Below, piece after piece: positions 1 to 64,000 of a stretch of DNA of 64,000 nt; the stretch's first letter is position 1, and the number at the start of each line of letters is the position of its first letter. Location: positions 186,001-250,000 of the forward strand of contig JAHZKX010000018.1 of the NCBI GenBank assembly GCA_022600195.1, given 5' to 3'. Source of the stretch: Planctomycetota bacterium (GTDB lineage Bacteria; Planctomycetota; Planctomycetia; Planctomycetales; Planctomycetaceae). The notes below the pieces were generated by a model. It saw nothing but the letters and a program-made list of their open reading frames with translations. It was not told the DNA's origin and did no database searches. A program made the position numbers and the translations under genes.

Positions 1-1
1 C

Positions 2-40
2 AAGACAGAAGAATTTCAGGCCGCAAACGTGCCGGAGTAA
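2..40 (+). CDS. C-terminal tail of an upstream gene (partial)
   Basis: An open frame enters from the left edge and ends at a TAA at 38-40, giving a 12-residue tail KTEEFQAANVPE. A strong hairpin terminator starts 24 bases later, which fits the end of a plus-strand gene. The product cannot be identified. The neighbouring frame is also open here, so the frame choice is uncertain. Confidence 0.35.
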   Translation, partial: KTEEFQAANVPE

Positions 41-63
41 CCTGGATGGAATTCCTGATAGTA

Positions 64-114
64 ACATTAAAAAAAGCCGGCAGAGAGTTATTCTCTGCCG
101 GCTTTTTTTAATGT
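64..114. terminator. Bidirectional rho-independent terminator
   Basis: This is a perfect 23-bp inverted repeat around a 5-base GTTAT loop. Its GC-rich core GCCGGCAGAGA is flanked by seven A on the left and seven T on the right, so it works as an intrinsic terminator in both directions. It lies between the plus-strand gene ending at 40 and the minus-strand gene ending at 138. Confidence 0.93.
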
Positions 115-137
115 AAGGTGAAGTAATCACAAATCGA

Positions 138-821
138 TTACTTCAGCTCCTTGATCCGAATATCTTTCCAGGCAACCGAATAAGGTCCGGTACCTTTTTT
201 GATGCCATGCACCTGCAAACCAATAAAGCCTGATGGGTGCGACTTGTAAACGCGCTCATCTGTGAGGTCTGAAACTTGTTTACCGTTGATCCAGGTCTGA
301 ATCCGTGGACCATTGGCAACAACGCGAAACTTGTTCCATTCTCCATCTTTCATATTCTTATGTGGCTTGCGCTGATCTTCCGGTGTCATCCAGCCAATGC
401 CTTTACCATCGTACTTGATCGATTCGCCATAAATGTAACCGGCTTCCGCACCGTTAGCACCACTGGCTTCAATTTCCACCTGGGGACCATTCACGGCATT
501 ATCGCCTTCTTTTTTTCGGCTGCGAGTCTGCACACCTGAGTTCAATTGGTCGTGAACTTTAACTTCAAACTCAAGTTCAAAATTTCCGTAGTTTTTCTTG
601 GTACACAAAAATGTGTTACGGCTGCCTTCCGAAGTCGTCCCTTCAATTGTTCCGTCGACCACTTTGTAGGTAGCAGTTCCATTCTTCACCACCCAACCAT
701 CGAGTGTCTTGCCATCGAACAGTTTCACCCAATCGGACTTCTCGCCGGCTTGTACGTTAACAGTCAGACAAACAGCCGCTAAAACGGCCAGACTGAATCC
801 CCCTACTCGATTTCGTGTCAT
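138..821 (-). CDS. Secreted DUF1080 (3-keto-disaccharide hydrolase-like) protein
   Basis: A 227-residue exported protein. Residues 1-25 form a signal peptide (MTRNRVGGFSLAVLAAVC, cleavage probably after VQA). The rest is one DUF1080 beta-sandwich: it opens with the family signature LFDGKTLDGW, then GNFELEFEVKV and SGVQTRSR, and ends with an SVAWKDIRIKEL strand. DUF1080 domains resemble laminin-G/concanavalin lectins and are very abundant in planctomycetes; some members hydrolyse 3-keto-glycosides, but the substrate here is unknown. I chose the ATG at 821 because GGAGAG lies about ten bases upstream; the frame stays open to a TTG at 875, which would put 18 polar residues before the signal peptide. 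The sulfatase upstream on the same strand suggests a shared role in polysaccharide use. Confidence 0.88.
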   Translation of the reverse strand: MTRNRVGGFSLAVLAAVCLTVNVQAGEKSDWVKLFDGKTLDGWVVKNGTATYKVVDGTIEGTTSEGSRNTFLCTKKNYGNFELEFEVKVHDQLNSGVQTRSRKKEGDNAVNGPQVEIEASGANGAEAGYIYGESIKYDGKGIGWMTPEDQRKPHKNMKDGEWNKFRVVANGPRIQTWINGKQVSDLTDERVYKSHPSGFIGLQVHGIKKGTGPYSVAWKDIRIKELK

Positions 822-940
822 GATTTCTCTCCAATAAAAAGTCTCAATGTTGTTATTTGTGGATCGTTCATTCAAAGCAGACTGGCTATCTTAACAAAGC
901 AGGATTCACATATCGAGTGGCTGTATTTGGATCAACCTGT

Positions 941-2407
941 TTAACGGGACAGAACTGGTCCAGGAGCATTGATCGATGTAGCCTGTTTTGAATCTCCGGG
1001 CATTTCACGGTGTTCAAATTCTGGTGGCTCTGGACTTCCGGGACGCTGATTCCGATCCAGAGTCGGTTTCTTCGGAACCGTATCACCGGTTTCTTTTGTC
1101 CACTGATCCAGTACGGTTCGGAGCCTTGTTAATTCATTCGCATACTCTGGTTTGGTCGCCAGATTGTGAAACTGGTAAGGGTCTTTTGAGACAAGATACA
1201 GTTCTTCCGCCGGACGAGGTTTTAAAAACACATCCTGCTGAAATTCATTCAACTTGCCTGCATGAAATCGTTGCCAAAGCTGTTCGCCGGAAGGAAACTC
1301 GATCGATTCCACACAGAGATTTCGCTGTTCAGGCCATGCATTACGAATGTAAAGCCAGTCGCCTGTTCGTACCATTCTCTCGTGTGCTTTAAATACGTGC
1401 CAGTTATGTTCGGCGAATGCAAAGTCACGAACTTTTTTCTCTGGATGCTTTAATATTTTTTGAAAGCTGACTCCCTGCATCCGTGGATCTCGATTCACTC
1501 CCGCCACTTCCAGGAATGTAGGACCGATATCAATAGAACTCACGAGGCTCTTCGTTACCGTACCGGGTTTGACAGCAGCAGGCCAACGCACCAGCATCGG
1601 TGTTTTAATGCCGCTGTCATAGAGCCTCGTCTTACAGCGAGGGAAGGGACGACCATTGTCGGCAAAAAAAAGAATCAGTGTGTTCTCAGCGATTCCTTGC
1701 GCCTCCAGCTCGTCCAGAATTTTTCCTGTAAAAAAATCAAGGCGGCTGATTTCATCATAATATTGTGCAAGATCCTGGCGGGTCTCAGGTGCATCAATCA
1801 GATAAGGGGGAACTACCACATCCGCTGGTTGATGAGGCGTGTATTCTTTCGATGCCTGCCATGCTCTATGTGCATCAACCGAAGCAAACCAGCAAAAAAA
1901 GGGCTTGTTCTTTGGTCTTTTTTTGAGAATCGGGACCCAGTCCGCTTCTCGACCTGGTCCCTTCCCCTTCGAAACATGGTCAAAACCGGTGAGCGCGTAT
2001 TTCCCCATGTGCTGTTTACCGGAAATCACTGTGTAATACCCGGCATCACGCAATAATTGAGGAAACAGAACCTGGCCTTTGGGAAGGTCTGTATGCAGTT
2101 CCGGAGCACCGGTATTATGTGGGTAGCGACTGGTAATCACACTACAACGACTGGGACTGCAACTGCTGGTTGTAAGATAAGCATTATCAAACCGCAGACC
2201 TTCTCTGGCAAGACGATCCAGATGGGGAGTTCGAATTGCAGGATGCCCATAACAGCCCAGATCATTCCAGGAAACATCATCTGCAAAAATCATAATCAGA
2301 TTCGGTCTGGCTGTCGTCGATTGTTTCTCTGCATAACCCGTTGTCGTCATCAAAACAACGAATGTGAGAAAAAGAAGCCAGTTCCACGAACGCAATAGAC
2401 CATGCAT
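941..2407 (-). CDS. Secreted type I sulfatase (arylsulfatase family)
   Basis: A 488-residue exported sulfatase of the alkaline phosphatase superfamily, expected to cleave sulfate esters, probably from sulfated polysaccharides. The signal peptide is residues 1-27 (RSWNWLLFLTFVVLMTTTGYA). The mature protein starts with the metal-binding strand PNLIMIFADDVSWNDLGCYG. The motif CSPSRCSVITSRYPHNTG carries Cys83, which a maturase converts to formylglycine. HMGKYALTGFDH and FFADNGRPF supply further active-site positions. The start is the ATG at 2407, preceded by GAGGT; an in-frame TTG at 2428 is less likely. No sulfatase-maturing enzyme lies in the window. The gene precedes the DUF1080 gene on the same strand, with 119 bases between them. 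Substrate cannot be inferred. Confidence 0.93.
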   Translation of the reverse strand: MHGLLRSWNWLLFLTFVVLMTTTGYAEKQSTTARPNLIMIFADDVSWNDLGCYGHPAIRTPHLDRLAREGLRFDNAYLTTSSCSPSRCSVITSRYPHNTGAPELHTDLPKGQVLFPQLLRDAGYYTVISGKQHMGKYALTGFDHVSKGKGPGREADWVPILKKRPKNKPFFCWFASVDAHRAWQASKEYTPHQPADVVVPPYLIDAPETRQDLAQYYDEISRLDFFTGKILDELEAQGIAENTLILFFADNGRPFPRCKTRLYDSGIKTPMLVRWPAAVKPGTVTKSLVSSIDIGPTFLEVAGVNRDPRMQGVSFQKILKHPEKKVRDFAFAEHNWHVFKAHERMVRTGDWLYIRNAWPEQRNLCVESIEFPSGEQLWQRFHAGKLNEFQQDVFLKPRPAEELYLVSKDPYQFHNLATKPEYANELTRLRTVLDQWTKETGDTVPKKPTLDRNQRPGSPEPPEFEHREMPGDSKQATSINAPGPVLSR

Positions 2408-2569
2408 GGTGTACGCTACCTCAATCAAAGGATTCTAAAGAGTATGATCTGTCAGAAGCAGTAATCTCTACGTTACTAAAACAGTTCAAATATCTCAATC
2501 AAGAGGCAGCAATTAGATGATTCAGAGTCTACGTGACCACATTCTTTATGATCGTTAGAAAATACAGCG

Positions 2570-3091
2570 TCAGTCTTCTTCAGGTTCGATTCCGAAATCT
2601 TCGGAATCATCGTCATTCTCCAGAAAAAATGGTTCGTCAGAATCAGTTTCGTCCACTTCCTGTACCGGCTCAAATGTTATCGTAAGGTGAACCTGATGCT
2701 CAACGACGGGCTGAAACTGCTCGCCCAGTGGTTCAAAACGTAGATGGACTTTTGCTTCAGATGCGATTTCATTGGCAGTTTGTTCTGCGTTCTCTGCCAA
2801 ATCATTCTGACCACTTTCCCGATAACAGGCCCCCAGGGATTTCCAGGGAAGTTGGCTGTGAGGAATCGGTAATAAATCAGCCGCGTATTGCAGTGGTTTG
2901 ATCGCCTCGGTATAGCGACCAATTCGTTTCAGAGATTCACCACGCAAATAAGAATAAGAAGCCGTCAGGGATCCAGGATCCTTAACTTGATCCAGTTCAC
3001 GGAGTGCCTGAACGGGCATCCCCAATTCCAAATAGCCTTCTGCTGCTATTAATCGTCGCACGGTTTTCTGAGGAATTCGGGGGATCATCAT
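2570..3091 (-). CDS. TPR-containing protein, paralog A
   Basis: A 173-residue protein with no signal peptide. Residues 10-110 form two to three TPR-like helical hairpins (RLIAAEGYLELGMPVQALRE; SYLRGESLKRIGRYTEAIK; KSLGACYRESGQNDLAENA). A beta-rich stretch and a very acidic tail follow (EVDETDSDEPFFLENDDDSE). The start is the ATG at 3091, with GGAGG five bases upstream; the frame is open to 3295 but that extension has no counterpart in the paralog at 5142-5606. The two proteins share AAEGYLELGMP(V/I)QAL and their TPR layout but not their C termini. TPRs mediate protein-protein contacts; the partner is unknown. The lipoprotein gene at 3503-4681 separates the two copies. Confidence 0.75.
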   Translation of the reverse strand: MMIPRIPQKTVRRLIAAEGYLELGMPVQALRELDQVKDPGSLTASYSYLRGESLKRIGRYTEAIKPLQYAADLLPIPHSQLPWKSLGACYRESGQNDLAENAEQTANEIASEAKVHLRFEPLGEQFQPVVEHQVHLTITFEPVQEVDETDSDEPFFLENDDDSEDFGIEPEED

Positions 3092-3502
3092 AATAACCTC
3101 CGGTTTCACCTGCTGTGGTGAGTCTTTTGGGTTGTAATTTTTTATATCTACAGCTTCAGTCCAAGCTTGCATCGTTCCACTATTAAAAACGCAATGGGAA
3201 GCCCTCTGGATCAATTTTACCGCATAGTATGTGCCAAACCCCACTTCCTTAAAAAAAGAAAACACGTAAACCATTATAATACAGACACTTACCATCCATC
3301 TCCTGTCTGATCACTCAAGCACGACAGTGCCATTTTGTCAGACAATCTGCGATCATTTTGGTCGCAGATTATATCAAATCTGCACATAAGAGGGCTTCTT
3401 ATCAGACAAGCGATAAGACACATCGGTTCGTTTTTACAGACTTCTGAATCAGACTCAGTAAGATCAGAAAGGCTCTGTCATCTACTACGTACGAACAAGC
3501 AT
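3092..3502. other. Intergenic stretch, no gene
   Basis: It holds the Shine-Dalgarno of the TPR gene at its left end and otherwise nothing I can call. Reading frames over it have no ribosome-binding site or family resemblance, and I see no intrinsic terminator for the lipoprotein gene ending at 3503. Confidence 0.5.
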
Positions 3503-4681
3503 TTATTCAGTAAGTATTTGACGAAACGTGTTATCAAATTCAAACTTTTCTTCGGAATCGGGTTCTGCAACGGTCTGAGGAATTTGCATCTCTACCGATT
3601 CGGGGGCACGAGGCCACACTGTTGAGATTCGGGAAGGGTCGCTTTTTAACCAGGTCTGGTCACTGATTGTCTTCACAGGCTTCAGAAAGAGATCCGTCTT
3701 GATTTTAGAGGGATCCATGTCAGGTTTTACTTCAGGAATTGTCTGCACTGTTTTCACCGGTTTGGTCTCTGCTTTCACCGGTTTGGTCTCTGCGCTGGCA
3801 GCAGGTTTGGTTTCTGCTTCCGATGCTTTTGCAGCAGCCGCGGCTTTCTGCTTTTCTGTTGCCGCCCCTTCTGACTGCATCCACTCTTCCAGCGTTTTTA
3901 CTTCACGCTTTTTAGCATCCTTCTTGACTGGAGTCGCAGTCGGAGTTTCAACAAACTTGGCAGATTCCAGATAATCGACCGTACTGACATTGGAATACTC
4001 ATCACTGCCCGCCAATGGAATCTCAATTTTCGACCCCGCAAATTGTGCCCCTTCTTTGTAAATCGTTCCGCGTTGGAAAGGACCTGCGCCGAGAATCCAG
4101 GTATCGAGGGCGGTACTCTTTGCTTGAACAATACCCGACTGCCAGACACGTTCACGTGTTTTCTGGTTATATGCAAAAACACTGATTTTAGCAGATGCAC
4201 TCTGATTATTCTTTTTCGCAAGTGAGATTTCAGGAATCGTCGGAATCGGGGGCGCAGTGGGAACCAGAGTTGCAGCTGATGACAACATATTACTCGCCGG
4301 AATACCATAATTCACCTCGTGACCATTAGTCGCAAGTGTGCCTACCCGCGCTTCAATCACATAATCGGCCTCTTCTTTTTTCTCCTGAATCAGACAATTG
4401 GCTGCAACAATCTGCTGCCTTAAGGAACTGGTGATGTAATCACCGTTCACAAAGCCCATGCCTTTGATATTTTTGATATACGAAGTATCAAAGTAGACTT
4501 TCTTGTTTGCTAAAGAACTGAAATCAATACTGGAAATCGTCTGATCCACCGCATCTGAAGTCAATAATTGTTCGGTCGCGCTATTGCTAAGCATCTTACC
4601 ACACCCTGATAAAAAGGTTAGCAGCACGATGAGCAACCAGACAGGAACGCAACAGGGACTAAATCGATTGAAATCAAACAT
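3503..4681 (-). CDS. Planctomycete lipoprotein, possible DUF6655-like
   Basis: A 392-residue lipoprotein. The N terminus has a hydrophobic segment (VPVWLLIVLLTFLSGC) ending in the lipobox LSGC, so the mature protein should be lipid-anchored at that Cys. The globular part (about residues 30-245) holds KVYFDTSYIKNIKGMGFVNG, EADYVIEARVGTLATNGHEV and RERVWQSGIVQAKSTALD, a pattern I associate with outer-membrane assembly lipoproteins and tentatively with DUF6655. A low-complexity linker (KAAAAAKASEAETKPAASAE, then KPVKAETKPVKTVQ) leads to a Pro-rich C terminus. I start at the ATG at 4681 to place the lipobox correctly; no clear Shine-Dalgarno precedes it. It is flanked on both sides by paralogous TPR genes on the same strand. 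Function unknown. Confidence 0.78.
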   Translation of the reverse strand: MFDFNRFSPCCVPVWLLIVLLTFLSGCGKMLSNSATEQLLTSDAVDQTISSIDFSSLANKKVYFDTSYIKNIKGMGFVNGDYITSSLRQQIVAANCLIQEKKEEADYVIEARVGTLATNGHEVNYGIPASNMLSSAATLVPTAPPIPTIPEISLAKKNNQSASAKISVFAYNQKTRERVWQSGIVQAKSTALDTWILGAGPFQRGTIYKEGAQFAGSKIEIPLAGSDEYSNVSTVDYLESAKFVETPTATPVKKDAKKREVKTLEEWMQSEGAATEKQKAAAAAKASEAETKPAASAETKPVKAETKPVKTVQTIPEVKPDMDPSKIKTDLFLKPVKTISDQTWLKSDPSRISTVWPRAPESVEMQIPQTVAEPDSEEKFEFDNTFRQILTE

Positions 4682-4804
4682 GAGTAAAGGTGATTGTCTT
4701 TTCAGCACAAATTGGTAACTCGTTTCCACTGATCGTTCGGAACGTCCGGACCGGATCAACGGCAGCCGGAAAACAAGCTGCGAAATGAAATGTGAATACG
4801 TCTA

Positions 4805-4841
4805 GAACCCTCAATCAATGAATTCGTTACATTGAGAGTTC
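4805..4841. repeat. Imperfect inverted repeat upstream of the lipoprotein gene
   Basis: GAACCCTCAAT (4805-4815) pairs with ATTGAGAGTTC (4831-4841) at ten of eleven positions around a 15-base spacer. It lies about 125 bases upstream of the lipoprotein start at 4681, where an operator or a 5'-leader hairpin could sit. There is no T run, so it is not an obvious terminator. The rest of 4682-5141 shows nothing else I can support. Confidence 0.35.
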
Positions 4842-5141
4842 AATCCGTATGATTGATTTTGTTATTTGGGAATGGTGGACAGTACCAGGACGGAACTGTG
4901 ACTTGAAGGAAACTCGGTTCGGAGAGAAATGAGATTCGATACAAGTAAAAGGTTAATCAGAATGAAACCAACGTTGAGAGAGATAAAGGAATCATTTGAT
5001 GGGGAAGTATAGCGAACACATCGCGATATTCAAATATGACTTTGAACACGACAATTAATGCCGTAACAACAATATAAATATACAGTTACACTAATTACGT
5101 AATCTTTGGTCAAATCCGAATTCTACTTGATTTTGACATTT

Positions 5142-5606
5142 TCACCTGGGAATCCGAGAACTGTCAAACCGGTTCACTGTCTCTGAGAACTCTGTCTGGC
5201 GAGAGGAAAAGTCAGTATTTCCCAAATAGGGGCAACGGATTTGTTCCTGATAAAGAGACTCATAGGTCACTTCAATCTCTTCCACTGCCTCTGCCGTGAG
5301 AAACGCGACTTCTGCCAGTTCCTCATATCCGCCGAGTCGAAAGCAGTCACTCAATGAGGACCAGGCCTTGCGGCTTTCCATCACTGGAAACAGACGAGCT
5401 GCCTGATGCAAAGGTTCAATCGCATCGTGATATTTTTCCTGACGAAGAAATGCCTCTCCGATCAGATACAGTCGCATCGCCTCGAGTGGACCGGCATCTT
5501 CAACGGAATGAAGTGCCTCCAGTGCCTGAATGGGCATCCCCAATTCCAGATATCCTTCAGCAGCCATAATTTTGTGTATTACTTTGGGAGAAACATTTTC
5601 TAACAT
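5142..5606 (-). CDS. TPR-containing protein, paralog B
   Basis: A 154-residue cytoplasmic protein paralogous to that at 2570-3091. It shares KIMAAEGYLELGMPIQALEA, an LIGEAFLRQEKYHDAIEPL hairpin and a LSDCFRLGGYEELAEVAF hairpin, but lacks the acidic tail and ends in a short polar stretch. The chosen start (ATG 5606, MLENVSP) aligns with the paralog's MMIPRIPQ and has AAGGA about seven bases upstream; the ATG at 5669 is possible but adds unaligned residues. TPR helices suggest an adaptor role; nothing points to a specific partner. Confidence 0.72.
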   Translation of the reverse strand: MLENVSPKVIHKIMAAEGYLELGMPIQALEALHSVEDAGPLEAMRLYLIGEAFLRQEKYHDAIEPLHQAARLFPVMESRKAWSSLSDCFRLGGYEELAEVAFLTAEAVEEIEVTYESLYQEQIRCPYLGNTDFSSRQTEFSETVNRFDSSRIPR

Positions 5607-6024
5607 AATCAATTCCTTTTTTACCGGTGGGGCAAGCAATCCATTGCCCGGGTGCAGTTGTGTTTCCATGAAATGTCTCAATCCTCTGAGACACAAATAT
5701 TCATCGAAATACCAAAAAGCAACCTCCGTACCAATCAGGAACCCTTTGAAATTGAATTTACCTATCTCACTACTAACAAACGTTTTTTTACAGCAACGAA
5801 ATTCCCTTCGTATCGCAAGGATCAAAGAAATGTGCACTTTCTACCCAATCCCCATCTGTAAAATCTACATCTGAACTATGGAATTTCAAACTGGTGACTC
5901 ATTTCAAAAGTAACCGCAAAACTTGCACTTTGTCTCTGGAACCTGCATGATAGAGGTCAGATTCACTGACACTTCCTAAGACTTGATACAAGCCACCATA
6001 TTTTCAATCTAGAGGATAGACCCT
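5607..6024. other. Divergent intergenic region
   Basis: The region between the minus-strand TPR gene and the plus-strand sulfatase must hold promoters for both. I see only AGAGGA at about 6011, the ribosome-binding site of the sulfatase, and no convincing promoter pair or hairpin. Confidence 0.45.
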
Positions 6025-7650
6025 ATGCTGCCGCTTTACAAAAAATCTGCCCGTCTGACTGCTGCGGTAATTCTGAGCACTTTAATTAGCCAGCTCATCC
6101 TGATGGGCAGTGGCATCTCTGAAGCCCGCGCCAATCAGCAGAAACAACCAAACATCCTCTTTATTTTTACAGATGACCATGCTTCGCATGCGATGAGTTG
6201 TTATGGCTCGAAAGTTAATCAGACACCGAATCTGGATCGAATTGCCCGTGAAGGAATGCTGTTTAATAATTGCTTCTGCACTAACAGCATCTGTGGTCCC
6301 AGCCGTGCAGTCATTCTAACGGGCAAGCACAGTCACCTGAATGGCTTCTTACAGAATGGCAACAAATTTGACGGCTCTCAGCAAACCTTTCCCAAAATTC
6401 TGAGGAAAAACGGTTATCAGACCGCCATCGTGGGAAAATGGCATCTTGCGACCCAACCGACAGGATTTGACTATTCCGAAATTCTGGTCGGCCAGGGACC
6501 GTATTACAATCCGCCCATGATCCGCAACGGCGAGCGTGTAAAACATGTCGGCTATACAACCGACATCATTACCGACCTGGCACTCGATTATCTTAAGAAC
6601 AGTCGAGACCCGAAGAAACCATTTATGCTGATGTTCCAGCACAAAGCACCACATCGCAACTGGCAACCCAGCCCGAAACATCTTCACATGTATGATGATG
6701 TCACAATCGCAGAGCCCGCGAATCTGTTCGATGATTATGCCGGTCGGGGAACCGCAGCCAGACAGCAGGACATGACAATTGCGAAAACAATGACACCCAA
6801 TGATCTGAAGTTAACTCCCCCTAGAAACTTTACGCCAGAACAGCTAAAAGTCTGGAATGCCGCTTATGGACCTAAAAATGAAGCATTTCGCAAAGCCAAC
6901 CTGAAGGGTAAAGATCTGGTACGCTGGAAATATCAGCGCTATATGAAAGACTACCTCAGATGCATTGCTTCGGTTGATGATAATGTTGGTCGAATGCTCG
7001 ATTATCTTGAAGCAACAGGCCTCGCAAAAAATACCATTGTGATTTATTCATCAGATCAGGGATTTTATCTGGGAGACCATGGCTGGTTTGATAAGCGTTT
7101 CATGTATGAAGAATCGTTCCGCATGCCGTTTATGGTTCGATGGCCGGGAGTCATCAAACCAGGAAGTGTGAATAATGAGCTGGTTTCTAATCTCGACTTC
7201 GCTGAAACCTTTCTGGATATTGCAGGAGCCAAGATTCCTGATGATATGCAGGGAGTGAGCCTGGTTCCTCTGTTTAAAGATCAGGCAAACAATTGGCGAA
7301 AAAGTCTGTATTATCATTACTATGAATTTTACAACGACCGTCGTTCCGCTCACATGGTCCGTCGCCATAATGGTGTCCGTACGAAACGCTACAAATTGAT
7401 TGATTTTTATAACCTCGGAGAATGGGAGCTGTATGATCTGAAAAAAGATCCTCATGAAATGAAAAGTGTCTATGCAGAACCAGAATATGCTCAGGTCGTT
7501 ACCGATCTCAAAGCAGAATTGAAACGGCTTCAAAAACAGTATCAGGTTCCCGATGACACAGGATCAGTAAAAAAAGACCCACCATCACTTTATCTCAAAC
7601 CCAGAAATAGTGGTGCTGCTCAGAAGAAGAAACCCGTCAGAAAAAAATAG
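6025..7650 (+). CDS. Secreted type I sulfatase (heparan/mucin sulfatase-like)
   Basis: A 541-residue exported sulfatase. The signal peptide (residues 1-36, [16 protein letters not shown]) is followed by [20 protein letters not shown] with the paired metal-ligand Asp residues. The formylglycine motif is [18 protein letters not shown] at Cys90, then [25 protein letters not shown], and [20 protein letters not shown], which closes the metal site. The C-terminal third has the sulfatase small domain with [20 protein letters not shown] and ends in a Lys-rich tail. The CGPSR signature and long insertions resemble glycosaminoglycan or mucin sulfatases more than the short arylsulfatase at 941-2407, but substrate is inference. 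The ATG at 6025 has AGAGGA upstream. The gene stands alone, facing the minus-strand methyltransferase-like gene. Confidence 0.93.
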
Positions 7651-7704
7651 ATGTCAGTGCTCAACATTCAAGCAAGAGTCGGACCAACAGGAATCCCAAC
7701 AGGT

Positions 7705-8553
7705 TCAGACTCGCTTGAGACCGTAAAACCGGATCGCGGCAATCGCATATTGTCGCGATCCCAGATCCCAGCGCCAGGGAGGCAGCATCTCCACATCGCG
7801 AACCTGGCTTGCCAGCGGAGTATTACCAACCAGCAACGATAATAATACACCCGGATGCATGCCATGAAAAAAGTTACGGGTTGAAAGCAGCTGTGAAAGA
7901 TATTGCATTAATTGCTCATCGGGCACCTGTGGCATATCAGGTGCTGAAGTCGATGACACAAAATCACTCACCAGCAATCCGGAACCATGTTTTTCCATCA
8001 AGTCAATCATGGTTTGAAAATGCTGAGCACGAATGGCGATCATCAACTCTTCAAAGCGAGCGTGAGTATCCCCAACAGTATTAACTGCCAAATGAACCAA
8101 CTGGCTCAATAAACAGGTCGAGCAAACCACATCAAACGGACCCGGCAAATCCAATAACGCAGGCTTGCTCAGTTGCTGGATGATTTTAGCCAGACTCACA
8201 TCTGCATCGCTGTCAGCAGCTTCCCAGGCAGCCAGTTGCTGGCCTACCCCCGTCAAATCGCAGGTATGAACAAATACAGCGGACTCACTCGGGATACTTT
8301 GAAACTGAATCGCATACGCTAATGCGCTTTCATCGAGATCCACCAGATGAATCTCACTGAACACCCCGGACAGCTGCTTCAAATCGAGGTCATTGCAATT
8401 TCCAGCACCTAAAATACATAATCGGCGCTGCTGATGCGCTCCTGCCATATCAACCAGGTACCCGGTGAGTGTCTCACGGTGCCCCTTTCCATGTTCCCAA
8501 TTGGGCCGGCTTTCCAGATTATAACGGAGCTGTTCCTCGAGTATTTTGTTCAT
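7705..8553 (-). CDS. SAM-dependent methyltransferase-like protein
   Basis: A 282-residue soluble protein with a class I methyltransferase-type Rossmann core. The glycine-rich motif I is LCILGAGNCNDLDL (about residues 45-58), the acidic motif II end is IHLVDLDESALAYA, and FDVVCSTCLLSQL fits motif IV. The C-terminal half has EKHGSGLLVSDFVSS, a typical late beta strand. No methyl acceptor can be inferred, and it could bind SAM without catalysing transfer. The ATG at 8553 is the first codon; no clear Shine-Dalgarno precedes it. It converges with the sulfatase at 6025-7650 and is read away from the polysaccharide genes at 8857 onward. Confidence 0.65.
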   Translation of the reverse strand: MNKILEEQLRYNLESRPNWEHGKGHRETLTGYLVDMAGAHQQRRLCILGAGNCNDLDLKQLSGVFSEIHLVDLDESALAYAIQFQSIPSESAVFVHTCDLTGVGQQLAAWEAADSDADVSLAKIIQQLSKPALLDLPGPFDVVCSTCLLSQLVHLAVNTVGDTHARFEELMIAIRAQHFQTMIDLMEKHGSGLLVSDFVSSTSAPDMPQVPDEQLMQYLSQLLSTRNFFHGMHPGVLLSLLVGNTPLASQVRDVEMLPPWRWDLGSRQYAIAAIRFYGLKRV

Positions 8554-8856
8554 TGCAGCAGTTTGATGGCTCCGGAATCTCTGGCGATTTCTCTGGTTAT
8601 ACAGGTAGAGTCAACTGTACGTCATACAACAGATATATCAATCGAAAACTGATGAGAAATGCATTTTTCGCTATCACTAAATCATTTCGTTAGCCAAACT
8701 ATTGGAGTGTCATTTTTGAATTTTGGGGTGATCGAGATCACAGCAGTGCGACAACGAAGCACGGAAACAACATTCCCAGCCCTCAATACCAAGCTTGACA
8801 AAGCACTAGAACCTATCTCGCTAGATCATATTTCATCATTTTGAGTATTCTCTGTA
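8554..8856. other. Divergent intergenic region
   Basis: This separates the methyltransferase-like gene (-) from the sugar-phosphate transferase gene (+). A perfect -35 hexamer TTGACA lies at 8795-8800 on the plus strand, but no good -10 follows at 16-18 bases, so I do not call a promoter. No small gene is visible. Confidence 0.4.
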
Positions 8857-9978
8857 ATGTTATTTTTTGTCTTTGCCTGTCTGGTCCCTTCATTTTTCAT
8901 ATCATTTCTGGCCACAGCGGCCATGCGCAGACTCGCCCCTCGCTGGGGGCTGATTGACCAACCCGCACAAAGAAAAGTGCATACAAGTCCCACACCCCTG
9001 GGAGGCGGAGTCGGGATTTGGCTGGGTGTCGTCGTTCCCATTGCCATCGCTCAGTTGAGTGTTCTGGTGATTTTAAAAACAGGGATGAAGACCACCTGGA
9101 TTCCCCAGGAACTGATTCCGCATCTGGAAGGAGTCCTCTATCGATCGAAACAGCTATGGCTGGTGCTGGCGGGTGGTACCGTCCTGGCTACGATGGGTTT
9201 ACTGGATGACAAACTCAATATTTCCTGGAAGCCCCGATTGATCATTCAACTCCTGGTCGCTTGCGGATTGGTTCTGGCAGGCGTGCGGGCGACGCTCTTT
9301 CTACAAATGCCCTGGATAGGAATGCTGTTTTCAGTAGCGTGGATAATTGTACTCGTCAATTCTCTGAACTTCCTGGACAATATGGATGGACTGACAGCCG
9401 GCATCGGGCTGATCGCAGCTGTTCTGTTTGCGTTGATCATGCTGCGATTTACCGGTGAACCGCGCTGGCTTGTAGCTGGTGTGCTTCTGGTACTTTCCGG
9501 TTCGATTGGTGGTTTCTTATGCCATAACTGGCCTCCTGCGAAAATTTTCATGGGAGATTCCGGCAGCTACTTTATCGGCCTGCTTCTCTCAACCATGACG
9601 ATCCTGGGTACGTTTTATCCCGGAAATACTCCTGCCGGGGAATCAATCACCAGCCGTCATGTCATCCTCGCGCCCCTTTGTATTCTGGCAATTCCATTGT
9701 ATGATTTCTGTACGGTAATGCTCATTCGAATCAAAGAAGGACGTAGCCCGTTTCACGCAGATAAAAGTCATTTTTCACATCGGCTGGTGGAACTCGGTCT
9801 GAGTAAACGAGACACTGTACTCACCATCCATCTGGCCACTCTGACCACCGGTGTGGGAGGGCTGATTTTGTACGAAGTTTCGTCCTGGAATGCCGCCTTA
9901 CTCGTTATACTGATGATCTTGTGCGTGCTTTCTATCGTCACCATCCTGGAGAACGTAGGTCGGAAAAATCGGGAATGA
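8857..9978 (+). CDS. WecA/MraY-family undecaprenyl-phosphate sugar-1-phosphate transferase
   Basis: A 373-residue polytopic membrane enzyme with about ten or eleven hydrophobic segments. Family motifs occur in order: RKVHTSPTPLGGGVGIWLG, the Mg-binding MGLLDDKLNISWKPR (DD pair), NSLNFLDNMDGLTAGIGL, MGDSGSYFIG, and the cytoplasmic loop RSPFHADKSHFSHRL. Enzymes of this family move a sugar-1-phosphate from a UDP-sugar to undecaprenyl phosphate, starting synthesis of O-antigen-like polysaccharide, teichoic acid or peptidoglycan. The HADKSHFSHRL loop is typical of WecA/TagO members rather than MraY, so surface polysaccharide initiation is the likelier role. The stop codon overlaps the ATG of the next gene (ATGA at 9975-9978), so the two are translationally coupled. 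Confidence 0.9.
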   Translation: MLFFVFACLVPSFFISFLATAAMRRLAPRWGLIDQPAQRKVHTSPTPLGGGVGIWLGVVVPIAIAQLSVLVILKTGMKTTWIPQELIPHLEGVLYRSKQLWLVLAGGTVLATMGLLDDKLNISWKPRLIIQLLVACGLVLAGVRATLFLQMPWIGMLFSVAWIIVLVNSLNFLDNMDGLTAGIGLIAAVLFALIMLRFTGEPRWLVAGVLLVLSGSIGGFLCHNWPPAKIFMGDSGSYFIGLLLSTMTILGTFYPGNTPAGESITSRHVILAPLCILAIPLYDFCTVMLIRIKEGRSPFHADKSHFSHRLVELGLSKRDTVLTIHLATLTTGVGGLILYEVSSWNAALLVILMILCVLSIVTILENVGRKNRE

Positions 9979-12389
9979 GTAAACGCCGAAAACAAAACCG
10001 ATCGCAGACAAGTCAAACAAAATCCACAACGTCTGCAACTCCTCCTGGCTCACTGCCAGCGCTGTTATACAGAATTCAACTATTCCTGATCGGCACATTG
10101 ATTACTGCCCGGTATCTGGTTCCCGCAGAATCAACACCTCAGGGTGATACGCTGTTCATCGCGCTGGGCTGGTTTGTGGTGGCAATTTTGTTTTCCGGTT
10201 CCCTGCTGCTTGATCGTTCCCGAACATTTCGTATTGACTACTTTGACATTGGAGTCTGGTTGCTGGTTTCGGGGCAAGTGATATCAACAATCGTGATGAT
10301 CTACTTTAAAGAAGGTCAACAACGAGCGGCTTTGAATATGATGTGGGAATGGGTGGCCCTGGGATTCACCTTTTCAGTGATACGAAGGCTGGTGGTAACG
10401 ACACCTCTGCGCAACGTATTACTAAAGGGTTTATTAACCACAATTGTGCTGCTCTCAATCTACGGGATCTGGCAACACCATTGGATGTACGAGCAACTGT
10501 CAAAAGAATACGTATCGGTACGGCAGCAATTAGATACCGCGATCTCACCATCAGTCCGTACCGAATTACAGCAAAAGCTGCTTTCCATGGGTGTTCCTGC
10601 ACATGCTTTATCTGGCAGTGGACGTCTACTATTTGAATCACGCCTGTTAAAAAGCTCCGAACCGCTCGGCATGTTCGCCCTGACGAATACCTTTGCCGGA
10701 TTGCTCGCAGTCGGCTTCCTGATTGCAGTAGCGCAAACCTTGCAAATCTTTCTTTCCAAAACATCTGATCTCGCTTCAACTGGAAACCGATTCAAATCTT
10801 GGATCTTAGTGCTTCCTACGTTACTCATTGGCTATTGCCTGATCCTCACCAAAAGCCGCACAGCCATGATCGGCGTTATCGGAGGTCTGATTAGCCTTGG
10901 TCTCTTGAAACTGATTCAAAATCGACAAAACTCGACTGTAGAGAAACAACTCTGGAATAAAAGGATTATCAAATCGGTCGCTGCAGGTGTGATCGGACTC
11001 CTGATTTTGGTTCTTCTGGCAACATTCAGCGGCGGATTTGATCAGGCCGTTTTGACAGAAGCACCCAAATCACTCCAGTATCGCATGGAATTCTGGACTG
11101 CCACCTGGGATGTGATTCAGGAAAATACACTCTGGGGAACAGGGCCGGGAAATTTTCGCGAACATTACCTCAAGTACAAGCTGCCAGGATCCAGCGAAGA
11201 AATTTCTGACCCTCATAATCTTTTTCTCGACGTCTGGGCGAACGCTGGCATTATTGCATTGGCAGGCTTAGTCATGATACTTTCGCTTGCCTCCTATCAC
11301 TGGATCAGCAGGCCCAAAACTGCCAATATTGACACGGAACTGAAGCATCCCACTGATGATACTGAATTTTCTCGCAATCAAGTGGTCTTATTGTCTGGCA
11401 TTGCCACATCGTTCCCACTGCTATGGGGAGTTCAATTATTCCTGCTCTCACTAGATGAATCTCTGCTCTGGCTTTTCTGCCTGGGATGGTTGGTAATTTT
11501 TTCTGTGTTGAGCATCGGTTGGCAGGGATTCGATGGTTCAGATCAGAGAAATTCTTCTTCGACTCTGATTCCACTGGCATTGGCGGCCGCCTTTATCGCA
11601 CTTAGCATTCATCTGCTGGGAGCTGGTGGAATTGCTATGCCGGCGGTCACACAAACCTGGCTACTTCTCCTGGCATTGGCTTTTCCCCGCACTGCTCAAC
11701 ATGCAGATCTGGCCCCTCACTCCGATACACAGAGCCGTTCTGATCAATTACATCCCCTTAAAACGAGATACTTGAAAACCTCGTTTTTGTTAATTTCCCT
11801 TTTGTTAATGGTTTTCTTTTTAATATCTTCATTCGCGCCAACAATTCAGCGAAAAAAACTCGTACGAGAGGGAGAGCAGATACTGATCCGTGGTCAGTCC
11901 GTTCGCGGTGCGCAACAGTATTTCATACAAGCCTGCGAGGTAGATCCACTTTCGCCAGCTCCCTGGCAGACTTTGGCCGAAATTCAATGGAATCAGGGAA
12001 CTCATGACCGGGATGCATTTGCACAAGCTGTAAAGCTGAAAAAAGCTGCCATTCAAAGGGATCCTCTGAACGCAGGAAACTATTTTGAGCTGGGACAACG
12101 TTTTTACCAACAATATCAAACATCAAAACTGCAGGATGATCTGAATGGTGCAGTCATAAATCTAAAACAGGCGGTCAAAGGTTATCCCAATAATGCCCGT
12201 TATCGTGCTGTTTTTGCTGAAGTTTTAGCAGATTCAGGCAAAATAAACGAAAGCCAGAATCAGGCACAACGGGCAATTGCGCTGGATGAAGCCAACCATC
12301 GTGCCCAGCATGAGGATAAATATTTGACTGAAGCCTCATTAAACCGAATGAAGGAAATAATTAACGTAAGACAAAGGAATCAGAATTGA
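9975..12389 (+). CDS. O-antigen ligase/polymerase (Wzy/WaaL-like) fused to TPR domain
   Basis: An 804-residue membrane protein. After a basic, Ser/Thr-rich N terminus come about twelve hydrophobic segments. The O-antigen ligase family signature is in the middle: LTKSRTAMIGVIGGL, then the large outside loop with YRMEFWTATWDVIQENTLWG and GPGNFREHYLKYKLPG, ending SDPHNLFLDVWANAGI. The last 190 residues, after a final membrane helix (FLLISLLLMVFFLISSF), hold TPR repeats. These enzymes polymerise or ligate lipid-linked glycans at the outer face of the inner membrane. The start is the ATG at 9975 inside the stop of the preceding transferase; an upstream in-frame codon at 9921 would overlap that gene by 58 bases. 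The TPR tail may recruit partners. Confidence 0.9.
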   Translation: MSKRRKQNRSQTSQTKSTTSATPPGSLPALLYRIQLFLIGTLITARYLVPAESTPQGDTLFIALGWFVVAILFSGSLLLDRSRTFRIDYFDIGVWLLVSGQVISTIVMIYFKEGQQRAALNMMWEWVALGFTFSVIRRLVVTTPLRNVLLKGLLTTIVLLSIYGIWQHHWMYEQLSKEYVSVRQQLDTAISPSVRTELQQKLLSMGVPAHALSGSGRLLFESRLLKSSEPLGMFALTNTFAGLLAVGFLIAVAQTLQIFLSKTSDLASTGNRFKSWILVLPTLLIGYCLILTKSRTAMIGVIGGLISLGLLKLIQNRQNSTVEKQLWNKRIIKSVAAGVIGLLILVLLATFSGGFDQAVLTEAPKSLQYRMEFWTATWDVIQENTLWGTGPGNFREHYLKYKLPGSSEEISDPHNLFLDVWANAGIIALAGLVMILSLASYHWISRPKTANIDTELKHPTDDTEFSRNQVVLLSGIATSFPLLWGVQLFLLSLDESLLWLFCLGWLVIFSVLSIGWQGFDGSDQRNSSSTLIPLALAAAFIALSIHLLGAGGIAMPAVTQTWLLLLALAFPRTAQHADLAPHSDTQSRSDQLHPLKTRYLKTSFLLISLLLMVFFLISSFAPTIQRKKLVREGEQILIRGQSVRGAQQYFIQACEVDPLSPAPWQTLAEIQWNQGTHDRDAFAQAVKLKKAAIQRDPLNAGNYFELGQRFYQQYQTSKLQDDLNGAVINLKQAVKGYPNNARYRAVFAEVLADSGKINESQNQAQRAIALDEANHRAQHEDKYLTEASLNRMKEIINVRQRNQN

Positions 12390-12505
12390 ACTCAGGTGCC
12401 CTACGGTTCATAATAACCGGGGGAACTTAAGGTCGTTGTTCCTGAATTGAAAGTTCAGTTTATTATTCTCATTTATTATTAATATTCTTCTCTACTGGTG
12501 ACATT

Positions 12506-13756
12506 ATGAATCTTCGATCTATTCTTACAACAATACTTGTTCTTGTTGTTGCTCTCATAGGTACGGTCTGGTTAGGTCGAGGCAATGGGGATATTGAGTC
12601 TGTCCAACCTAAAATACCTACAAAATCAACTGATGATGACCGTCCGAAAATTTCACCAACGGGCCCGTATCCAAAAGCAGTTGCTGAAAAACCACTCTAT
12701 GAATTCGGCGAAATGGCAGTCGGGCAGACTCTCTCACATAAGTTTATATTAAAAAATGAAGGAGAGGTTCCTCTCGAAGTTAAGAAAGGGGCCACAACAT
12801 GCAAATGTACGCTGAGCGAAATGAAAGATAACACTGTCGCGCCAGGCAAATCCATTGAGATCGAACTAACCTGGACACCAAAGAGTGCTCAGGAAATTTT
12901 CGGGCAGACAGCGACCGTTTACACGAACGATCCCAAAAATCAGGAACTCAAACTCCAGATCCGGGGAACTGCTAACCGCTTGATTACTTTTAGTGGCGAT
13001 TCTGAAGATGGCGTCTATTGGTCACTGCCCGTCATGTCGAACAGTACTCCGGTTTCTCATACTGGAATGATACACACCAAGTATCTGGATGAGTTTAAAT
13101 TGTTAGAGGTTGTAGCCAGCAAACCCGGCCTGACATCCTCGTTTAAATCTCTTACGCCAGAAGAACTAAAAACAGTCAACGCTAAGTCAGGATACTCAAT
13201 AAAAATCACCGCAGATCCTGAAAAAATCCCTCTGGGAGGGTTTAACGAACGCCTGATCGTCAAAACGGATATCCCTGATGCTCAAGAACCTCATTCTGAA
13301 GCTGATCATAAACACACAGAAGGGGACGGGCACAAGCATGAGCACAAAAGAGAAAATCGAGAATTTGTGATTCAAGTCTCGGGTAATCATACCGGGCCCA
13401 TTCGAATTGTTCCAACTTTTGGAGCTCACTGGGATCCTGTATCAATGGTATTGAGACTGGGACAAATTTCTGCCAAAGAGGGAAAAGAAGTCACGCTATC
13501 CATGTTTGTAGAAGGAATGGAACAACCACTGAAAATTGTGAACCAGGAGATCAAACCCGATTATCTGAAATTTGAAATAAAAAAAGACGATCAATTTAAG
13601 TCCACGAATAAACAACGTTACGTGATAAAATTCTCTGTTCCCGCTGGTAGCAGACCGGCTTCTTTCGATCACAATAATCAGGCTCGCGTGAAACTGCAAA
13701 CGAACCACCCCAATGCAAAAGAAATTGAGTTACGTATCCAATTTGTAGCATTGTAA
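12506..13756 (+). CDS. Membrane-anchored DUF1573 protein with His-rich loop
   Basis: A 416-residue protein with an N-terminal membrane anchor (residues 5-24, ILTTILVLVVALIGTVWLG) and an extracytoplasmic body. The DUF1573 module at about residues 65-155 begins with YEFGEMAVGQTLSHKFILKN, contains TTCKCTL (a CxC pair) and ends VYTNDPKNQELKLQIRG, an Ig-like fold of the ASH/PapD type. A His-rich insertion near residue 265 (HSEADHKHTEGDGHKHEHK) could bind metal. A second beta-rich region follows (LGQISAKEGKEVTLSMF; ARVKLQTNHPNAKEIELRI). DUF1573 proteins are plentiful in planctomycetes and Bacteroidetes; function is not established. The ATG at 12506 is the first reasonable start. The plus-strand heme lipoprotein gene follows after 182 bases. 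Confidence 0.85.
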   Translation: MNLRSILTTILVLVVALIGTVWLGRGNGDIESVQPKIPTKSTDDDRPKISPTGPYPKAVAEKPLYEFGEMAVGQTLSHKFILKNEGEVPLEVKKGATTCKCTLSEMKDNTVAPGKSIEIELTWTPKSAQEIFGQTATVYTNDPKNQELKLQIRGTANRLITFSGDSEDGVYWSLPVMSNSTPVSHTGMIHTKYLDEFKLLEVVASKPGLTSSFKSLTPEELKTVNAKSGYSIKITADPEKIPLGGFNERLIVKTDIPDAQEPHSEADHKHTEGDGHKHEHKRENREFVIQVSGNHTGPIRIVPTFGAHWDPVSMVLRLGQISAKEGKEVTLSMFVEGMEQPLKIVNQEIKPDYLKFEIKKDDQFKSTNKQRYVIKFSVPAGSRPASFDHNNQARVKLQTNHPNAKEIELRIQFVAL

Positions 13757-13938
13757 ACACCAGTTTTGATTCAGCCGCTGATGGCATCAATCACATTCAA
13801 CGGGTTCTGTTTCTGACCTTTTCAGGTCCGTCTCAGATCCACTTTGACGCAATACCATGTTATGAGCTAAGATAACCGGTGAGGTTTCACCCACGTTATC
13901 CATCTTCCTCAAATCAATCCCATGGAAGGTCGTATTGA

Positions 13939-15594
13939 ATGTTATGTAAACGAGTCTCAGACAATCATGGCCTGTTTTCCCTGTTCGCCGCAATTCTGCT
14001 GCTCGCGGGCTGTGAAAACAACACTCCGCAGCCTGCCTCTACCACTTCGATTTCCACTGAGACAGAAAATCAGCCGAAAAAACAGAAGCCCGCAGATTCA
14101 TCAACTTCGACAACTCAGTCAGATTCTACGGGGGCGGAAAAACACGTCGCCCAATCTACCACAGGAAAAACCTCTCCGAAAACAGAATCGACTTCTAAGA
14201 CCTCAATCAAGCCGCTCTTCAAAGGCTGGCCCGCTCCCAAGCTGGCTATTGTCCTGACAGGCGAACGACATGGTTATCTCGAACCCTGCGGTTGTACGCA
14301 AAATCAGACGGGCGGAGTCTCACTCCTGGCCAATCTCTTTAAAAAAATTGAAGAACGAAACTGGCCCGTAACCGCATTTGATCTGGGAAGCCTTGTGAAA
14401 CGCAATCGCAGGCAAAGTCAAATTAAATACGAAACCATTCTGGCTTCCTTGAAAGATATGAAATACGCCGGAGTCGGATTAGGACCGGAAGAACTCCGCT
14501 TTGGTGCCGATATTTTTCTGCAACTTCATAACCCCGAACCAGTATCTCCCAATAAAACACCTACATTCCTGGCCGCCAATATTCTGATTCTGGAAACTCC
14601 CGACCTGGGAAAAAACCATTTCAAAATAGTCGAAGTTGGTGGCGTTAAAATAGCGGTGACTTCCATTATCGGAAAAAGCCACATGGAAAAACTCTCTGAC
14701 ATCACCTGGCAGGAACCTGCGAAAGTGCTTCCGGAAGTCATCAATAAAATGGAAGCAACCAAACCTGACCTCATGATTTTGCTTTCCCATTCCAAAAAAG
14801 AGGACTCAAAATCGCTTGCAGAAAAATTTCCGATCTTTGATATTTTGTTGACTGCAGGCGGCGTAGAAGACCCGATCGGTGAACCTGAATTTATCGGAAA
14901 AACCATGATGGTCGATGTCGGCCACAAGGGAAAAAGTGCCGGCGTTGTTGGCTTTTATCCACAGAAAACAGCAAAAAATGATCCTGCGAAACGATTTCGG
15001 TTCACTGTAATCGAACTCGATAAACAACGATTTCAGGATACACCACGCATGGCTGAGCAGATGCAGTTCTATCAGGATCGACTGAAACAGGAAGATCTGG
15101 CAGCAAAAGAACTTCCCATTGATCATCCTCGGGGTAGCACTTTTGTGGGTGCAGAGACGTGTGGTGAGTGCCACACCAAAGCATACGAAAAATGGTTAAC
15201 GACCAAACATGCTGGTGCATACGAAAGTCTGATTACCGGACGCGAAGATCAAAAAGGTCAGAAAATCATCTCCCGCATCTACGATGCCGAATGCCTTTCC
15301 TGTCATGTAACCGGTTGGCATCCACAGGAAGTAATTCGATATAAAAGTGGTTTTGTTAATAAAAAAGAATCGCCTCATCTGTTAGGACAGCAGTGCGAAA
15401 ACTGCCACGGACCGGGAAGCAGACACATCGAACTCGTCGAAATGGACAAACTCGAAGAAGCTAAAAAAGTCATGCGAGTCACACTCGCTGAAGCTAAAAA
15501 GAATACCTGCTACCAGTGTCACGATCTGGACAATAGCCCCAAATTTGAGTTTGATTCATACTGGAAAAAAATCGAACATCCTTGGCGCGATTAA
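13939..15594 (+). CDS. Lipoprotein: metallophosphatase-like domain fused to tetraheme cytochrome c554-like domain
   Basis: A 551-residue lipoprotein with lipobox LLAGC near residue 25, then a Thr/Ser/Lys-rich linker to about residue 90. Residues 95-350 resemble UshA/SoxB metallophosphatases: LTGERHGYLEPCGCTQNQTG, FDLGSLVKR, VGLGPEELRFG, LILLSHSKKED replaced here by LMILLSHSKKED, and MVDVGHKGKSAGVVG. The usual metal ligands (DxH, GD, GNHE, GHxH) are mostly substituted, so hydrolase activity is doubtful. The C-terminal 150 residues carry four c-type heme sites, CGECH (Cys408), CLSCH (Cys452), CENCH (Cys486) and CYQCH (Cys524), with HAGAYESL and GPGSRHIEL nearby as possible His ligands, like cytochrome c554. 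The ATG at 13939 has GGAAGG about ten bases upstream. A periplasmic electron-transfer role is likely. Confidence 0.85.
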   Translation: MLCKRVSDNHGLFSLFAAILLLAGCENNTPQPASTTSISTETENQPKKQKPADSSTSTTQSDSTGAEKHVAQSTTGKTSPKTESTSKTSIKPLFKGWPAPKLAIVLTGERHGYLEPCGCTQNQTGGVSLLANLFKKIEERNWPVTAFDLGSLVKRNRRQSQIKYETILASLKDMKYAGVGLGPEELRFGADIFLQLHNPEPVSPNKTPTFLAANILILETPDLGKNHFKIVEVGGVKIAVTSIIGKSHMEKLSDITWQEPAKVLPEVINKMEATKPDLMILLSHSKKEDSKSLAEKFPIFDILLTAGGVEDPIGEPEFIGKTMMVDVGHKGKSAGVVGFYPQKTAKNDPAKRFRFTVIELDKQRFQDTPRMAEQMQFYQDRLKQEDLAAKELPIDHPRGSTFVGAETCGECHTKAYEKWLTTKHAGAYESLITGREDQKGQKIISRIYDAECLSCHVTGWHPQEVIRYKSGFVNKKESPHLLGQQCENCHGPGSRHIELVEMDKLEEAKKVMRVTLAEAKKNTCYQCHDLDNSPKFEFDSYWKKIEHPWRD

Positions 15595-15645
15595 TTGTCT
15601 TCTCATACTGGAAATTTTGCTAACCCTCGATCATGTGGTCTTCAA

Positions 15646-16212
15646 ATGCTGGAAGTGGAACAAAAGTTTGCCATTGCTGATCGAGATGCTTTGTTTGATC
15701 AACTGGAGCATCTCGGCGCAACACGGGGAATTTGTCTGGAGCAGCAGGATTTTTATTTTATGCACCCGGTTCGCAATTTTGCGGAAACAGACGAAGCCAT
15801 CCGTATTCGATGTAATGGGTCGGAGAACCGCATCACCTACAAAGGTCCTAAACGGGCAACGATCAGCAAGGTTCGTAAAGAAATTGAACTGGCATTTGAA
15901 TCAGGTCAGCCAGCGTTTGAACAAATGGCAGAAATGCTGGAGCTTCTCGGGTTTCAGCCACTCAGAACCATTAAAAAAAGACGCACACCCTTCACCTATC
16001 TGCATCATCATAACTCATTTGAAATTGCCATTGATGAAGTCGAAGGACTCGGAACGTTTGCAGAAATCGAATTGATGGCCGAAGAGTCTGGACTTCAGGA
16101 AGCAGAAACCGCGATTATCCAGCTGGCTGAGACTTTGGTGCTGACCGATTCCATCCTGAAATCGTACTTGGGAATGCTGATTGAAAATGAAACTCAGACA
16201 GAGAGCCCCTGA
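15646..16212 (+). CDS. CYTH-domain protein (CyaB/thiamine triphosphatase-like)
   Basis: A 188-residue protein that is one CYTH domain. It opens with the diagnostic ExExK motif (MLEVEQKF) and goes on with IRIRCNGSENRITYKGPKR, RKEIELAF, IKKRRTPFTY and IAIDEVEGLGTFAEIELMAE, the paired basic and acidic strands of the tunnel that binds triphosphate and divalent metal. CYTH enzymes include class IV adenylate cyclases, thiamine triphosphatases and tripolyphosphatases; the exact reaction cannot be told from sequence. I chose the ATG at 15646 because family members begin MLEVE; a TTG right after the previous stop (15595) would add 17 non-conserved residues. It follows the heme lipoprotein closely and may be cotranscribed. 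Confidence 0.88.
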   Translation: MLEVEQKFAIADRDALFDQLEHLGATRGICLEQQDFYFMHPVRNFAETDEAIRIRCNGSENRITYKGPKRATISKVRKEIELAFESGQPAFEQMAEMLELLGFQPLRTIKKRRTPFTYLHHHNSFEIAIDEVEGLGTFAEIELMAEESGLQEAETAIIQLAETLVLTDSILKSYLGMLIENETQTESP

Positions 16213-16310
16213 AACTCTTACAGATTTTCGAATCTTTCACGTTCCTTATTCCTTTTCAGATTGACCGAATTCTGAAATAATTGTCATCAGCTATAATTTT
16301 CTCATATTTG

Positions 16311-16358
16311 CTATTGTGACAAAAAAAGAATTCGCTAGTATATCTTCGTTCACAATAG
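16311..16358. promoter_or_regulatory. recA promoter enclosed by an 8-bp inverted repeat (candidate operator)
   Basis: A sigma70-like promoter is visible: -35 TTGTGA at 16314-16319, a 16-base spacer and -10 TAGTAT at 16336-16341, placing the start near 16348. CTATTGTG (16311-16318) overlaps the -35 and its exact complement CACAATAG (16351-16358) sits around the start site. Such a pair enclosing a promoter suits a repressor such as LexA, but it matches neither the E. coli nor the Gram-positive SOS box, so the regulator is unknown. Confidence 0.5.
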
Positions 16359-16380
16359 ACATTTCCTTTTAAATCCATGG

Positions 16381-16469
16381 GTCGAGACGGCGTTCAATAA
16401 AGACGTCCCCGCAATTCTCGACAAATTAGGCACTTGCTTCGCCTGACGAACTCAAACTCAATTGCGGGG
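16381..16469 (+). promoter_or_regulatory. Structured recA 5' leader (alternative hairpins or pseudoknot)
   Basis: Three pairings are visible in the mRNA leader. GTCGAGA (16381-16387) pairs with TCTCGAC (16416-16422). CCCCGCAATT (16407-16416) pairs perfectly with AATTGCGGGG (16460-16469). TTAGGC pairs with GCCTGA inside the latter (one G-U). The first two share base 16416 and interleave, so they form either a pseudoknot or exclusive states. There is no T run. The last arm ends 30 bases before the recA start and leaves the Shine-Dalgarno AAGGAAG free. I do not recognise a known riboswitch class. Confidence 0.45.
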
Positions 16470-16499
16470 CAAATGTCATATTACTGAAGGAAGACCTCA

Positions 16500-17576
16500 A
16501 TGGCCGCTAAGTCACGATCGAAACGAGCTACAACTCCCCCACCAAAAAATAACAACGGATCCACCAATCCTGATGGAATGCTCGATAACGCGCTGGGGCA
16601 AATTGAGCAGGCGTTTGGTAAAGGCGCCATCATGAAGCTGGAAGGAGAGAATGCACAAGTCGTTCCCTCAATTCCCAGCGGCGCACTCTCACTCGACCTG
16701 GCCCTTGGCGGCACAGGCTTTCCCCGTGGACGAGTGATTGAATTGTACGGACCAGAATCGAGCGGTAAAACAACTCTCGCCTTACACGTCATTGCAAATG
16801 CACAAAAAGAAGGTGGCATCGCTGCCTTTATTGATGCCGAACATGCACTGGATCCAATCTGGGCCAAAAAACTGGGCGTCAATATTTCAGAAATGCTCGT
16901 CAGCCAACCATCCTATGGGGAAGAAGGGCTGCAAATTGCAGAAATGCTGATCAAATCAAACTCTGTTGACGTCATTGTTGTCGACTCGGTAGCAGCACTC
17001 GTCCCCAAAGCAGAATTAGATGGCGAAATCGGCGATACACACGTTGGACTGCAGGCCCGTATGATGAGTCAGGCCATGCGAAAACTAACCGGCGCCATCT
17101 CCAAATCCAAAACGACCGTGATTTTCATCAACCAGATTCGTGAGAAAATTGGTGTGATGTTTGGGAGTCCCGAAACAACTCCCGGCGGTCGCGCATTGAA
17201 ATTTTACAGTTCGGTGCGTGTGGATGTCCGCCGGATTGCCACACTCAAAGATGGTGACACCGTCACGGGCATTCGAATGAAAGCCAAGATTGTTAAAAAT
17301 AAGATCGCACCTCCGTTCAGAATTGCCGAATTTGACATGCTCACGACTGGTGGAATCAACTTCGAATTGGATCTCCTTGATCTGGCGGTTGAAAACAAAA
17401 TCGTCAAAAAGGCTGGTAGCTGGTTCAGTTATGGAGAAACACGACTTGGGCAGGGTCGAGACCGTTCCAAAACGGTGCTGGAAGAAAACCCCGATCTTTG
17501 TCTGGAAATCAAGCAGAAAGTACTGGAAGCACAGGGGCTGCTACCCTCGAAAAAACCAGAGCCAGTCGAAGCCTGA
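16500..17576 (+). CDS. recA: Recombinase RecA
   Basis: A 358-residue RecA, standard in length. The N-terminal helix region ([20 protein letters not shown]) is followed by Walker [10 protein letters not shown], Walker [18 protein letters not shown], loop L1 ([20 protein letters not shown]), [20 protein letters not shown] (loop L2) and [17 protein letters not shown]. The C-terminal domain is complete, though the tail is short and only mildly acidic. RecA forms filaments on single-stranded DNA, drives strand exchange and triggers LexA self-cleavage. A Ser/Lys/Pro-rich extension of about 20 residues precedes the core. The ATG at 16500 has AAGGAAG upstream. A promoter, candidate operator and structured leader precede it and a terminator follows, so it can be an independent unit. 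Confidence 0.98.
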
Positions 17577-17622
17577 TTTGACGATCTGTCCCTGAAATCA
17601 GCGATCCAGAAAAAAAACGCTC

Positions 17623-17661
17623 AACGACCTTGATTCCGACACTGGTAATCAAGGTCGTTTT
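17623..17661 (+). terminator. Rho-independent terminator after recA
   Basis: AACGACCTTGATT (17623-17635) pairs exactly with AATCAAGGTCGTT (17647-17659) around an 11-base loop and is followed by a short T run. It lies 46 bases past the recA stop and separates recA from the protease gene. Confidence 0.85.
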
Positions 17662-17769
17662 GCATTGGGTTCTCCTCAGAAACACGGTAAAATCAGTATC
17701 AATGATTACCCGATCAAGTGGAAAACGTTTTCTGCGCATTAGATTTTTAATTTTTACGTAAGGCAAAGA

Positions 17770-19374
17770 ATGTTTGGTGCTCCATCAACAAAATTTGCGC
17801 AAAGCCATGCATTGTTCACGATAACCTTGTTGGCTGCTCTGCTCTGGTTTCCGACTGAAAAGGACCATGCACTTTATGCGCAAGGACTGGATGCACGCGC
17901 CGTTGCTTTTGCTGTTGAAAAACAATTGATCAGTGCCATTGAAAAGTCTGAAAAATCAGTCGTTGCAATTTCGAAAATCAAAACCAGAAGACAACGGATT
18001 CCATCCCGAATCCCTGCGCCCTTTGGCTTGGATCCTGATCAGGGGTTGAATACATCACAAGATCCACAGAATTTGAATTTCATTCCCAACGATTTTGGGT
18101 CGGGAGTCCTCATTCCGGATCCGACAAAACAGAACCGCGTTTTGATCCTCACGAATTATCATCTCACTAAAGGCGGACCTGTTGCAGGTCAAAAAGCAAT
18201 CTCTGAAAATCATATTTATGTTCATACTGCCAACCAGCAGGGATTTTATGCAGAAATTCTGGCGGCTGACCCGCGCAGTGATTTATGTGTCCTTAGTCCA
18301 ACTCAGAAACTGCCCAGAAAATATGCCCAATCACTGCTTCCCATCAAATACGCATCGACCGAAACGGTTCGAAAAGGACAATTTGTGATTGCCCTGGGAA
18401 ACCCCTATGCAATCGCCCGTGATGGTTCTCCCAGCGCCAGTTGGGGTATTGTAAGCAACTTTCATCGGTTTCCAATTCCTATAAAAAAACACTTCCTGAA
18501 CCAGGAACTTGCTAAAGAAGAAACGCTACACCATTTTGGAACTTTGTTACAGGTCGACACACACCTTGATCTGGGTACAAGTGGTGGTGCCTTACTGAAC
18601 CTCGATGGGAACTTGATCGGTGTCACAACGGCATTGGCTGCACTCGAAGGTTATGAAAAATCGACCGGCTATGCGATTCCCATCAACAAAGCGACACTGC
18701 GCATCATCAATAGCCTCGCTGCAGGACTGGAAGCCGAATATGGTTTTCTGGGTATCGAACCCAAGAGAATTGGACGAGATCAGGCAATGCAACGTTTTGT
18801 GGGAAATTTTGTGCTGCAAGACCCCTTCTATGTTGAAGCGAGAAATGTAGAAAAATACTCCCCTGCCCAACGGGCCGGCATGCTGCCACGTGACCTGATT
18901 CTCTCTATCAATGGGCATAAATTGACAAACGAACTCGACTTAATGCGCGAAGTCGGTAAAGCAGGTGCGGGAAATGAAGTAAAGATTCAAATCTTGAGAG
19001 GAAAAAAACTGCGTGAGTTGACTCTGACTATAAAACTAGGAAAATGGCCAGTGGTTGATGATGAGGGGATTGTACAGACCCAATTTCGCCATCCAATCTG
19101 GCGCGGAATGAGAGTTGATTTCCCCACAGCTCGCAAGAAATATACATTCCTTCCGTTCAGTTATCCACCAGCTGTTGTTGTGACTCATGTCGAACCTGAC
19201 AGTCCCGCACAGCAGGCTGGCCTCGTAGAAGGAAATTTTATCAGCCAGATTAATAATCAAATGGTTCAGACACCTGAGGCATTTTATGAGGAAGCAAAAA
19301 AACTAAATAGCTCACAAGTCATATTACAACTTTTGGATGACCGAAAAGTAATCCTTCCCCTCCCTGATAAGTAA
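17770..19374 (+). CDS. HtrA/DegP-like secreted serine protease with two PDZ-like domains
   Basis: A 534-residue exported protease. Residues 1-38 look like a signal peptide (LFTITLLAALLWF, then ALYAQG). The trypsin-like domain has a complete triad: His131 in LTNYHLTKGG, Asp171 in ADPRSDLCVL and Ser271 in LGTSGGALLNLDG. The helper motif VIALGNPYAIARDGSPSAS matches HtrA proteins. Two PDZ-like modules follow: FLGIEPKRI to KIQILRGKKL, and VVVTHVEPDSPAQQAGLVEG to VILQLLDDRKV. HtrA proteases degrade or refold misfolded envelope proteins; unfolded substrates bind the PDZ domains. A long insertion separates the two PDZ modules. The alaS start lies 12 bases past the stop, so the two are probably cotranscribed. 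Confidence 0.88.
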   Translation: MFGAPSTKFAQSHALFTITLLAALLWFPTEKDHALYAQGLDARAVAFAVEKQLISAIEKSEKSVVAISKIKTRRQRIPSRIPAPFGLDPDQGLNTSQDPQNLNFIPNDFGSGVLIPDPTKQNRVLILTNYHLTKGGPVAGQKAISENHIYVHTANQQGFYAEILAADPRSDLCVLSPTQKLPRKYAQSLLPIKYASTETVRKGQFVIALGNPYAIARDGSPSASWGIVSNFHRFPIPIKKHFLNQELAKEETLHHFGTLLQVDTHLDLGTSGGALLNLDGNLIGVTTALAALEGYEKSTGYAIPINKATLRIINSLAAGLEAEYGFLGIEPKRIGRDQAMQRFVGNFVLQDPFYVEARNVEKYSPAQRAGMLPRDLILSINGHKLTNELDLMREVGKAGAGNEVKIQILRGKKLRELTLTIKLGKWPVVDDEGIVQTQFRHPIWRGMRVDFPTARKKYTFLPFSYPPAVVVTHVEPDSPAQQAGLVEGNFISQINNQMVQTPEAFYEEAKKLNSSQVILQLLDDRKVILPLPDK

Positions 19375-19386
19375 TTTTAAAAAACA

Positions 19387-22014
19387 ATGAATACAGACGA
19401 ACTTCGCGAATGTTACCTTTCCTTCTTTGAAGAAAAAGGGTGTATCCGCCGACCATCTGATGTCCTGGTCCCACGCGATGACCGCACCGTATTATTCACT
19501 CCCGCGGGAATGAATCAATTCAAAAACCAGTTTCTCGGCGTAGGCAAACTCGATTTCACACGCGCCACAACCTGCCAGATGTGCCTCCGCACGGGCGACA
19601 TTCAAAATGTGGGAGTCACCGCCTACCATCACACGTTTTTTGAAATGCTCGGAAATTTTTCGTTCGGCGATTACTTTAAACGAGACGCCATACATTGGGC
19701 CTGGGAATATCTGACTGATAAGAAATGGCTGGGACTCGACCCCAACCTGCTCTCCGTTACCGTCTATCAGGAAGATGATGAAGCCTATAATATCTGGCAC
19801 GATGATATCAAACTTCCCGCCAACCGCATCAGCCGTGAAAATGAACATGAAAATTTCTGGCCCGCAGGTGCGCCCTCTTTAGGTCCCGATGGCGTTTGTG
19901 GACCTTGCAGTGAAATCTTCTATCATCCCAATGGGGGAAAAGATAACGTCGAAATCTGGAATCTGGTATTCACCCAGTTTAATCGCGTTGGAGATCCTCC
20001 CGACAATCTGCAACCCTTGCCCAAAAAAAATATCGACACAGGCATGGGATTAGAACGCACCGCAGCTGTCTTGCAAGGTGTGCAAAGTAACTTTGAAATC
20101 GATACACTCAAACAACTCTGCCTGGCAGCCGCTGATACAGTAGGTACGGAGTATCAATTTGAAAAACCGACGGGCCGACCAATCCGCCGCATTTCAGACC
20201 ATATCCGTGCTATCACATTCAGTATTCATGAAGGCGTCAACCCCGGCAGCGAAAAAGAGAGCTATGTCGTTCGCCAGTTACTCAGGCGCGCTCTACTGGA
20301 AGGCTACCTGCTGGGCAAGCACGATCCCTTCCTGTACCAGCTTGTCCCCGCTGTCGTAGACATCATGAAAACTCCTTATCCGGATATTGCAAAAACCGTC
20401 GAAAATGTCCAGAGAACAATCAAAGAAGAAGAACAACAGTTTCTGAGTGTCATTGAAAAAGGGCTGAATCGCTTTGAGGGTTTCCTGAAAAATGCAGAAA
20501 AGCAAGGCCTTTCGGAAATTTCTGGTGAAGACGCTTTTGACCTGCATCAGACGGACGGTTTTCTGATCGAACTCACAGAAGCACTGGCTGCAAAAAATAA
20601 TATTTCTGTTGATCGGACCGAATTTAACACCCTGATGAAACGACACAAAGAAGGGAGTGGCAGCGGAGCCTTTCTTGATTCGGTAATGTCAGAAGGCCCT
20701 TTGACGGCCCTGCATAAAACCACCAGCGATACCGTCTTCAGGGGTTACGATTCAACAGAAGCAGAAGGAAAAGTGGTCGGCATTATTGCAGAGGACAGGC
20801 TCGTGGAGTCAATGGTGGAAAAAGGCCACGCGCACCCGGTCGTGGTCGTCCTGGATCAAAGCCCCTTTTATGCAGAAGCCGGTGGACAGGTCGGCGACAT
20901 GGGATTCATCGAAGCAGAGGGCGTCAAATTTGAGGTCATTAATACCCAGAAAAACGGGGGTCTGACGCTCCACATTGGCCACCTTTTGAACGGTAAACTG
21001 GAACAGGGGCAAACGGTTAATGCAACGGTGATCAGTCCGCGACGTTCAGGAATCGAACGAGCTCACTCGGCAACCCACTTACTGCATCATGCACTAAGGA
21101 CCGTTTTGGGTGAAAACGCCATGCAACGCGGTTCGAAGGTGGAAGAAGATATGCTTCGCTTTGACTTTTCACACCGCAAAGCAGTCACCCCGGACGAAGT
21201 CAGTCAGATCGAAGATATCATCAATCAACGTATTTCTGAAGGAGCCAGCATCAGTACGGAACTGATGAAACTACAGAAAGCCAGAGATTTGGGAGCGATG
21301 GCTTTGTTTGGTGAAAAATATCCAGACAATGTGCGTGTGGTCCAAATGGGAGATTTCAGTATCGAGCTCTGCGGAGGAACTCATCTCTCCAACACAGGAC
21401 AGGTGGGGTTGTGTAAAATTGTGAATGAAGAACCCGTCGCCAAAGGGGTCCGCCGCATACACGCCCTCACGGGATCGAAAGCACTTGAAAAAACCAGACA
21501 CACCGAGAAACTCCTTCAGGAAATCGCTGCACAGCTCAAGGTGCCTCGTCCAGATGAGTTACCACAACGCATTCTCCATATGCAGGAAGAATTGCGGGAA
21601 ACAAAAAAGAAGCTCTTGAAATATTCCAGCAAATCGCTGGCAGGCACGGCGGACGAACTACTGCAAACTACAAAATCAATAAACGATGTGAAAATTGTCG
21701 CCTATCATGCACAAGATGCATCACGAGACCAACTCCGCGAACTCGCCGATCATTTGCGTAAAAAAGGAAAACAAGTCGCTTTGATTCTGGGTACTGTCAT
21801 CGATGGGAAAGTTGCTTTGATGGCAGCCGTCAACCAGGATCTGATCAAACAGGGGCTCAAAGCCGGCGATTGCGTGAAAGTCGCTGCAAAAGTTGTCGGC
21901 GGCGGTGGCGGCGGTAGACCCGATATGGCAGAAGCCGGTGGTAAACATCCGGAAAAACTGGACGAGGCGCTTTCGGCTGGCGCAGACTACTACCGCAGCC
22001 AGCTGGAAAGTTAA
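19387..22014 (+). CDS. alaS: Alanine--tRNA ligase
   Basis: An 875-residue alanyl-tRNA synthetase, full length. The class II catalytic core has [53 protein letters not shown] and [13 protein letters not shown]. The tRNA-recognition region holds [12 protein letters not shown] and [20 protein letters not shown]. The editing domain carries the zinc ligands [13 protein letters not shown] (HxxxH) and [12 protein letters not shown] (CxxxH). The C-terminal DHHA1 domain has the Gly run [20 protein letters not shown]. It charges tRNA-Ala and hydrolyses mischarged Ser/Gly-tRNA-Ala. The start is the ATG at 19387; no good Shine-Dalgarno is visible, which fits reinitiation after the protease stop 12 bases upstream. 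Confidence 0.98.
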
Positions 22015-22017
22015 TCG

Positions 22018-22034
22018 TGGATCGAAGTGATCCA
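22018..22034. terminator. Weak convergent hairpin after alaS
   Basis: TGGATC and GATCCA form a six-pair stem around a GAAGT loop in the 23 bases between two convergent genes. There is no clear T run on either strand, so termination here is only a guess from position. Confidence 0.3.
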
Positions 22035-22037
22035 AAC

Positions 22038-23063
22038 TTAAATCAGATTACGTCGATTGAGTTCCGCAACCACGCGTTGCACAATCTGTGAAACATCATG
22101 GTTGTCGAGATCTTCTGTAATTCCGGTAGAACAGCCTCCAATGGGCTCATTCGTAAAGCCATGTTCCGAAAGCATACATTGCAACGTACGGCTCAATGTG
22201 GAAATATCGGTTTGCTGTTCCGAAGTAATCGGCTGACGCCCTTGCCCCATTTGAAAACCACGCAGCTCTACGGCAGCACGAAACCCTTCCGGAAATTCCG
22301 CAGAATAGATCATCGTATCAAATAACGTCAATAAGTCGTATTGAATCCGGCGCGCTTCATCTAACTGTGCTGACATCGTCAGGTCATACAACTTACGTGT
22401 CAGCTCTGGAACCACTCCCGAGCTGGCATTCGTGCCACCGTCTGCTCCACTCAGTAACAAAGGCATCAATGCGGCATCCCAACCCGTCAGAAATGAAAAC
22501 TCCGGACGGTTCGGACGTACCGCCTGAATCATACGAATCATATTAGGAATATCTCCCGATGAATCCTTAATCGCGACGATCTTCTCGCATTCTTCTGAAA
22601 GGCGCTGAATCGTAGGGACATCAATCGGGCTGGCAAACATCGGAATGTTATAGAGAGTCACGTCAATCGGTGTGTTATCACCAATTTCCTTGAAATAGGC
22701 ATAAACAGAGGCAGGGCTCAGCTTGTAATAAAAGGGAGCCACAATTGCCACGGCCCGAATTCCCAGTTCATGGTAATACTCACAAGCCTTAATCGTTTCG
22801 CGAACATTGGCTTCGGCCGCTCCTGCCAGAATGGGCACGCGACCGCGTGTCTGGTCGGCAATGATCGCCACGATGCGACGACGTTCTTCCGGAGTAAATC
22901 GGGTAAACTCCCCCGTGGATCCATTGGGATAAAGACCATGGACTCCTTTTTCAATCAGCCAGTCGATGTAACGACGTAATTCTGGCTCATTGATTTGGCC
23001 TTGAGAATCGTAGGGAACCAGATTCGGAGTAAAAATTCCACTGAGTTTTGACTGCGGTTGCAT
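22038..23063 (-). CDS. DapA/NanA-family (dihydrodipicolinate synthase-like) lyase
   Basis: A 341-residue class I aldolase of the DHDPS/N-acetylneuraminate lyase family. Conserved features are the substrate-carboxylate loop NGSTGEF (Gly48-Ser-Thr50), the proton-relay Tyr138 in VTLYNIPMF and the Schiff-base Lys166 in [10 protein letters not shown]. The barrel runs to about residue 290 and a 40-residue tail follows ([20 protein letters not shown]), longer than in typical DapA. Without neighbouring lysine-pathway genes it may be a catabolic lyase such as a sialic-acid or keto-sugar-acid lyase rather than DapA. It lies 91 bases downstream of the antiporter gene on the same strand. The ATG at 23063 is the first codon; its Shine-Dalgarno is poor. 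Confidence 0.88.
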
Positions 23064-23154
23064 TCTGAGGGATACCTATACATTAAATAAACTGCTTGAG
23101 TATTTACGGAATATAGGGTAATTATAGCACACAAATCACTGCGAATACACAGTT

Positions 23155-25329
23155 TCAGACATCTTCATTCTGACTCTCTACAGAGTCTGTAGTAGTCTCT
23201 TCCAATTCTTCGGCTTCTTCCGACTCGTTCTCCTTGTCTGATTCCTTCAGTTCAACGTCTTTACCATTAGGATTGTTAAATTCCTCAGCACTGATACCCG
23301 CTTCCAGAACCTTGGCGGCTTCCAGTTCAGCAGATTTTCCATAAAATTGCACGATGATGAATAGGACGATCAGACCAACGGGCAAGAGAATATAGGGCTG
23401 AAAACCAAAACCGACTGGAATATATCCAAATACAACTGAAACGATGGCAACGGTAACAGCATACGGCATTTGTGTAATGACATGATCGAGGTGATCCGAT
23501 CCGGAAGCAGCAGAGGAAAGTATCGTCGTGTCTGAGATGGGTGAGCAATGGTCACCAAAGATGGCTCCCGCCAGCACACCACCAATGGTCCCCAGCATCA
23601 AATGGTGATTGGGGCCTGCTTCATTTAATGGTACTAAGAGGCTATAGGTCACCGAAATCGATAAAGGCATGATTAACCCCATCGTTGACCAGGAACTGCC
23701 AGTGGCAAAACTGACTGCTGCCGCCAAAAGAAAGGTGATCATTGGCATCCAGTTTGGTGAAAGACTTCCCGAAAGCATTTCGACCAGAACTCCCGCAGTA
23801 TTCAGATGACTCTCATCACAAATCGTAGCAACGGACCAGGCCAGAACCAGAATCAGAATTGCCAGAAACATGCTTTTCGCGCCAACCGACCAGGCTTCAA
23901 TGCATTCGTTTAATGAAAGCGCTTTGGAAAAACTGCAACTGGCGATGGCTGCAATGGAAGCCAGAAACGAGGAAATCAGTAAGACGCGGTTGGGAGCAGC
24001 ATGCTCTAAAATCGTTTGAAAATTCTTTTGCAGTAATGGTTTGTCCTGTTGAAACAGTGCCACATTGAGTTGATCGACTTCAATCGATCCCGTCCACCAT
24101 AAACCGGTTATTGCCAGCCCCAATAGCACGAATAATGGAATCAACGCGTTCCGCAATAATAGACGATGAGCCAGATCCCCCTTTTCTGCACCAGATTCAG
24201 ACTCGACAATATTGACACGCCCTGGACGAACGACTTGATTAAAAGCAATGGCCCGAATTTCTGCTTTCAACATCGGACCATAATCATGTCCTAAATAGGC
24301 AATCAGCCAGACAAATGCCAATAAATGCAGCGGGTAAAATCGATAAGGTAAACTATATAAAAAAGTGGTGTAGTAATCTTCGGCCATTCCCAGACTGGCG
24401 TATGAGTCTGCAATGTAACCAATTTCCACTCCCACCCAGGTTGAGATAATGGCAATTCCGGAAACTGGTGCTGCTGTAGAATCGACCAGAAATGATAACT
24501 TCTCACGCGAAACCTTCATGCGATCTGTCAGAGGCCGCATCGAACTTCCCACCAGCAGGGAATTCGCATAATCATCAAAAAAAATCACCAGTCCTAAAAA
24601 CCAGGTCATCAGCTGGCTATGCTCGCGTTTTGTTGCGTATTGAGCAAGCTTGGTGACTAATGCCGCAGTCCCGCCTCCCATAGACATGACGCCCACCATC
24701 GCGCCAAGAAACATCGTAAATAAAATGATCATCATATGAGAATTATCAGGACTGCCTGGCTCAACGATTTCATGGATCACGAAGGTATCCAGAGTATGTA
24801 CAAACCCTAAAAATAGATTCCCATGCGATAAGATCACAGAGCCACACCAGATACTGACAAGCAATGCCAGAATGATATTCCGAAACCAGATCGCCAGCAC
24901 AACGGCGATCAGGGGAGGCAGCAGGCTCATCCATTTTGAAATACGATAAACCGCTTGCGTGCCAGTTCCGCGAATATCCGGATCGACAACAATGGTATCC
25001 TGGGTAATAAAGACTTTCTGGTTTTTTGACAAATCTGTCTTTAATTCCAGAATGCCATTTTCGAAACGAGGTAAGGCGGTATCAACGTCATCGACCCATA
25101 ATTCCAAACCCAATATTTGCTGAGGATGACCAGAAAAAGACGTATCCAGAGAACCATTCACCTTGAGAGCACGAATGGTGACTTTGCTGACAGGGACTCC
25201 TCTGACTGCAATATCAGGCGCTTCTATAGCATATCTTGCTGGTTCTTCCAGCAGAGGTACATCCGAAATCTTATCGGATTGTGCTACGAAGCTGGTCAAA
25301 ATGATCAGATAGGAATGAATCGCCGCCAT
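23155..25329 (-). CDS. NhaC-type Na+/H+ antiporter with N-terminal extracytoplasmic domain
   Basis: A 724-residue membrane protein. An N-terminal hydrophobic stretch (IHSYLIILTSFVA) looks like a signal peptide and leads into about 110 residues of beta-rich soluble sequence (VRGVPVSKVTIRALKVNG; ILGLELWVDD; VFITQDTIVVDPDIRGTG). Then come about a dozen transmembrane helices of the NhaC family: SLLPPLIAVVLAIWFRNIIL, MGGGTAALVTKLAQYATKR, FFDDYANSLLVGSSMRPLTD, DSTAAPVSGIAIISTWVGVE, FATGSSWSTMGLIMPLSISV and FGDHCSPISDTTILSSAASG. The 60-residue C-terminal tail is Glu-rich and cytoplasmic. The family exchanges Na+ for H+ or amino acids. The N-terminal domain is not part of ordinary NhaC. The lyase gene downstream may be cotranscribed. 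Confidence 0.88.
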   Translation of the reverse strand: MAAIHSYLIILTSFVAQSDKISDVPLLEEPARYAIEAPDIAVRGVPVSKVTIRALKVNGSLDTSFSGHPQQILGLELWVDDVDTALPRFENGILELKTDLSKNQKVFITQDTIVVDPDIRGTGTQAVYRISKWMSLLPPLIAVVLAIWFRNIILALLVSIWCGSVILSHGNLFLGFVHTLDTFVIHEIVEPGSPDNSHMMIILFTMFLGAMVGVMSMGGGTAALVTKLAQYATKREHSQLMTWFLGLVIFFDDYANSLLVGSSMRPLTDRMKVSREKLSFLVDSTAAPVSGIAIISTWVGVEIGYIADSYASLGMAEDYYTTFLYSLPYRFYPLHLLAFVWLIAYLGHDYGPMLKAEIRAIAFNQVVRPGRVNIVESESGAEKGDLAHRLLLRNALIPLFVLLGLAITGLWWTGSIEVDQLNVALFQQDKPLLQKNFQTILEHAAPNRVLLISSFLASIAAIASCSFSKALSLNECIEAWSVGAKSMFLAILILVLAWSVATICDESHLNTAGVLVEMLSGSLSPNWMPMITFLLAAAVSFATGSSWSTMGLIMPLSISVTYSLLVPLNEAGPNHHLMLGTIGGVLAGAIFGDHCSPISDTTILSSAASGSDHLDHVITQMPYAVTVAIVSVVFGYIPVGFGFQPYILLPVGLIVLFIIVQFYGKSAELEAAKVLEAGISAEEFNNPNGKDVELKESDKENESEEAEELEETTTDSVESQNEDV

Positions 25330-25495
25330 CGTCCCCAGGCTGCCTCATCAATGAAAAGAAGGGTGCAAAGTAGATCTAACTTGCTCGAAATCATACTTCC
25401 CAAACGTCCTGATGGCTATATTGAAACCGATCCCCGGCGAATCTGCAAGCGCTGAATTACAGAAAGTCGCTTGTTTACGTTCTCATTCAGGTAGA

Positions 25496-26767
25496 TCACT
25501 CTGAAACGGTCGATGATCCCGACGGATTCTCTGCTGGCCAGAATAGATGAAACGTCACCCCACAATCGACATTATTTTCTGCTTCAATCAATCCACCATG
25601 AAGTGAAAGAATGCGCCAGCACTTTGATAAACCAAATCCCAGGCCCCGCCCGGCCTGTCTGGCTGAATAGAAAGGGTCAAATAAATGCACTTTTTCTTCT
25701 TCTGTTAACCCAGGACCATCATCAATCACACGAATCTGTAGTACTCGCTGAGTGTCTGTTGTTATTTCTTCTGAAACAATCCGCACATGACCACCAGATT
25801 CAAGCACATTCAGACTGTTCAATATCAAATTGCTCAGAACAACTTTACATTGAATTTCATCGGCCCAGATCGAATGTAATTCTGATATCTCAACGGATAC
25901 CTGAACGCCAGAGTGCGATATTTCTCTACTAAGACTGCTCAACACTTCCTGTGTGACTGATTGGAAATTCAGTGATACGGGTCGAGGATCAGGTGGTCGG
26001 GCAAATAACATCGCATCGCCAATCATATCCCGCACGCGGTAAGCCTGACCTCCAATCGTTGCCAGAGACTGTCGACGATCCGGGTCCGTCTCTCCTTTGA
26101 GAAGCATCTGCACGCGTCCTACAATCGTAGCAACGGGATTATTAATTTCATGGCCTGCACCTGCCGCAAATTCTGCCATCGCTTCCAGTTTATCAGTACT
26201 CGGAAAAATCCGGCGTTCTGTCGCAAGAGTTTTCCCCAAGTCAGTTTCTACAGACTCTCTCTTAGCGGGAGCTGGAACACTCCGCGTCCTTAACTCAATC
26301 ACCTGAACCAGAAGACGCTGGCTTAACTGAATTAATTGTGAAATGAGTGGAAGTTCTTCTGTCACTCTTGTTGGTGAAAACAGAAAAATTCCGGCGAGGT
26401 CCATTGGGGTACCAGGAATCGAAAAGAAATCAAATGGCTCTTGAGAAATAAGTGGAAAGGAACGCCCCTGTCCAAAAACTGACAAAGCCTGCTCTTTGAT
26501 CGAACAATCGTTCGAGACCTGAATCGATTCTTTAATGAAACATTCCGTCTCATTCTGCTGATCAGAACGAAAGAGGCCAGCAGTCAGCTTTTGGGGCTCA
26601 CTCTCAAATACACCAAGGTAGACCGCATCAGCACCGGTGGCTTCGCACCAGACGCTTGATAGTTCGCTGATGACCGACTGGAGTGAACGTGCTGGGATCA
26701 ATGAAAACAAACGTCTGTAATAAGCATCCGGTAATTCCATATTAGTGATACCGGCTTCGCTCGACAT
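25496..26767 (-). CDS. Sensor histidine kinase
   Basis: A 423-residue histidine kinase without membrane segments, so probably cytoplasmic. Residues 15-165 resemble a GAF-like sensor (SLQSVISELSSVWCEATGA; YLGVFESEPQKLTAGLF). The phospho-acceptor is His206 in GAGHEINNPVATIVGRVQ. The ATPase domain has the N box VVLSNLILNSLNVLESGG, G1 IDDGPGLTEEE, F box LFDPFYSARQ and G2 GRGLGFGLSKCWRI. I chose the ATG at 26767 because GGAG lies eight bases upstream; ATGs at 26779 and 26740 are alternatives. The HTH-REC regulator gene ends 83 bases upstream on the same strand, so they form a two-component pair. Confidence 0.9.
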   Translation of the reverse strand: MSSEAGITNMELPDAYYRRLFSLIPARSLQSVISELSSVWCEATGADAVYLGVFESEPQKLTAGLFRSDQQNETECFIKESIQVSNDCSIKEQALSVFGQGRSFPLISQEPFDFFSIPGTPMDLAGIFLFSPTRVTEELPLISQLIQLSQRLLVQVIELRTRSVPAPAKRESVETDLGKTLATERRIFPSTDKLEAMAEFAAGAGHEINNPVATIVGRVQMLLKGETDPDRRQSLATIGGQAYRVRDMIGDAMLFARPPDPRPVSLNFQSVTQEVLSSLSREISHSGVQVSVEISELHSIWADEIQCKVVLSNLILNSLNVLESGGHVRIVSEEITTDTQRVLQIRVIDDGPGLTEEEKVHLFDPFYSARQAGRGLGFGLSKCWRILSLHGGLIEAENNVDCGVTFHLFWPAENPSGSSTVSE

Positions 26768-26850
26768 CTGATACTCCATGAAACAGCACCCACGACGATC
26801 GGAACTCAAGCTCCGACCGCCATGAAACTGATGTCTGTTTGATCCCGGAA

Positions 26851-27444
26851 TTAACCAGTTGCGTGTACGGATTCCAGATTCAGAAGCGTACAGACTCGAT
26901 CTGCCAATTGCTCGACTTCAAATGGTTTTTGCATGAAGTCATTCGCACCGGCGGCTTTTAAATCGTCAATCTTGTCTGCTTCAACCATACCGCTGATACA
27001 GATAATTTTTACATCATCCATGGAAGAGTCACTGCGAACACGCTGACAGACTTCCTTACCATTAATGTCAGGTAGCATGACATCCAGAATAATAATATCA
27101 GGGTGATATTCTTTCACCATCATGCCGGCGTCAAATCCGTTATTAGCAACACGGACTTCAAATCGGGAATCTGCATCTAATACATCACGAATCAACTCTA
27201 CCAGCTCTTCATCGTCATCTACGATTAAAGCCTTTCGTTTTCCGCTTTCCAATGCATCAGTGGGAATTCCATTGTCTTTCATAAATTTAAACAGGACATC
27301 ACGTGGAATCCTGCGAAAGCGAGAGCCCGGGACCCGAAACCCCTTGAGTTGGCCAGAATCAAAACAACGAATAATTGTTTGTTGACTCACTTTGCAAATC
27401 TTTGCGGCTTCGCCTGTGGTAAAGACCGTTTTCATATTGCTCAT
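26851..27444 (-). CDS. Response regulator with N-terminal HTH and C-terminal receiver domain
   Basis: A 197-residue regulator with reversed domain order. Residues 5-60 are an excisionase/MerR-type winged helix (TTGEAAKICKVSQQTIIRCF; GFRVPGSRFRRIPRD). Residues 70-190 are a receiver domain: the acidic pair in ALIVDDDEELV, phospho-acceptor Asp121 in IIILDVMLPDI, the Ser in IICISGM and Lys in FMQKPFEVEQ. Phosphorylation by the partner kinase downstream should control DNA binding. ATG codons at 27444 and 27435 share one AAGGA; I use the first. This HTH-REC layout recurs in planctomycetes, while most response regulators are REC-HTH. Confidence 0.9.
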   Translation of the reverse strand: MSNMKTVFTTGEAAKICKVSQQTIIRCFDSGQLKGFRVPGSRFRRIPRDVLFKFMKDNGIPTDALESGKRKALIVDDDEELVELIRDVLDADSRFEVRVANNGFDAGMMVKEYHPDIIILDVMLPDINGKEVCQRVRSDSSMDDVKIICISGMVEADKIDDLKAAGANDFMQKPFEVEQLADRVCTLLNLESVHATG

Positions 27445-27987
27445 CCATCCTTTGAAGACCCACTCCAGTTGAGCGGGAAAGACCAAGCGCTTTAAGGCTA
27501 TTACAACATGCAATAACCGAGCCCCTGCGCAGTGATACCGATGACCCTTTCATCTATACCCCTACTGAAACTGACATCTCCATAATCAGCCTCTTATCTA
27601 TTTACTTGAAACCAGGTAAAGAGATAAAAAACCACATCCTCCAAGGTGTAGTTTTGTGGCCCGTTTACTTGCCAAACGTTACTGACTTTCCAGACGCCAT
27701 AAGTATCCTACATAGATACAAACGCCAAATCTCTCAATACCGCTTGACTTTACCAGTATTATCAATAACTCCGATTGTATCTATTCTGACGATATGGTCA
27801 ACAGGCATTCGGACAGTTGACCAATAATTTGAAACAAATACCTATCAACCATATACTTACAGTGATTCTACCTATAGTGGATTGTCCGCGAACTCACAAA
27901 AAACCCCCGATTTTCACACAGTTCCCAGGTCTAAAACAGTCAAATCACAGGGAAATTGAAGACCTGAAACTTCCGAAACAGCCTGTT
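27445..27987. other. Intergenic stretch, no gene
   Basis: This AT-rich stretch separates two minus-strand units: the two-component pair and mnmG. Short frames across it have neither ribosome-binding sites nor recognisable sequence. No terminator with a T run is visible for mnmG; CAGGTC and GACCTG near 27930-27970 could pair, but across a loop of about 30 bases. Confidence 0.45.
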
Positions 27988-29820
27988 TTATGTGGCCATC
28001 CGGCTCGAACTGTTTAAGTAAAGAACCAATACAGTCAAATCTGCTGGGGTCACTCCACTGATTCTGCCCGCCTGTCCAATATTCAACGGCTTGACCTGCA
28101 TGAATTTTTCTTTGGCCTCATTTCGCAAGTTGGGTACCAACTGGTAATCAATCTGCTCAGGTATGTGGAGCATTTCCACATTCTTCTGCTTTTCGATCTC
28201 GGCTGTCTGCCTGCGAATGTATCCCGCATACTGGACTTCGATCAGAGTCTGCTCGATGGCCCGTTTCGAGACACGAAAGCTTGCCAGCTCAGGAGCAAAC
28301 TCACAGACCTCAGGCCAACTGATATCCTGTCGACGAAGCCATTCTTCCAAAGTATTTCCCTGGTAACGGGTGCTCTGAATAAACTGCTGAATCTGTGTAA
28401 TCTCTGCTTCGTAAGCCTGGTACTTTTGCCAACGCTCACTACCCACAGAACCAACGCGACGACCAATGGGCGTCATCCTGCGATCAGCGTTATCCTGCCT
28501 GAGTAATAATCGAAACTCGGCACGCGAGGTAAACATCCGGTAAGGCTCATCCACACCTTTCGTAACCAGATCATCAATCAGCACTCCTAAATAGGCCTCA
28601 TTTCGATCCAGGATTAAATCCGGTTTACCGGCTATGTTTAATGCCGCGTTTAAACCCGCCAGTAAACCCTGACCGGCTGCTTCTTCATAGCCTGTGGTTC
28701 CATTCAACTGACCCGCAAAATACAGACCTTCCACTCGTTTGGTTTCCAGTGTCGGCTTTAATTGTGTGGGAGTGGCAAAATCATACTCGACGGCATAACC
28801 ATAGCGCATGATTTCTGTTTGTTCCAAACCGCGAATGGAATGAATCATCTGATCCTGAACATCACGGGGCAAACTCGTAGAGATACCATTACAGTAATAC
28901 TCGTTGGTAAATCGCCCCTCCGGTTCCAGAAATATCTGATGTGAATTGCGCTCAGCAAAGCGTACCACTTTATCTTCGATCGAAGGGCAATAGCGGGGGC
29001 CTGTCGAATTGATCTGGCCTGAATACATCGGCGCACGATGCAGATTTTCGTTGATCAACCGATGCACTTCCGTGTTGGTCTCCGTTAAATAACAGGGCAT
29101 TTGCGACTGGCTGATTTTCTCGGTCATGTAGGAAAAAGGCTGAGGATTGTCATCGCCAGGCTGTTCTTCCAGCACCGAAAAATCGATCGTGCGACCGTTG
29201 AGCCGCGCAGGGGTCCCTGTTTTAAAACGCTGCAATTCAAAACCCAATTCAACAAGACTGTCTGAAAGGGTTCCCGTTGTCCCTTCACCGGCGCGGCCAC
29301 CTTTGGTTTTCGCTTCGCCAGTATGCATGATGGCCTGCAGAAAGGTGCCCGTTGTCAAGATGACAGACCGCGCACGATAGTGTGCATCGCCGTGAACCTC
29401 CACGCCAGAGATACGATCATTTTCTACAACCAGACTCTTAACGATCTCCTGCCTTAATGCCAGGTTCTCCTGCTGCTCAACCTTCCATTTCATACTAAAC
29501 TGATAGGCCTTTTTATCCGCTTGCGCACGCGGACTATGCATGGCAGGTCCTTTGGAGAGATTGAGCATACGGAACTGAATTCCCGTTTCATCAATCACAC
29601 GACCCATTTCCCCACCCAGCGCATCGATTTCCCGGACAATCTGCCCTTTCGCGACTCCCCCGATTGCAGGGTTGCAGCTCATCTGACCTACTGTATCGCA
29701 ATTCATAGTTAAGAGCGCTGTCTTTGCACCCAGGCGCGCTGCGGCCAGGGCTGCTTCACAGCCGGCGTGCCCCGCTCCGACGACAACGACGTCATAATCA
29801 TAGTAAACCGACTGACTCAT
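27988..29820 (-). CDS. mnmG: tRNA uridine-5-carboxymethylaminomethyl modification enzyme MnmG
   Basis: A 610-residue FAD enzyme. The dinucleotide-binding motif is [21 protein letters not shown] (from residue 11, split here by position). Family signatures are [62 protein letters not shown] and [20 protein letters not shown]. The C-terminal helical domain that contacts MnmE and tRNA is present ([17 protein letters not shown]). With MnmE it installs cmnm5U at wobble position 34 of tRNA. The start is the ATG at 29820, with AGAAGA upstream. It lies 40 bases after ruvB and is probably the last gene of the yebC-ruvB operon. Confidence 0.97.
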
Positions 29821-29860
29821 GGTTCTTCTTTGTGAAATAGAGTAATTCGAATCTGAAGAG

Positions 29861-30919
29861 TTAGCCCGCTTCGGGTAACGTCAATTTCAGATGTTCTAAA
29901 GCAGCCATCGTGACAATGCGTCCGCGTGGTGAACGTTGGATAAACCCGCAACGCAACAGAAATGGCTCGACTTCGTCTTCCAGGGTATCCGCTGGAATAT
30001 TTAAACTGTGACCAAGCGCCTGTACTCCTGCAGGGCCTCCGGAAAATGTTTTCACCAGTGTTTCGAGATACCGCCTGTCCTGACGCTCCAAACCAAGGTG
30101 ATCAATTTCCAGCATTTCAAATGCCTTAGCCACGACTTCATTTGTAATATGACCATCTGCTTTACTGGTAGCAAAGTCACGAGCCCAGCGCAACAGGTTA
30201 TTGGCTTTGCGTGGTGTACCTCGACTGCGTCTGGCAATTTCAAAGGCAGCATCATCAGAAATTTCGGTCCGCAGCTTGATGGAATTTCTACGGACAATTT
30301 CGACCAGCTCTTCATCGTCATAAAAATCCAGATGTTCTCGGCGTACGAATCGATCCCGCAATGGCGCCGTCAACATCCCACTGCGCGTTGTCGCACCTAT
30401 CAGTGTAAATTTCTGCAATTTCATGTTCACTGTGCGGGCATTGATGCCATCACCCAATGTAATATCCACACGAAAATCTTCCATCGCAGGATAGATAAAT
30501 TCTTCGACTGTGGCTGGCAGGCGATGGATTTCATCAATAAACAGAAACGAACCATGAGCGGCATTGGTCAGATAAGGCAACAGATCTTTAGGGGCACTTA
30601 AAGAAGGACCGGAAGTAATCTGCAACTCGGTCCCCAGTTCTTTAGGCAGTACAGAAGCGAGCGTGGTTTTCCCTAATCCCGGAGGGCCATCCAATAAAAG
30701 ATGCCCCAATGGTTCATTCCGTTTGCGGGTGGCATCCAGAATCACTTGCAGACGTTCAACAACCTGCCTTTGTCCGACAACTTCGCTGAGCCGTTGAGGA
30801 CGCAGGACATCATCATACTCCGCATCGTCAGCCAGACAGCTGGAATCCCAGCCAACTGCACCGCCGGAAAAATCATCTTCCGGCTCATCATCCCCTTTGA
30901 TAACAGGCTCACGAACCAT
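29861..30919 (-). CDS. ruvB: Holliday junction ATP-dependent DNA helicase RuvB
   Basis: A 352-residue AAA+ motor. Walker A is [10 protein letters not shown] (about residues 77-86), Walker [11 protein letters not shown], sensor 1 [10 protein letters not shown] and the arginine finger LRDRF. Domain 2 has [20 protein letters not shown], and the C-terminal winged helix has [18 protein letters not shown] and [15 protein letters not shown]. RuvB hexamers drive branch migration with RuvA. The N terminus is acidic and about 25 residues longer than in E. coli. I use the ATG at 30919; a GTG at 30931 is also possible. No ruvA or ruvC is adjacent: two zinc-ribbon membrane proteins lie between it and yebC instead. 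Confidence 0.97.
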
Positions 30920-31060
30920 ATTCACGTCCACATTCAGTTACATAGTACTCGGGGCTGACTCGGCCCCGCTCAATGGCTGGTATCATAGCAAAAGAACTCC
31001 CCCGCAGAAAACCCTGACGAAGGAGTACTAAGAATTGGTTCGTTATCTTATTCATTTAGC

Positions 31061-32134
31061 TCACTGACCGGTCATTTCAGCATAGGTGACAGCTAGAATC
31101 AGCATTCCAAATGAAATCGCAAACGTCCCGATAATTCCAGTAACACCAAAAGTAAGATAGTCACTCTGGTCAGCTGTCAGATATAAAACCTGTTCACAAA
31201 AATCAAAGATAATCTGCGTGCTTTGCATACCGGCAAAAGCTAAACACATAATTGGCAGTAAAATAATCGCAAGACTTTTCATGTTTCCTTTTATCAGCTT
31301 CGGTGCTTCAGTAATAGAACTGATACTCGGTAAATCTCGATCAATGATAAGCAGTGCATAAGGCCAACAATAGAATATCAAGATCATCCCTGGAATAAAG
31401 TAGAAAGCAAATCCCACAAGAAAGAATACCGTTAAAACCATACTGCTTAAATACATTCTCCAGAAATACGGACCGACTTTAAAAATCTCTCGAACGCCTA
31501 AACTCTGAGTTTGAACCACTTTTAAAAAGTAAGACTGAAAACCAAGCAGAAAATAACAAAACAATAAACTGGAAACGAAAAGAATTAATGCAATTCCACC
31601 AGGTACCAGTAAGATTGAGAGGATGACCAATGCAGGATTCTCTGACACAACTGCCCCAACAACACCTCCTGCTAAAATAAAACCAATAAAGTAAAAAACA
31701 GTGTGAGTTAAGAAATAGGCCAAGAAACCACACACGAAACAGGCAGAAACACATGAGCCGAAATTTTTCCGATACAATTGACTCGAGCGAAAAAAAACGG
31801 TCGAAACACTTACTTTTCCCGATTTCCAATCTTTGTCTCTGGAATCATCCTCAAATTTTCGAATCGTTTTTTCATTAACACAAGCTTGACAAGTACCTAT
31901 ATACAAATCCATCAATTTACCGCATACAGGACAGGCTACCATCTCGCCCAATTGAAATTCATCTTCTTCGAAGATGGGTTCCTCTGAATCGAAACTACAG
32001 TCATTGATTTCCTGCTTTTGTTCAGGAATCAGAGAAAAACTATTACACCAGGGGCAGTTCGCTCGGGACCCTGTTATATCATCTGACGCAGTAAATTTTT
32101 TGTGACAGTGTGAGCAACTGAATTCAATCGACAA
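31061..32134 (-). CDS. Zinc-ribbon membrane protein, paralog 2 (TTG start)
   Basis: A 357-residue protein. Residues 1-30 are a treble-clef or zinc-ribbon knuckle (FSCSHCHKKF and ANCPWCNSF), a second CPVCGKLM/CQAC pair follows near residues 68-85, and about five or six transmembrane helices fill residues 130-355 (FGSCVSACFVCGFLAYF; VLTVFFLVGFAFYFIPGMIL; IGTFAISFGMLILAVTYAEM). It is a tandem paralog of 32209-33231; both begin xIEFSCSHC and end TYAEMTGQ/AYAEMTSQ. The initiator is TTG at 32134, supported by GAGGT eight bases upstream and by the paralog. Family unknown: the membrane part resembles DUF975-type proteins only in general layout. The operon position with yebC and ruvB does not by itself show a DNA-repair role. 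Confidence 0.75.
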   Translation of the reverse strand: MSIEFSCSHCHKKFTASDDITGSRANCPWCNSFSLIPEQKQEINDCSFDSEEPIFEEDEFQLGEMVACPVCGKLMDLYIGTCQACVNEKTIRKFEDDSRDKDWKSGKVSVSTVFFRSSQLYRKNFGSCVSACFVCGFLAYFLTHTVFYFIGFILAGGVVGAVVSENPALVILSILLVPGGIALILFVSSLLFCYFLLGFQSYFLKVVQTQSLGVREIFKVGPYFWRMYLSSMVLTVFFLVGFAFYFIPGMILIFYCWPYALLIIDRDLPSISSITEAPKLIKGNMKSLAIILLPIMCLAFAGMQSTQIIFDFCEQVLYLTADQSDYLTFGVTGIIGTFAISFGMLILAVTYAEMTGQ

Positions 32135-32208
32135 TAAATAAACCTCAAATCGATGGCTAAATCACTTTGAAAGAATGATTCACAACTAACACGATTTATT
32201 GAAGCAGC

Positions 32209-33231
32209 TCACTGGCTGGTCATTTCAGCATAAGCAACGGTCTGAACCATATAAGTGAAGGGAATGATGAAAATCAAACCGATCCCCAACGTGAGGAGGC
32301 CTCCTAATATAGTAATCCCACCTAATGCCAATGAGAGGCCGAACATATTTAACTTATTGCCAGACATAACTTTCCGTGACTCAGAGATTGATTCGATTCC
32401 GGGTAAATTCCGGTCAACCAGAATAAAGGAGTAGGGCCAGAACATGAGCGACAAGATAATCCCGGGAATGATCAAAGCGATAAACCCTAGAAAAACAATT
32501 ATAAAATAGATAATGCTGCAGACAAACATCCGCACAAGAAAGGGGCCGCCGCTGAACATGGTACTAAATTCAGGATTTTCGCCACGCACAATCTTGAGGA
32601 ACGTTAACTGACCTCCCATCTGAAGGAAGAACAAGATCGAATAGATAAAAACATTTTGCACAAGCATAATTGGCAACGGTATCTCTGGTCCCATACCTCT
32701 CCCACCCGCAGGAACAACAGCAACTGCCATAAGTCCTGAGATCATGCCAATCACGAACGAACCGATAAAGTAAATAACCCCCGCCAGCAGAGGCACCCCG
32801 ATCGCAATCCCCAGGTTGGCTTTATAGACCTCCCAGGCACGAGAAAAAGCTTCGCCAATGCTAAAGACTCGTGGTTCCCACTGCCCTTTACCGGAGCCTC
32901 GTGAAGCCTTGAGCGTCTCACCACATGCCTGACACTTTGTAGCGCCAGCAGGAACAGAAGCACCACACATCGGGCAGTTCGTGTCACCCTGTGCCAGAAA
33001 GCTGTCTTCTTCTCGGACTGATGATTCGCCGAGGAAACTCTGCTCTTCACTTACAGGCGTTTCGCTGGCTGGTTCATCAAAACCATCGAAACCGTCATCA
33101 CTGGCGACGCCTCCCGGCAATGGCACATCGATCGGCTCGCCACACTGGGGACACTTGGCTCTACGCCCGGCTTTGTCATCCGAGGTTTTCAGGACTTTAT
33201 TGCAATGCGAACAACTGAATTCAATCGTCAA
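32209..33231 (-). CDS. Zinc-ribbon membrane protein, paralog 1 (TTG start)
   Basis: A 340-residue protein built like its neighbour. Residues 6-30 hold FSCSHCNKVLK and AKCPQCGEPID, a four-Cys zinc site; an acidic linker leads to a second ribbon CPMCGASVPAGATKCQACGE. About six hydrophobic segments follow (GVPLLAGVIYFIGSFVIGMI; IIYFIIVFLGFIALIIPGII; LTLGIGLIFIIPFTYMVQTV). The TTG start at 33231 has AGGGGA eight bases upstream. The gene begins 32 bases after yebC and ends 74 bases before paralog 2, so all share a transcript. Likely a membrane-integrated zinc-ribbon protein of unknown function. Confidence 0.77.
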   Translation of the reverse strand: MTIEFSCSHCNKVLKTSDDKAGRRAKCPQCGEPIDVPLPGGVASDDGFDGFDEPASETPVSEEQSFLGESSVREEDSFLAQGDTNCPMCGASVPAGATKCQACGETLKASRGSGKGQWEPRVFSIGEAFSRAWEVYKANLGIAIGVPLLAGVIYFIGSFVIGMISGLMAVAVVPAGGRGMGPEIPLPIMLVQNVFIYSILFFLQMGGQLTFLKIVRGENPEFSTMFSGGPFLVRMFVCSIIYFIIVFLGFIALIIPGIILSLMFWPYSFILVDRNLPGIESISESRKVMSGNKLNMFGLSLALGGITILGGLLTLGIGLIFIIPFTYMVQTVAYAEMTSQ

Positions 33232-33263
33232 GATCCTGTCCCCTTTAAAAACCTCATTAAGAA

Positions 33264-34016
33264 TTAATCTGCAATGACCTCGGCCATAATTTCATCAGGA
33301 ATATTAAAATTTGCTGTCACACTTTGAACATCATCATGATCTTCCAGTGATTCCATAAGCTTGAGAACTTTTTTACCGTCATTTACTCCCAAATCAACTG
33401 TATTCGCAGGAATACGTGAAATTTCTGCCAGATTCGTTGGGATTTTTCTGCTCTCGAATTCCTCAGAAACCTGTTGAAATGCTTCGATACTGCAAGTCAC
33501 CTCGAAAACATCGCCATTGGCGGAAACATCATCCGCACCGACTTCCAAGGCAATTTCAAACAACTCATCTTCGTTCACATTTTCTGCCGGAACCAGGAAA
33601 AGACCTTTTCGCTCAAACATCCAGGACACACAACCTGTGCTGCCAAGATTGCCGCCATGCACTTCGAAGGTCTTACGGATCTCACCCGCTGTTCGATTAC
33701 GGTTTTCAGTCAGGATATCGCATAAAACCGCAACGCCCGCCACACCGTAACCTTCATAGATTAGTTCCTCAAATCGTTCGCCAGATACTTCTCCACACCC
33801 TTTTTTAACAGCACGGTCAATATTATCCTTTGGCATACTGGCTTTGCGTGCTTTATCTATCGCATAACGCAAAGCTAAATTCATGCCGGGGTCTCCACCA
33901 CCATGTTGGGCTGCCACAATAATTGCGCGGCTCAGTTTGCCAAAAAGTTTACCCCGTTTTTTATCTATCACCCCTTTCTTGGCGGCGATATTTGCCCAAT
34001 GTGAATGTCCGGCCAT
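33264..34016 (-). CDS. yebC: YebC/PmpR-family protein
   Basis: A 250-residue protein matching the YebC/TACO1 family along its length: MAGHSHWANIAAKKGVIDKK, GKLFGKLSRAIIVAAQHGGG, NLALRYAIDKARKASMPKDN, the LIYEGYGVAGVAVLCDILTE core and TAGEIRKTFEVHGGNLGSTG. Members were described as transcriptional regulators; more recent work links several to relief of ribosome stalling on proline stretches. In many bacteria yebC is followed by ruvC-ruvA-ruvB; here two zinc-ribbon genes take the middle place. The ATG at 34016 is conserved. It is probably first in the operon that runs to mnmG. Confidence 0.96.
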   Translation of the reverse strand: MAGHSHWANIAAKKGVIDKKRGKLFGKLSRAIIVAAQHGGGDPGMNLALRYAIDKARKASMPKDNIDRAVKKGCGEVSGERFEELIYEGYGVAGVAVLCDILTENRNRTAGEIRKTFEVHGGNLGSTGCVSWMFERKGLFLVPAENVNEDELFEIALEVGADDVSANGDVFEVTCSIEAFQQVSEEFESRKIPTNLAEISRIPANTVDLGVNDGKKVLKLMESLEDHDDVQSVTANFNIPDEIMAEVIAD

Positions 34017-34120
34017 TTATGATTTGCTCAACTGAAAATTGAAAATGATGCTACTACGTCAGAACAACGTAAACTAGAAAAAACTGAACCTAAAAAAACT
34101 CCCAAGATAAAAGCAACCAA

Positions 34121-36394
34121 CTACTGATTCATTTTTTTCTGAAGCTGGTCAATCAGTTTTGTATCGGGAAAGGCTGACTTTTGCGCTGCTTCCAATGCCT
34201 TCTTCCAAAGTTCTGTTGCCTCTTTGGGTTTGTTTAATTTGTGATAACAGTCTGCAAGATGATCCAGAATGGTACTATCCTCACCACCAGGTAACTTATG
34301 GGCTCTCTCAAGATATTCCTGAGCCTCCTTATACTTCTGCTTTTTAAATAAGACCCACCCCATACTATCGAGATAAGCCATATTGTTCGGCTCAGACTTT
34401 AAAGCAATCCGAATCATCTTTTCTGCCTTATCGAGATTTTTCCCCTGCTCGGCGTAAAGATATCCCAAGTCATTATTGATAGTAGGATTTTGTGGATCTG
34501 CGGCAAGCATCTCTTCTAGAACTGCAAGACCTTTGCCGATATCTCCTTGTTGCACATAGGTATTGGAGAGCATCGACTTGACTAAATACACGCTTTTCTT
34601 TTGCCCTGGATATTTTTTGAGGAAGTCCTGCATTTGAACAATGGCATTGTCCCAATCACGACTATGGTAATAGATCCAGGCGTGCTGGTAATCAAGATCT
34701 GGAAGTTTGGGCGCTACCTTGCGTGCTTCTGCGTTCGCTTTAAGAGCAGCCTTTGTCTCGCCATTTCGCTCTCGGGCATCCGCTAAACGATACAACAAAT
34801 CAATCCGCTGAGGCGCCAATAGTGGGTTTTTGATTGCTTTCTGCAATAACTCCGAGAGTTCTCCATACTGATTTTCTACTCTTAAAAGAAAGCTGTATTC
34901 CAGTAGAAGTTTGTAAGCCCAATTCCCTCTCACTTGAGGCTTGGCATGTTTTCCTGCTGCATCCATAGCGAACTGGTAGAAATCGTGCGCTGCCTCTTTC
35001 TGCTCTGCTACTGCAGACAGTTTTGCAAGAATATATCCGGAATAGACGTCTAAGCCCGGCGGGTCGTTATCTTTCAGTTTCCGAGCCTCTGCAATCAGGC
35101 CATTCATGAATTTCTTGTCCTTGGACATCTTTTCCAGACTCGACTGTATTCTCTGAAGCCCATCTCCGCCCTGAACAATTTTGGAAAGTGTTTCAATCAG
35201 TTTCTGGTAGTTCTGATTCTTTTGATAGAGTGTTATCAAACCAGCCAATCCTTCAGAATCAGATGACTTACCAATCGAATCCAGATAGGTTTTTTCGGCT
35301 TTAGCAAACTGCCCCTGATCCGCATACTGCTCTGCCAGATAATAATTTAGTGTGCGATTAAAGCGATCTTTTTCTGCCAGTTTTTCCAGCTTGGGAATGA
35401 GCTCATCTGAACGATTCAAAGCTTTCAAAATCTCTGCCAGAAATTCATAGGCCTGGCGCCCTTTTGACTGTAGCTGCGCATCATAATAGGCCTGTAATGA
35501 ATCGAGCGCCTGCTGATACTGTTTCGATTTGAAATAAACTTGTGCCAAATGGTACTTCAAAATACCAGGACGCCCTTTTTGAGATTCTGCCGCTTTGTTG
35601 AATGCTTCAACAGCAAGCTTCAGGCGACCTGTCTCTAGAAATGACTGTCCGATCCGCTCATATAATTTGCCTTGCTTGGCTTCGAGCTGAGAACGAGAGT
35701 TGTATTCGAAAGTAAACTGATCTGGTTTTGTCAGAGCATTAAAAACCACTTCCCAACACTCTGCCGCTTTTTCTTTTTTACCTAACCGCTCGTAGAGATT
35801 TGCCAGATCATGTTGAATAATTACATAAACGCCCGACTTTTTATTGATCGTCGGAGAAGTAGATGCTTTCTTCAGAAAACGGACTGCCTCTTCAAAACGT
35901 CCCTGTCCAGCCATATGTAAACCCAGCTTCCGCATGAGTTCATAATCTTTTGGATCGAGTTCGACCGCTTTCTGGGCATACTGAATCGCTTCTTCTGTTT
36001 TATCCAGCCCCGAAGCCAACCTGATCAGAACCCGGTATATTTCGATCGAATTCGGATTATACTCCATCGCCTTTTTATAAGCTTCGTACGCTCCGATAAA
36101 ATCATTGCGTGCCTCGCGCAAACGACCCGTCATATACCAGGCAGCAGAATCAACTTCTTTCAGTTCTTCAGGAGTGCGCGATTTTGACGGAACAAAGGGA
36201 AGCACGACATCATCAGCAATACCTTCTCCCAGAGAGAATACTTTAGGAGTCGACTTCTTTTGAGAACTCTTCTCAACTCCCTTCTTGCCAGGCATTTCAG
36301 CTGAGAGAGGTGCCAAACCAATTGAAACCATCAAAGCAGGTAACAACACTATCTGTCTGGCTGTCGTGATCGCCGTCTTAGGAAAACCGCTCAT
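34121..36394 (-). CDS. Exported large TPR protein
   Basis: A 757-residue protein with an N-terminal signal peptide (ITTARQIVLLPALMVSIGLA). From about residue 65 to the end it is tandem TPR repeats, more than fifteen by eye: AWYMTGRLREARNDFIGAYE, AIQYAQKAVELDPKDYELMR, HLAQVYFKSKQYQQALDSLQ, DLGYLYAEQGKNLDKAEKMI and DSMGWVLFKKQKYKEAQEYL among them. The last repeats match the consensus most closely. It is probably a periplasmic scaffold. I chose ATG 36394 because GGAG lies seven bases upstream; a TTG two codons earlier is possible. It has its own spacing of 104 bases before yebC and may be transcribed with it. No enzymatic domain is visible. Confidence 0.85.
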   Translation of the reverse strand: MSGFPKTAITTARQIVLLPALMVSIGLAPLSAEMPGKKGVEKSSQKKSTPKVFSLGEGIADDVVLPFVPSKSRTPEELKEVDSAAWYMTGRLREARNDFIGAYEAYKKAMEYNPNSIEIYRVLIRLASGLDKTEEAIQYAQKAVELDPKDYELMRKLGLHMAGQGRFEEAVRFLKKASTSPTINKKSGVYVIIQHDLANLYERLGKKEKAAECWEVVFNALTKPDQFTFEYNSRSQLEAKQGKLYERIGQSFLETGRLKLAVEAFNKAAESQKGRPGILKYHLAQVYFKSKQYQQALDSLQAYYDAQLQSKGRQAYEFLAEILKALNRSDELIPKLEKLAEKDRFNRTLNYYLAEQYADQGQFAKAEKTYLDSIGKSSDSEGLAGLITLYQKNQNYQKLIETLSKIVQGGDGLQRIQSSLEKMSKDKKFMNGLIAEARKLKDNDPPGLDVYSGYILAKLSAVAEQKEAAHDFYQFAMDAAGKHAKPQVRGNWAYKLLLEYSFLLRVENQYGELSELLQKAIKNPLLAPQRIDLLYRLADARERNGETKAALKANAEARKVAPKLPDLDYQHAWIYYHSRDWDNAIVQMQDFLKKYPGQKKSVYLVKSMLSNTYVQQGDIGKGLAVLEEMLAADPQNPTINNDLGYLYAEQGKNLDKAEKMIRIALKSEPNNMAYLDSMGWVLFKKQKYKEAQEYLERAHKLPGGEDSTILDHLADCYHKLNKPKEATELWKKALEAAQKSAFPDTKLIDQLQKKMNQ

Positions 36395-36643
36395 CTTCAA
36401 ACTCCATTATTAGAAACAGAGATTATTCATTCTCTATCTGAGACCATCAACTGTACTTGCTAGAACAGTGATAGAGAGCATTTATTGTAACGCCCCCTCA
36501 CCATCTTCACCAAGACTGCTTTCTTCGGAATCTGCAATTTTAACATTGGAAAACAGAGGAATCTGCCTGACATCAGTATTGTACAGGAATTTTGCAGCGA
36601 AAGGAGTGGTTGCTCGGCAATGATCGATCGAGTTCCTGATCGC

Positions 36644-37597
36644 TTATTTTTTTTTCTTTGTGGTTGGTTTCTTTTTGGTAACCTTTTTCTTGACTACTGC
36701 CTTTTTAGCTGATGCAGTTTTTCTGGTTGCTTTTTTTACAGTTTTTTTTGCGGTTTTTTTCGGGGATTTTTTCGCTGCCGTTTTTACTCTCTTGGCAGGT
36801 ACTTTCTTTTTCACGCTGGCTTTCGTTTTTTTGGTTTTTGCGGATGCTTTCTTTTTCGTCACCCGTTTTTTCTGTTTGGAAAGTGGCTTTGCAAACATGG
36901 CTTCCAGCCGACTTGCCGCTTGCGTTAACTCCACTCCCTCTTCCGGTAAAGGATTCTTGAGTAAATTAAAATCAGCCGCAAGTTCTTCGTCTGTTGAAAG
37001 GCACCTCAATAAATGACTGAATAGAGGGACATCTGCCTTTCGGACGCTTGATTTCAGATTGTCACTCGCCGTCTCTATGCATTCATCCACAGACAGCAGC
37101 CCGATCCACTTGGTCGCATTCAGGATTTTTTCATCCACCGGTAAAACATGGCTCCCCAAGACAACCTGCAATGTATGGTTGATCACAAACGGAGTTAATG
37201 TTTTCGTCCTCGTTAATTGTTTTTGTGCCTGCTCTAATGTTTTCTTTTTCAATGAATCCAGATTAAAACAATATTCTTTATCGAACACATATTGTAAAAC
37301 CGACCTGATCCTATACGCACGCCATTCTGCATCATCGACCGGTTTAAACACAGATTCCAATTCTGAAATCGTGCTTACGCGGATTTCATTCAGGTCATGA
37401 AAGCCTGCCAGAAGAGAATCAAAAACTTCATCAGCCTGAGAATTCGTAGTATTCTCAAGACAGATGGCGTGTAATATTGTCTCTAATACAGGGCGATCAT
37501 ACTTTGGTAATGTTGCTGAATATCGCTTTTTAAGCAGCGTGATCAGTTTCTTACAAATAGCCTGTTTTTCTGATGTTGAAATTTTTTTAGCAACCAT
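36644..37597 (-). CDS. Endonuclease III-like domain fused to histone H1-like lysine-rich tail
   Basis: A 317-residue protein in two parts. Residues 1-225 resemble the HhH-GPD (endonuclease III) fold: VLETILHAICLENTTNSQAD corresponds to the first core helices, LNEIRVSTISELESVFK follows, and VLPVDEKILNATKWIG keeps the Asp at the catalytic-Asp position. The helix-hairpin-helix (TRTKTLTPFVINHTLQVVLG) is degenerate, and neither the catalytic Lys nor the [4Fe-4S] cysteines are visible, so glycosylase activity is doubtful. Residues 235-317 are almost pure Lys/Ala/Thr with SPKK- and AKKTVKKA-type repeats, like eukaryotic H1 or chlamydial Hc1. It lies 78 bases downstream of rbfA on the same strand. 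Probably a DNA-binding, chromatin-associated protein. Confidence 0.72.
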   Translation of the reverse strand: MVAKKISTSEKQAICKKLITLLKKRYSATLPKYDRPVLETILHAICLENTTNSQADEVFDSLLAGFHDLNEIRVSTISELESVFKPVDDAEWRAYRIRSVLQYVFDKEYCFNLDSLKKKTLEQAQKQLTRTKTLTPFVINHTLQVVLGSHVLPVDEKILNATKWIGLLSVDECIETASDNLKSSVRKADVPLFSHLLRCLSTDEELAADFNLLKNPLPEEGVELTQAASRLEAMFAKPLSKQKKRVTKKKASAKTKKTKASVKKKVPAKRVKTAAKKSPKKTAKKTVKKATRKTASAKKAVVKKKVTKKKPTTKKKK

Positions 37598-37675
37598 ATC
37601 TGTCTGTGCTGTCTACGAGATATTTCAATTGGAAAGTAATGGATACAACTCTTTTATTTACGGAAACACTCTCTG

Positions 37676-38095
37676 TTAAGCTTCACGCGTTTCTTCATCG
37701 GTGCTCCGATCCTCTTCCGAAGAAGTTTCCTGCTCTGAAGTGTTCGTTTCTCGCTCGACTTGTAATTCATCCAAAATACGAAGTGCCTCCATTGAATCCT
37801 TCAAAGCGGAATCCTGAACAAATTGAATCACAGGTGTATAACGGGTCTGAATTCGATCTGCAATTTTGGATTGAATAAATCCTTTTGCAGAGTTCAATCC
37901 ATGCATACAAAGTGCTTTTGACTTTTCATCTCCCATGATCGAAATATAAATCTTAGCCGACTGCACGTCCGGAGCCACTTCAACATGTAAAACCGTCACA
38001 TTCTGGATACGAGGATCGCGCAAATGCAGCAGGATTGTTGTACTCACTGTCTCTAATATCGCTTGAGCAATTTTTTCTATTCGACGGGTTGTCAT
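37676..38095 (-). CDS. rbfA: Ribosome-binding factor A
   Basis: A 139-residue RbfA. The KH-like fold is recognisable in MTTRRIEKIAQAILETVSTT, LLHLRDPRIQNVTVLHVEVA and DVQSAKIYISIMGDEKSK, ending with YTPVIQFVQDSALKDSMEAL. RbfA binds the 30S subunit during late maturation near helix 1 of 16S rRNA. The last 25 residues are acidic (SEQETSSEEDRSTDEE), longer than usual. It follows infB by 40 bases, as in most bacteria. Confidence 0.95.
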   Translation of the reverse strand: MTTRRIEKIAQAILETVSTTILLHLRDPRIQNVTVLHVEVAPDVQSAKIYISIMGDEKSKALCMHGLNSAKGFIQSKIADRIQTRYTPVIQFVQDSALKDSMEALRILDELQVERETNTSEQETSSEEDRSTDEETREA

Positions 38096-38135
38096 TCAGT
38101 CCCCACAAGCATTCAATGATTGACTCGAGTCCACC

Positions 38136-40919
38136 TTAATTAGAAGACTCCTCAAGAGTTCGTTTGACCTCATTGATCCGGAATGCTTCTAACAGGTCTC
38201 CCTCCTTAATATCATTAAACCCAGACAGAAGAATACCACACTCCATGCCTTCGCGAACTTCCTTCACATCATCCTTTTCTCTTTTTAACGAGGCGAGACC
38301 ATATTGATTGAGTATCTTCTGGTCTCGTATCAGATGTACGCGATCATTTCGATTGATCGTTCCATTCAACACACGGCAACCAGCAATCTTTCCAAATCGA
38401 CTAATCGAAAATGTCTGTAGAACCAGAGCACGTCCGGTTTGTTCCTGTACCAGTTCGGGACGCAACATCCCTTCCAGCGACTGTTTGATATCATCTAAGA
38501 CTTCATAAATGATACTATAACGCCGAATTTCGACATCTTCCTGTGTTGCAAGAGTTCGAGCGCGATCTTCTGCAATCACATGGAATGCAACGATAATTGC
38601 ATTTGATGCACTCGCCAGATAGACATCACTTTCGTTGACTCCCCCAACCCCTTCGTGCAGTATTTTAACCCGCACTTCTGGATGCTCGAACTTCCCGATT
38701 TCACTTCGAATCGCTTCCAGAGAACCTGGCGTATCAGCTTTGATTATCAGAGGCAGATCCTGAATCGCCCCCTCGTGGACAGAACTCATAATGTCTTCCA
38801 GAGTTCGAGGACCACCACTGTGTCTCGATAAAGTATCGGCACGTCCTTCATGACGACGCTCTTCAGCCAGTTCTCTCGCTTGATCAATGTCAGGAACCAC
38901 AACAAAGTGATCGCCGGCACCCGGTACAGTATCCAGGCCGGTCACCTTCACAGGCATTGCGGGTAAGGCCTCTTCTAACTGCTGGTCTTTGTCATCATAC
39001 ATGGCACGAATGTAACCATAAGATTTGCCGCAGATCACGGCGTCACCTATCCGCAACGTACCAGTTTGAACAATCAACCAAGCGACAGAACCGCGACCTT
39101 CATCGCGGAAACCTTCCAGACAGACACCAACGGCAGAACGATTCGGGTTCGCTTTGAGTTCATGCAATTCAGCAGTCAACAACAACGTTTCCAGCAAACT
39201 GTCGAGACCTGTGCCCTGTAAAGCAGAGACTCGTACCACTTCGGTTTCTCCACCCCATTCGGAGGGAAGCACATCTTGGCCAGCGAGATCCGTCAATACT
39301 TTTTGTTCGTTAATTTCGGGCAAATCAATTTTATTCATTGCCACAACCATTGGCACACCAGACGCTTTAACATGGCTGATACTTTCAGCAGTCTGAGGCA
39401 TCACACCATCATCAGCTGCAACTACCAGCACGACCATGTCTGTGACGTTCGCACCCCGTGATCGCATTTCACTAAAAGCGGCATGCCCGGGTGTATCCAC
39501 AAAAGTCAATTTGTGCCCGTTATAATCTATTTGATAAGCGGCTATATGCTGGGTAATTCCCCCCGCTTCACCATCAACCACTTTCGAATTTCGAAGTGAA
39601 TCGACGAGAGTCGTCTTACCATGATCTACGTGACCCAGTACGGTGATAATCGGTGGTCGTGTGATAAGATCTTCGGGAGCGTCTTCCTGATCAATAATCT
39701 CGGCAACAGTTTCCAAAGCGCCTTTTTGCCGTTTAAAGGTCAGATCCACTCCTAATTCTAATGCCACTGCCAAAGCAGTTTCCTCTTCAAGGATCTGGTT
39801 GATGGTTACCATTTCACCAAATTCTTTAAACAGAATTGACATTATTGCTTTTGCAGGACGCCCCATCGCCTCCGAAAGACTGCGTACCGTCATTGGCACT
39901 TCGACTTCCGCTTCTGTTTTGTGAACGATCGCTCCTGAATCTTGCTTCCGTTTTGATCGACGGGGGCGACGGCCTACCACTTCCTGCTGCTCAGTTCCAT
40001 CAGGAGCAAAGACACGACGACCTTCTTTGCGCTGTTCTCGACGCTGTTTCCGCGCTTCGACCAGGCTCAGACTTCCTCGACGTTCTTTTGAATCTTCGTC
40101 CTGAGGATCACGATCTTTCTCACGCTTTTTCTGTTCCGTATGTTGAGCCAGATGAGCGGCCAGAGGACTCTTTTGCTCCAGAATATCTGCAGTCAAACGA
40201 ACTTCAGGCTTCTGTGCTTTTACCTCTTTTTTCTTGACTTTAGGAATAACTGGTTGCTTATACGCAGGAGGAGCTGCCACTGAAGGCAATGCAGACTTGG
40301 CTTTCGCTTTCGACTGCTGCTTGCCAGAACGTGTGGACCCACGAGGTAACATCTCACGGATTGAGGAAGAATTTGTGTTTCCAGCAGGTACAAAATCATC
40401 ACGACTGAGAACTTGGTCCGACTCACCCGATTCAGCTTCTTTTGACTTGCGTTTCAGTGCGCTAGAACGAGACTCCTTAGCCACTGCACCAGAAGTTTCT
40501 TCCTCTCCAGAAGAATCGTCTGGGGAATCGGAACTTTCTGCCGCTTCCTCTGCTTCTTCAACCGCTACCCCTGAATCGCTTTCTTCTCCCTTGTCTGAAA
40601 GCTCCTCATCTTCTGATGCTCCGGAGGATTTTTGTGTTGTAGAACGAGAAGATTGTGATCGGGACGTCATGGCCTTGATGGTCCGCATCTTCGCCTGTTC
40701 ACGTTGCGGTACCATGGTTGCCTGATCAACGGCCTCTGCTGAATCACCAGAAGGTTGTTCCTTCTTATTCAGATAGGCAATCACAATGTCACGTTCGTCG
40801 GGCGTGATGCTCGCCAAAGCGGAGTTCTTCAACTTCACCCCCGCTTGGTTACATTCATCGATCAGCACTTTGCTGTCCATTCCCAACTCTTTTGCAAGAG
40901 CAAAAATACGTATCTTCAA
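38136..40919 (-). CDS. infB: Translation initiation factor IF-2
   Basis: A 927-residue IF-2. The first 50 residues are the IF2-N domain ([20 protein letters not shown]), followed by about 270 residues of charged, Ser/Glu/Lys-rich linker. A second IF2-N-like domain ([20 protein letters not shown]) precedes the GTPase: G1 [13 protein letters not shown]2 [11 protein letters not shown]3 [10 protein letters not shown]4 MNKIDL, G5 SALQGTGLD. Domains II-IV follow to the end. I place the start at a TTG (40919), because GGAG lies eight bases upstream and family members begin MKIR; an in-frame TTG at 40940 would add seven residues. IF-2 brings initiator tRNA to the 30S subunit. It sits between nusA and rbfA. 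Confidence 0.97.
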
Positions 40920-41027
40920 CAGCTCTTCTCCCGTGAACAATTCTGCAATCCGTTTTTAAATTCAGTGAATTCAAACGAATCACCTGATGAGACAACTGCC
41001 TCATAAAACTTACTCGTAATAAACGAT

Positions 41028-42530
41028 TTATTCCTGCTTTTCTGTAGACTCTTCTGTAGTATTCTCCGCACTCACCGGTACTTCTTCAGTATCGACGACT
41101 TCATCTGTCTTTGTCTCGGACTCAGCAGAGGCTTCCTCCGTGACGACACTCTCTTCAGCTTCAGCTTCGACGACTTCGTCTGTCTTTGTCTCGGATTCAG
41201 TAGAGGCTTCCTCTACGACGGCACTCTCATCAGCTTCCGAACCGCTCACTTCTGCCTCAGATTCAGTCTCTGCCGGTTCTGAAGTTATTTCAGCTTCGGT
41301 AGCGACGGATTCCTTTTCGGCTGAGGCTGGCGGATTATTTTTCTTGGCGGCGCGCAGTGCATCTTCTTCCGCTTCGACACGCTCACTTTCCCGATCAGCA
41401 ACTTCCACAATCTGTGTGCATTGCTCAGCAGTCAGACCACCGAGTTCTGCCAACTGGTCTGGCTCGATAACGGATAAATCGTAGTAACTGAAAAATCCCT
41501 GTGATACCAGGCTTTCAGCCAATTCTTCGGAAACGCCGGGGATTGAAGAAAATGCTTCGACTGTTTTATCCAACTGTTCATCCAACTCGTTTTGAGTCAT
41601 CACTTCAATGTCCCAACCGACCAGTTTAGAAGCCAGTCGCACATTCTGGCCTTTTCGACCAATTGCCAGAGGGAGTTGATCATCGCGTACAAGCACAATC
41701 ACACGCCCTAACATCGGACATAATATGACATCTTCCACTTCCGCAGGTTGTAATGAGTTCGGTACCAGAACCTGCAAAGAGTCATTCCAGCGGACGATAT
41801 CAATCCGCTCACCGGCAAGTTCATCCACAATATTTTTGATCCTGGCTCCTCGCATTCCCACGCAGGCTCCCACGCAATCGATGCTACTGTCCATACAGGA
41901 TACTGCTACTTTGGATCGATAACCGGCTTCGCGTGCCAACGAACGAACATCAATAATTCGATCCGAGACTTCAGGAATTTCCAGTTCGAATAATCGCCGC
42001 ACCATATCCGGATGAGTTCGTGAGAGAATCACTTTGACGCGACTACCCGCTTTACGTACATCCAGAACAATCGCACGCACGCGATCACCTACTCGAAACG
42101 ATTCACCGGGTATCTGTTCGCCTCGCGGTAGAATGCCTTCTATTTTTCCCAGGTTGATCAGTACTGCCCCACCTTCGACTCGCGAGACACTTCCCGAAAC
42201 CGATTGATGTTGCATTTCCAGATATTCATCAAAAACGGAATCTCGTTCCGCTTCACGGATTTTTTGAATCATGACCTGCTTGGCTGTTTGTGCTGCAACA
42301 CGCCCCAGAATTTCACCTAGAATATCCTGAGCCAACTTTTCCTCATCACAAAAAACGGTCGGTTCACCTGAATCACGGTCAATATGGACAGAAAGATCAT
42401 GATCATCTCCGAAGTGCCTGCGCGCAGCCGATAAGATTGCCTGTTCAATCCCACCAAACACGATCTCTTTATCAATACTTTTATCGCGTTGAATGGCATC
42501 AACAATCCTGAGAACTTCCTTACCGTCCAT
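41028..42530 (-). CDS. nusA: Transcription termination/antitermination protein NusA
   Basis: A 500-residue NusA. The N-terminal RNA-polymerase-binding domain (residues 1-130) precedes S1 ([20 protein letters not shown]), KH1 ([20 protein letters not shown]) and KH2 ([20 protein letters not shown]). A helix-hairpin-helix-like region follows ([34 protein letters not shown]), then about 120 residues of acidic Glu/Ser/Thr-rich tail that includes a 25-residue tandem repeat. The ATG at 42530 has AAGGA eight bases upstream. NusA tunes pausing, termination and antitermination. It heads nusA-infB-rbfA and is preceded by a leader with an intrinsic terminator; rimP, usually upstream, is absent. Confidence 0.97.
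41092..41241 (-). repeat. 75-bp tandem repeat in the 3' part of nusA
   Basis: Two head-to-tail copies of 75 bp (41092-41166 and 41167-41241) encode two 25-residue units sharing EEAS(T/A)[10 protein letters not shown]. The period is a multiple of three, so copy number can change without a frameshift. The copies differ at a handful of positions, mostly in their last third. Confidence 0.8.
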
Positions 42531-42624
42531 AATTGTGTTTCCTTCATTCGACAGTTGCTAAGCGCAGCTGACTCGAAAACTACTTCAAACAAGACCTGAA
42601 CCAGTCAAATCTATTTCTCCTGAC

Positions 42625-42650
42625 ACTGTTGAATACCCAAATTCAACAGT
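42625..42650 (-). promoter_or_regulatory. Hairpin in the nusA leader, after the putative attenuator
   Basis: ACTGTTGAA (42625-42633) pairs exactly with TTCAACAGT (42642-42650) around an 8-base loop, between the T run at 42663 and the nusA start codon. It is not followed by a T run and may stabilise the leader or form part of an alternative structure. Confidence 0.5.
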
Positions 42651-42662
42651 ACCACCATTAAC

Positions 42663-42689
42663 AAAAAAAAGCGGGAACATGCCCACTTT
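42663..42689 (-). terminator. Strand-specific intrinsic terminator in the nusA leader (putative attenuator)
   Basis: Read on the minus strand, AAAGTGGG pairs with CCCGCTTT (one G-U) around a short CATGTT loop and runs into eight T (42670 to 42663). The G-U pair becomes a C-A mismatch on the plus strand, so only the minus-strand RNA folds well. No minus-strand gene lies upstream that it could terminate, since the next gene (43284) is divergent. The simplest reading is premature termination of the nusA-infB-rbfA transcript about 130 bases before the nusA start. Confidence 0.6.
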
Positions 42690-42702
42690 ATGACTACCAT
42701 CA

Positions 42703-42719
42703 CTACCGTAAAACGGTAG
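42703..42719 (-). promoter_or_regulatory. Hairpin upstream of the nusA-leader terminator
   Basis: CTACCGT and ACGGTAG form a perfect seven-pair stem with a 3-base loop. A second ACTACC copy (42693-42698) can compete for the same ACGGTAG partner, giving two alternative folds directly upstream of the terminator hairpin. Confidence 0.45.
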
Positions 42720-43283
42720 CCTGGCAGAGCCGTAATTGTCATTTAAGAAATAACAAATCACGACAATCGGATTGGTGAGCTAAAGCTCGAGTTCCAACCA
42801 GCCTACATATCAGAGGACTCCATTCGAGTTTACGAATGCCGATTTATCACAAAGAAACAAACAGCCACAATGGCTTGTTCCCCCTTGCAAACACACTGAA
42901 CACCAGTATGCAAAACAATTGCGCAGAAGGCATCCCACAGAGGATACCCTATTATCCACTGAAATTAATCTCCGCGCGCTCAGATGTCAAGCACCGCAGG
43001 CAACTATATTCAGAACGACTTAGTACCTGTATTCGAGAATCTGACAACAGAGCCGATTACTGTTTCTATTTACAGGTGATGGCGGGCAGTCAAACCGCTT
43101 TGAATCAAAAATCGGATCTGCCATGTTTCGGCTAATTTCTTCAGATGTGGAGAGATTGATCTCCATCAAAATCGAAATCTACTATAGTATTGGAATGAAT
43201 TCTCGGATGAAGCGATCACTTTTCGATTTTGCCGGGTTAGTTATCAGGAAAACATCTCCACACTTCTGAAGGACGGTCCCATA
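42720..43283. other. Divergent intergenic region between nusA and a TPR gene
   Basis: No gene is visible. On the minus strand a perfect -35 (TTGACA, plus coordinates 42985-42990) is followed 17 bases later by a poor -10 (TAATTT), a possible start for the nusA leader. On the plus strand TTGATC (43156-43161), an 18-base spacer and TACTAT (43180-43185) form a plausible promoter for the TPR gene at 43284. GAGC/GCTC inside TTGG/CCAA near 42772-42798 adds another small hairpin to the nusA leader. Confidence 0.4.
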
Positions 43284-44702
43284 ATGTCACGTTTAATCCC
43301 CCTTTTGATTTTCTGCATCGGATTCCCCATCACCGCGGCTGCACAGCCCACTGCAACAAACGACCCTTTTGCCCAACAAAAAATACAGGCTGATCAAGCT
43401 CAGCAAAAAGGCGATTATGCGAAGTCTATTGAACTGACATCGCAAATTTTGCAACAAAATCCGAATGACCATGTCGCCTATTATCTGAGAGCCAGTGCGC
43501 GTGTGGAATCAGGCAGGGCACAGGGAAATGCCAAAACCATCAGAGACGGGATCGGCGATGCACGTGAAGCAATCCGGACCAGTCAAAATCAAAATGTGAA
43601 TTACTATCTGCCTTATCTCTACGGAATGATGAATCTGGCAGTCATGGAAAACAAAAAGAGTCATGGCGAGACAGCCTTGGGTGTTGCAAATCAAATTCTG
43701 GTCCGCCCGAACCTGACTGCTGAAGAACGAGCCAATTTCCACTATCAGCGCGGGATGATCTATCTACCCTTGAATAAACCACAGGAAGCGGCGAAAGACT
43801 TCACCGAAACAATTAAACTTTCCCCTAACCACTTTGCAGCTTTACTGGCACTGCCGGATGCTTATGCTTTAGCTGGAAATAACGAAATGGCACTCGCCAG
43901 CTTTAATCAGGTTGCACAAAAACAGCCCGATTCTCCAGTTGTTTATAACAACCGCGCCATGTTTTTCCAGCAACAGGGAAAACTTCAGGAAGCCATCAAT
44001 GACTTCTCCCGAGCGATTCAGATCGATCCGAAATACCACCATGCCATTACGAATCGAGGCTTTGCATACCTGGAAGGTGGTAAACCTGAGACGGCTGAAG
44101 CAGATTTGACACAGTCGCTCTCCATTGCCCCAAATCAACCATTCGTCCTCGGAATGCGAGGAGAGGCGCGGCTTCTGCAAGGAAAGATTACACAGGCTAT
44201 CGAAGATCAGAAACAGGCGGTGCAACTAGATCCGCAAAATGCGGCTCTGCGTTCTGACTTAGGATTTTCCTACTTTTTCAGTCAAAATTATCCTGCTGCC
44301 ATTACCGAGTTCAATCTGGCGGCAAAATTAGCTCCTGAGCAGATGAAAGTATTAAATCCCTGGATTTACCTGGCAATGATTCGCAGTAACCAAAAACCTG
44401 CAGCAGATGCCAAATTTCAATCGGTTCTTGCACAAAAACCAGAGACGCGAGATTCAGTTGATAATCTCCTTGCTTTTCTAATGGGGGCGGTTTCTCAAGC
44501 TAATCTGATTAAATCCATCGACCTCAAAGACAAGGAACGCGCAAATGCCCAAACTTGCGAAGCATACTTCTTCATCGGGCAAAAAGCGCTGCTTGCCGGT
44601 GACAACGCAACCGCCACTCAAAATTTTCAGCAAGCCCTCAATACCAACATGAAGAATCTGTCGGCATATCGTGGTGCTCAATACACACTCAAAAAGTTTT
44701 AA
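43284..44702 (+). CDS. Exported TPR-repeat protein
   Basis: A 472-residue protein with a signal peptide (SRLIPLLIFCIGFPITAAAQ) and about nine TPR repeats, for example KGDYAKSIELTSQILQQNPN, HYQRGMIYLPLNKPQEAAKD, NRAMFFQQQGKLQEAINDFS, NRGFAYLEGGKPETAEADLT and DLGFSYFFSQNYPAAITEFN. The repeats are close to the TPR consensus and alternate with the DP/NP turns typical of O-GlcNAc-transferase-like TPRs. No catalytic domain is present, so it is probably a periplasmic binding scaffold. The ATG at 43284 follows AAGGA. The gene ends in a shared terminator facing the ketosynthase-like gene. Confidence 0.88.
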   Translation: MSRLIPLLIFCIGFPITAAAQPTATNDPFAQQKIQADQAQQKGDYAKSIELTSQILQQNPNDHVAYYLRASARVESGRAQGNAKTIRDGIGDAREAIRTSQNQNVNYYLPYLYGMMNLAVMENKKSHGETALGVANQILVRPNLTAEERANFHYQRGMIYLPLNKPQEAAKDFTETIKLSPNHFAALLALPDAYALAGNNEMALASFNQVAQKQPDSPVVYNNRAMFFQQQGKLQEAINDFSRAIQIDPKYHHAITNRGFAYLEGGKPETAEADLTQSLSIAPNQPFVLGMRGEARLLQGKITQAIEDQKQAVQLDPQNAALRSDLGFSYFFSQNYPAAITEFNLAAKLAPEQMKVLNPWIYLAMIRSNQKPAADAKFQSVLAQKPETRDSVDNLLAFLMGAVSQANLIKSIDLKDKERANAQTCEAYFFIGQKALLAGDNATATQNFQQALNTNMKNLSAYRGAQYTLKKF

Positions 44703-44799
44703 CCTGTGCCTAAGTGTATTGTGACGTCTTCAAGTCCCTTTGAACCAAGTGCCATAGAATGAAAGGCGCTATGGTTAAATGGGATGCGATCAAGAAAAA

Positions 44800-44833
44800 A
44801 GCCCCGGAAAGCTCTACATTGCTCTCCGGGGCT
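44800..44833. terminator. Bidirectional rho-independent terminator
   Basis: AGCCCCGGA pairs with TCCGGGGCT, and an inner AGC/GCT extends the stem around the loop. Six A precede it and a T-rich stretch (TTATTTTTAT) follows, so it can end both the TPR gene (+) and the ketosynthase-like gene (-). Confidence 0.88.
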
Positions 44834-44862
44834 GATTATTTTTATTGCTCAATCTGGTGATT

Positions 44863-46164
44863 TCACGCACCGCAAATCACGGAAGCGCTGGCTTGCCCGA
44901 AGGTCGTAGAGCTGATTTTCAAAAACAGCTTGTTATCTGTTGCCAGAGGTTCATTTCGAACCACATTCAAAGGACAGTCTGCATCAGGTGTTTCATAGTT
45001 TAATGTCGCGGGTATCACGCCCTGTTTCAGAGCAACCAGCGAACCACTGGCTTCGACAATTCCACAGCCAGACCCAGAGTTTCCAAAGTAACTTTTAAGC
45101 GCCGTCACAGGAACTTCTGTGGCTTTATCCCCAAAGATATCCTGTATTGCCTGAAACTCTACCACATCAAAAACCTGCTCTCCCAGGCCATGTGCATTGA
45201 TGTGACCAATATCCCCTGGCTCGACTCCCGCATTTTTCAATGCTGATTTGATCGAGTTGGATATAGCAGCTCGCATATTAGCTGTTCCATCCCGATTGAT
45301 GACGCAAGAGGCACCAGAACCCAAAAGCTCACCCCAAATTTTTGCACCACGATTTTCCGCATGCGATTTTTCTTCCAAAAGCAGTGAGCAAGCTGCCTCA
45401 CCCACAACCTGGCCTGTTCGCGAATTGTCAAAGGGACGAGAACGTTGAGAAAGCTCGGCTGGCGAGTCTGCCAACTGATCCCAGAATTTGGCATGTATCG
45501 ACTTGATTTCATGCACCCGAGTTCCCGTCACACCCGCAATCATCACATCAGCCCAACCACGTTCTATCACACGTTGCGCTTCACCCAACACCAGATTACC
45601 AGATGCTTCTGCTTGTGTGATTGAGTTGCTTGGCCCACGTGCATCAATAATGATTCCAATATGGCATGCTGGCATGTTGGGTAGATACTTCAATAACCAC
45701 AGCGGTTCCATCTTAGGCAACCCATCTGCGCCCCAACGTTTGTATTGGAATTCGGACCCCTCAGAACTGGCAACGCAAGCACCAAAAAGCACTTCAGGCG
45801 GGCTTAACATTAAATTGGCGCCGAATTCGATTCCGAAGCGTTCACTATCGACTGCTTCCAGATCCAGTGCAGAGTCTTCAACCGCCAGATTTGCGGAAGC
45901 CACTCCCAATTGAATTTCGCGGCACATGACCTTCAGGCTACGCCGCTGATTCTTAAGATACTGTTTTTTGATCGTACTAGAATTGAAATCAGAAACTTCG
46001 CCCACACAGGTATCTGGTGATGCCAGATAGGCATATAATTCTGATTTTTTAATGCCCGATTTACCCGACATCAAACTGTCTTGAAACGCGTCCACTCCGA
46101 TCCCGATAGGACTGAGAATACCCATCCCCGTTATCAGAATTCGACGATTTGAATCTGTATTCAT
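44863..46164 (-). CDS. Ketosynthase-fold protein lacking the catalytic Cys (FabF-like, chain-length-factor-like)
   Basis: A 433-residue thiolase-fold protein homologous to FabF over its length (RRILITGMGILSPIGIGVDA; RSRPFDNSRTGQVVGEAACS; INAHGLGEQVFDVVEFQAIQ). Aligned with the window's own FabF, the active-site Cys165 is Glu186 (GPSNSITQAEASG against GPNSAVATACASA), the first His is kept (His325) and the second is Asn362 (KSYFGNSGSG against KGHLGHLLG). The C-H-H triad is therefore E-H-N, so it cannot act as a normal condensing enzyme. Polyketide chain-length factors (Cys to Gln) pair with an active KS in this way; a malonyl-ACP decarboxylase role is another option. The ATG at 46164 has AAGAGA upstream. 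It is downstream of fabF on the same strand. Confidence 0.88.
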   Translation of the reverse strand: MNTDSNRRILITGMGILSPIGIGVDAFQDSLMSGKSGIKKSELYAYLASPDTCVGEVSDFNSSTIKKQYLKNQRRSLKVMCREIQLGVASANLAVEDSALDLEAVDSERFGIEFGANLMLSPPEVLFGACVASSEGSEFQYKRWGADGLPKMEPLWLLKYLPNMPACHIGIIIDARGPSNSITQAEASGNLVLGEAQRVIERGWADVMIAGVTGTRVHEIKSIHAKFWDQLADSPAELSQRSRPFDNSRTGQVVGEAACSLLLEEKSHAENRGAKIWGELLGSGASCVINRDGTANMRAAISNSIKSALKNAGVEPGDIGHINAHGLGEQVFDVVEFQAIQDIFGDKATEVPVTALKSYFGNSGSGCGIVEASGSLVALKQGVIPATLNYETPDADCPLNVVRNEPLATDNKLFLKISSTTFGQASASVICGA

Positions 46165-46572
46165 TTGAATCTCTTTAGAAAGTCCCGCTTACACACTTTG
46201 ACAGTTGCTTTGAATCATGTACTTTTATCGTAGAACACATTCATCCCAGAACAACCCCTCTACGGGCAAGAGGCTAAAAAACCTGTGCACGCAGGTAAGA
46301 ATTCAGAAAGAATATGGTTTTAAGACTCTGGAGTTTTCTACTTGATTGACCCAGCTTTGCAGCAGAAAACCAGCCAGTATACACGATTCAGACCCAATGA
46401 AACACCTGTAACAGGGGATAGCTAAGACAATCGAGGCATGATTTTCAACCCTGAAGCGACACTCAGCTAAAGAATTATTCGGGAAAACTCTACTTCTCCA
46501 CGGATGTGCTGAAAACGACTGCCCTCAATAATCATGCGATCAGTGACTTTGGCGATTCTATTAAGAAGGCAC
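46165..46572. other. Intergenic stretch between fabF and the ketosynthase-like gene
   Basis: About 400 bases without a gene. CCTCT and AGAGG form a 5-pair hairpin around ACGGGCA near 46258-46274, not followed by a T run. The gap is long for an operon, so the ketosynthase-like gene may have its own promoter here, though I cannot place one. Confidence 0.4.
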
Positions 46573-47817
46573 TTAAGGTGCTTTTTGCAGGACCAGACAG
46601 GCATTATGCCCGCCAAAGCCAAAGCTGTTCTTCATCACCCGCTCAATTTTCATCTCGCGTGGCTCATTCGGGATGTAATCGAGATTACACTTCTCGTCAG
46701 GTTCATCAAGATTGATGGTCGGAGGCCCAACCTGCTCCTGAAGTGCTTTCACAGCAACGACAAATTCCACACCACCGGATGCCCCCAGTAAATGGCCTAA
46801 ATGCCCTTTTGTACTGGAAACAGGCATCGATTTCACGCGCGAGCCAAAAACAGCGTTGATCGCAGCGGTTTCTGCCACGTCACCTAAAGGTGTGCTCGTC
46901 CCATGTGTATTGATATAATCAATGTCGTCGGTATTCAATCCGGCATCTTTAATGGCATGCTGCATGGCACGTGCCGCTCCGCGTCCCTCAGGATCGGGAG
47001 CCGTCATATGAGTCCCATCAGCTGACATTCCATAACCAACAAGCTCTGCCAGAATAGGAATGCCACGCTTTTTGGCATGTTCATATTCTTCAAGCACGAT
47101 AATCCCGGCACCTTCTGCCATCACAAATCCGTCACGATCGCGGTCAAATGGACGACTGGCGGATTGAGGATCATCATTGCGAGTCGACAGAGCATTCATT
47201 CGGGCAAAGCCGGAAAGCCCCATCGGAGTCACAGCAGCTTCGCTTCCACCTGTTACCATGATATCGGCTACGTCATGCTGAATCAGCTTAAATGCGTCTC
47301 CAATTGCGTTCGTCGCAGAAGCACAGGCTGTCGCAACTGCGCTGTTCGGACCTTTCAACCCATAGGTAACAGAAATATTTCCGCTGGCGGCATTCACCAT
47401 CAACTTGGGAATCATAAAAGGAGAAACACGGGCAGGACCCTGATTGTAAAGGCGGTCGTGCTGACTTTCGATTTCATTCAGCCCGCCAATACCACTTCCC
47501 ACCAGAACACCTCTCCGGTAAGGATCACCATCAAAGTCTTCCAATTGAGCCTGACGATAGGCGATGTGAGCACCAACAAGACCAAACTGCACAAAGCGGT
47601 CGACTCGTTTCAGCTCTTTGGCTGTGATATTGGTATAATCTGCGGCGTTAAAGTCTTTGATTTCGCCACCAAAACGCACTTTGTAGTCGCTGCAGTCAAA
47701 GCGTTCTACCAGACCAATACCACTTTTCCCTGCGCATAATTTGTCCCAAAACTCTGAGACATCCAAACCCAGAGCCGTTACAACTGAAGCCCCCGTAACG
47801 ACAACTCGCCTGCGCAT
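46573..47817 (-). CDS. fabF: 3-oxoacyl-[acyl-carrier-protein] synthase II
   Basis: A 414-residue condensing enzyme with the full catalytic triad: Cys165 in VATACASATNAIG, His305 in NTHGTSTPLGD and His342 in KGHLGHLLGASG. Other signatures are RVVVTGASVVTALGLDVSEF, RGVLVGSGIGGLNEIE, MVTGGSEAAVTPMGLSGFAR, RPFDRDRDGFVMAEGAGIIV and NSFGFGGHNACLVL. FabF extends acyl-ACP by decarboxylative condensation with malonyl-ACP. The ATG at 47817 has GGAAGAG upstream. The acpP stop is 87 bases upstream, as in most fab operons. Confidence 0.96.
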   Translation of the reverse strand: MRRRVVVTGASVVTALGLDVSEFWDKLCAGKSGIGLVERFDCSDYKVRFGGEIKDFNAADYTNITAKELKRVDRFVQFGLVGAHIAYRQAQLEDFDGDPYRRGVLVGSGIGGLNEIESQHDRLYNQGPARVSPFMIPKLMVNAASGNISVTYGLKGPNSAVATACASATNAIGDAFKLIQHDVADIMVTGGSEAAVTPMGLSGFARMNALSTRNDDPQSASRPFDRDRDGFVMAEGAGIIVLEEYEHAKKRGIPILAELVGYGMSADGTHMTAPDPEGRGAARAMQHAIKDAGLNTDDIDYINTHGTSTPLGDVAETAAINAVFGSRVKSMPVSSTKGHLGHLLGASGGVEFVVAVKALQEQVGPPTINLDEPDEKCNLDYIPNEPREMKIERVMKNSFGFGGHNACLVLQKAP

Positions 47818-47903
47818 TCTTGAACTCTTCCTACAATGACAAGACAGGACTCTTAAAAATCAAAACCAACAGTGCGGATCGACTGAACTTAGCCTGCTAA
47901 TGC

Positions 47904-48137
47904 TTAGCTGGCTTTCTCAGTGATATAACCAACGACATCGCCTACAGTTTTAATTTTGTCATAATCATCATCCGGAATCGTGACATCAAACTCGTCTTCA
48001 AATTCCATAACCAGTTCAACGATGTCCAATGAATCGGCTTTTAAGTCGTCGATAAATTTGCTCTCTAGCGTAATTTCTTCTTTAGGATGGCCCAGTTGCT
48101 CGCTAACGATACCAACCACTTTTTCTTCGATTGACAC
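47904..48137 (-). CDS. acpP: Acyl carrier protein
   Basis: A 77-residue ACP with the phosphopantetheine attachment site Ser36 in [20 protein letters not shown] and strongly acidic helices ([39 protein letters not shown]). It starts at GTG (48137); AAGGAG lies eight bases upstream and there is no nearby in-frame ATG. It carries growing acyl chains between FabD, FabF and other fatty-acid enzymes. It lies between fabD and fabF, but fabG, which normally precedes acpP, is missing. Confidence 0.97.
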
Positions 48138-48530
48138 TCTAATTCTCCTTCACCGTCTTAGTGATTTTTAACTTTTTGTATGGCCGGAAACAGCTTTACC
48201 ATACCAACTTGGATTGATTCGCAACTCGTCGTAGCGATGATATATCCTGTTTCCCTAATTATGTAAACATTAAATTGAGACAAGAACTCTGAGTCTTATA
48301 TTCTTACCCAAAGTTATCTCATAATTTGATTGAGCTTACTTTTCCAGTCTGAGAACACCCGATTTATGGTTCTCAATCATTTTCTTCATTCGCTCTTCGT
48401 AAGTTGTTTTAGCACAGATCGATAGATGAGATCAAGCTCTGACTAACCTGGGAAATGTACCTGATTACACCAGGGGCGCTCTGACTGGGTCATCCTATAC
48501 CGGATTTCGACCCAAACCACCTTATATCAC
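48138..48530. other. Intergenic stretch between fabD and acpP
   Basis: About 390 AT-rich bases where fabG would usually lie. I see no remnant of a short-chain dehydrogenase frame, no clear promoter and no terminator. The space probably holds the acpP promoter. Confidence 0.4.
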
Positions 48531-49439
48531 TCAGGAATCATTGACTGTTTCGCACGAAATCTTACGATTGACCCGCTTCATTAATCCTTTGAGTACCTTT
48601 CCAGGACCAATTTCATAAAATTCGTCGAAGCCAGCATCAAGCATCTTACGCAGCGAATCTTCCCAGAGAACCGGGCTGATCACTTGACGTATCAGTAATT
48701 CGCGAATCTCATCCGGATCTTCATGAATTTCCGCATCGACATTCGAAATCACCGGAATTTCAGGCTTTTTGAGCCCCACTCCCCCCAATGCTTCTGACAA
48801 CCGGCTGTCGGCAGGTTTCATGATTTCCGTATGAAAGGCACCTGCAACCGCTAATGGAATTGCCCGGCCTCCCTCCTGTTCTGCCAATTCTGCTGCCCGT
48901 TCGCAGGCACTGTTTTCTCCGGAAAGCACAATATTTCCAGGGCATAAGTAATTGGCGATCCAAATCTTCCCTGCAGAAGAAGCCGCTTCGCAGATCTCAC
49001 TCACCTTTTCGCGATCCAGCAGCAAAACACTGACCATACCGGATGGATTGGCATTAGCGGCGGCCTGCATCGCTTCTCCGCGACGCTGCACAACACGCAA
49101 ACCATCTTCAAATGTCATCGCACCGGCAAAAACCAGTGCCGTATATTCTCCCAGGCTTAAACCTGCCGCCATCTCACAACCTAAGACTTTATCAGGAGAA
49201 TCAGCACGCAACATCTCCAGAGCCGCCAGACTGGTCACAAACAAAGCTGGCTGGCTGATAACAGTGGAATCCAAGTCTTCACTGGGACCTTCAAAACAAA
49301 TCTTGGCCAAATCATATTGAAGGATTTCAGCTGCTCGATCAAAAAGTTCCTGGGCCGCCGGGTATTTTTCGACAATCGTTTTGCCCATTCCGAGATGCTG
49401 AGCACCTTGACCGGGAAATAAAAAAGCGATTCTGCTCAC
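48531..49439 (-). CDS. fabD: Malonyl CoA-acyl carrier protein transacylase
   Basis: A 302-residue FabD. It has LFPGQGAQHLGMGK, the nucleophile Ser95 in AAGLSLGEYTALVFAG and the catalytic His203 in AVAGAFHTEIM; Gln from the first motif forms the oxyanion hole. It transfers malonyl from CoA to ACP. The start is GTG at 49439, with AGGG about nine bases upstream. It follows plsX by 51 bases; fabH, usually between them, is absent. Confidence 0.96.
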   Translation of the reverse strand: MSRIAFLFPGQGAQHLGMGKTIVEKYPAAQELFDRAAEILQYDLAKICFEGPSEDLDSTVISQPALFVTSLAALEMLRADSPDKVLGCEMAAGLSLGEYTALVFAGAMTFEDGLRVVQRRGEAMQAAANANPSGMVSVLLLDREKVSEICEAASSAGKIWIANYLCPGNIVLSGENSACERAAELAEQEGGRAIPLAVAGAFHTEIMKPADSRLSEALGGVGLKKPEIPVISNVDAEIHEDPDEIRELLIRQVISPVLWEDSLRKMLDAGFDEFYEIGPGKVLKGLMKRVNRKISCETVNDS

Positions 49440-49490
49440 GAGTCGATCCCTCTATTATCTATAAAAGTGCTCTGAAACAATTGAGTCGAG

Positions 49491-50492
49491 TCAGGCCACT
49501 GGTTTCTGTGCTAAATGTTCGGCAATTTGAGAGTTAATGCCGCGATCCTTGAACATGGCACTTCCCCTTAAGGCATTGGAGATGGAATGGGCATCACTCG
49601 AACCATGACAAATGATACAGATACCATCTATTCCCAAGAGAGGGGCTCCACCCGTCTCGTGATAGCGAAACCGCTTACCCAGATCTTGAAAAGCCTGCTT
49701 TGCCTGATTTTGTTCCACATCCAGACTGCCCAGAATATGCTTTGAAGCGGCCTGCATCAGGAAATCTGCCATTCCTTCACTGACTTTCAACACCACATTA
49801 CCGACAAATCCTTCACAAATTAAAACGTCAGCCTCTCCCTGATAGAGACCTCGTCCCTCCACATTTCCAACAAAGCTGTCTTTCAAAGGACTCTCATTCA
49901 ATAGCTGGAACGTTTCCCGATAAAGGTCATTTCCTTTAACGTCTTCGCTGCCAATATTGATCAAACCAATCTTTGGAGATTCGATGTGCAACACTTCACG
50001 GGCATAGATTTCACCCATGACAGCATATTGATAAAGGTGTGAAGGACGCGCCGAAGGGTTCGCACCAACATCCATGAGAACTGCATGACCGGCAGTTGTC
50101 GGCAAGGTGACAGCGATACCAGGACGCTTGACTGACTTCAAAAACAGCCGGGTTTTCAAGCCTGATGCAACCACTGCCCCGGTATTTCCGGCACTGACGA
50201 TGGCATCCACTTCACGAGCAGCCATCAATTTCCAACAGATTGAAATCGAACTGTCCGGCTTTTGACGCATCGCTTCTGTTGGTTTTTCTTCCATGCCTAC
50301 GACTTGGCTGGCATGGGCAACCGAAAGACGATCTCCCTGATAGCCGGAAGCTTCGATCTCTGCTTCGATTTGATCCTGAGGACCAACTAATGTGACACAG
50401 AGCGCAGGATCTGCCTGCAATGCCACGATTGCGCCTTCGATATTCGGTTTGGGGGCAGTATCTCCCCCCATAGCATCAAGTGCAATCCGCAT
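49491..50492 (-). CDS. plsX: Phosphate acyltransferase PlsX
   Basis: A 333-residue PlsX of normal length: MRIALDAMGGDTAPKPNIEG, AVVASGLKTRLFLKSVKRPG, GHAVLMDVGANPSARPSHLY, LINIGSEDVKGNDLYRETFQ, GNVEGRGLYQGEADVLICEG and ETGGAPLLGIDGICIICHGS. It makes acyl-phosphate from acyl-ACP for PlsY in phospholipid synthesis. The ATG at 50492 lies six bases after the rpmF stop, and its GAGGA Shine-Dalgarno is inside the last rpmF codons, so the two are translationally coupled. TGAGG/CCTCA around the site could form a small hairpin that masks it. Confidence 0.96.
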   Translation of the reverse strand: MRIALDAMGGDTAPKPNIEGAIVALQADPALCVTLVGPQDQIEAEIEASGYQGDRLSVAHASQVVGMEEKPTEAMRQKPDSSISICWKLMAAREVDAIVSAGNTGAVVASGLKTRLFLKSVKRPGIAVTLPTTAGHAVLMDVGANPSARPSHLYQYAVMGEIYAREVLHIESPKIGLINIGSEDVKGNDLYRETFQLLNESPLKDSFVGNVEGRGLYQGEADVLICEGFVGNVVLKVSEGMADFLMQAASKHILGSLDVEQNQAKQAFQDLGKRFRYHETGGAPLLGIDGICIICHGSSDAHSISNALRGSAMFKDRGINSQIAEHLAQKPVA

Positions 50493-50498
50493 TGAGGT

Positions 50499-50678
50499 TT
50501 AGTCCTCAGTATCAACAATGGTACGACCCTGATAGTAACCGCAGTGAGGGCAAATAGCATGGGTAGGGGACGCAGTTCCACACTGTGGACAGTAGGTTGG
50601 CTTACTAGCCTTGATACCATTATGACTGCGTCTCTTACGAGAATTGGATTTGGACATCCTTCTTTTAGGAACTGCCAT
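50499..50678 (-). CDS. rpmF: 50S ribosomal protein L32
   Basis: A 59-residue zinc-ribbon form of L32. It starts MAVPKRRMSKSNSRKRRSHN, the universal basic N terminus, and has two Cys pairs (CPQC and CPHC) 13 residues apart before GYYQGRTIVDTED. It is part of the large ribosomal subunit. The rpmF-plsX-fab order is widely conserved and ties ribosome and lipid synthesis. The next plus-strand gene is divergent, so rpmF probably heads the operon, with its promoter in 50679-50947. Confidence 0.97.
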   Translation of the reverse strand: MAVPKRRMSKSNSRKRRSHNGIKASKPTYCPQCGTASPTHAICPHCGYYQGRTIVDTED

Positions 50679-50947
50679 GAAAAAGACCGCCTTAAAACAC
50701 CTGACTTAACTTAAACTATACGTGTAACACAACTTAACGTCAATTATTCATCCTGTGAGCGCACGGAGACCTCTCTGACCAGCTTTTCTGACAGGAATCG
50801 AACATACTATGCATTTTTCAAAACAACTGTCAAGCTACAGGGCCCAGAACAGACGATATCAAAAGTGATAATTCTATTTTACGACCAAAGATTAAGACAT
50901 CAGTACATTTATTACTTAGCTAAATACTCAGGAAATCGAGAATCGCT

Positions 50948-52189
50948 ATGATGGATCATCGCTTCAAATCCCTTGTCAGACAGTATTTTCTGCTCAGTCT
51001 TACTATCTTAACCCTGACGCTCTCTGCAAACGGGAATCTGGTAGCGCAAACCAAGGACACTCCTGCCACAACCCAGAAAATGACTCCCACAGAGTTACAG
51101 ACTTTTGGCAGACAGATCCAGGAAATCGTCAGTTCTCAGAATCCTGATAAATTCCGGGCCTTATTCGACTGGAAAACGTTCGTTAACAGAGTCCTTTCAG
51201 AATACGAACAGAACCCCGCAGTGAAGCAGGCGATTCAATCGATCCGCCTTCAACTCGAAACATCCTATACCGGCAGTAACGAGGGAATCGACACAGAAAT
51301 CCTGACCGAAATCGTCAACGGCGGCGACTATCGTTTTCTGGGGATGCGAAAAGAGCAGGATCAGTACAAAGTCATTTTCCGCTTCCTCACTCCCGACGGA
51401 AGCTTAAACTACCATGCCCTGATCATCGAGAAACAACAATCGGGCGAATTAAAAATCATCGACATCGACAACTTCTCCGATGGCGAACTCATATCGCAAT
51501 CCCTGAAACGACTCTACCTGCCGGAAATCTATAAAGCACACTTGAGCGTAAAAGACAAACTCAACCAGCAGGAAATAAGCCGCATAGTGAACCAGAAAAA
51601 GCGATATGATTTTCTCACCACGTCCGATGAAAAAAGTGATCCGTTTCAAGCATACAAGACTCTTCCCAAACAATACAAAATGGAAAAACCCGTCCTGCTC
51701 TTATTGGCGCATGATACAATCGCCAAAGAAAACCAGAAAAAATACCTGCAGGTACTCAATGTCTTTCGAAAGAATTATCCAAGCGATCTGGCCGCTGAAC
51801 TCTTAAGTGTTGAATACTTCTATTTAATCGGAGAATTTACCTCGGCTCTCGAATCTCTCGATCGTCTGAGCGACGCGCTCAAATCCGTTGACCCTTATCT
51901 TTATTCTCTCCGAGCAGAAATCCTGATCGAAACGGGAGATATCAATCTGGCCGGAAAATATGCCGGAAAAGCAGCCGAAATTGAACCGAATCTGCTGCAC
52001 CCCTATCTGAATCTGATCAATATTTCTGTGATGCAATCCAGCTTCGATGATACCGTCAAAACCCTGGGCACCTTAAAAACCAGGTTTGGAATCAATTTAG
52101 AAGATCTGGACCTCAGCGAACTGGAAAACTATTCCAAACTGATGAATTCTCCCGAATTCAAAAAGTGGCAGGCCAGCCTCAAAAAATAA
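50948..52189 (+). CDS. Exported TPR-like protein
   Basis: A 413-residue protein with a signal peptide (QYFLLSLTILTLTLSANGNL, cleavage near VAQ). Residues 40-190 form an alpha/beta domain (TPTELQTFGRQIQEIVSSQN; YRFLGMRKEQDQYKVIFRFL; YHALIIEKQQSGELKIIDID), resembling a domain that often precedes TPRs in secreted planctomycete proteins. Residues 240-400 are TPR-like helices (AAELLSVEYFYLIGEFTSAL; SLRAEILIETGDINLAGKYA). No catalytic motif is seen. Function unknown. ATGs at 50948 and 50951 are adjacent; the first is used. Confidence 0.8.
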   Translation: MMDHRFKSLVRQYFLLSLTILTLTLSANGNLVAQTKDTPATTQKMTPTELQTFGRQIQEIVSSQNPDKFRALFDWKTFVNRVLSEYEQNPAVKQAIQSIRLQLETSYTGSNEGIDTEILTEIVNGGDYRFLGMRKEQDQYKVIFRFLTPDGSLNYHALIIEKQQSGELKIIDIDNFSDGELISQSLKRLYLPEIYKAHLSVKDKLNQQEISRIVNQKKRYDFLTTSDEKSDPFQAYKTLPKQYKMEKPVLLLLAHDTIAKENQKKYLQVLNVFRKNYPSDLAAELLSVEYFYLIGEFTSALESLDRLSDALKSVDPYLYSLRAEILIETGDINLAGKYAGKAAEIEPNLLHPYLNLINISVMQSSFDDTVKTLGTLKTRFGINLEDLDLSELENYSKLMNSPEFKKWQASLKK

Positions 52190-52225
52190 TACCGCGAAGA
52201 GAATTCTGATATACCAGATAAAACT

Positions 52226-53383
52226 CTATCTTGATGTGGTCTGTTTCAACGGGGGCAGGACATCGCATCTTTTCAGTGCCAGCAGCGGATAGAACGTTCC
52301 GCTATAGGTTATGAAATGCCAGCGGTCGGTATTTAATGAACGTGTCCACCATCGACCCGATTCACGCTGATGGGTCAGCAACCACTTAACTCCTTTTTGA
52401 ATCTGTGGATCATTCGCGGGCACACCAATCTCACGCAAGACAATAATCGCCAGACCCGTTTGGTGTCCGTCGCTGCTCAGATTCTTCCAGGTGTTCGCCT
52501 TCTTATCAAACTCGGGTTCTGCACGTAATTTCTCTGCACGATTCCCCTTCCCCCAGGCTTCCGGAGCCGCAAACGTCCGAATCGACCAACCACCATCGGG
52601 CAATTGATGCTGCCTGACCATCTGAATTAACGCACGCTTCTTCTCTGCACTGATTAAATCTGGATAGCGGGCTGCCGTCCATAACAAAATTAACCGACCG
52701 TAATCGTGTGCGGGCTCTGTCTTCTGTAAATATTCTTTCAGACGATCCACACCCGACTGTAATTCTTGATCTTTCAATCCAGCCAACCAGCCTGGTGCCG
52801 AGCTGAGAGCACGCGCAGCAACCGTCGCCCCTTGAAAATTGCTCGATTCAAAAGGAGGCCAGCAATCCGTATTACCCCAGCTTCCATCTTTCGACTGCAG
52901 GCTAAGCATAAACCGCAATGCCTCATCAGTCTCTGGTGACACTTTTTTGCTGACGTGCTGATCCCACTCTGCCAACCCGGCTGCGATATAAGCAACCTGC
53001 GTGGGTCGAATACCGCTCAACTGTTTTTCCCGATCCATGGCTTTCAGTTTTCGTAACTCCGTAATAAAAAAGTCACGATTCTCAACCGAGGGCGGCCCCA
53101 TCTCCAATGTCAGCTCTGGCCGAGAAAACAGATACAATCCATTCGTGTGACAGCTCACGCATTTTCGCTGCTTTGTCCAGGCAATACTCCCCTGCTCCAG
53201 ATAACGATCCGCCCGCTCTAACGAAAATTCCTTGAGAATCGGCTCATCAGCTGTCGCTTCCGGGATCGCGATTTGCTCGTGCTTGTACTGAAATTTTTTG
53301 CTTTTGACAGGCTTCTCTGCCATCGTCAATGAACAACAAATACAACTCGCCAAACTAAATGCAACGATTCGAAAACAGCTCAT
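52226..53383 (-). CDS. Exported mono-heme protein with terpene-cyclase-like repeats
   Basis: A 385-residue protein with a signal peptide (SCFRIVAFSLASCICCSLTM). A single c-type heme site, RKCVSCHTNG, lies near residue 75. The remainder has prenyltransferase/squalene-cyclase-like repeats with QW-type turns: ALRFMLSLQSKDGSWGNTDC, RQHQLPDGGWSIRT, HQTGLAIIVLREIGV and WLLTHQRESGRWWTRS. The repeats form an alpha-toroid, but the DxDD acid motif of true cyclases is not seen. Such heme-plus-toroid proteins recur in planctomycetes and are often annotated as cytochrome or terpene-cyclase-like. The ATG at 53383 follows GGGAG by about eight bases. Function unknown. Confidence 0.78.
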   Translation of the reverse strand: MSCFRIVAFSLASCICCSLTMAEKPVKSKKFQYKHEQIAIPEATADEPILKEFSLERADRYLEQGSIAWTKQRKCVSCHTNGLYLFSRPELTLEMGPPSVENRDFFITELRKLKAMDREKQLSGIRPTQVAYIAAGLAEWDQHVSKKVSPETDEALRFMLSLQSKDGSWGNTDCWPPFESSNFQGATVAARALSSAPGWLAGLKDQELQSGVDRLKEYLQKTEPAHDYGRLILLWTAARYPDLISAEKKRALIQMVRQHQLPDGGWSIRTFAAPEAWGKGNRAEKLRAEPEFDKKANTWKNLSSDGHQTGLAIIVLREIGVPANDPQIQKGVKWLLTHQRESGRWWTRSLNTDRWHFITYSGTFYPLLALKRCDVLPPLKQTTSR

Positions 53384-53730
53384 CAACCTGACTCCCGGAA
53401 AAAGTACAGCCTCGGCTTATCTGAAATTTTTGCTCTCCCTGATCAATCAGCATATCTACATATTTCCAATTCCACCACTCAAAACTGCACTAATTCAAAA
53501 ACTGATTACATCGAACAAAACATTTGGTCTTACCACCCGCTTTTTCCCTGAAAATACAGCACTTGACAGCCACTTGCCTTTCTCGAATATGCGTTATAAG
53601 CGTCGCGCGCGAGTGAGAAATTTATCCACTGAAGTAAACAACAGCAGTTCAAAATCAACACGATAAAAGTCCCTTGTTTCAGAAAAGTGGAGTTCAACAT
53701 CTTTTGAAATCGTTCCCAATGATCACCCGT
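53384..53730. other. Gene-free left flank of an accessory patch
   Basis: About 350 AT-rich bases upstream of the heme gene. No promoter pair or gene is convincing. A long minus-strand frame extends through here and the adjacent repeats, but it has no ribosome-binding site. Confidence 0.4.
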
Positions 53731-53814
53731 TATCGACCACGTTCGAACGCTTATCAACCACGGATTGATACGTTTCAACCACGTATCGACAGCTATCAAC
53801 CACTCATCATGCAT
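53731..53814. repeat. Four 21-bp direct repeats (TATCRACCAC)
   Basis: Copies start at 53731, 53752, 53773 and 53794, exactly 21 bases apart (two helical turns). Each begins with TATCRACCAC or a one-base variant (TTTCAACCAC); the next eleven bases diverge. A decayed fifth copy may lie at 53710. Read on the minus strand, the same period gives Trp every seven residues. Regularly phased copies suggest iteron-like or regulator-binding sites. Confidence 0.7.
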
Positions 53815-54025
53815 AAATAAAATCTTGACACCCCCACGCCGTTCAACAAAATCATCTAAGACCACCCGATACAAAAAGTAGGGGCAGCCCCATGTGTCTG
53901 CCCGCCAGAGTAATCAACAATCAAACGCGAACAGAGATTCTACCCGATAGCAATCGAAACCCCGAACTGAAAATTCAAAAGTGCACAAACAGCACATGCT
54001 GACCACATCCAAAATAAACAGGAAA

Positions 54026-54044
54026 GCCCGAATAAAATTCGGGC
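54026..54044. repeat. Short hairpin
   Basis: GCCCGAAT and ATTCGGGC form a perfect eight-pair stem with a three-base AAA loop, downstream of the CdiI-like gene on the minus strand. No T run follows, so it may be a stability hairpin or weak terminator. Confidence 0.45.
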
Positions 54045-54130
54045 CGAGCGCAGCGAGCAGGAAACTGACGAAGAAACAACTCACTTATCAAACACTTTTT
54101 GAACTGCCGCCAAATATCCTTCTGTTTTTT

Positions 54131-54454
54131 TCACTCAGAATATTTCGAATCTCTTAGACGTATTAATTCATTTCGAATTAATACAATCCATTCCCTATAT
54201 GTAAGACCGTCTGCAGATCCTGGAGGATAAATATCACACCCAAATCCTCCGATCACTCGTTCCAACTTTTTGTCAGAAAAATCAGATTTCATTAGCACAC
54301 TAAAATCTATAATCGTTTGATTTAGATTCATGAGACTGACTTCAGAAACATATCCTTCAACGACTTCTTCCCAAGTCGTATACTCATAATCCCAATCTTG
54401 GTTGAAATAACAGGCAAAAAATTGGTTCAAATTTGGATATTCTGAGTGTTTCAT
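54131..54454 (-). CDS. CdiI-like contact-dependent inhibition immunity protein (orphan)
   Basis: A 107-residue protein matching the CdiI_2-type immunity family from memory: YPNLNQFFACYFNQDWDYEY, TTWEEVVEGYVSEV, then ERVIGGFGCDIYPPGSADGL and TYREWIVLIRNELIRLRD. Such proteins bind and neutralise a toxin delivered by contact-dependent or related polymorphic-toxin systems. No toxin, two-partner secretion or T6SS gene is in the window, so this is an orphan. The gene is more AT-rich than its neighbours and lies in a gene-poor patch between conserved loci, suggesting horizontal gain. ATG 54454 is the start; its ribosome-binding site is weak. Confidence 0.72.
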   Translation of the reverse strand: MKHSEYPNLNQFFACYFNQDWDYEYTTWEEVVEGYVSEVSLMNLNQTIIDFSVLMKSDFSDKKLERVIGGFGCDIYPPGSADGLTYREWIVLIRNELIRLRDSKYSE

Positions 54455-54550
54455 TTAATTACACTTGGAAATGCAGGAAACCGATAGAAAAATCAATGAA
54501 CTAAAACAGGTTCCATAGCGGAAAGAAAAGCAACCATCACGCCAAAAGAA

Positions 54551-54577
54551 TTTTTCGTGTCTTTCGTGATTTTCGCG
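54551..54577 (+). repeat. Three 9-bp TTTCG(T/C)G tandem repeats
   Basis: TTTTTCGTG, TCTTTCGTG and ATTTTCGCG lie head to tail at 54551-54577. Similar TTTCGTG runs occur, to my recollection, as scattered intergenic elements in planctomycetes and other environmental bacteria. Their role is unknown. Confidence 0.55.
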
Positions 54578-54916
54578 GTAGAAAAAACGTCTTAAAGATA
54601 AAACAAATCGCGTATCGAATATTTTAGGATACACGCGACTGATTATCTATAGGAATGCCAGAGATGAGCAGCACGGCACTAGCCACCTTTGATTTGACAT
54701 AATGGGGGACCGATTCTAAATGACCCGTCTTTTCGTCGATATTTTCACTCGTCGATGTGACGCCAGCGCAATTTGAGGAAAGTTGTTTTTCCAGTGCCAT
54801 GACTCACGCGCAGCATCGTGTCCTCTTGACTTTTTGTGATCGTTTGGAAGCCGCTATTCAGTTTCTATATGGCTCCCTGCCAGGAGTAGAGCTTTCTCCC
54901 GTCAGTAAATATCGAC
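54578..54916. other. Gene-free right flank of the accessory patch
   Basis: It follows the CdiI-like gene and precedes the end of the kinase gene. A 44-residue plus-strand frame (54799-54933) runs into the kinase gene and has no ribosome-binding site. Base composition is mixed, and I see no insertion-sequence ends. Confidence 0.4.
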
Positions 54917-57900
54917 TCATTTACCTGCCTTGAGTGGTGTGTCATCGATCAGTGGATACTGCAAAATCCGTTCGTATTCAATGCGTGTTCTTTTTCCATT
55001 ACCAAAAGCAATGATCCCCGGGAAGATAGAACACTCATTCAATGCGCTCTCTAAATCAACAGGGTCACCACACTGTTGGCCGTTGAGAAAGACGGTGATG
55101 GTTCGTCCTTCAATCAGAACATGCACTCGGTCGAATTGCTTCAGACCATGCGTCGGAGCCTGCTCCATGAGTGTTTTATAATCGGGTGTTAATGGATTGG
55201 GGCGTGGACCAAAAATAGAGGGGCCAAGATACAAACTCCCATTTTTCATCTCAATGCGAAAACCACGATCTAGGGAATCATTGTGGAACACCACCATCCA
55301 GCCACATCCCTCAATGGTTCGAACATCAATCTGAACCAGCCCCGAATGATGATGATCGGCGGACGGCCAGGCCGCGTGAACATTTCCACGCTTTGATTCA
55401 ATGAAATGACGACCATCTCGAACAGAATGAAAAAACGCACCATCTTTCTCGAGATCACGATTAAAATCAAATTCCTGCACGTCAACTGGTTCCTGATTCA
55501 AAAGATCAATCAGACGCTTATCAGTTGTTTTGAATTCCTGTTCCGGATTTTTGGGCTCCGGATTTTTTGTTAGGGCGAACCAGAGAATCCGTTCAAATTC
55601 CACTTTTGTGAAATTGGTATCGCTCACGATACCGGGAGCGACATCGTGTCTCCCCAAATCAAAATCCAACTCAACCGGCGCGCCGCATTGTTCGCCGTTG
55701 AGAAACACCGTGATGGTCCGTCCCTCAACCAAAATATGCAGTTGGTCATATTGATTGAGCCCGTTCGTGGGAGCTTTGTCGGTCAATATTTCCATCTGTT
55801 CCCCAGAGCCCCAAATTGAGGGGCCAAACCCTAATTTCTTTCCATCCAGCCAAATACGAAACCCACGTTTCAGAATTTTGTTATGAAAGACAACTCCCCA
55901 ACCATTTCCTTTAATCGTTCGAACATCGACTTGTACCAACCCCGAACTATAACCGGCAGCGAAAGGCCAGGCCCTGACTTCCTTTTTAGGTGTAGTCGAT
56001 TCAATAAACATTCGCCCATTACGAAAGACGCGAGTCCCGTAATCATCCCGATCATCAGCGCGATCGGGCTTTCGTTTAAAATCAAATTCCTGAACACCAA
56101 ATGGCTTCTGCTTCAACATCTCTGCGAGTCGTGGAGGGAGCGGAATTGCTTCCATAGAATCTTGCGGATCAACACTGCGATTCTTCTGATTCATTTTTCC
56201 GATATCTTCCGGTGGAATCAGCAGCGGGATCGTTACATTTTCCTCAACGTTATCCATGAAATACTCTCCACCGAGAAATGGATAGTCTTTCTTACCAACT
56301 TTAATAGAGGGACTCGTTCTGACATTGAAAATCGTATCGGGATGAAAGCTTCTAAATCGCTCCAGTCCCGGTTTTGTCACTTTAGTCCATCTGACATCAA
56401 GATTTGCAATCTTCGCTTTTGTCTGTTTGGCAAATTCAAGCAATCCCTGATCTGTCAAGTCAGAATGAGCCAGGCTTAATGAACCAATGCTGACAGCATC
56501 TTTCAAATGAGGCAGCAACTGATCGGCATTGTTAATCTTCGAAGCAACGATTCTTTGATATGTCCAGGAAAGTCTGGGGATTGATTCCCAAAGAGCTTTT
56601 GTCGTTCGACTCGTTTTCTCTAGCTTTAACGTATGAAACCGACAGGCAGAAACCCCATCCCAGACTCCTGATTTTCGATTGTTAATATGAGTACCCTCCA
56701 ATATACAACCAGCGGCAGTAAATGTTTTGGCAATCGGGGTAACGGGATCGTTGCCTATCAGCTGTTTATCAAAATGGATGAGCACTCTGATCCCCGGATT
56801 TTCCTTTTGCAGCTTCTCAACATCATTGGGATCAATCGATTTCACATCATACAGGGATAGAAAGCGGACCTGGGGATAATTTCCTAAACCGGTCAGATCT
56901 GGAACCTCATCAGCAGAACTACTAGAAAAAGCAATCACGCTCAGATTGGGAAAAGCAGATAAAAATTTCCAATCATCATCGAGATGACGCGTTGAAATAT
57001 GGAGAAACCGCACGTTTTTCAGTTCAGGTAACTTAGCCAACTGTGATGTTTTTAATTTGCAATTATAAAAACGCAACGAACGCAGCGATTCACATTGTCC
57101 GATCCACCGAATCGCTTCGTCATCAATTTCCTGTTCACTTTCAGCAATCGTTAAAGTTTCGAGCGCCGGTAAGTCAATCAAGTATTTGAGATCTCGAGAA
57201 TCGAATTGGCGACCCTGAAGATTTGCACTACGAATCACAAATTTCTGATCGTATTTTTTATTTCCTTTTTTAATCGCTCGTGCTGTTGAAGTAACCCCTC
57301 CTACCGAATAGAGCCAGCGCGCTGCTGCCATCTCTTTCGCAAAATGCGGAGCGAGTTCCGGAGGGATACTCTTGGTCGGATCTGGTAGCTTTGTTTTGCT
57401 TTTCGTTGGTTGTTTTGGTTTATTCTGGCTGACCTTTTCCGTTCCAAGCACTTTAATTTCGAGTAGGTTCTTGCCATGTTTCTCTACAACGTAATTAAAT
57501 TTTTCCCAGCCTTTGACAACAACACCACCTCTGGTCACAGAAACTTCGTGCGGACCAACATCCAGTTCGACATGTCCCACCAATTTTCCTTCGAATTTGA
57601 CAGGATGCTTGCCATCAAAGGTCACCTCAGCTGAGGGATCATCCAGTGTGACTTCAACGGTTCGATCCCCCATTTTGAAGAAAAACGTGATCGCCGCTGC
57701 CAGACATAAAACGGAAGCGAAGGCAGCCGCGGTAATCGCTTTCGTTTGTGGCGGCCTGTTTTTAAATCTCTCGAACAGCGTTTGAGGTTGTTTGTGCTGC
57801 TTCGGTTGCTGTGCCTTGCCTTCCTTCAGCGGCTTTCGCACTTTGGGAATGGGTTGAGGACTAGCTGTCGCTGTTTTGGAGTTCTTTAAATAAGCTGTTA

Positions 57901-59020
57901 ATACATCGACCACTTCCTGCATTGACTGATAGCGATCTTCTATTTTTTTTGCCATCATTTTCAGGCAGATCGCTTCCAGCTCCGGATCAACTCCCTCCTT
58001 TAACTCAGAAGGCGGGCCGGGTTCTTTTCCGAGGATTTGACCAATGATCACTACGACAGGCCCTTGAAAGGGCAGCGCACCACCAGTCAACAATTCGTAC
58101 AGAATCACACCCAGGCTGTAAATATCACTCTCACAACCAACTAAGTTGATATCTCCCGATACCTGTTCCGGAGACATATAGGCGGGAGTCCCCATCACCG
58201 TGCCCACCATCGTTAAGCGCGATGTCTCCTCTTTATTTAACTGGCGGGCCAAACCGAAATCCATGATCACCGGTTCTTTACCCTCATTCATCATGATATT
58301 CGCCGGCTTCAGATCCCGATGGATCACACCGTTTCGGTGCGCTGATTCCAGAGCCAGCGCCAGCTTGCGAATGACCACACCGATATTGCGCATCGACTTG
58401 ATTTTACCCTGCTTGATAAAGCTGGATAATGGCAGGCCCTCGATGTAAGCCATCGCAATATAGTTGATTCCCTTCAGACATCCGACGTCGTAGACACTGC
58501 AGATCCCACCATGCTCTAAGGTCGCAGCAGCGCGTGCCTCACGATAGAACCGCCCCATCAACTCTTCTGCATCTTCTGCTTCCGTGATCTTCGGAACCTT
58601 CAATGCCACCCGACGATCCAGTTCCCCGTCATGAGCCAGATAGACTTCCCCCATGGCGCCTTGCCCTAGAATTTTTTCTATCTGGTAACGCCCGAATTGC
58701 CCCTCAAGCACCTGGCTGCTATCAATGCGTTTCTGGTGGCCCGGCTGTTCTGGATCAATCGCATCTGCCGGCGTATCAAATGCCGCCGTTTTGCTATCCT
58801 CTTCAATACCAGAGGGAGCTAAGAGTTCCGAAGCCGTGGGTCCCGCCAGGTTCTCAATGAGAGCCACATCGGCAAAATAAGCTTCCAGATCGGCTTTCAA
58901 GTGGGGATGGTCTGCCAGAAGTTGTTGCCTGTCGACGCTCTCTCCCTGATCAATGCGCCGCATATAGCTGGCAATGATGGTTGCGAGATCGCCTTCTAAC
59001 AACTGATCTTCTTCAGACAT
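54917..59020 (-). CDS. Receptor-like Ser/Thr protein kinase with PEGA-like, LRR and duplicated C-terminal domains
   Basis: A 1367-residue membrane kinase. After an N-terminal helical region, the kinase domain (about residues 110-380) is complete: GQGAMGEVYLAH, Lys141 in VALKV, HRDLKPANIMM (Asp236), MDFGLARQ, GTPAYMSPEQVSGD and the IYSLGVILYELLTG helix. A Lys/Gln-rich linker and one membrane helix (AITAAAFASVLCLAAAITFF) follow. Outside are a PEGA-like domain (VEVTLDDPSAEVTFDGKHPV), leucine-rich repeats (about residues 570-920) and two similar beta-sandwich domains of about 170 residues at the C terminus, both with GLVQ(V/I)DVRTI and EGRTITVFLNG(E/Q)QCG. The ATG at 59020 follows AAGG. The ECF sigma factor gene lies just upstream, 64 bases away. 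Confidence 0.92.
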   Translation of the reverse strand: MSEEDQLLEGDLATIIASYMRRIDQGESVDRQQLLADHPHLKADLEAYFADVALIENLAGPTASELLAPSGIEEDSKTAAFDTPADAIDPEQPGHQKRIDSSQVLEGQFGRYQIEKILGQGAMGEVYLAHDGELDRRVALKVPKITEAEDAEELMGRFYREARAAATLEHGGICSVYDVGCLKGINYIAMAYIEGLPLSSFIKQGKIKSMRNIGVVIRKLALALESAHRNGVIHRDLKPANIMMNEGKEPVIMDFGLARQLNKEETSRLTMVGTVMGTPAYMSPEQVSGDINLVGCESDIYSLGVILYELLTGGALPFQGPVVVIIGQILGKEPGPPSELKEGVDPELEAICLKMMAKKIEDRYQSMQEVVDVLTAYLKNSKTATASPQPIPKVRKPLKEGKAQQPKQHKQPQTLFERFKNRPPQTKAITAAAFASVLCLAAAITFFFKMGDRTVEVTLDDPSAEVTFDGKHPVKFEGKLVGHVELDVGPHEVSVTRGGVVVKGWEKFNYVVEKHGKNLLEIKVLGTEKVSQNKPKQPTKSKTKLPDPTKSIPPELAPHFAKEMAAARWLYSVGGVTSTARAIKKGNKKYDQKFVIRSANLQGRQFDSRDLKYLIDLPALETLTIAESEQEIDDEAIRWIGQCESLRSLRFYNCKLKTSQLAKLPELKNVRFLHISTRHLDDDWKFLSAFPNLSVIAFSSSSADEVPDLTGLGNYPQVRFLSLYDVKSIDPNDVEKLQKENPGIRVLIHFDKQLIGNDPVTPIAKTFTAAGCILEGTHINNRKSGVWDGVSACRFHTLKLEKTSRTTKALWESIPRLSWTYQRIVASKINNADQLLPHLKDAVSIGSLSLAHSDLTDQGLLEFAKQTKAKIANLDVRWTKVTKPGLERFRSFHPDTIFNVRTSPSIKVGKKDYPFLGGEYFMDNVEENVTIPLLIPPEDIGKMNQKNRSVDPQDSMEAIPLPPRLAEMLKQKPFGVQEFDFKRKPDRADDRDDYGTRVFRNGRMFIESTTPKKEVRAWPFAAGYSSGLVQVDVRTIKGNGWGVVFHNKILKRGFRIWLDGKKLGFGPSIWGSGEQMEILTDKAPTNGLNQYDQLHILVEGRTITVFLNGEQCGAPVELDFDLGRHDVAPGIVSDTNFTKVEFERILWFALTKNPEPKNPEQEFKTTDKRLIDLLNQEPVDVQEFDFNRDLEKDGAFFHSVRDGRHFIESKRGNVHAAWPSADHHHSGLVQIDVRTIEGCGWMVVFHNDSLDRGFRIEMKNGSLYLGPSIFGPRPNPLTPDYKTLMEQAPTHGLKQFDRVHVLIEGRTITVFLNGQQCGDPVDLESALNECSIFPGIIAFGNGKRTRIEYERILQYPLIDDTPLKAGK

Positions 59021-59084
59021 GGTCCGCCTTTTGTACTTCTTGTCGAAACAAGGCAACAGAGTGATCGCACCCTGGATTTAGAGA

Positions 59085-59678
59085 TTATTCCTCACTCTTA
59101 AGTCGCTTGCGTATATTTTCGAGTCCGCGTTTGATTAAAGAAGCCACTGCCGTTTCGGAACGGTCAAAATGTTTTTCTAACTCTGCTAATGACCAGCCTT
59201 CCAGGTGGCGTAACCGCACTGCTTCTCGTTGGTCTTCTGGAATCGAACCCATCACTTCAGCGAGACGCACTGCCTCCTCTGCCTGCATCACTCTCTGTGA
59301 GGGACTCAGTGTTTCCAGATGAAACAGGCCCCCTTCATTTCCACCTGCTTCCGCATCCCTTTCGTGCTTAATTGATCGTTTGTCAGACCCGAGATGTCTT
59401 CGAATGGTATCCTGTATGTTTCGTTCATGAATTTTTCGTAACCAGGCGATAAACTGCGCTTCTTCTTTCCCGTCAAATTTCTCAAAGTTTTTTATCGCTG
59501 ACAGATACGTTTGCTGTACAAGATCCGAGTCATCGATCCGCGCCTGGAGTCGTCCATCCACGGCCCTTTGTGTTAATATTTTCAGATAGGGACGGTGTTT
59601 ATCAAATAGTTGTCCGATGGCATCCTGATTTCCTTTCAACGCTTCATCAATCAGCGCCTGATATTCACGGTTCGACAT
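59085..59678 (-). CDS. ECF-type RNA polymerase sigma factor
   Basis: A 197-residue ECF sigma factor of the planctomycete kinase-associated type. Region 2 is present (ARIDDSDLVQQTYLSAIKNF, EEAQFIAWLRKIHERNIQDT), and region 4 ends with REAVRLRHLEGWSLAELEKH and RSETAVASLIKRGLENIRKR. In such pairs the Ser/Thr kinase encoded next door is thought to control the sigma factor by phosphorylation in place of an anti-sigma protein; that link is inference here. ATG 59678 has AGGA about eight bases upstream, and a candidate promoter lies 52 bases upstream. Confidence 0.95.
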   Translation of the reverse strand: MSNREYQALIDEALKGNQDAIGQLFDKHRPYLKILTQRAVDGRLQARIDDSDLVQQTYLSAIKNFEKFDGKEEAQFIAWLRKIHERNIQDTIRRHLGSDKRSIKHERDAEAGGNEGGLFHLETLSPSQRVMQAEEAVRLAEVMGSIPEDQREAVRLRHLEGWSLAELEKHFDRSETAVASLIKRGLENIRKRLKSEE

Positions 59679-59729
59679 TCTGGTATCCTGAGAGATCTCA
59701 AGCTGTTAGACAAAAAACAGAGTCTCTCA

Positions 59730-59758
59730 TTATGCGCACGTGCACCACGTATTTAAAC
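59730..59758 (-). promoter_or_regulatory. Candidate promoter of the ECF sigma-kinase pair
   Basis: On the minus strand, TTTAAA (-35, plus 59753-59758), a 17-base spacer and CATAAT (-10, plus 59730-59735) form a housekeeping-type promoter. ACGTG/CACGT (59739-59751) lies in the spacer as a short inverted repeat and could be an operator. No consensus for ECF-dependent autoregulation is recognised. Confidence 0.4.
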
Positions 59759-59890
59759 AGATACCTGAGTAGAAATCCGTCCTACCCATTAGAGAAAGCG
59801 TAATTTCAGGCCAGACTTGGCGGTGAAATATCAGATATATTCGAAAAAAGAAAAGATTGCAGACGATCCGTTTTCAGAACGGGCAGGAAT

Positions 59891-61054
59891 TCAAAGAGTT
59901 TGAGAAGCTTTGACTTTTTCTTCCCCGGAATCCGCTTCGCTCTCAATGCGTGGAAAAAAGCGTTTGAGTTTGAGAAACTGCTTTTCATAACAGTGCCAGC
60001 TGATTTCCGCCAGTACCAGTATTATGGCCACACCGACACCGAAGGTGCAGACACCTCTCCAGCCACTGAGATCGATCTCTTTCCAATACAAAAGATAAAG
60101 TTGATTCAGAGGGATCAATACAAACATCTGAAAAATATATATCGCATAACTCCGATTTCCGAAGTACCGCAACAGATCCAGCTCTAAAAACCGTTTCAAA
60201 GCGTGGCCCGAAGAAGCATTCATCACCACCAGAGCAATCAACAATGCACAGATTACTGCAAACAGCGAATAACCAATGGTTTGATTAAACCGTCCATCAA
60301 TCAGGAAACCACCATCCATAAAAATCACCACAATCAAAGCCAATCCGCAAACAATAAAACAGGGCGTCACAAATCGTTTCAGGTTTTCCGATTGCTGACG
60401 GTCTCTCATCCAGACCGCAATCAAGGCCCCTGCACTTAAGGTATCGAGTCGAAAAATCCTCACCGTGTAAATGGTCATTGGATCAACGTTCTGAGTTTGG
60501 GCTATGCACCGTGACACCAGCGCCACGAGGAACGTGATTGCACAAAACCAGCCCGTGTAGCATCGGCTCAGAAAAAAAATCGCAAAAGGCCAGACGAGGT
60601 AAAATTGTTCTTCGACCGCCAGAGACCAGAACGGCTGCACCACCATCGGAGGCGTACTTCCGCCGAATACAGGACTCCAGTTCTGCAAGTAGAGCCAGTA
60701 CCAGATCTGATCGGAAAAGTCAGGGTTCAGTAAAAACAGCAGCAGAATCACGCCATAATACAGCGGAAAGATGCGCAGCACGCGCCGGATATAGAAATTT
60801 CGAAAGTGATGCTGGCTCTCGCGCGTATCCAGCAGAATCCCCGTGATCAAAAATCCGGACAATACAAAAAACAGATCCACACCACACCAGCAGGAACGTG
60901 CCACATCACTTAAAAAACGCTCCACAGGACCAGAAGTCCCAAGTATCAAACCACTATGGAAACAAAGCACCAATAAAATCGCAATACCACGGACACCGTC
61001 CAGCGCTGGCAATTTCTTTGATGAGTTGAGTGGTTCAAAAGCAGTCGAATTCAT
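59891..61054 (-). CDS. Acyltransferase-3 family membrane protein
   Basis: A 387-residue integral membrane acyltransferase. It begins with the family motif KLPALDGVRGIAILLVLCFH, whose His and following Arg are near the active site (R of YIRRVLRIFPLYY), and has about ten hydrophobic segments including SLAVEEQFYLVWPFAIFFLS and GNRSYAIYIFQMFVLI. The family adds acetyl or other acyl groups to extracellular polysaccharides, lipid A or glycans. I chose the ATG at 61054 because the domain starts about 15 residues later; the open frame to 61162 begins at a TTG and adds residues without resemblance. The 20 C-terminal residues are charged. The substrate is unknown. Confidence 0.9.
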   Translation of the reverse strand: MNSTAFEPLNSSKKLPALDGVRGIAILLVLCFHSGLILGTSGPVERFLSDVARSCWCGVDLFFVLSGFLITGILLDTRESQHHFRNFYIRRVLRIFPLYYGVILLLFLLNPDFSDQIWYWLYLQNWSPVFGGSTPPMVVQPFWSLAVEEQFYLVWPFAIFFLSRCYTGWFCAITFLVALVSRCIAQTQNVDPMTIYTVRIFRLDTLSAGALIAVWMRDRQQSENLKRFVTPCFIVCGLALIVVIFMDGGFLIDGRFNQTIGYSLFAVICALLIALVVMNASSGHALKRFLELDLLRYFGNRSYAIYIFQMFVLIPLNQLYLLYWKEIDLSGWRGVCTFGVGVAIILVLAEISWHCYEKQFLKLKRFFPRIESEADSGEEKVKASQTL

Positions 61055-61236
61055 GAAGCCAGCGTTATCTAAGCGGTCACAGAAAACAGGAGGTTCTATC
61101 CAACCTGATTTTCGAACAGCCGCTGACACAACACAACGACTGTGTTTGCGAAAGCTGTTCAAGCAACTCTTTCTGAACGGGTTCTAACGATTTTGATGAT
61201 CGTAGTACGACAACGTTCTCCACCACGCCTCGGAGA

Positions 61237-62517
61237 CTACTCAGTGATTTTCACGACAACCTTTCCGCTGTTGTCAGCCAGTTCATGCCAGACATCCTGA
61301 CCACGCAGAAACAGTTTACCACTGGCAGGCGCTTCAAAGCGCCCCGATTCGCCCAGTTCGAATGCTTCACTCAGCATGTATTCGTCAGCCTCATTTACAA
61401 ACAGGACCACGCCCATGAGAACACCCTTACCACCGTCAGTTCCTTTCGCAGTCGTCGGCTCTGCTTCGCTGTCTGTTTTCCATTCCCCTAGTGTCGAAAA
61501 CTGATATTCCTTGCCCTTCTCCACTAACACGCGGGATGCCTGCCAACCTTGATTGGCCTCTATTTTGGAACTCAGCGGACGAACAGAATTCGGCTTGCGG
61601 AACTTCGTTTTCCAGTCCCATTGACATAAATCGCAGCGATAGCCTCGATCGAAATGTTTGAGAAAAAACAGATACTCAAACGATATCTCGCGTGCCATTG
61701 CACCATAGGTCTTATTAAACGAAACCGGCTTTTTCATCAACAGTCCCAGACCCAGCGGACGAAAGCGGGCCGAATAATTGGGATTCGTCGCCAGCAAATG
61801 GCACAAAGCCCAGCGCCAACTGTAATTCTGCCAGGAATCACCAGTCATGGAGCGGGCGTTAACAATCGTATTCAAACTTTGAGGCGCGCTGTTTTTGATA
61901 TATCTCACAACATACTCGGGACAATCCACAGCGATCGGCTGTCCTTTTTTGGGAAGTGCCTTCCAGTTATGTCCCATCTCTGCCATGCCTTCGCTATACC
62001 AGACTGGGCCATTGCGCCCAAAATTCTGCGTACAATAAGCATGCACCGCTTCATGTTGCGGCGTGCCTCTATCAGCCGTCGCGTACACGATCGCGGTAGC
62101 TGCAATGAGCTGCTTACCACGATACGAAGCGCGCCCCATCGTCACGCCACCTCCGTTGGCCACCGATTGCGCACCCACGGGATGCAGACTTCCGGGAGGC
62201 CAGTTGGCAATATCTTTCACGACATAACACTCGATTACCTTGCGATTCGGACTGCCCCAATAAGTGGAAATAATGACCAGCATCTTTTCCAGTCGATCGA
62301 GTAAATCCTTCGCCTCTGTCGGTGACAGGTCGGTATGAATCAGAAAGTTTTTCGACCGATAATCAGCGGGCAATGTCGATGATCGTGCATTCGTCACGTT
62401 CTTCCTTTTGCCATTTCCCTGCGCGTAAAGACACGGAGCAATGCCTGCCATCAGAAAGAAAACTGAGATGAAAACGCTGAAAATGAATGTTTTTCTGAAA
62501 TCTGACTTCCTGTTCAC
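61237..62517 (-). CDS. Secreted HExxH zinc metalloprotease-like protein (DUF1570-like)
   Basis: A 426-residue exported protein. The signal peptide is TFIFSVFISVFFLMAGIAPC to LYAQ. The zinc motif is HEAVHAYC (His155-Glu156-xx-His159), and WYSEGMAEMGHNW about 20 residues later gives the third ligand Glu, a gluzincin pattern. NFLIHTDLSPTEAKDLLDRL near the N terminus matches the fold seen in DUF1570-type proteins. A C-terminal region has beta-rich segments (FELGESGRFEAPASGKLFLR). The start is GTG at 62517, with AAGGA about nine bases upstream; a GTG at 62535 has no such site. It lies divergent from the ceramidase gene. Confidence 0.82.
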   Translation of the reverse strand: MNRKSDFRKTFIFSVFISVFFLMAGIAPCLYAQGNGKRKNVTNARSSTLPADYRSKNFLIHTDLSPTEAKDLLDRLEKMLVIISTYWGSPNRKVIECYVVKDIANWPPGSLHPVGAQSVANGGGVTMGRASYRGKQLIAATAIVYATADRGTPQHEAVHAYCTQNFGRNGPVWYSEGMAEMGHNWKALPKKGQPIAVDCPEYVVRYIKNSAPQSLNTIVNARSMTGDSWQNYSWRWALCHLLATNPNYSARFRPLGLGLLMKKPVSFNKTYGAMAREISFEYLFFLKHFDRGYRCDLCQWDWKTKFRKPNSVRPLSSKIEANQGWQASRVLVEKGKEYQFSTLGEWKTDSEAEPTTAKGTDGGKGVLMGVVLFVNEADEYMLSEAFELGESGRFEAPASGKLFLRGQDVWHELADNSGKVVVKITE

Positions 62518-62759
62518 AAACGATGATCCTTTCACGGGAGACAGCCCGACTTCGTTTTCTCTGGAGAAATACGGATCGAAAAAGATCCCCTCTTATTCTA
62601 TCAGAGTCCGCACACGAAACAATTTTGATGAGCGAAACACAAGAGTACACATCTCCAACCCTTGATATGCCGGCTGTTCCCCTTTACCCTAAAACAGAGA
62701 CGTTAATAAAGAAGGTTTAGTTTATTGGTCCATTGCTCAATCCTTAAGAGGTCCTCTCT

Positions 62760-64000
62760 ATGAAATATCTAACGCATTTTCGAACCGCTTTTCTACTACT
62801 GCTGATTTCCTGTGCACAGATCTTAGAGTCAAATCAGTGTATCGCTGAAGAAGCACTCTGGAAAGCCGGCTCTGCCAGCGTTGTAATTACTCCCGAAGAA
62901 AACCTCTGGATGGCCGGCTATGGAGGACGCACAGAGCCCGCAAATGGCAAAATTCATGATCTCTGGCTCAAAGTGCTGGTCATTGAAGCCCGCGATGGAC
63001 ATCGTGGCGTCATTGTTTCCACAGACACGTTGGGAATTCCCCAAACGATTTACAACAATACCTGTGCAGCACTCAAAGAAAAATTTAATCTCGAGCGCAG
63101 TCAGATCATGCTGAACAGCTCTCACACGCATTGTGGACCCGTCTTGCGTGGTGCCCTGCACGATATCTATCCGCTGAAAGAAAATCACCTCAAACAGATT
63201 GCAAAATACTCCGATCAACTTGAACAAAAACTGGTCAACGCCGTCGGAACAGCAATTAAAAATCTGGAACCATCCACACTCTGGTCAGGTCAGGGATTCA
63301 CTAGTTTTGCCGTCAACCGCCGAAACAATAAAGAAGCAGAAGTTCCCAAACTTAGACTGGCCAAAGAATTAGTAGGGCCAGTCGACCATTCCGTTCCCAT
63401 TTTGGCCGTCAAAGATAAAGCCGGCAAACTGAAAACGATTGTCTTCGGATATGCCTGCCATAACACCACCGTGGGAATTCAGCAATGGTGCGGCGATTAT
63501 GCAGGTTTCGCGCAGTATGATCTGGAAAAGATGTTTCCAGGAGTCACCGCCATGTTTTACATCGGCTGCGGTGCGGATCAGAATCCGATACCACGCAGGA
63601 CACTCGAACTCGCGAAATCTTACGGTTCAAGACTGGCACACGCGGTCGCTGATACCGTTCGTCTTCCCCTCGTAGAACTGGACCCTGAATTGAAAACCTC
63701 AATTGAAATCTTCGACGTCAAGCTGGGAGACGTTCCCACAAAAGAAGAGCTGGAAACACTCGCCGCCGGTAACCCGAATAACTATCGGGTTCGTTGGGGC
63801 ACCAGACTGCTCAAACAACTCAATTCAGGAAAACCATTCATTACCTCGTATCCGTTTCCTGTTGAAGTCTGGAGACTAGGCAAGAAACAGCTCTGGATCA
63901 CAATTGGTGGCGAAGTCGTCGTTGATTATGCACTCGCAATGAAAAAAGATTATGGCCCCGATACCTGGATTGCCGGCTATTCGAATGATGTGATGGCATA
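62760..64000 (+). CDS. Neutral/alkaline ceramidase-like protein (partial, cut by window end)
   Basis: The first 413 codons are visible and the gene runs off the right edge. A signal peptide (HFRTAFLLLLISCAQILESN) is followed by AGSASVVITPEENLWMAGYG, VSTDTLGIP, the metal-binding NSSHTHCGPVLRG, FGYACHNTTVGIQQWCGDYA, FYIGCGADQNPIPR and, at the edge, IAGYSNDVMAY, all typical of neutral ceramidases. These zinc amidases cleave ceramide or related lipids, usually extracellularly. In planctomycetes many family members have unknown substrates. The ATG at 62760 has AAGAGG upstream. Confidence 0.9.
   Translation, partial: MKYLTHFRTAFLLLLISCAQILESNQCIAEEALWKAGSASVVITPEENLWMAGYGGRTEPANGKIHDLWLKVLVIEARDGHRGVIVSTDTLGIPQTIYNNTCAALKEKFNLERSQIMLNSSHTHCGPVLRGALHDIYPLKENHLKQIAKYSDQLEQKLVNAVGTAIKNLEPSTLWSGQGFTSFAVNRRNNKEAEVPKLRLAKELVGPVDHSVPILAVKDKAGKLKTIVFGYACHNTTVGIQQWCGDYAGFAQYDLEKMFPGVTAMFYIGCGADQNPIPRRTLELAKSYGSRLAHAVADTVRLPLVELDPELKTSIEIFDVKLGDVPTKEELETLAAGNPNNYRVRWGTRLLKQLNSGKPFITSYPFPVEVWRLGKKQLWITIGGEVVVDYALAMKKDYGPDTWIAGYSNDVMA

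Follow-up and report, generated by a model that had tools for sequence, protein, structure and literature searches.

What does a ketosynthase look-alike contribute to a primary fatty-acid cluster once Glu has replaced its catalytic Cys? A Gimesia-like planctomycete raises this question with a protein here named KSE1, encoded in a window of 64,000 nucleotides, by which we mean the whole stretch of DNA that was analysed. An initial annotation had offered two answers: a structural partner forming a heterodimer with FabF, or a malonyl-ACP decarboxylase that primes synthesis.

KSE1 is the last gene in the order rpmF-plsX-fabD-acpP-fabF-KSE1, in an operon without fabH and fabG; its coordinates had been assigned correctly, with the gene on the minus strand, and its frame of 433 codons is intact and free of internal stops (Table 1). 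Judging by the hairpins, the transcription unit probably ends at the strong one running from 44833 to 44800, and the 408-base gap with its weak hairpin would leave co-transcription of fabF and KSE1 possible; the consensus scan for terminator-like hairpins gave 10 sites in the region, against 6.0 expected by chance. A nusA gene lies within 4.5 kb downstream of KSE1 in 13 of the 54 loci with room for it, and is also found downstream in three loci of another family (L132, L133 and L136). Between KSE1 and nusA, the plus strand of the window encodes a TPR-repeat-like protein (43284-44702), a relative of which is found downstream of KSE1 at many loci.

Table 1. Features of the fatty-acid operon and its downstream flank (window coordinates).
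Feature	Position	Strand	Description
nusA	41028..42530	-	co-oriented downstream neighbour of KSE1; named by sequence resemblance
strong terminator-like hairpin	44800..44833	-	13 pairs and T run, immediately 3' of KSE1 stop; consensus scan
KSE1	44863..46164	-	ketosynthase-fold protein, 433 aa, Glu186/His325/Asn362; candidate non-catalytic beta subunit
fabF-KSE1 gap	46165..46572	-	408 bases; weak terminator-like hairpin 46296-46281 (consensus scan only)
fabF	46573..47817	-	414 aa, Cys-His-His, GFGG gate and ACP patch intact; likeliest candidate partner; TIGR03150 611.8 bits
acpP	47904..48137	-	acyl carrier protein, 77 aa; named by sequence resemblance
fabD	48531..49439	-	malonyl transacylase; PF00698
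plsX	49491..50492	-	PF02504
rpmF	50499..50678	-	ribosomal protein L32, first gene of the unit; by sequence resemblance and E. coli order

Pfam finds only ketoacyl-synthase domains in KSE1 (PF00109 and PF02801), and the AF2 model (pLDDT 92.4) has a thiolase fold. The protein is 30% identical to the FabF of the window over 430 columns (E = 1e-54), and the alignment is free of gaps around the nucleophile (query 127-186), as had been described; Glu186, at the position of FabF Cys165 (full numbering), His325 and Asn362 were read directly. FabF (beta-ketoacyl-ACP synthase II) thus has the same fold at about 30% identity, but KSE1 lacks its Cys, its second His and its GFGG gate: the triad is Glu-His-Asn in place of Cys-His-His, and TTFG stands at the gate. 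Against the fabF equivalog TIGR03150, KSE1 reaches 258.7 bits, below the cut-off of 493.75, and is not a FabF by this measure.

A scan of named genome contigs yielded 337 relatives. In the window protein and the best 80 of these 337, the Cys position holds Glu in 66 sequences and Asp in 15, and Cys or Gln in none of the 81; the first His is kept in 61 of the 81, with Asn, Cys, Ser or Gly in the others, and none of the 80 sequences that cover the second has His there. Glu is present in the genome of the window and in 16 others of its genus (17/17; L001-L017). In a set of 87 KSE1 proteins, drawn from open reading frames of 250-700 aa only and leaving out about four of the fetched KSE1 loci, Glu or Asp is found in 86, the single exception being Gly (L143). 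Lys and Glu at FabF positions 335 and 349 are retained in 85 of the 87 each, and neither the GFGG gate (0/87) nor the second His (0/87, one row being partial) occurs. Of 119 genomes drawn from across the class at a completeness of at least 95%, 92 match the KSE1 profile at E <= 1e-128; by the same profile match, so do 33 of the 33 listed genomes of the family of the window, in a listing that covers all but 7 of the genomes lacking a match. The constancy of Glu or Asp across genus and family makes the acidic residue a steady trait of the family. Glu had been called unusual at this position, which is true when KSE1 is held against FabF or chain-length factors (CLFs); within the KSE1 family it is the rule, and it was printed for Rhodopirellula baltica in 2009 (PMC2649909, Table 2). 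One relative, Glu-Cys-Ser and 53% identical (L086), is titled Candidatus Kuenenia stuttgartiensis; it comes from a metagenome bin, its title may be wrong, and its residues group with those of Planctomycetaceae.

Two paralogues elsewhere in the genome of the window place this family in a wider context. KSE2 (contig C81) is a second acidic paralogue, Asp-His-His and 41% identical, and FABF2 (contig C14) is a Cys-His-His ketosynthase near FabG and two FabZ-like genes. The two are on separate contigs here; where a genome of the genus consists of a single contig, as in G001, megabases lie between them. Genomes from other families and classes show a KSE2-type gene 5' of a FABF2-type gene on the same strand; 23 such tandem pairs were counted among the fetched stretches, a number that is not a rate, since many stretches were fetched for their side-by-side hits. 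Members of the pairs were taken from open reading frames of 300-900 aa, and the count is without L192 and L193, where the ORF picker missed the beta gene, and L200, where it missed both genes. By the ends that the ORF caller assigned, 21 of the 23 pairs are within 120 bases of each other or overlap. The 3' (alpha) member is Cys-His-His in 23 of 23, and all 27 alpha proteins have Cys-His-His with GFGG; of the 5' (beta) members, 19 carry Glu or Asp at the Cys position, that of L197 carries Asn and that of L204 Gln, and those of L194 and L196 are still Cys-His-His. KSE1 itself is located 3' of fabF, across the gap, so that the arrangement of a beta gene immediately preceding a Cys-His-His alpha gene is a feature of its relatives. 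With their full triads, Gln-Gly-Glu in L204 (6647-7978) and Asn-Asn-His in L197 (4422-5699), these two beta proteins show that not every member of the wider beta lineage has the acidic residue.

For phylogenetic placement, a quick tree of 101 rows was computed, and a careful tree of 68 of these, 33 having been dropped by hand: long branches (including two Streptomyces ketosynthases of L213 and two ketosynthases of the genome of the window), the Gln-bearing beta protein of L204, and near relatives. In the careful tree, the alpha (FABF2) clade comprises 17 rows (support 100/100) and the beta clade 40 rows (100/96), KSE1 among them; the two are sisters (57 rows, 100/99). All beta proteins without Cys form one clade of 36 rows (100/99), inside which the KSE1 clade has 17 rows (100/100), and the FabF of the window groups with E. 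coli FabF (98/94). The quick tree likewise contains a beta clade, of 57 rows (98), with SH-aLRT values of 98 and 99 for beta and its non-Cys part; the sister relation of alpha and beta is not recovered there, and one Streptomyces ketosynthase joins the alpha side (90). By its placement, KSE1 looks like a duplicated beta subunit that now stands beside the primary fabF, rather than like a degenerate copy of fabF. Two Streptomyces CLFs branch outside the planctomycete beta lineage in the careful tree, which makes the likeness of KSE1 to CLFs one of function and not of close descent.

The Cys-bearing L155-L157, as well as L191, L194 and L196, were placed among the beta proteins by the tree. In L194 and L196 the beta member is still Cys-His-His, and in L191 it is Asp-His-His with an intact gate; all are already split from alpha at position 65 (E. 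coli FabF numbering). In the pairs L194:5767-8334 and L196:5687-8418, both members are Cys-His-His and position 65 is Lys in one and Glu in the other; these pairs are apparent evolutionary intermediates.

Position 65 belongs to the ACP-docking patch, for which positions were taken in E. coli FabF numbering (PMC7138838). It is Lys or Arg in 28 of 28 KSE2-type beta proteins, 6 of 6 early beta proteins and 86 of 87 KSE1 proteins (Arg in KSE1 of the window), and in none of the 27 alpha proteins. Position 68 is basic in 25 of 28, 6 of 6 and 85 of 87, respectively, and in 5 of 27 alpha proteins; none of the 87 KSE1 or 28 KSE2 proteins is basic at position 69, and positions 127/128 are basic in 47 of 87 KSE1, 4 of 28 KSE2 and 11 of 27 alpha proteins. 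FabF is basic in 34 of 35 sequences at each of 65, 68 and 69 and in 35 of 35 at 127/128. According to a figure legend in PMC7138838, most ACP contacts come from the ketosynthase monomer that is not crosslinked to ACP; read with this legend, the beta/alpha split at position 65 would fit docking of ACP on the dead member of a heterodimer, although the split may be one event counted repeatedly. As a control, six actinobacterial KS/CLF pairs were examined (excluding L213, with no annotated CLF, and L218, without annotation), in which five of the CLF-side proteins bear the annotation chain-length factor and the sixth (L217) that of a ketosynthase-like protein. The outcome was mixed: position 65 is basic in 6 of 6 CLFs and 0 of 6 ketosynthases, the same split as between beta and alpha, and the pattern is reversed at 68 (KS 4/6, CLF 1/6) and 69 (KS 6/6, CLF 0/6). 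The adjacent FabF keeps its own patch and therefore probably still functions as a homodimer; if the pair were obligate, FabF would be expected to have lost its patch, as FABF2 has, so that a heterodimer with KSE1 is probably not obligate.

Conservation along the protein points in part to the dimer interface. In alignment A1 (43 sequences), 18 of the 57 invariant columns fall into residues 154-183, against 3.9 expected, for a stretch that was chosen after the list of invariant columns had been seen; it overlaps the published dimer-interface stretch of FabF. The active-site loops, with a value of 0.96 the best conserved part of FabF, score 0.68 in KSE1, where the remaining residues score 0.62. 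The interface block 131-160 is equally conserved in FabF (0.87) and KSE1 (0.88), and the part 161-180 reaches only 0.67 in KSE1.

Direct observations are the pattern of residues, the placement in a beta lineage, the tandem pairs of relatives, the split at position 65 and the conserved stretch 154-183. To account for them we propose, giving the proposal a little under an even chance, that KSE1 is a non-catalytic, chain-length-factor-like subunit that pairs with a Cys-His-His ketosynthase, most likely the adjacent FabF. The dead KSE1 would dimerise with the live enzyme, for which the FabF encoded next door is the likeliest candidate; the basic patch of KSE1 would receive the ACP, whose acyl or malonyl cargo would then pass to the Cys in the live partner. 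The conserved bulky residues Trp156 and Tyr160, near the dimer interface, may help to set which chain lengths are elongated, and the Glu, with no role as nucleophile, would only cap the helix that Cys normally heads.

Of the 66 loci with room for it, 30 have FabF no more than 2.6 kb upstream of KSE1, which speaks for the partnership with FabF, and 36 have no FabF within that distance, which speaks against it; both are counts over related sequences and therefore not over independent events. A few of these 36 carry other genes of the fab operon in the same stretch (L037, L062, L065, L074, L082). The 408-base gap with its weak hairpin between the two genes in the window also tells against this partner. 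The structural-partner reading itself is supported with moderate confidence by the comparisons made here: beta-clade membership, tandem relatives, and the conservation of half the interface stretch and of some ACP-patch positions agree with it, and the adjacent FabF as the partner is plausible only.

A different partner is a serious alternative, albeit one we consider rather unlikely: KSE1 could be the beta subunit of FABF2, acting in trans, with its place beside fabF due to shared regulation or chance. KSE1 arose inside a lineage whose other members adjoin FABF2; FABF2 has lost its basic residue at position 65, which may leave it dependent on a beta subunit; and with KSE2 and FABF2 on different contigs, and megabases apart in G001, pairing in trans would be needed anyway. 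At one locus (L073), FABF2 is located upstream of KSE1 on the same strand. It is, however, the only locus seen with KSE1 near FABF2, to be set against the 30 of 66 near FabF; in another family (L133), KSE1 is 3.4 kb from FabF, and the genome already has another beta protein in KSE2.

The 36 loci with no FabF close upstream would also suit a homodimeric pseudoenzyme that binds acyl-ACP as a sensor, regulator or buffer and has no live partner, as would the loss of catalysis with fold and part of the ACP patch retained, and a FabF that looks self-sufficient. We nevertheless regard this as improbable: by the legend in PMC7138838, the patch of a ketosynthase mostly serves the active site of its neighbour, for which a dead homodimer would have no obvious need, and for relatives from outside the KSE1 clade an alpha gene is often the tandem neighbour.

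The other answer of the initial annotation, a decarboxylase making priming acetyl-ACP from malonyl-ACP in the manner of a KSQ domain, fared worse. KSQ domains carry Gln in place of Cys. The first His is kept in the window and in most of the relatives, but its loss in 20 of 81, the complete absence of the second and the loss of the gate loop make such an activity very improbable for KSE1, both His being described as indispensable for decarboxylation (PMC2649909). Nor can the role be derived from a missing fabH: the gene is absent from the operon only, and FabH is encoded elsewhere in the genome (L126:2048-3220; TIGR00747, 347.3 bits against a cut-off of 292.1), with which the priming argument falls away for this genome. 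Among the relatives, 59 of 59 match PF08545, which is no proof of FabH in each, the domain not being FabH-specific and matching archaeal control genomes as well. The suggested priming role would be filled by the malonyl-ACP decarboxylases of the Mad family (MadA/MadB), which have a hot-dog fold and a catalytic Asn loop (PMC8666670), unlike the ketoacyl-synthase domains and thiolase-type fold of KSE1.

That the carboxylate itself is catalytic in a new acyl-ACP reaction, serving as a general base or accepting an acyl group in the way of the Glu of CoA-transferases, would suit the nearly invariant Glu/Asp and the Lys and Glu kept at 335/349, but is scarcely credible with Glu and Asp interchanging, Gly once in their place, Asn and Gln in the wider beta lineage, and both His positions drifting (Val and Phe occur at the first in beta relatives).

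The residues themselves have been on record for some time. Table 2 of Rattray et al. (2009; PMC2649909) gives Glu/His/Asn for the R. baltica FabF paralogue NP_866153 and Asp/His/His for NP_865682, the residues of KSE1 and KSE2, respectively, at all three positions; from this match and the shared phylum, the two probably belong to the KSE1 and KSE2 families. A different substrate or function, possibly tied to ladderane moieties, was proposed there for these paralogues, and the parts of the paper considered mention no heterodimer, dead partner subunit or ACP patch. The same paper groups the anammox proteins Kuste3606, 2805 and 3348 with the R. baltica paralogues, and a table in PMC4790861 has kuste3606, 2805 and 3348 as 'non-canonical' FabF/FabB, numbered beside the ordinary FabF 3605, 2804 and 3349; going by these locus numbers, pairing of KSE1 may bear on the ladderane clusters of anammox bacteria. 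A KS-CLF catalogue (PMC10132072) has Planctomycetes among 14 phyla with pairs and classes 319 non-actinobacterial pairs as FAS-FAS, so that planctomycete pairs such as these may have been counted before; an acidic residue, a planctomycete gene or a member in a fab operon is not described in the portion of the catalogue considered. An explanation of the acidic residue by a dead partner was not found in the open-licence literature.

The nearest working models for KSE1 are, by analogy, the CLFs, ApeC and the ishigamide KS/CLF. Like a CLF, KSE1 has a ketosynthase fold without the nucleophilic Cys. The CLF of type II polyketide synthases (KS-beta, for example that of actinorhodin, 1tqy_B) usually has Gln at the Cys position, and in our control the CLF side has Gln in 5 of 6 and His in 1 of 6, whereas KSE1 has Glu, or Asp in relatives, and lies on another branch of the tree, with the planctomycete beta subunits, and in a primary fab operon; the two also differ at positions 68 and 69, and the partner of KSE1 is putative. 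The reducing type II systems ApeO-ApeC and ishigamide KS/CLF stand in a FAS-like context, as does the paralogous planctomycete pair of L191 with its FabG-, FabZ- and ACP-like genes; compared with them, KSE1 is full length. What is new in KSE1 within the KS/CLF kind is a member located in a primary fatty-acid operon.

Should KSE1 indeed pair as proposed, primary fatty-acid synthesis would not require its elongating condensing enzymes to be homodimers, control by a dead partner would have evolved on more than one occasion, and the residues that the 2009 paper (PMC2649909) recorded but left open would be given a concrete explanation. A broader version, which we hold only tentatively, is that in much of this bacterial class the housekeeping fatty-acid synthase works with a heterodimer, in which a live FabF is joined by a dead acidic subunit that receives the ACP and determines chain length. 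The two-subunit logic of polyketide and polyene pathways would then extend to primary lipid synthesis, in a lineage apart from the tested actinobacterial CLFs whose Cys-bearing intermediates persist to this day.

Further ketosynthase genes were noted in this and other genomes. In the genome of the window, contig C14 holds a second FAS-like cluster with two FabZ-like genes, FabG and the alpha ketosynthase (L123:5558-9560); the cluster L191:2761-9360 has the same set together with an ACP-like gene, the beta subunit and a GH3-like protein, and both resemble reducing type II polyketide or polyene clusters. Three KSE-like matches occur in G045, which belongs to another family (L135, L210 and G045:C1:1341680-1342924); of these, the two whose residues were read are Glu-His-Asn. 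On contig C71 of the genome of the window (33871-40020; L116, L117), an open frame of 2728 aa with two ketosynthase matches apparently encodes a large multidomain synthase.
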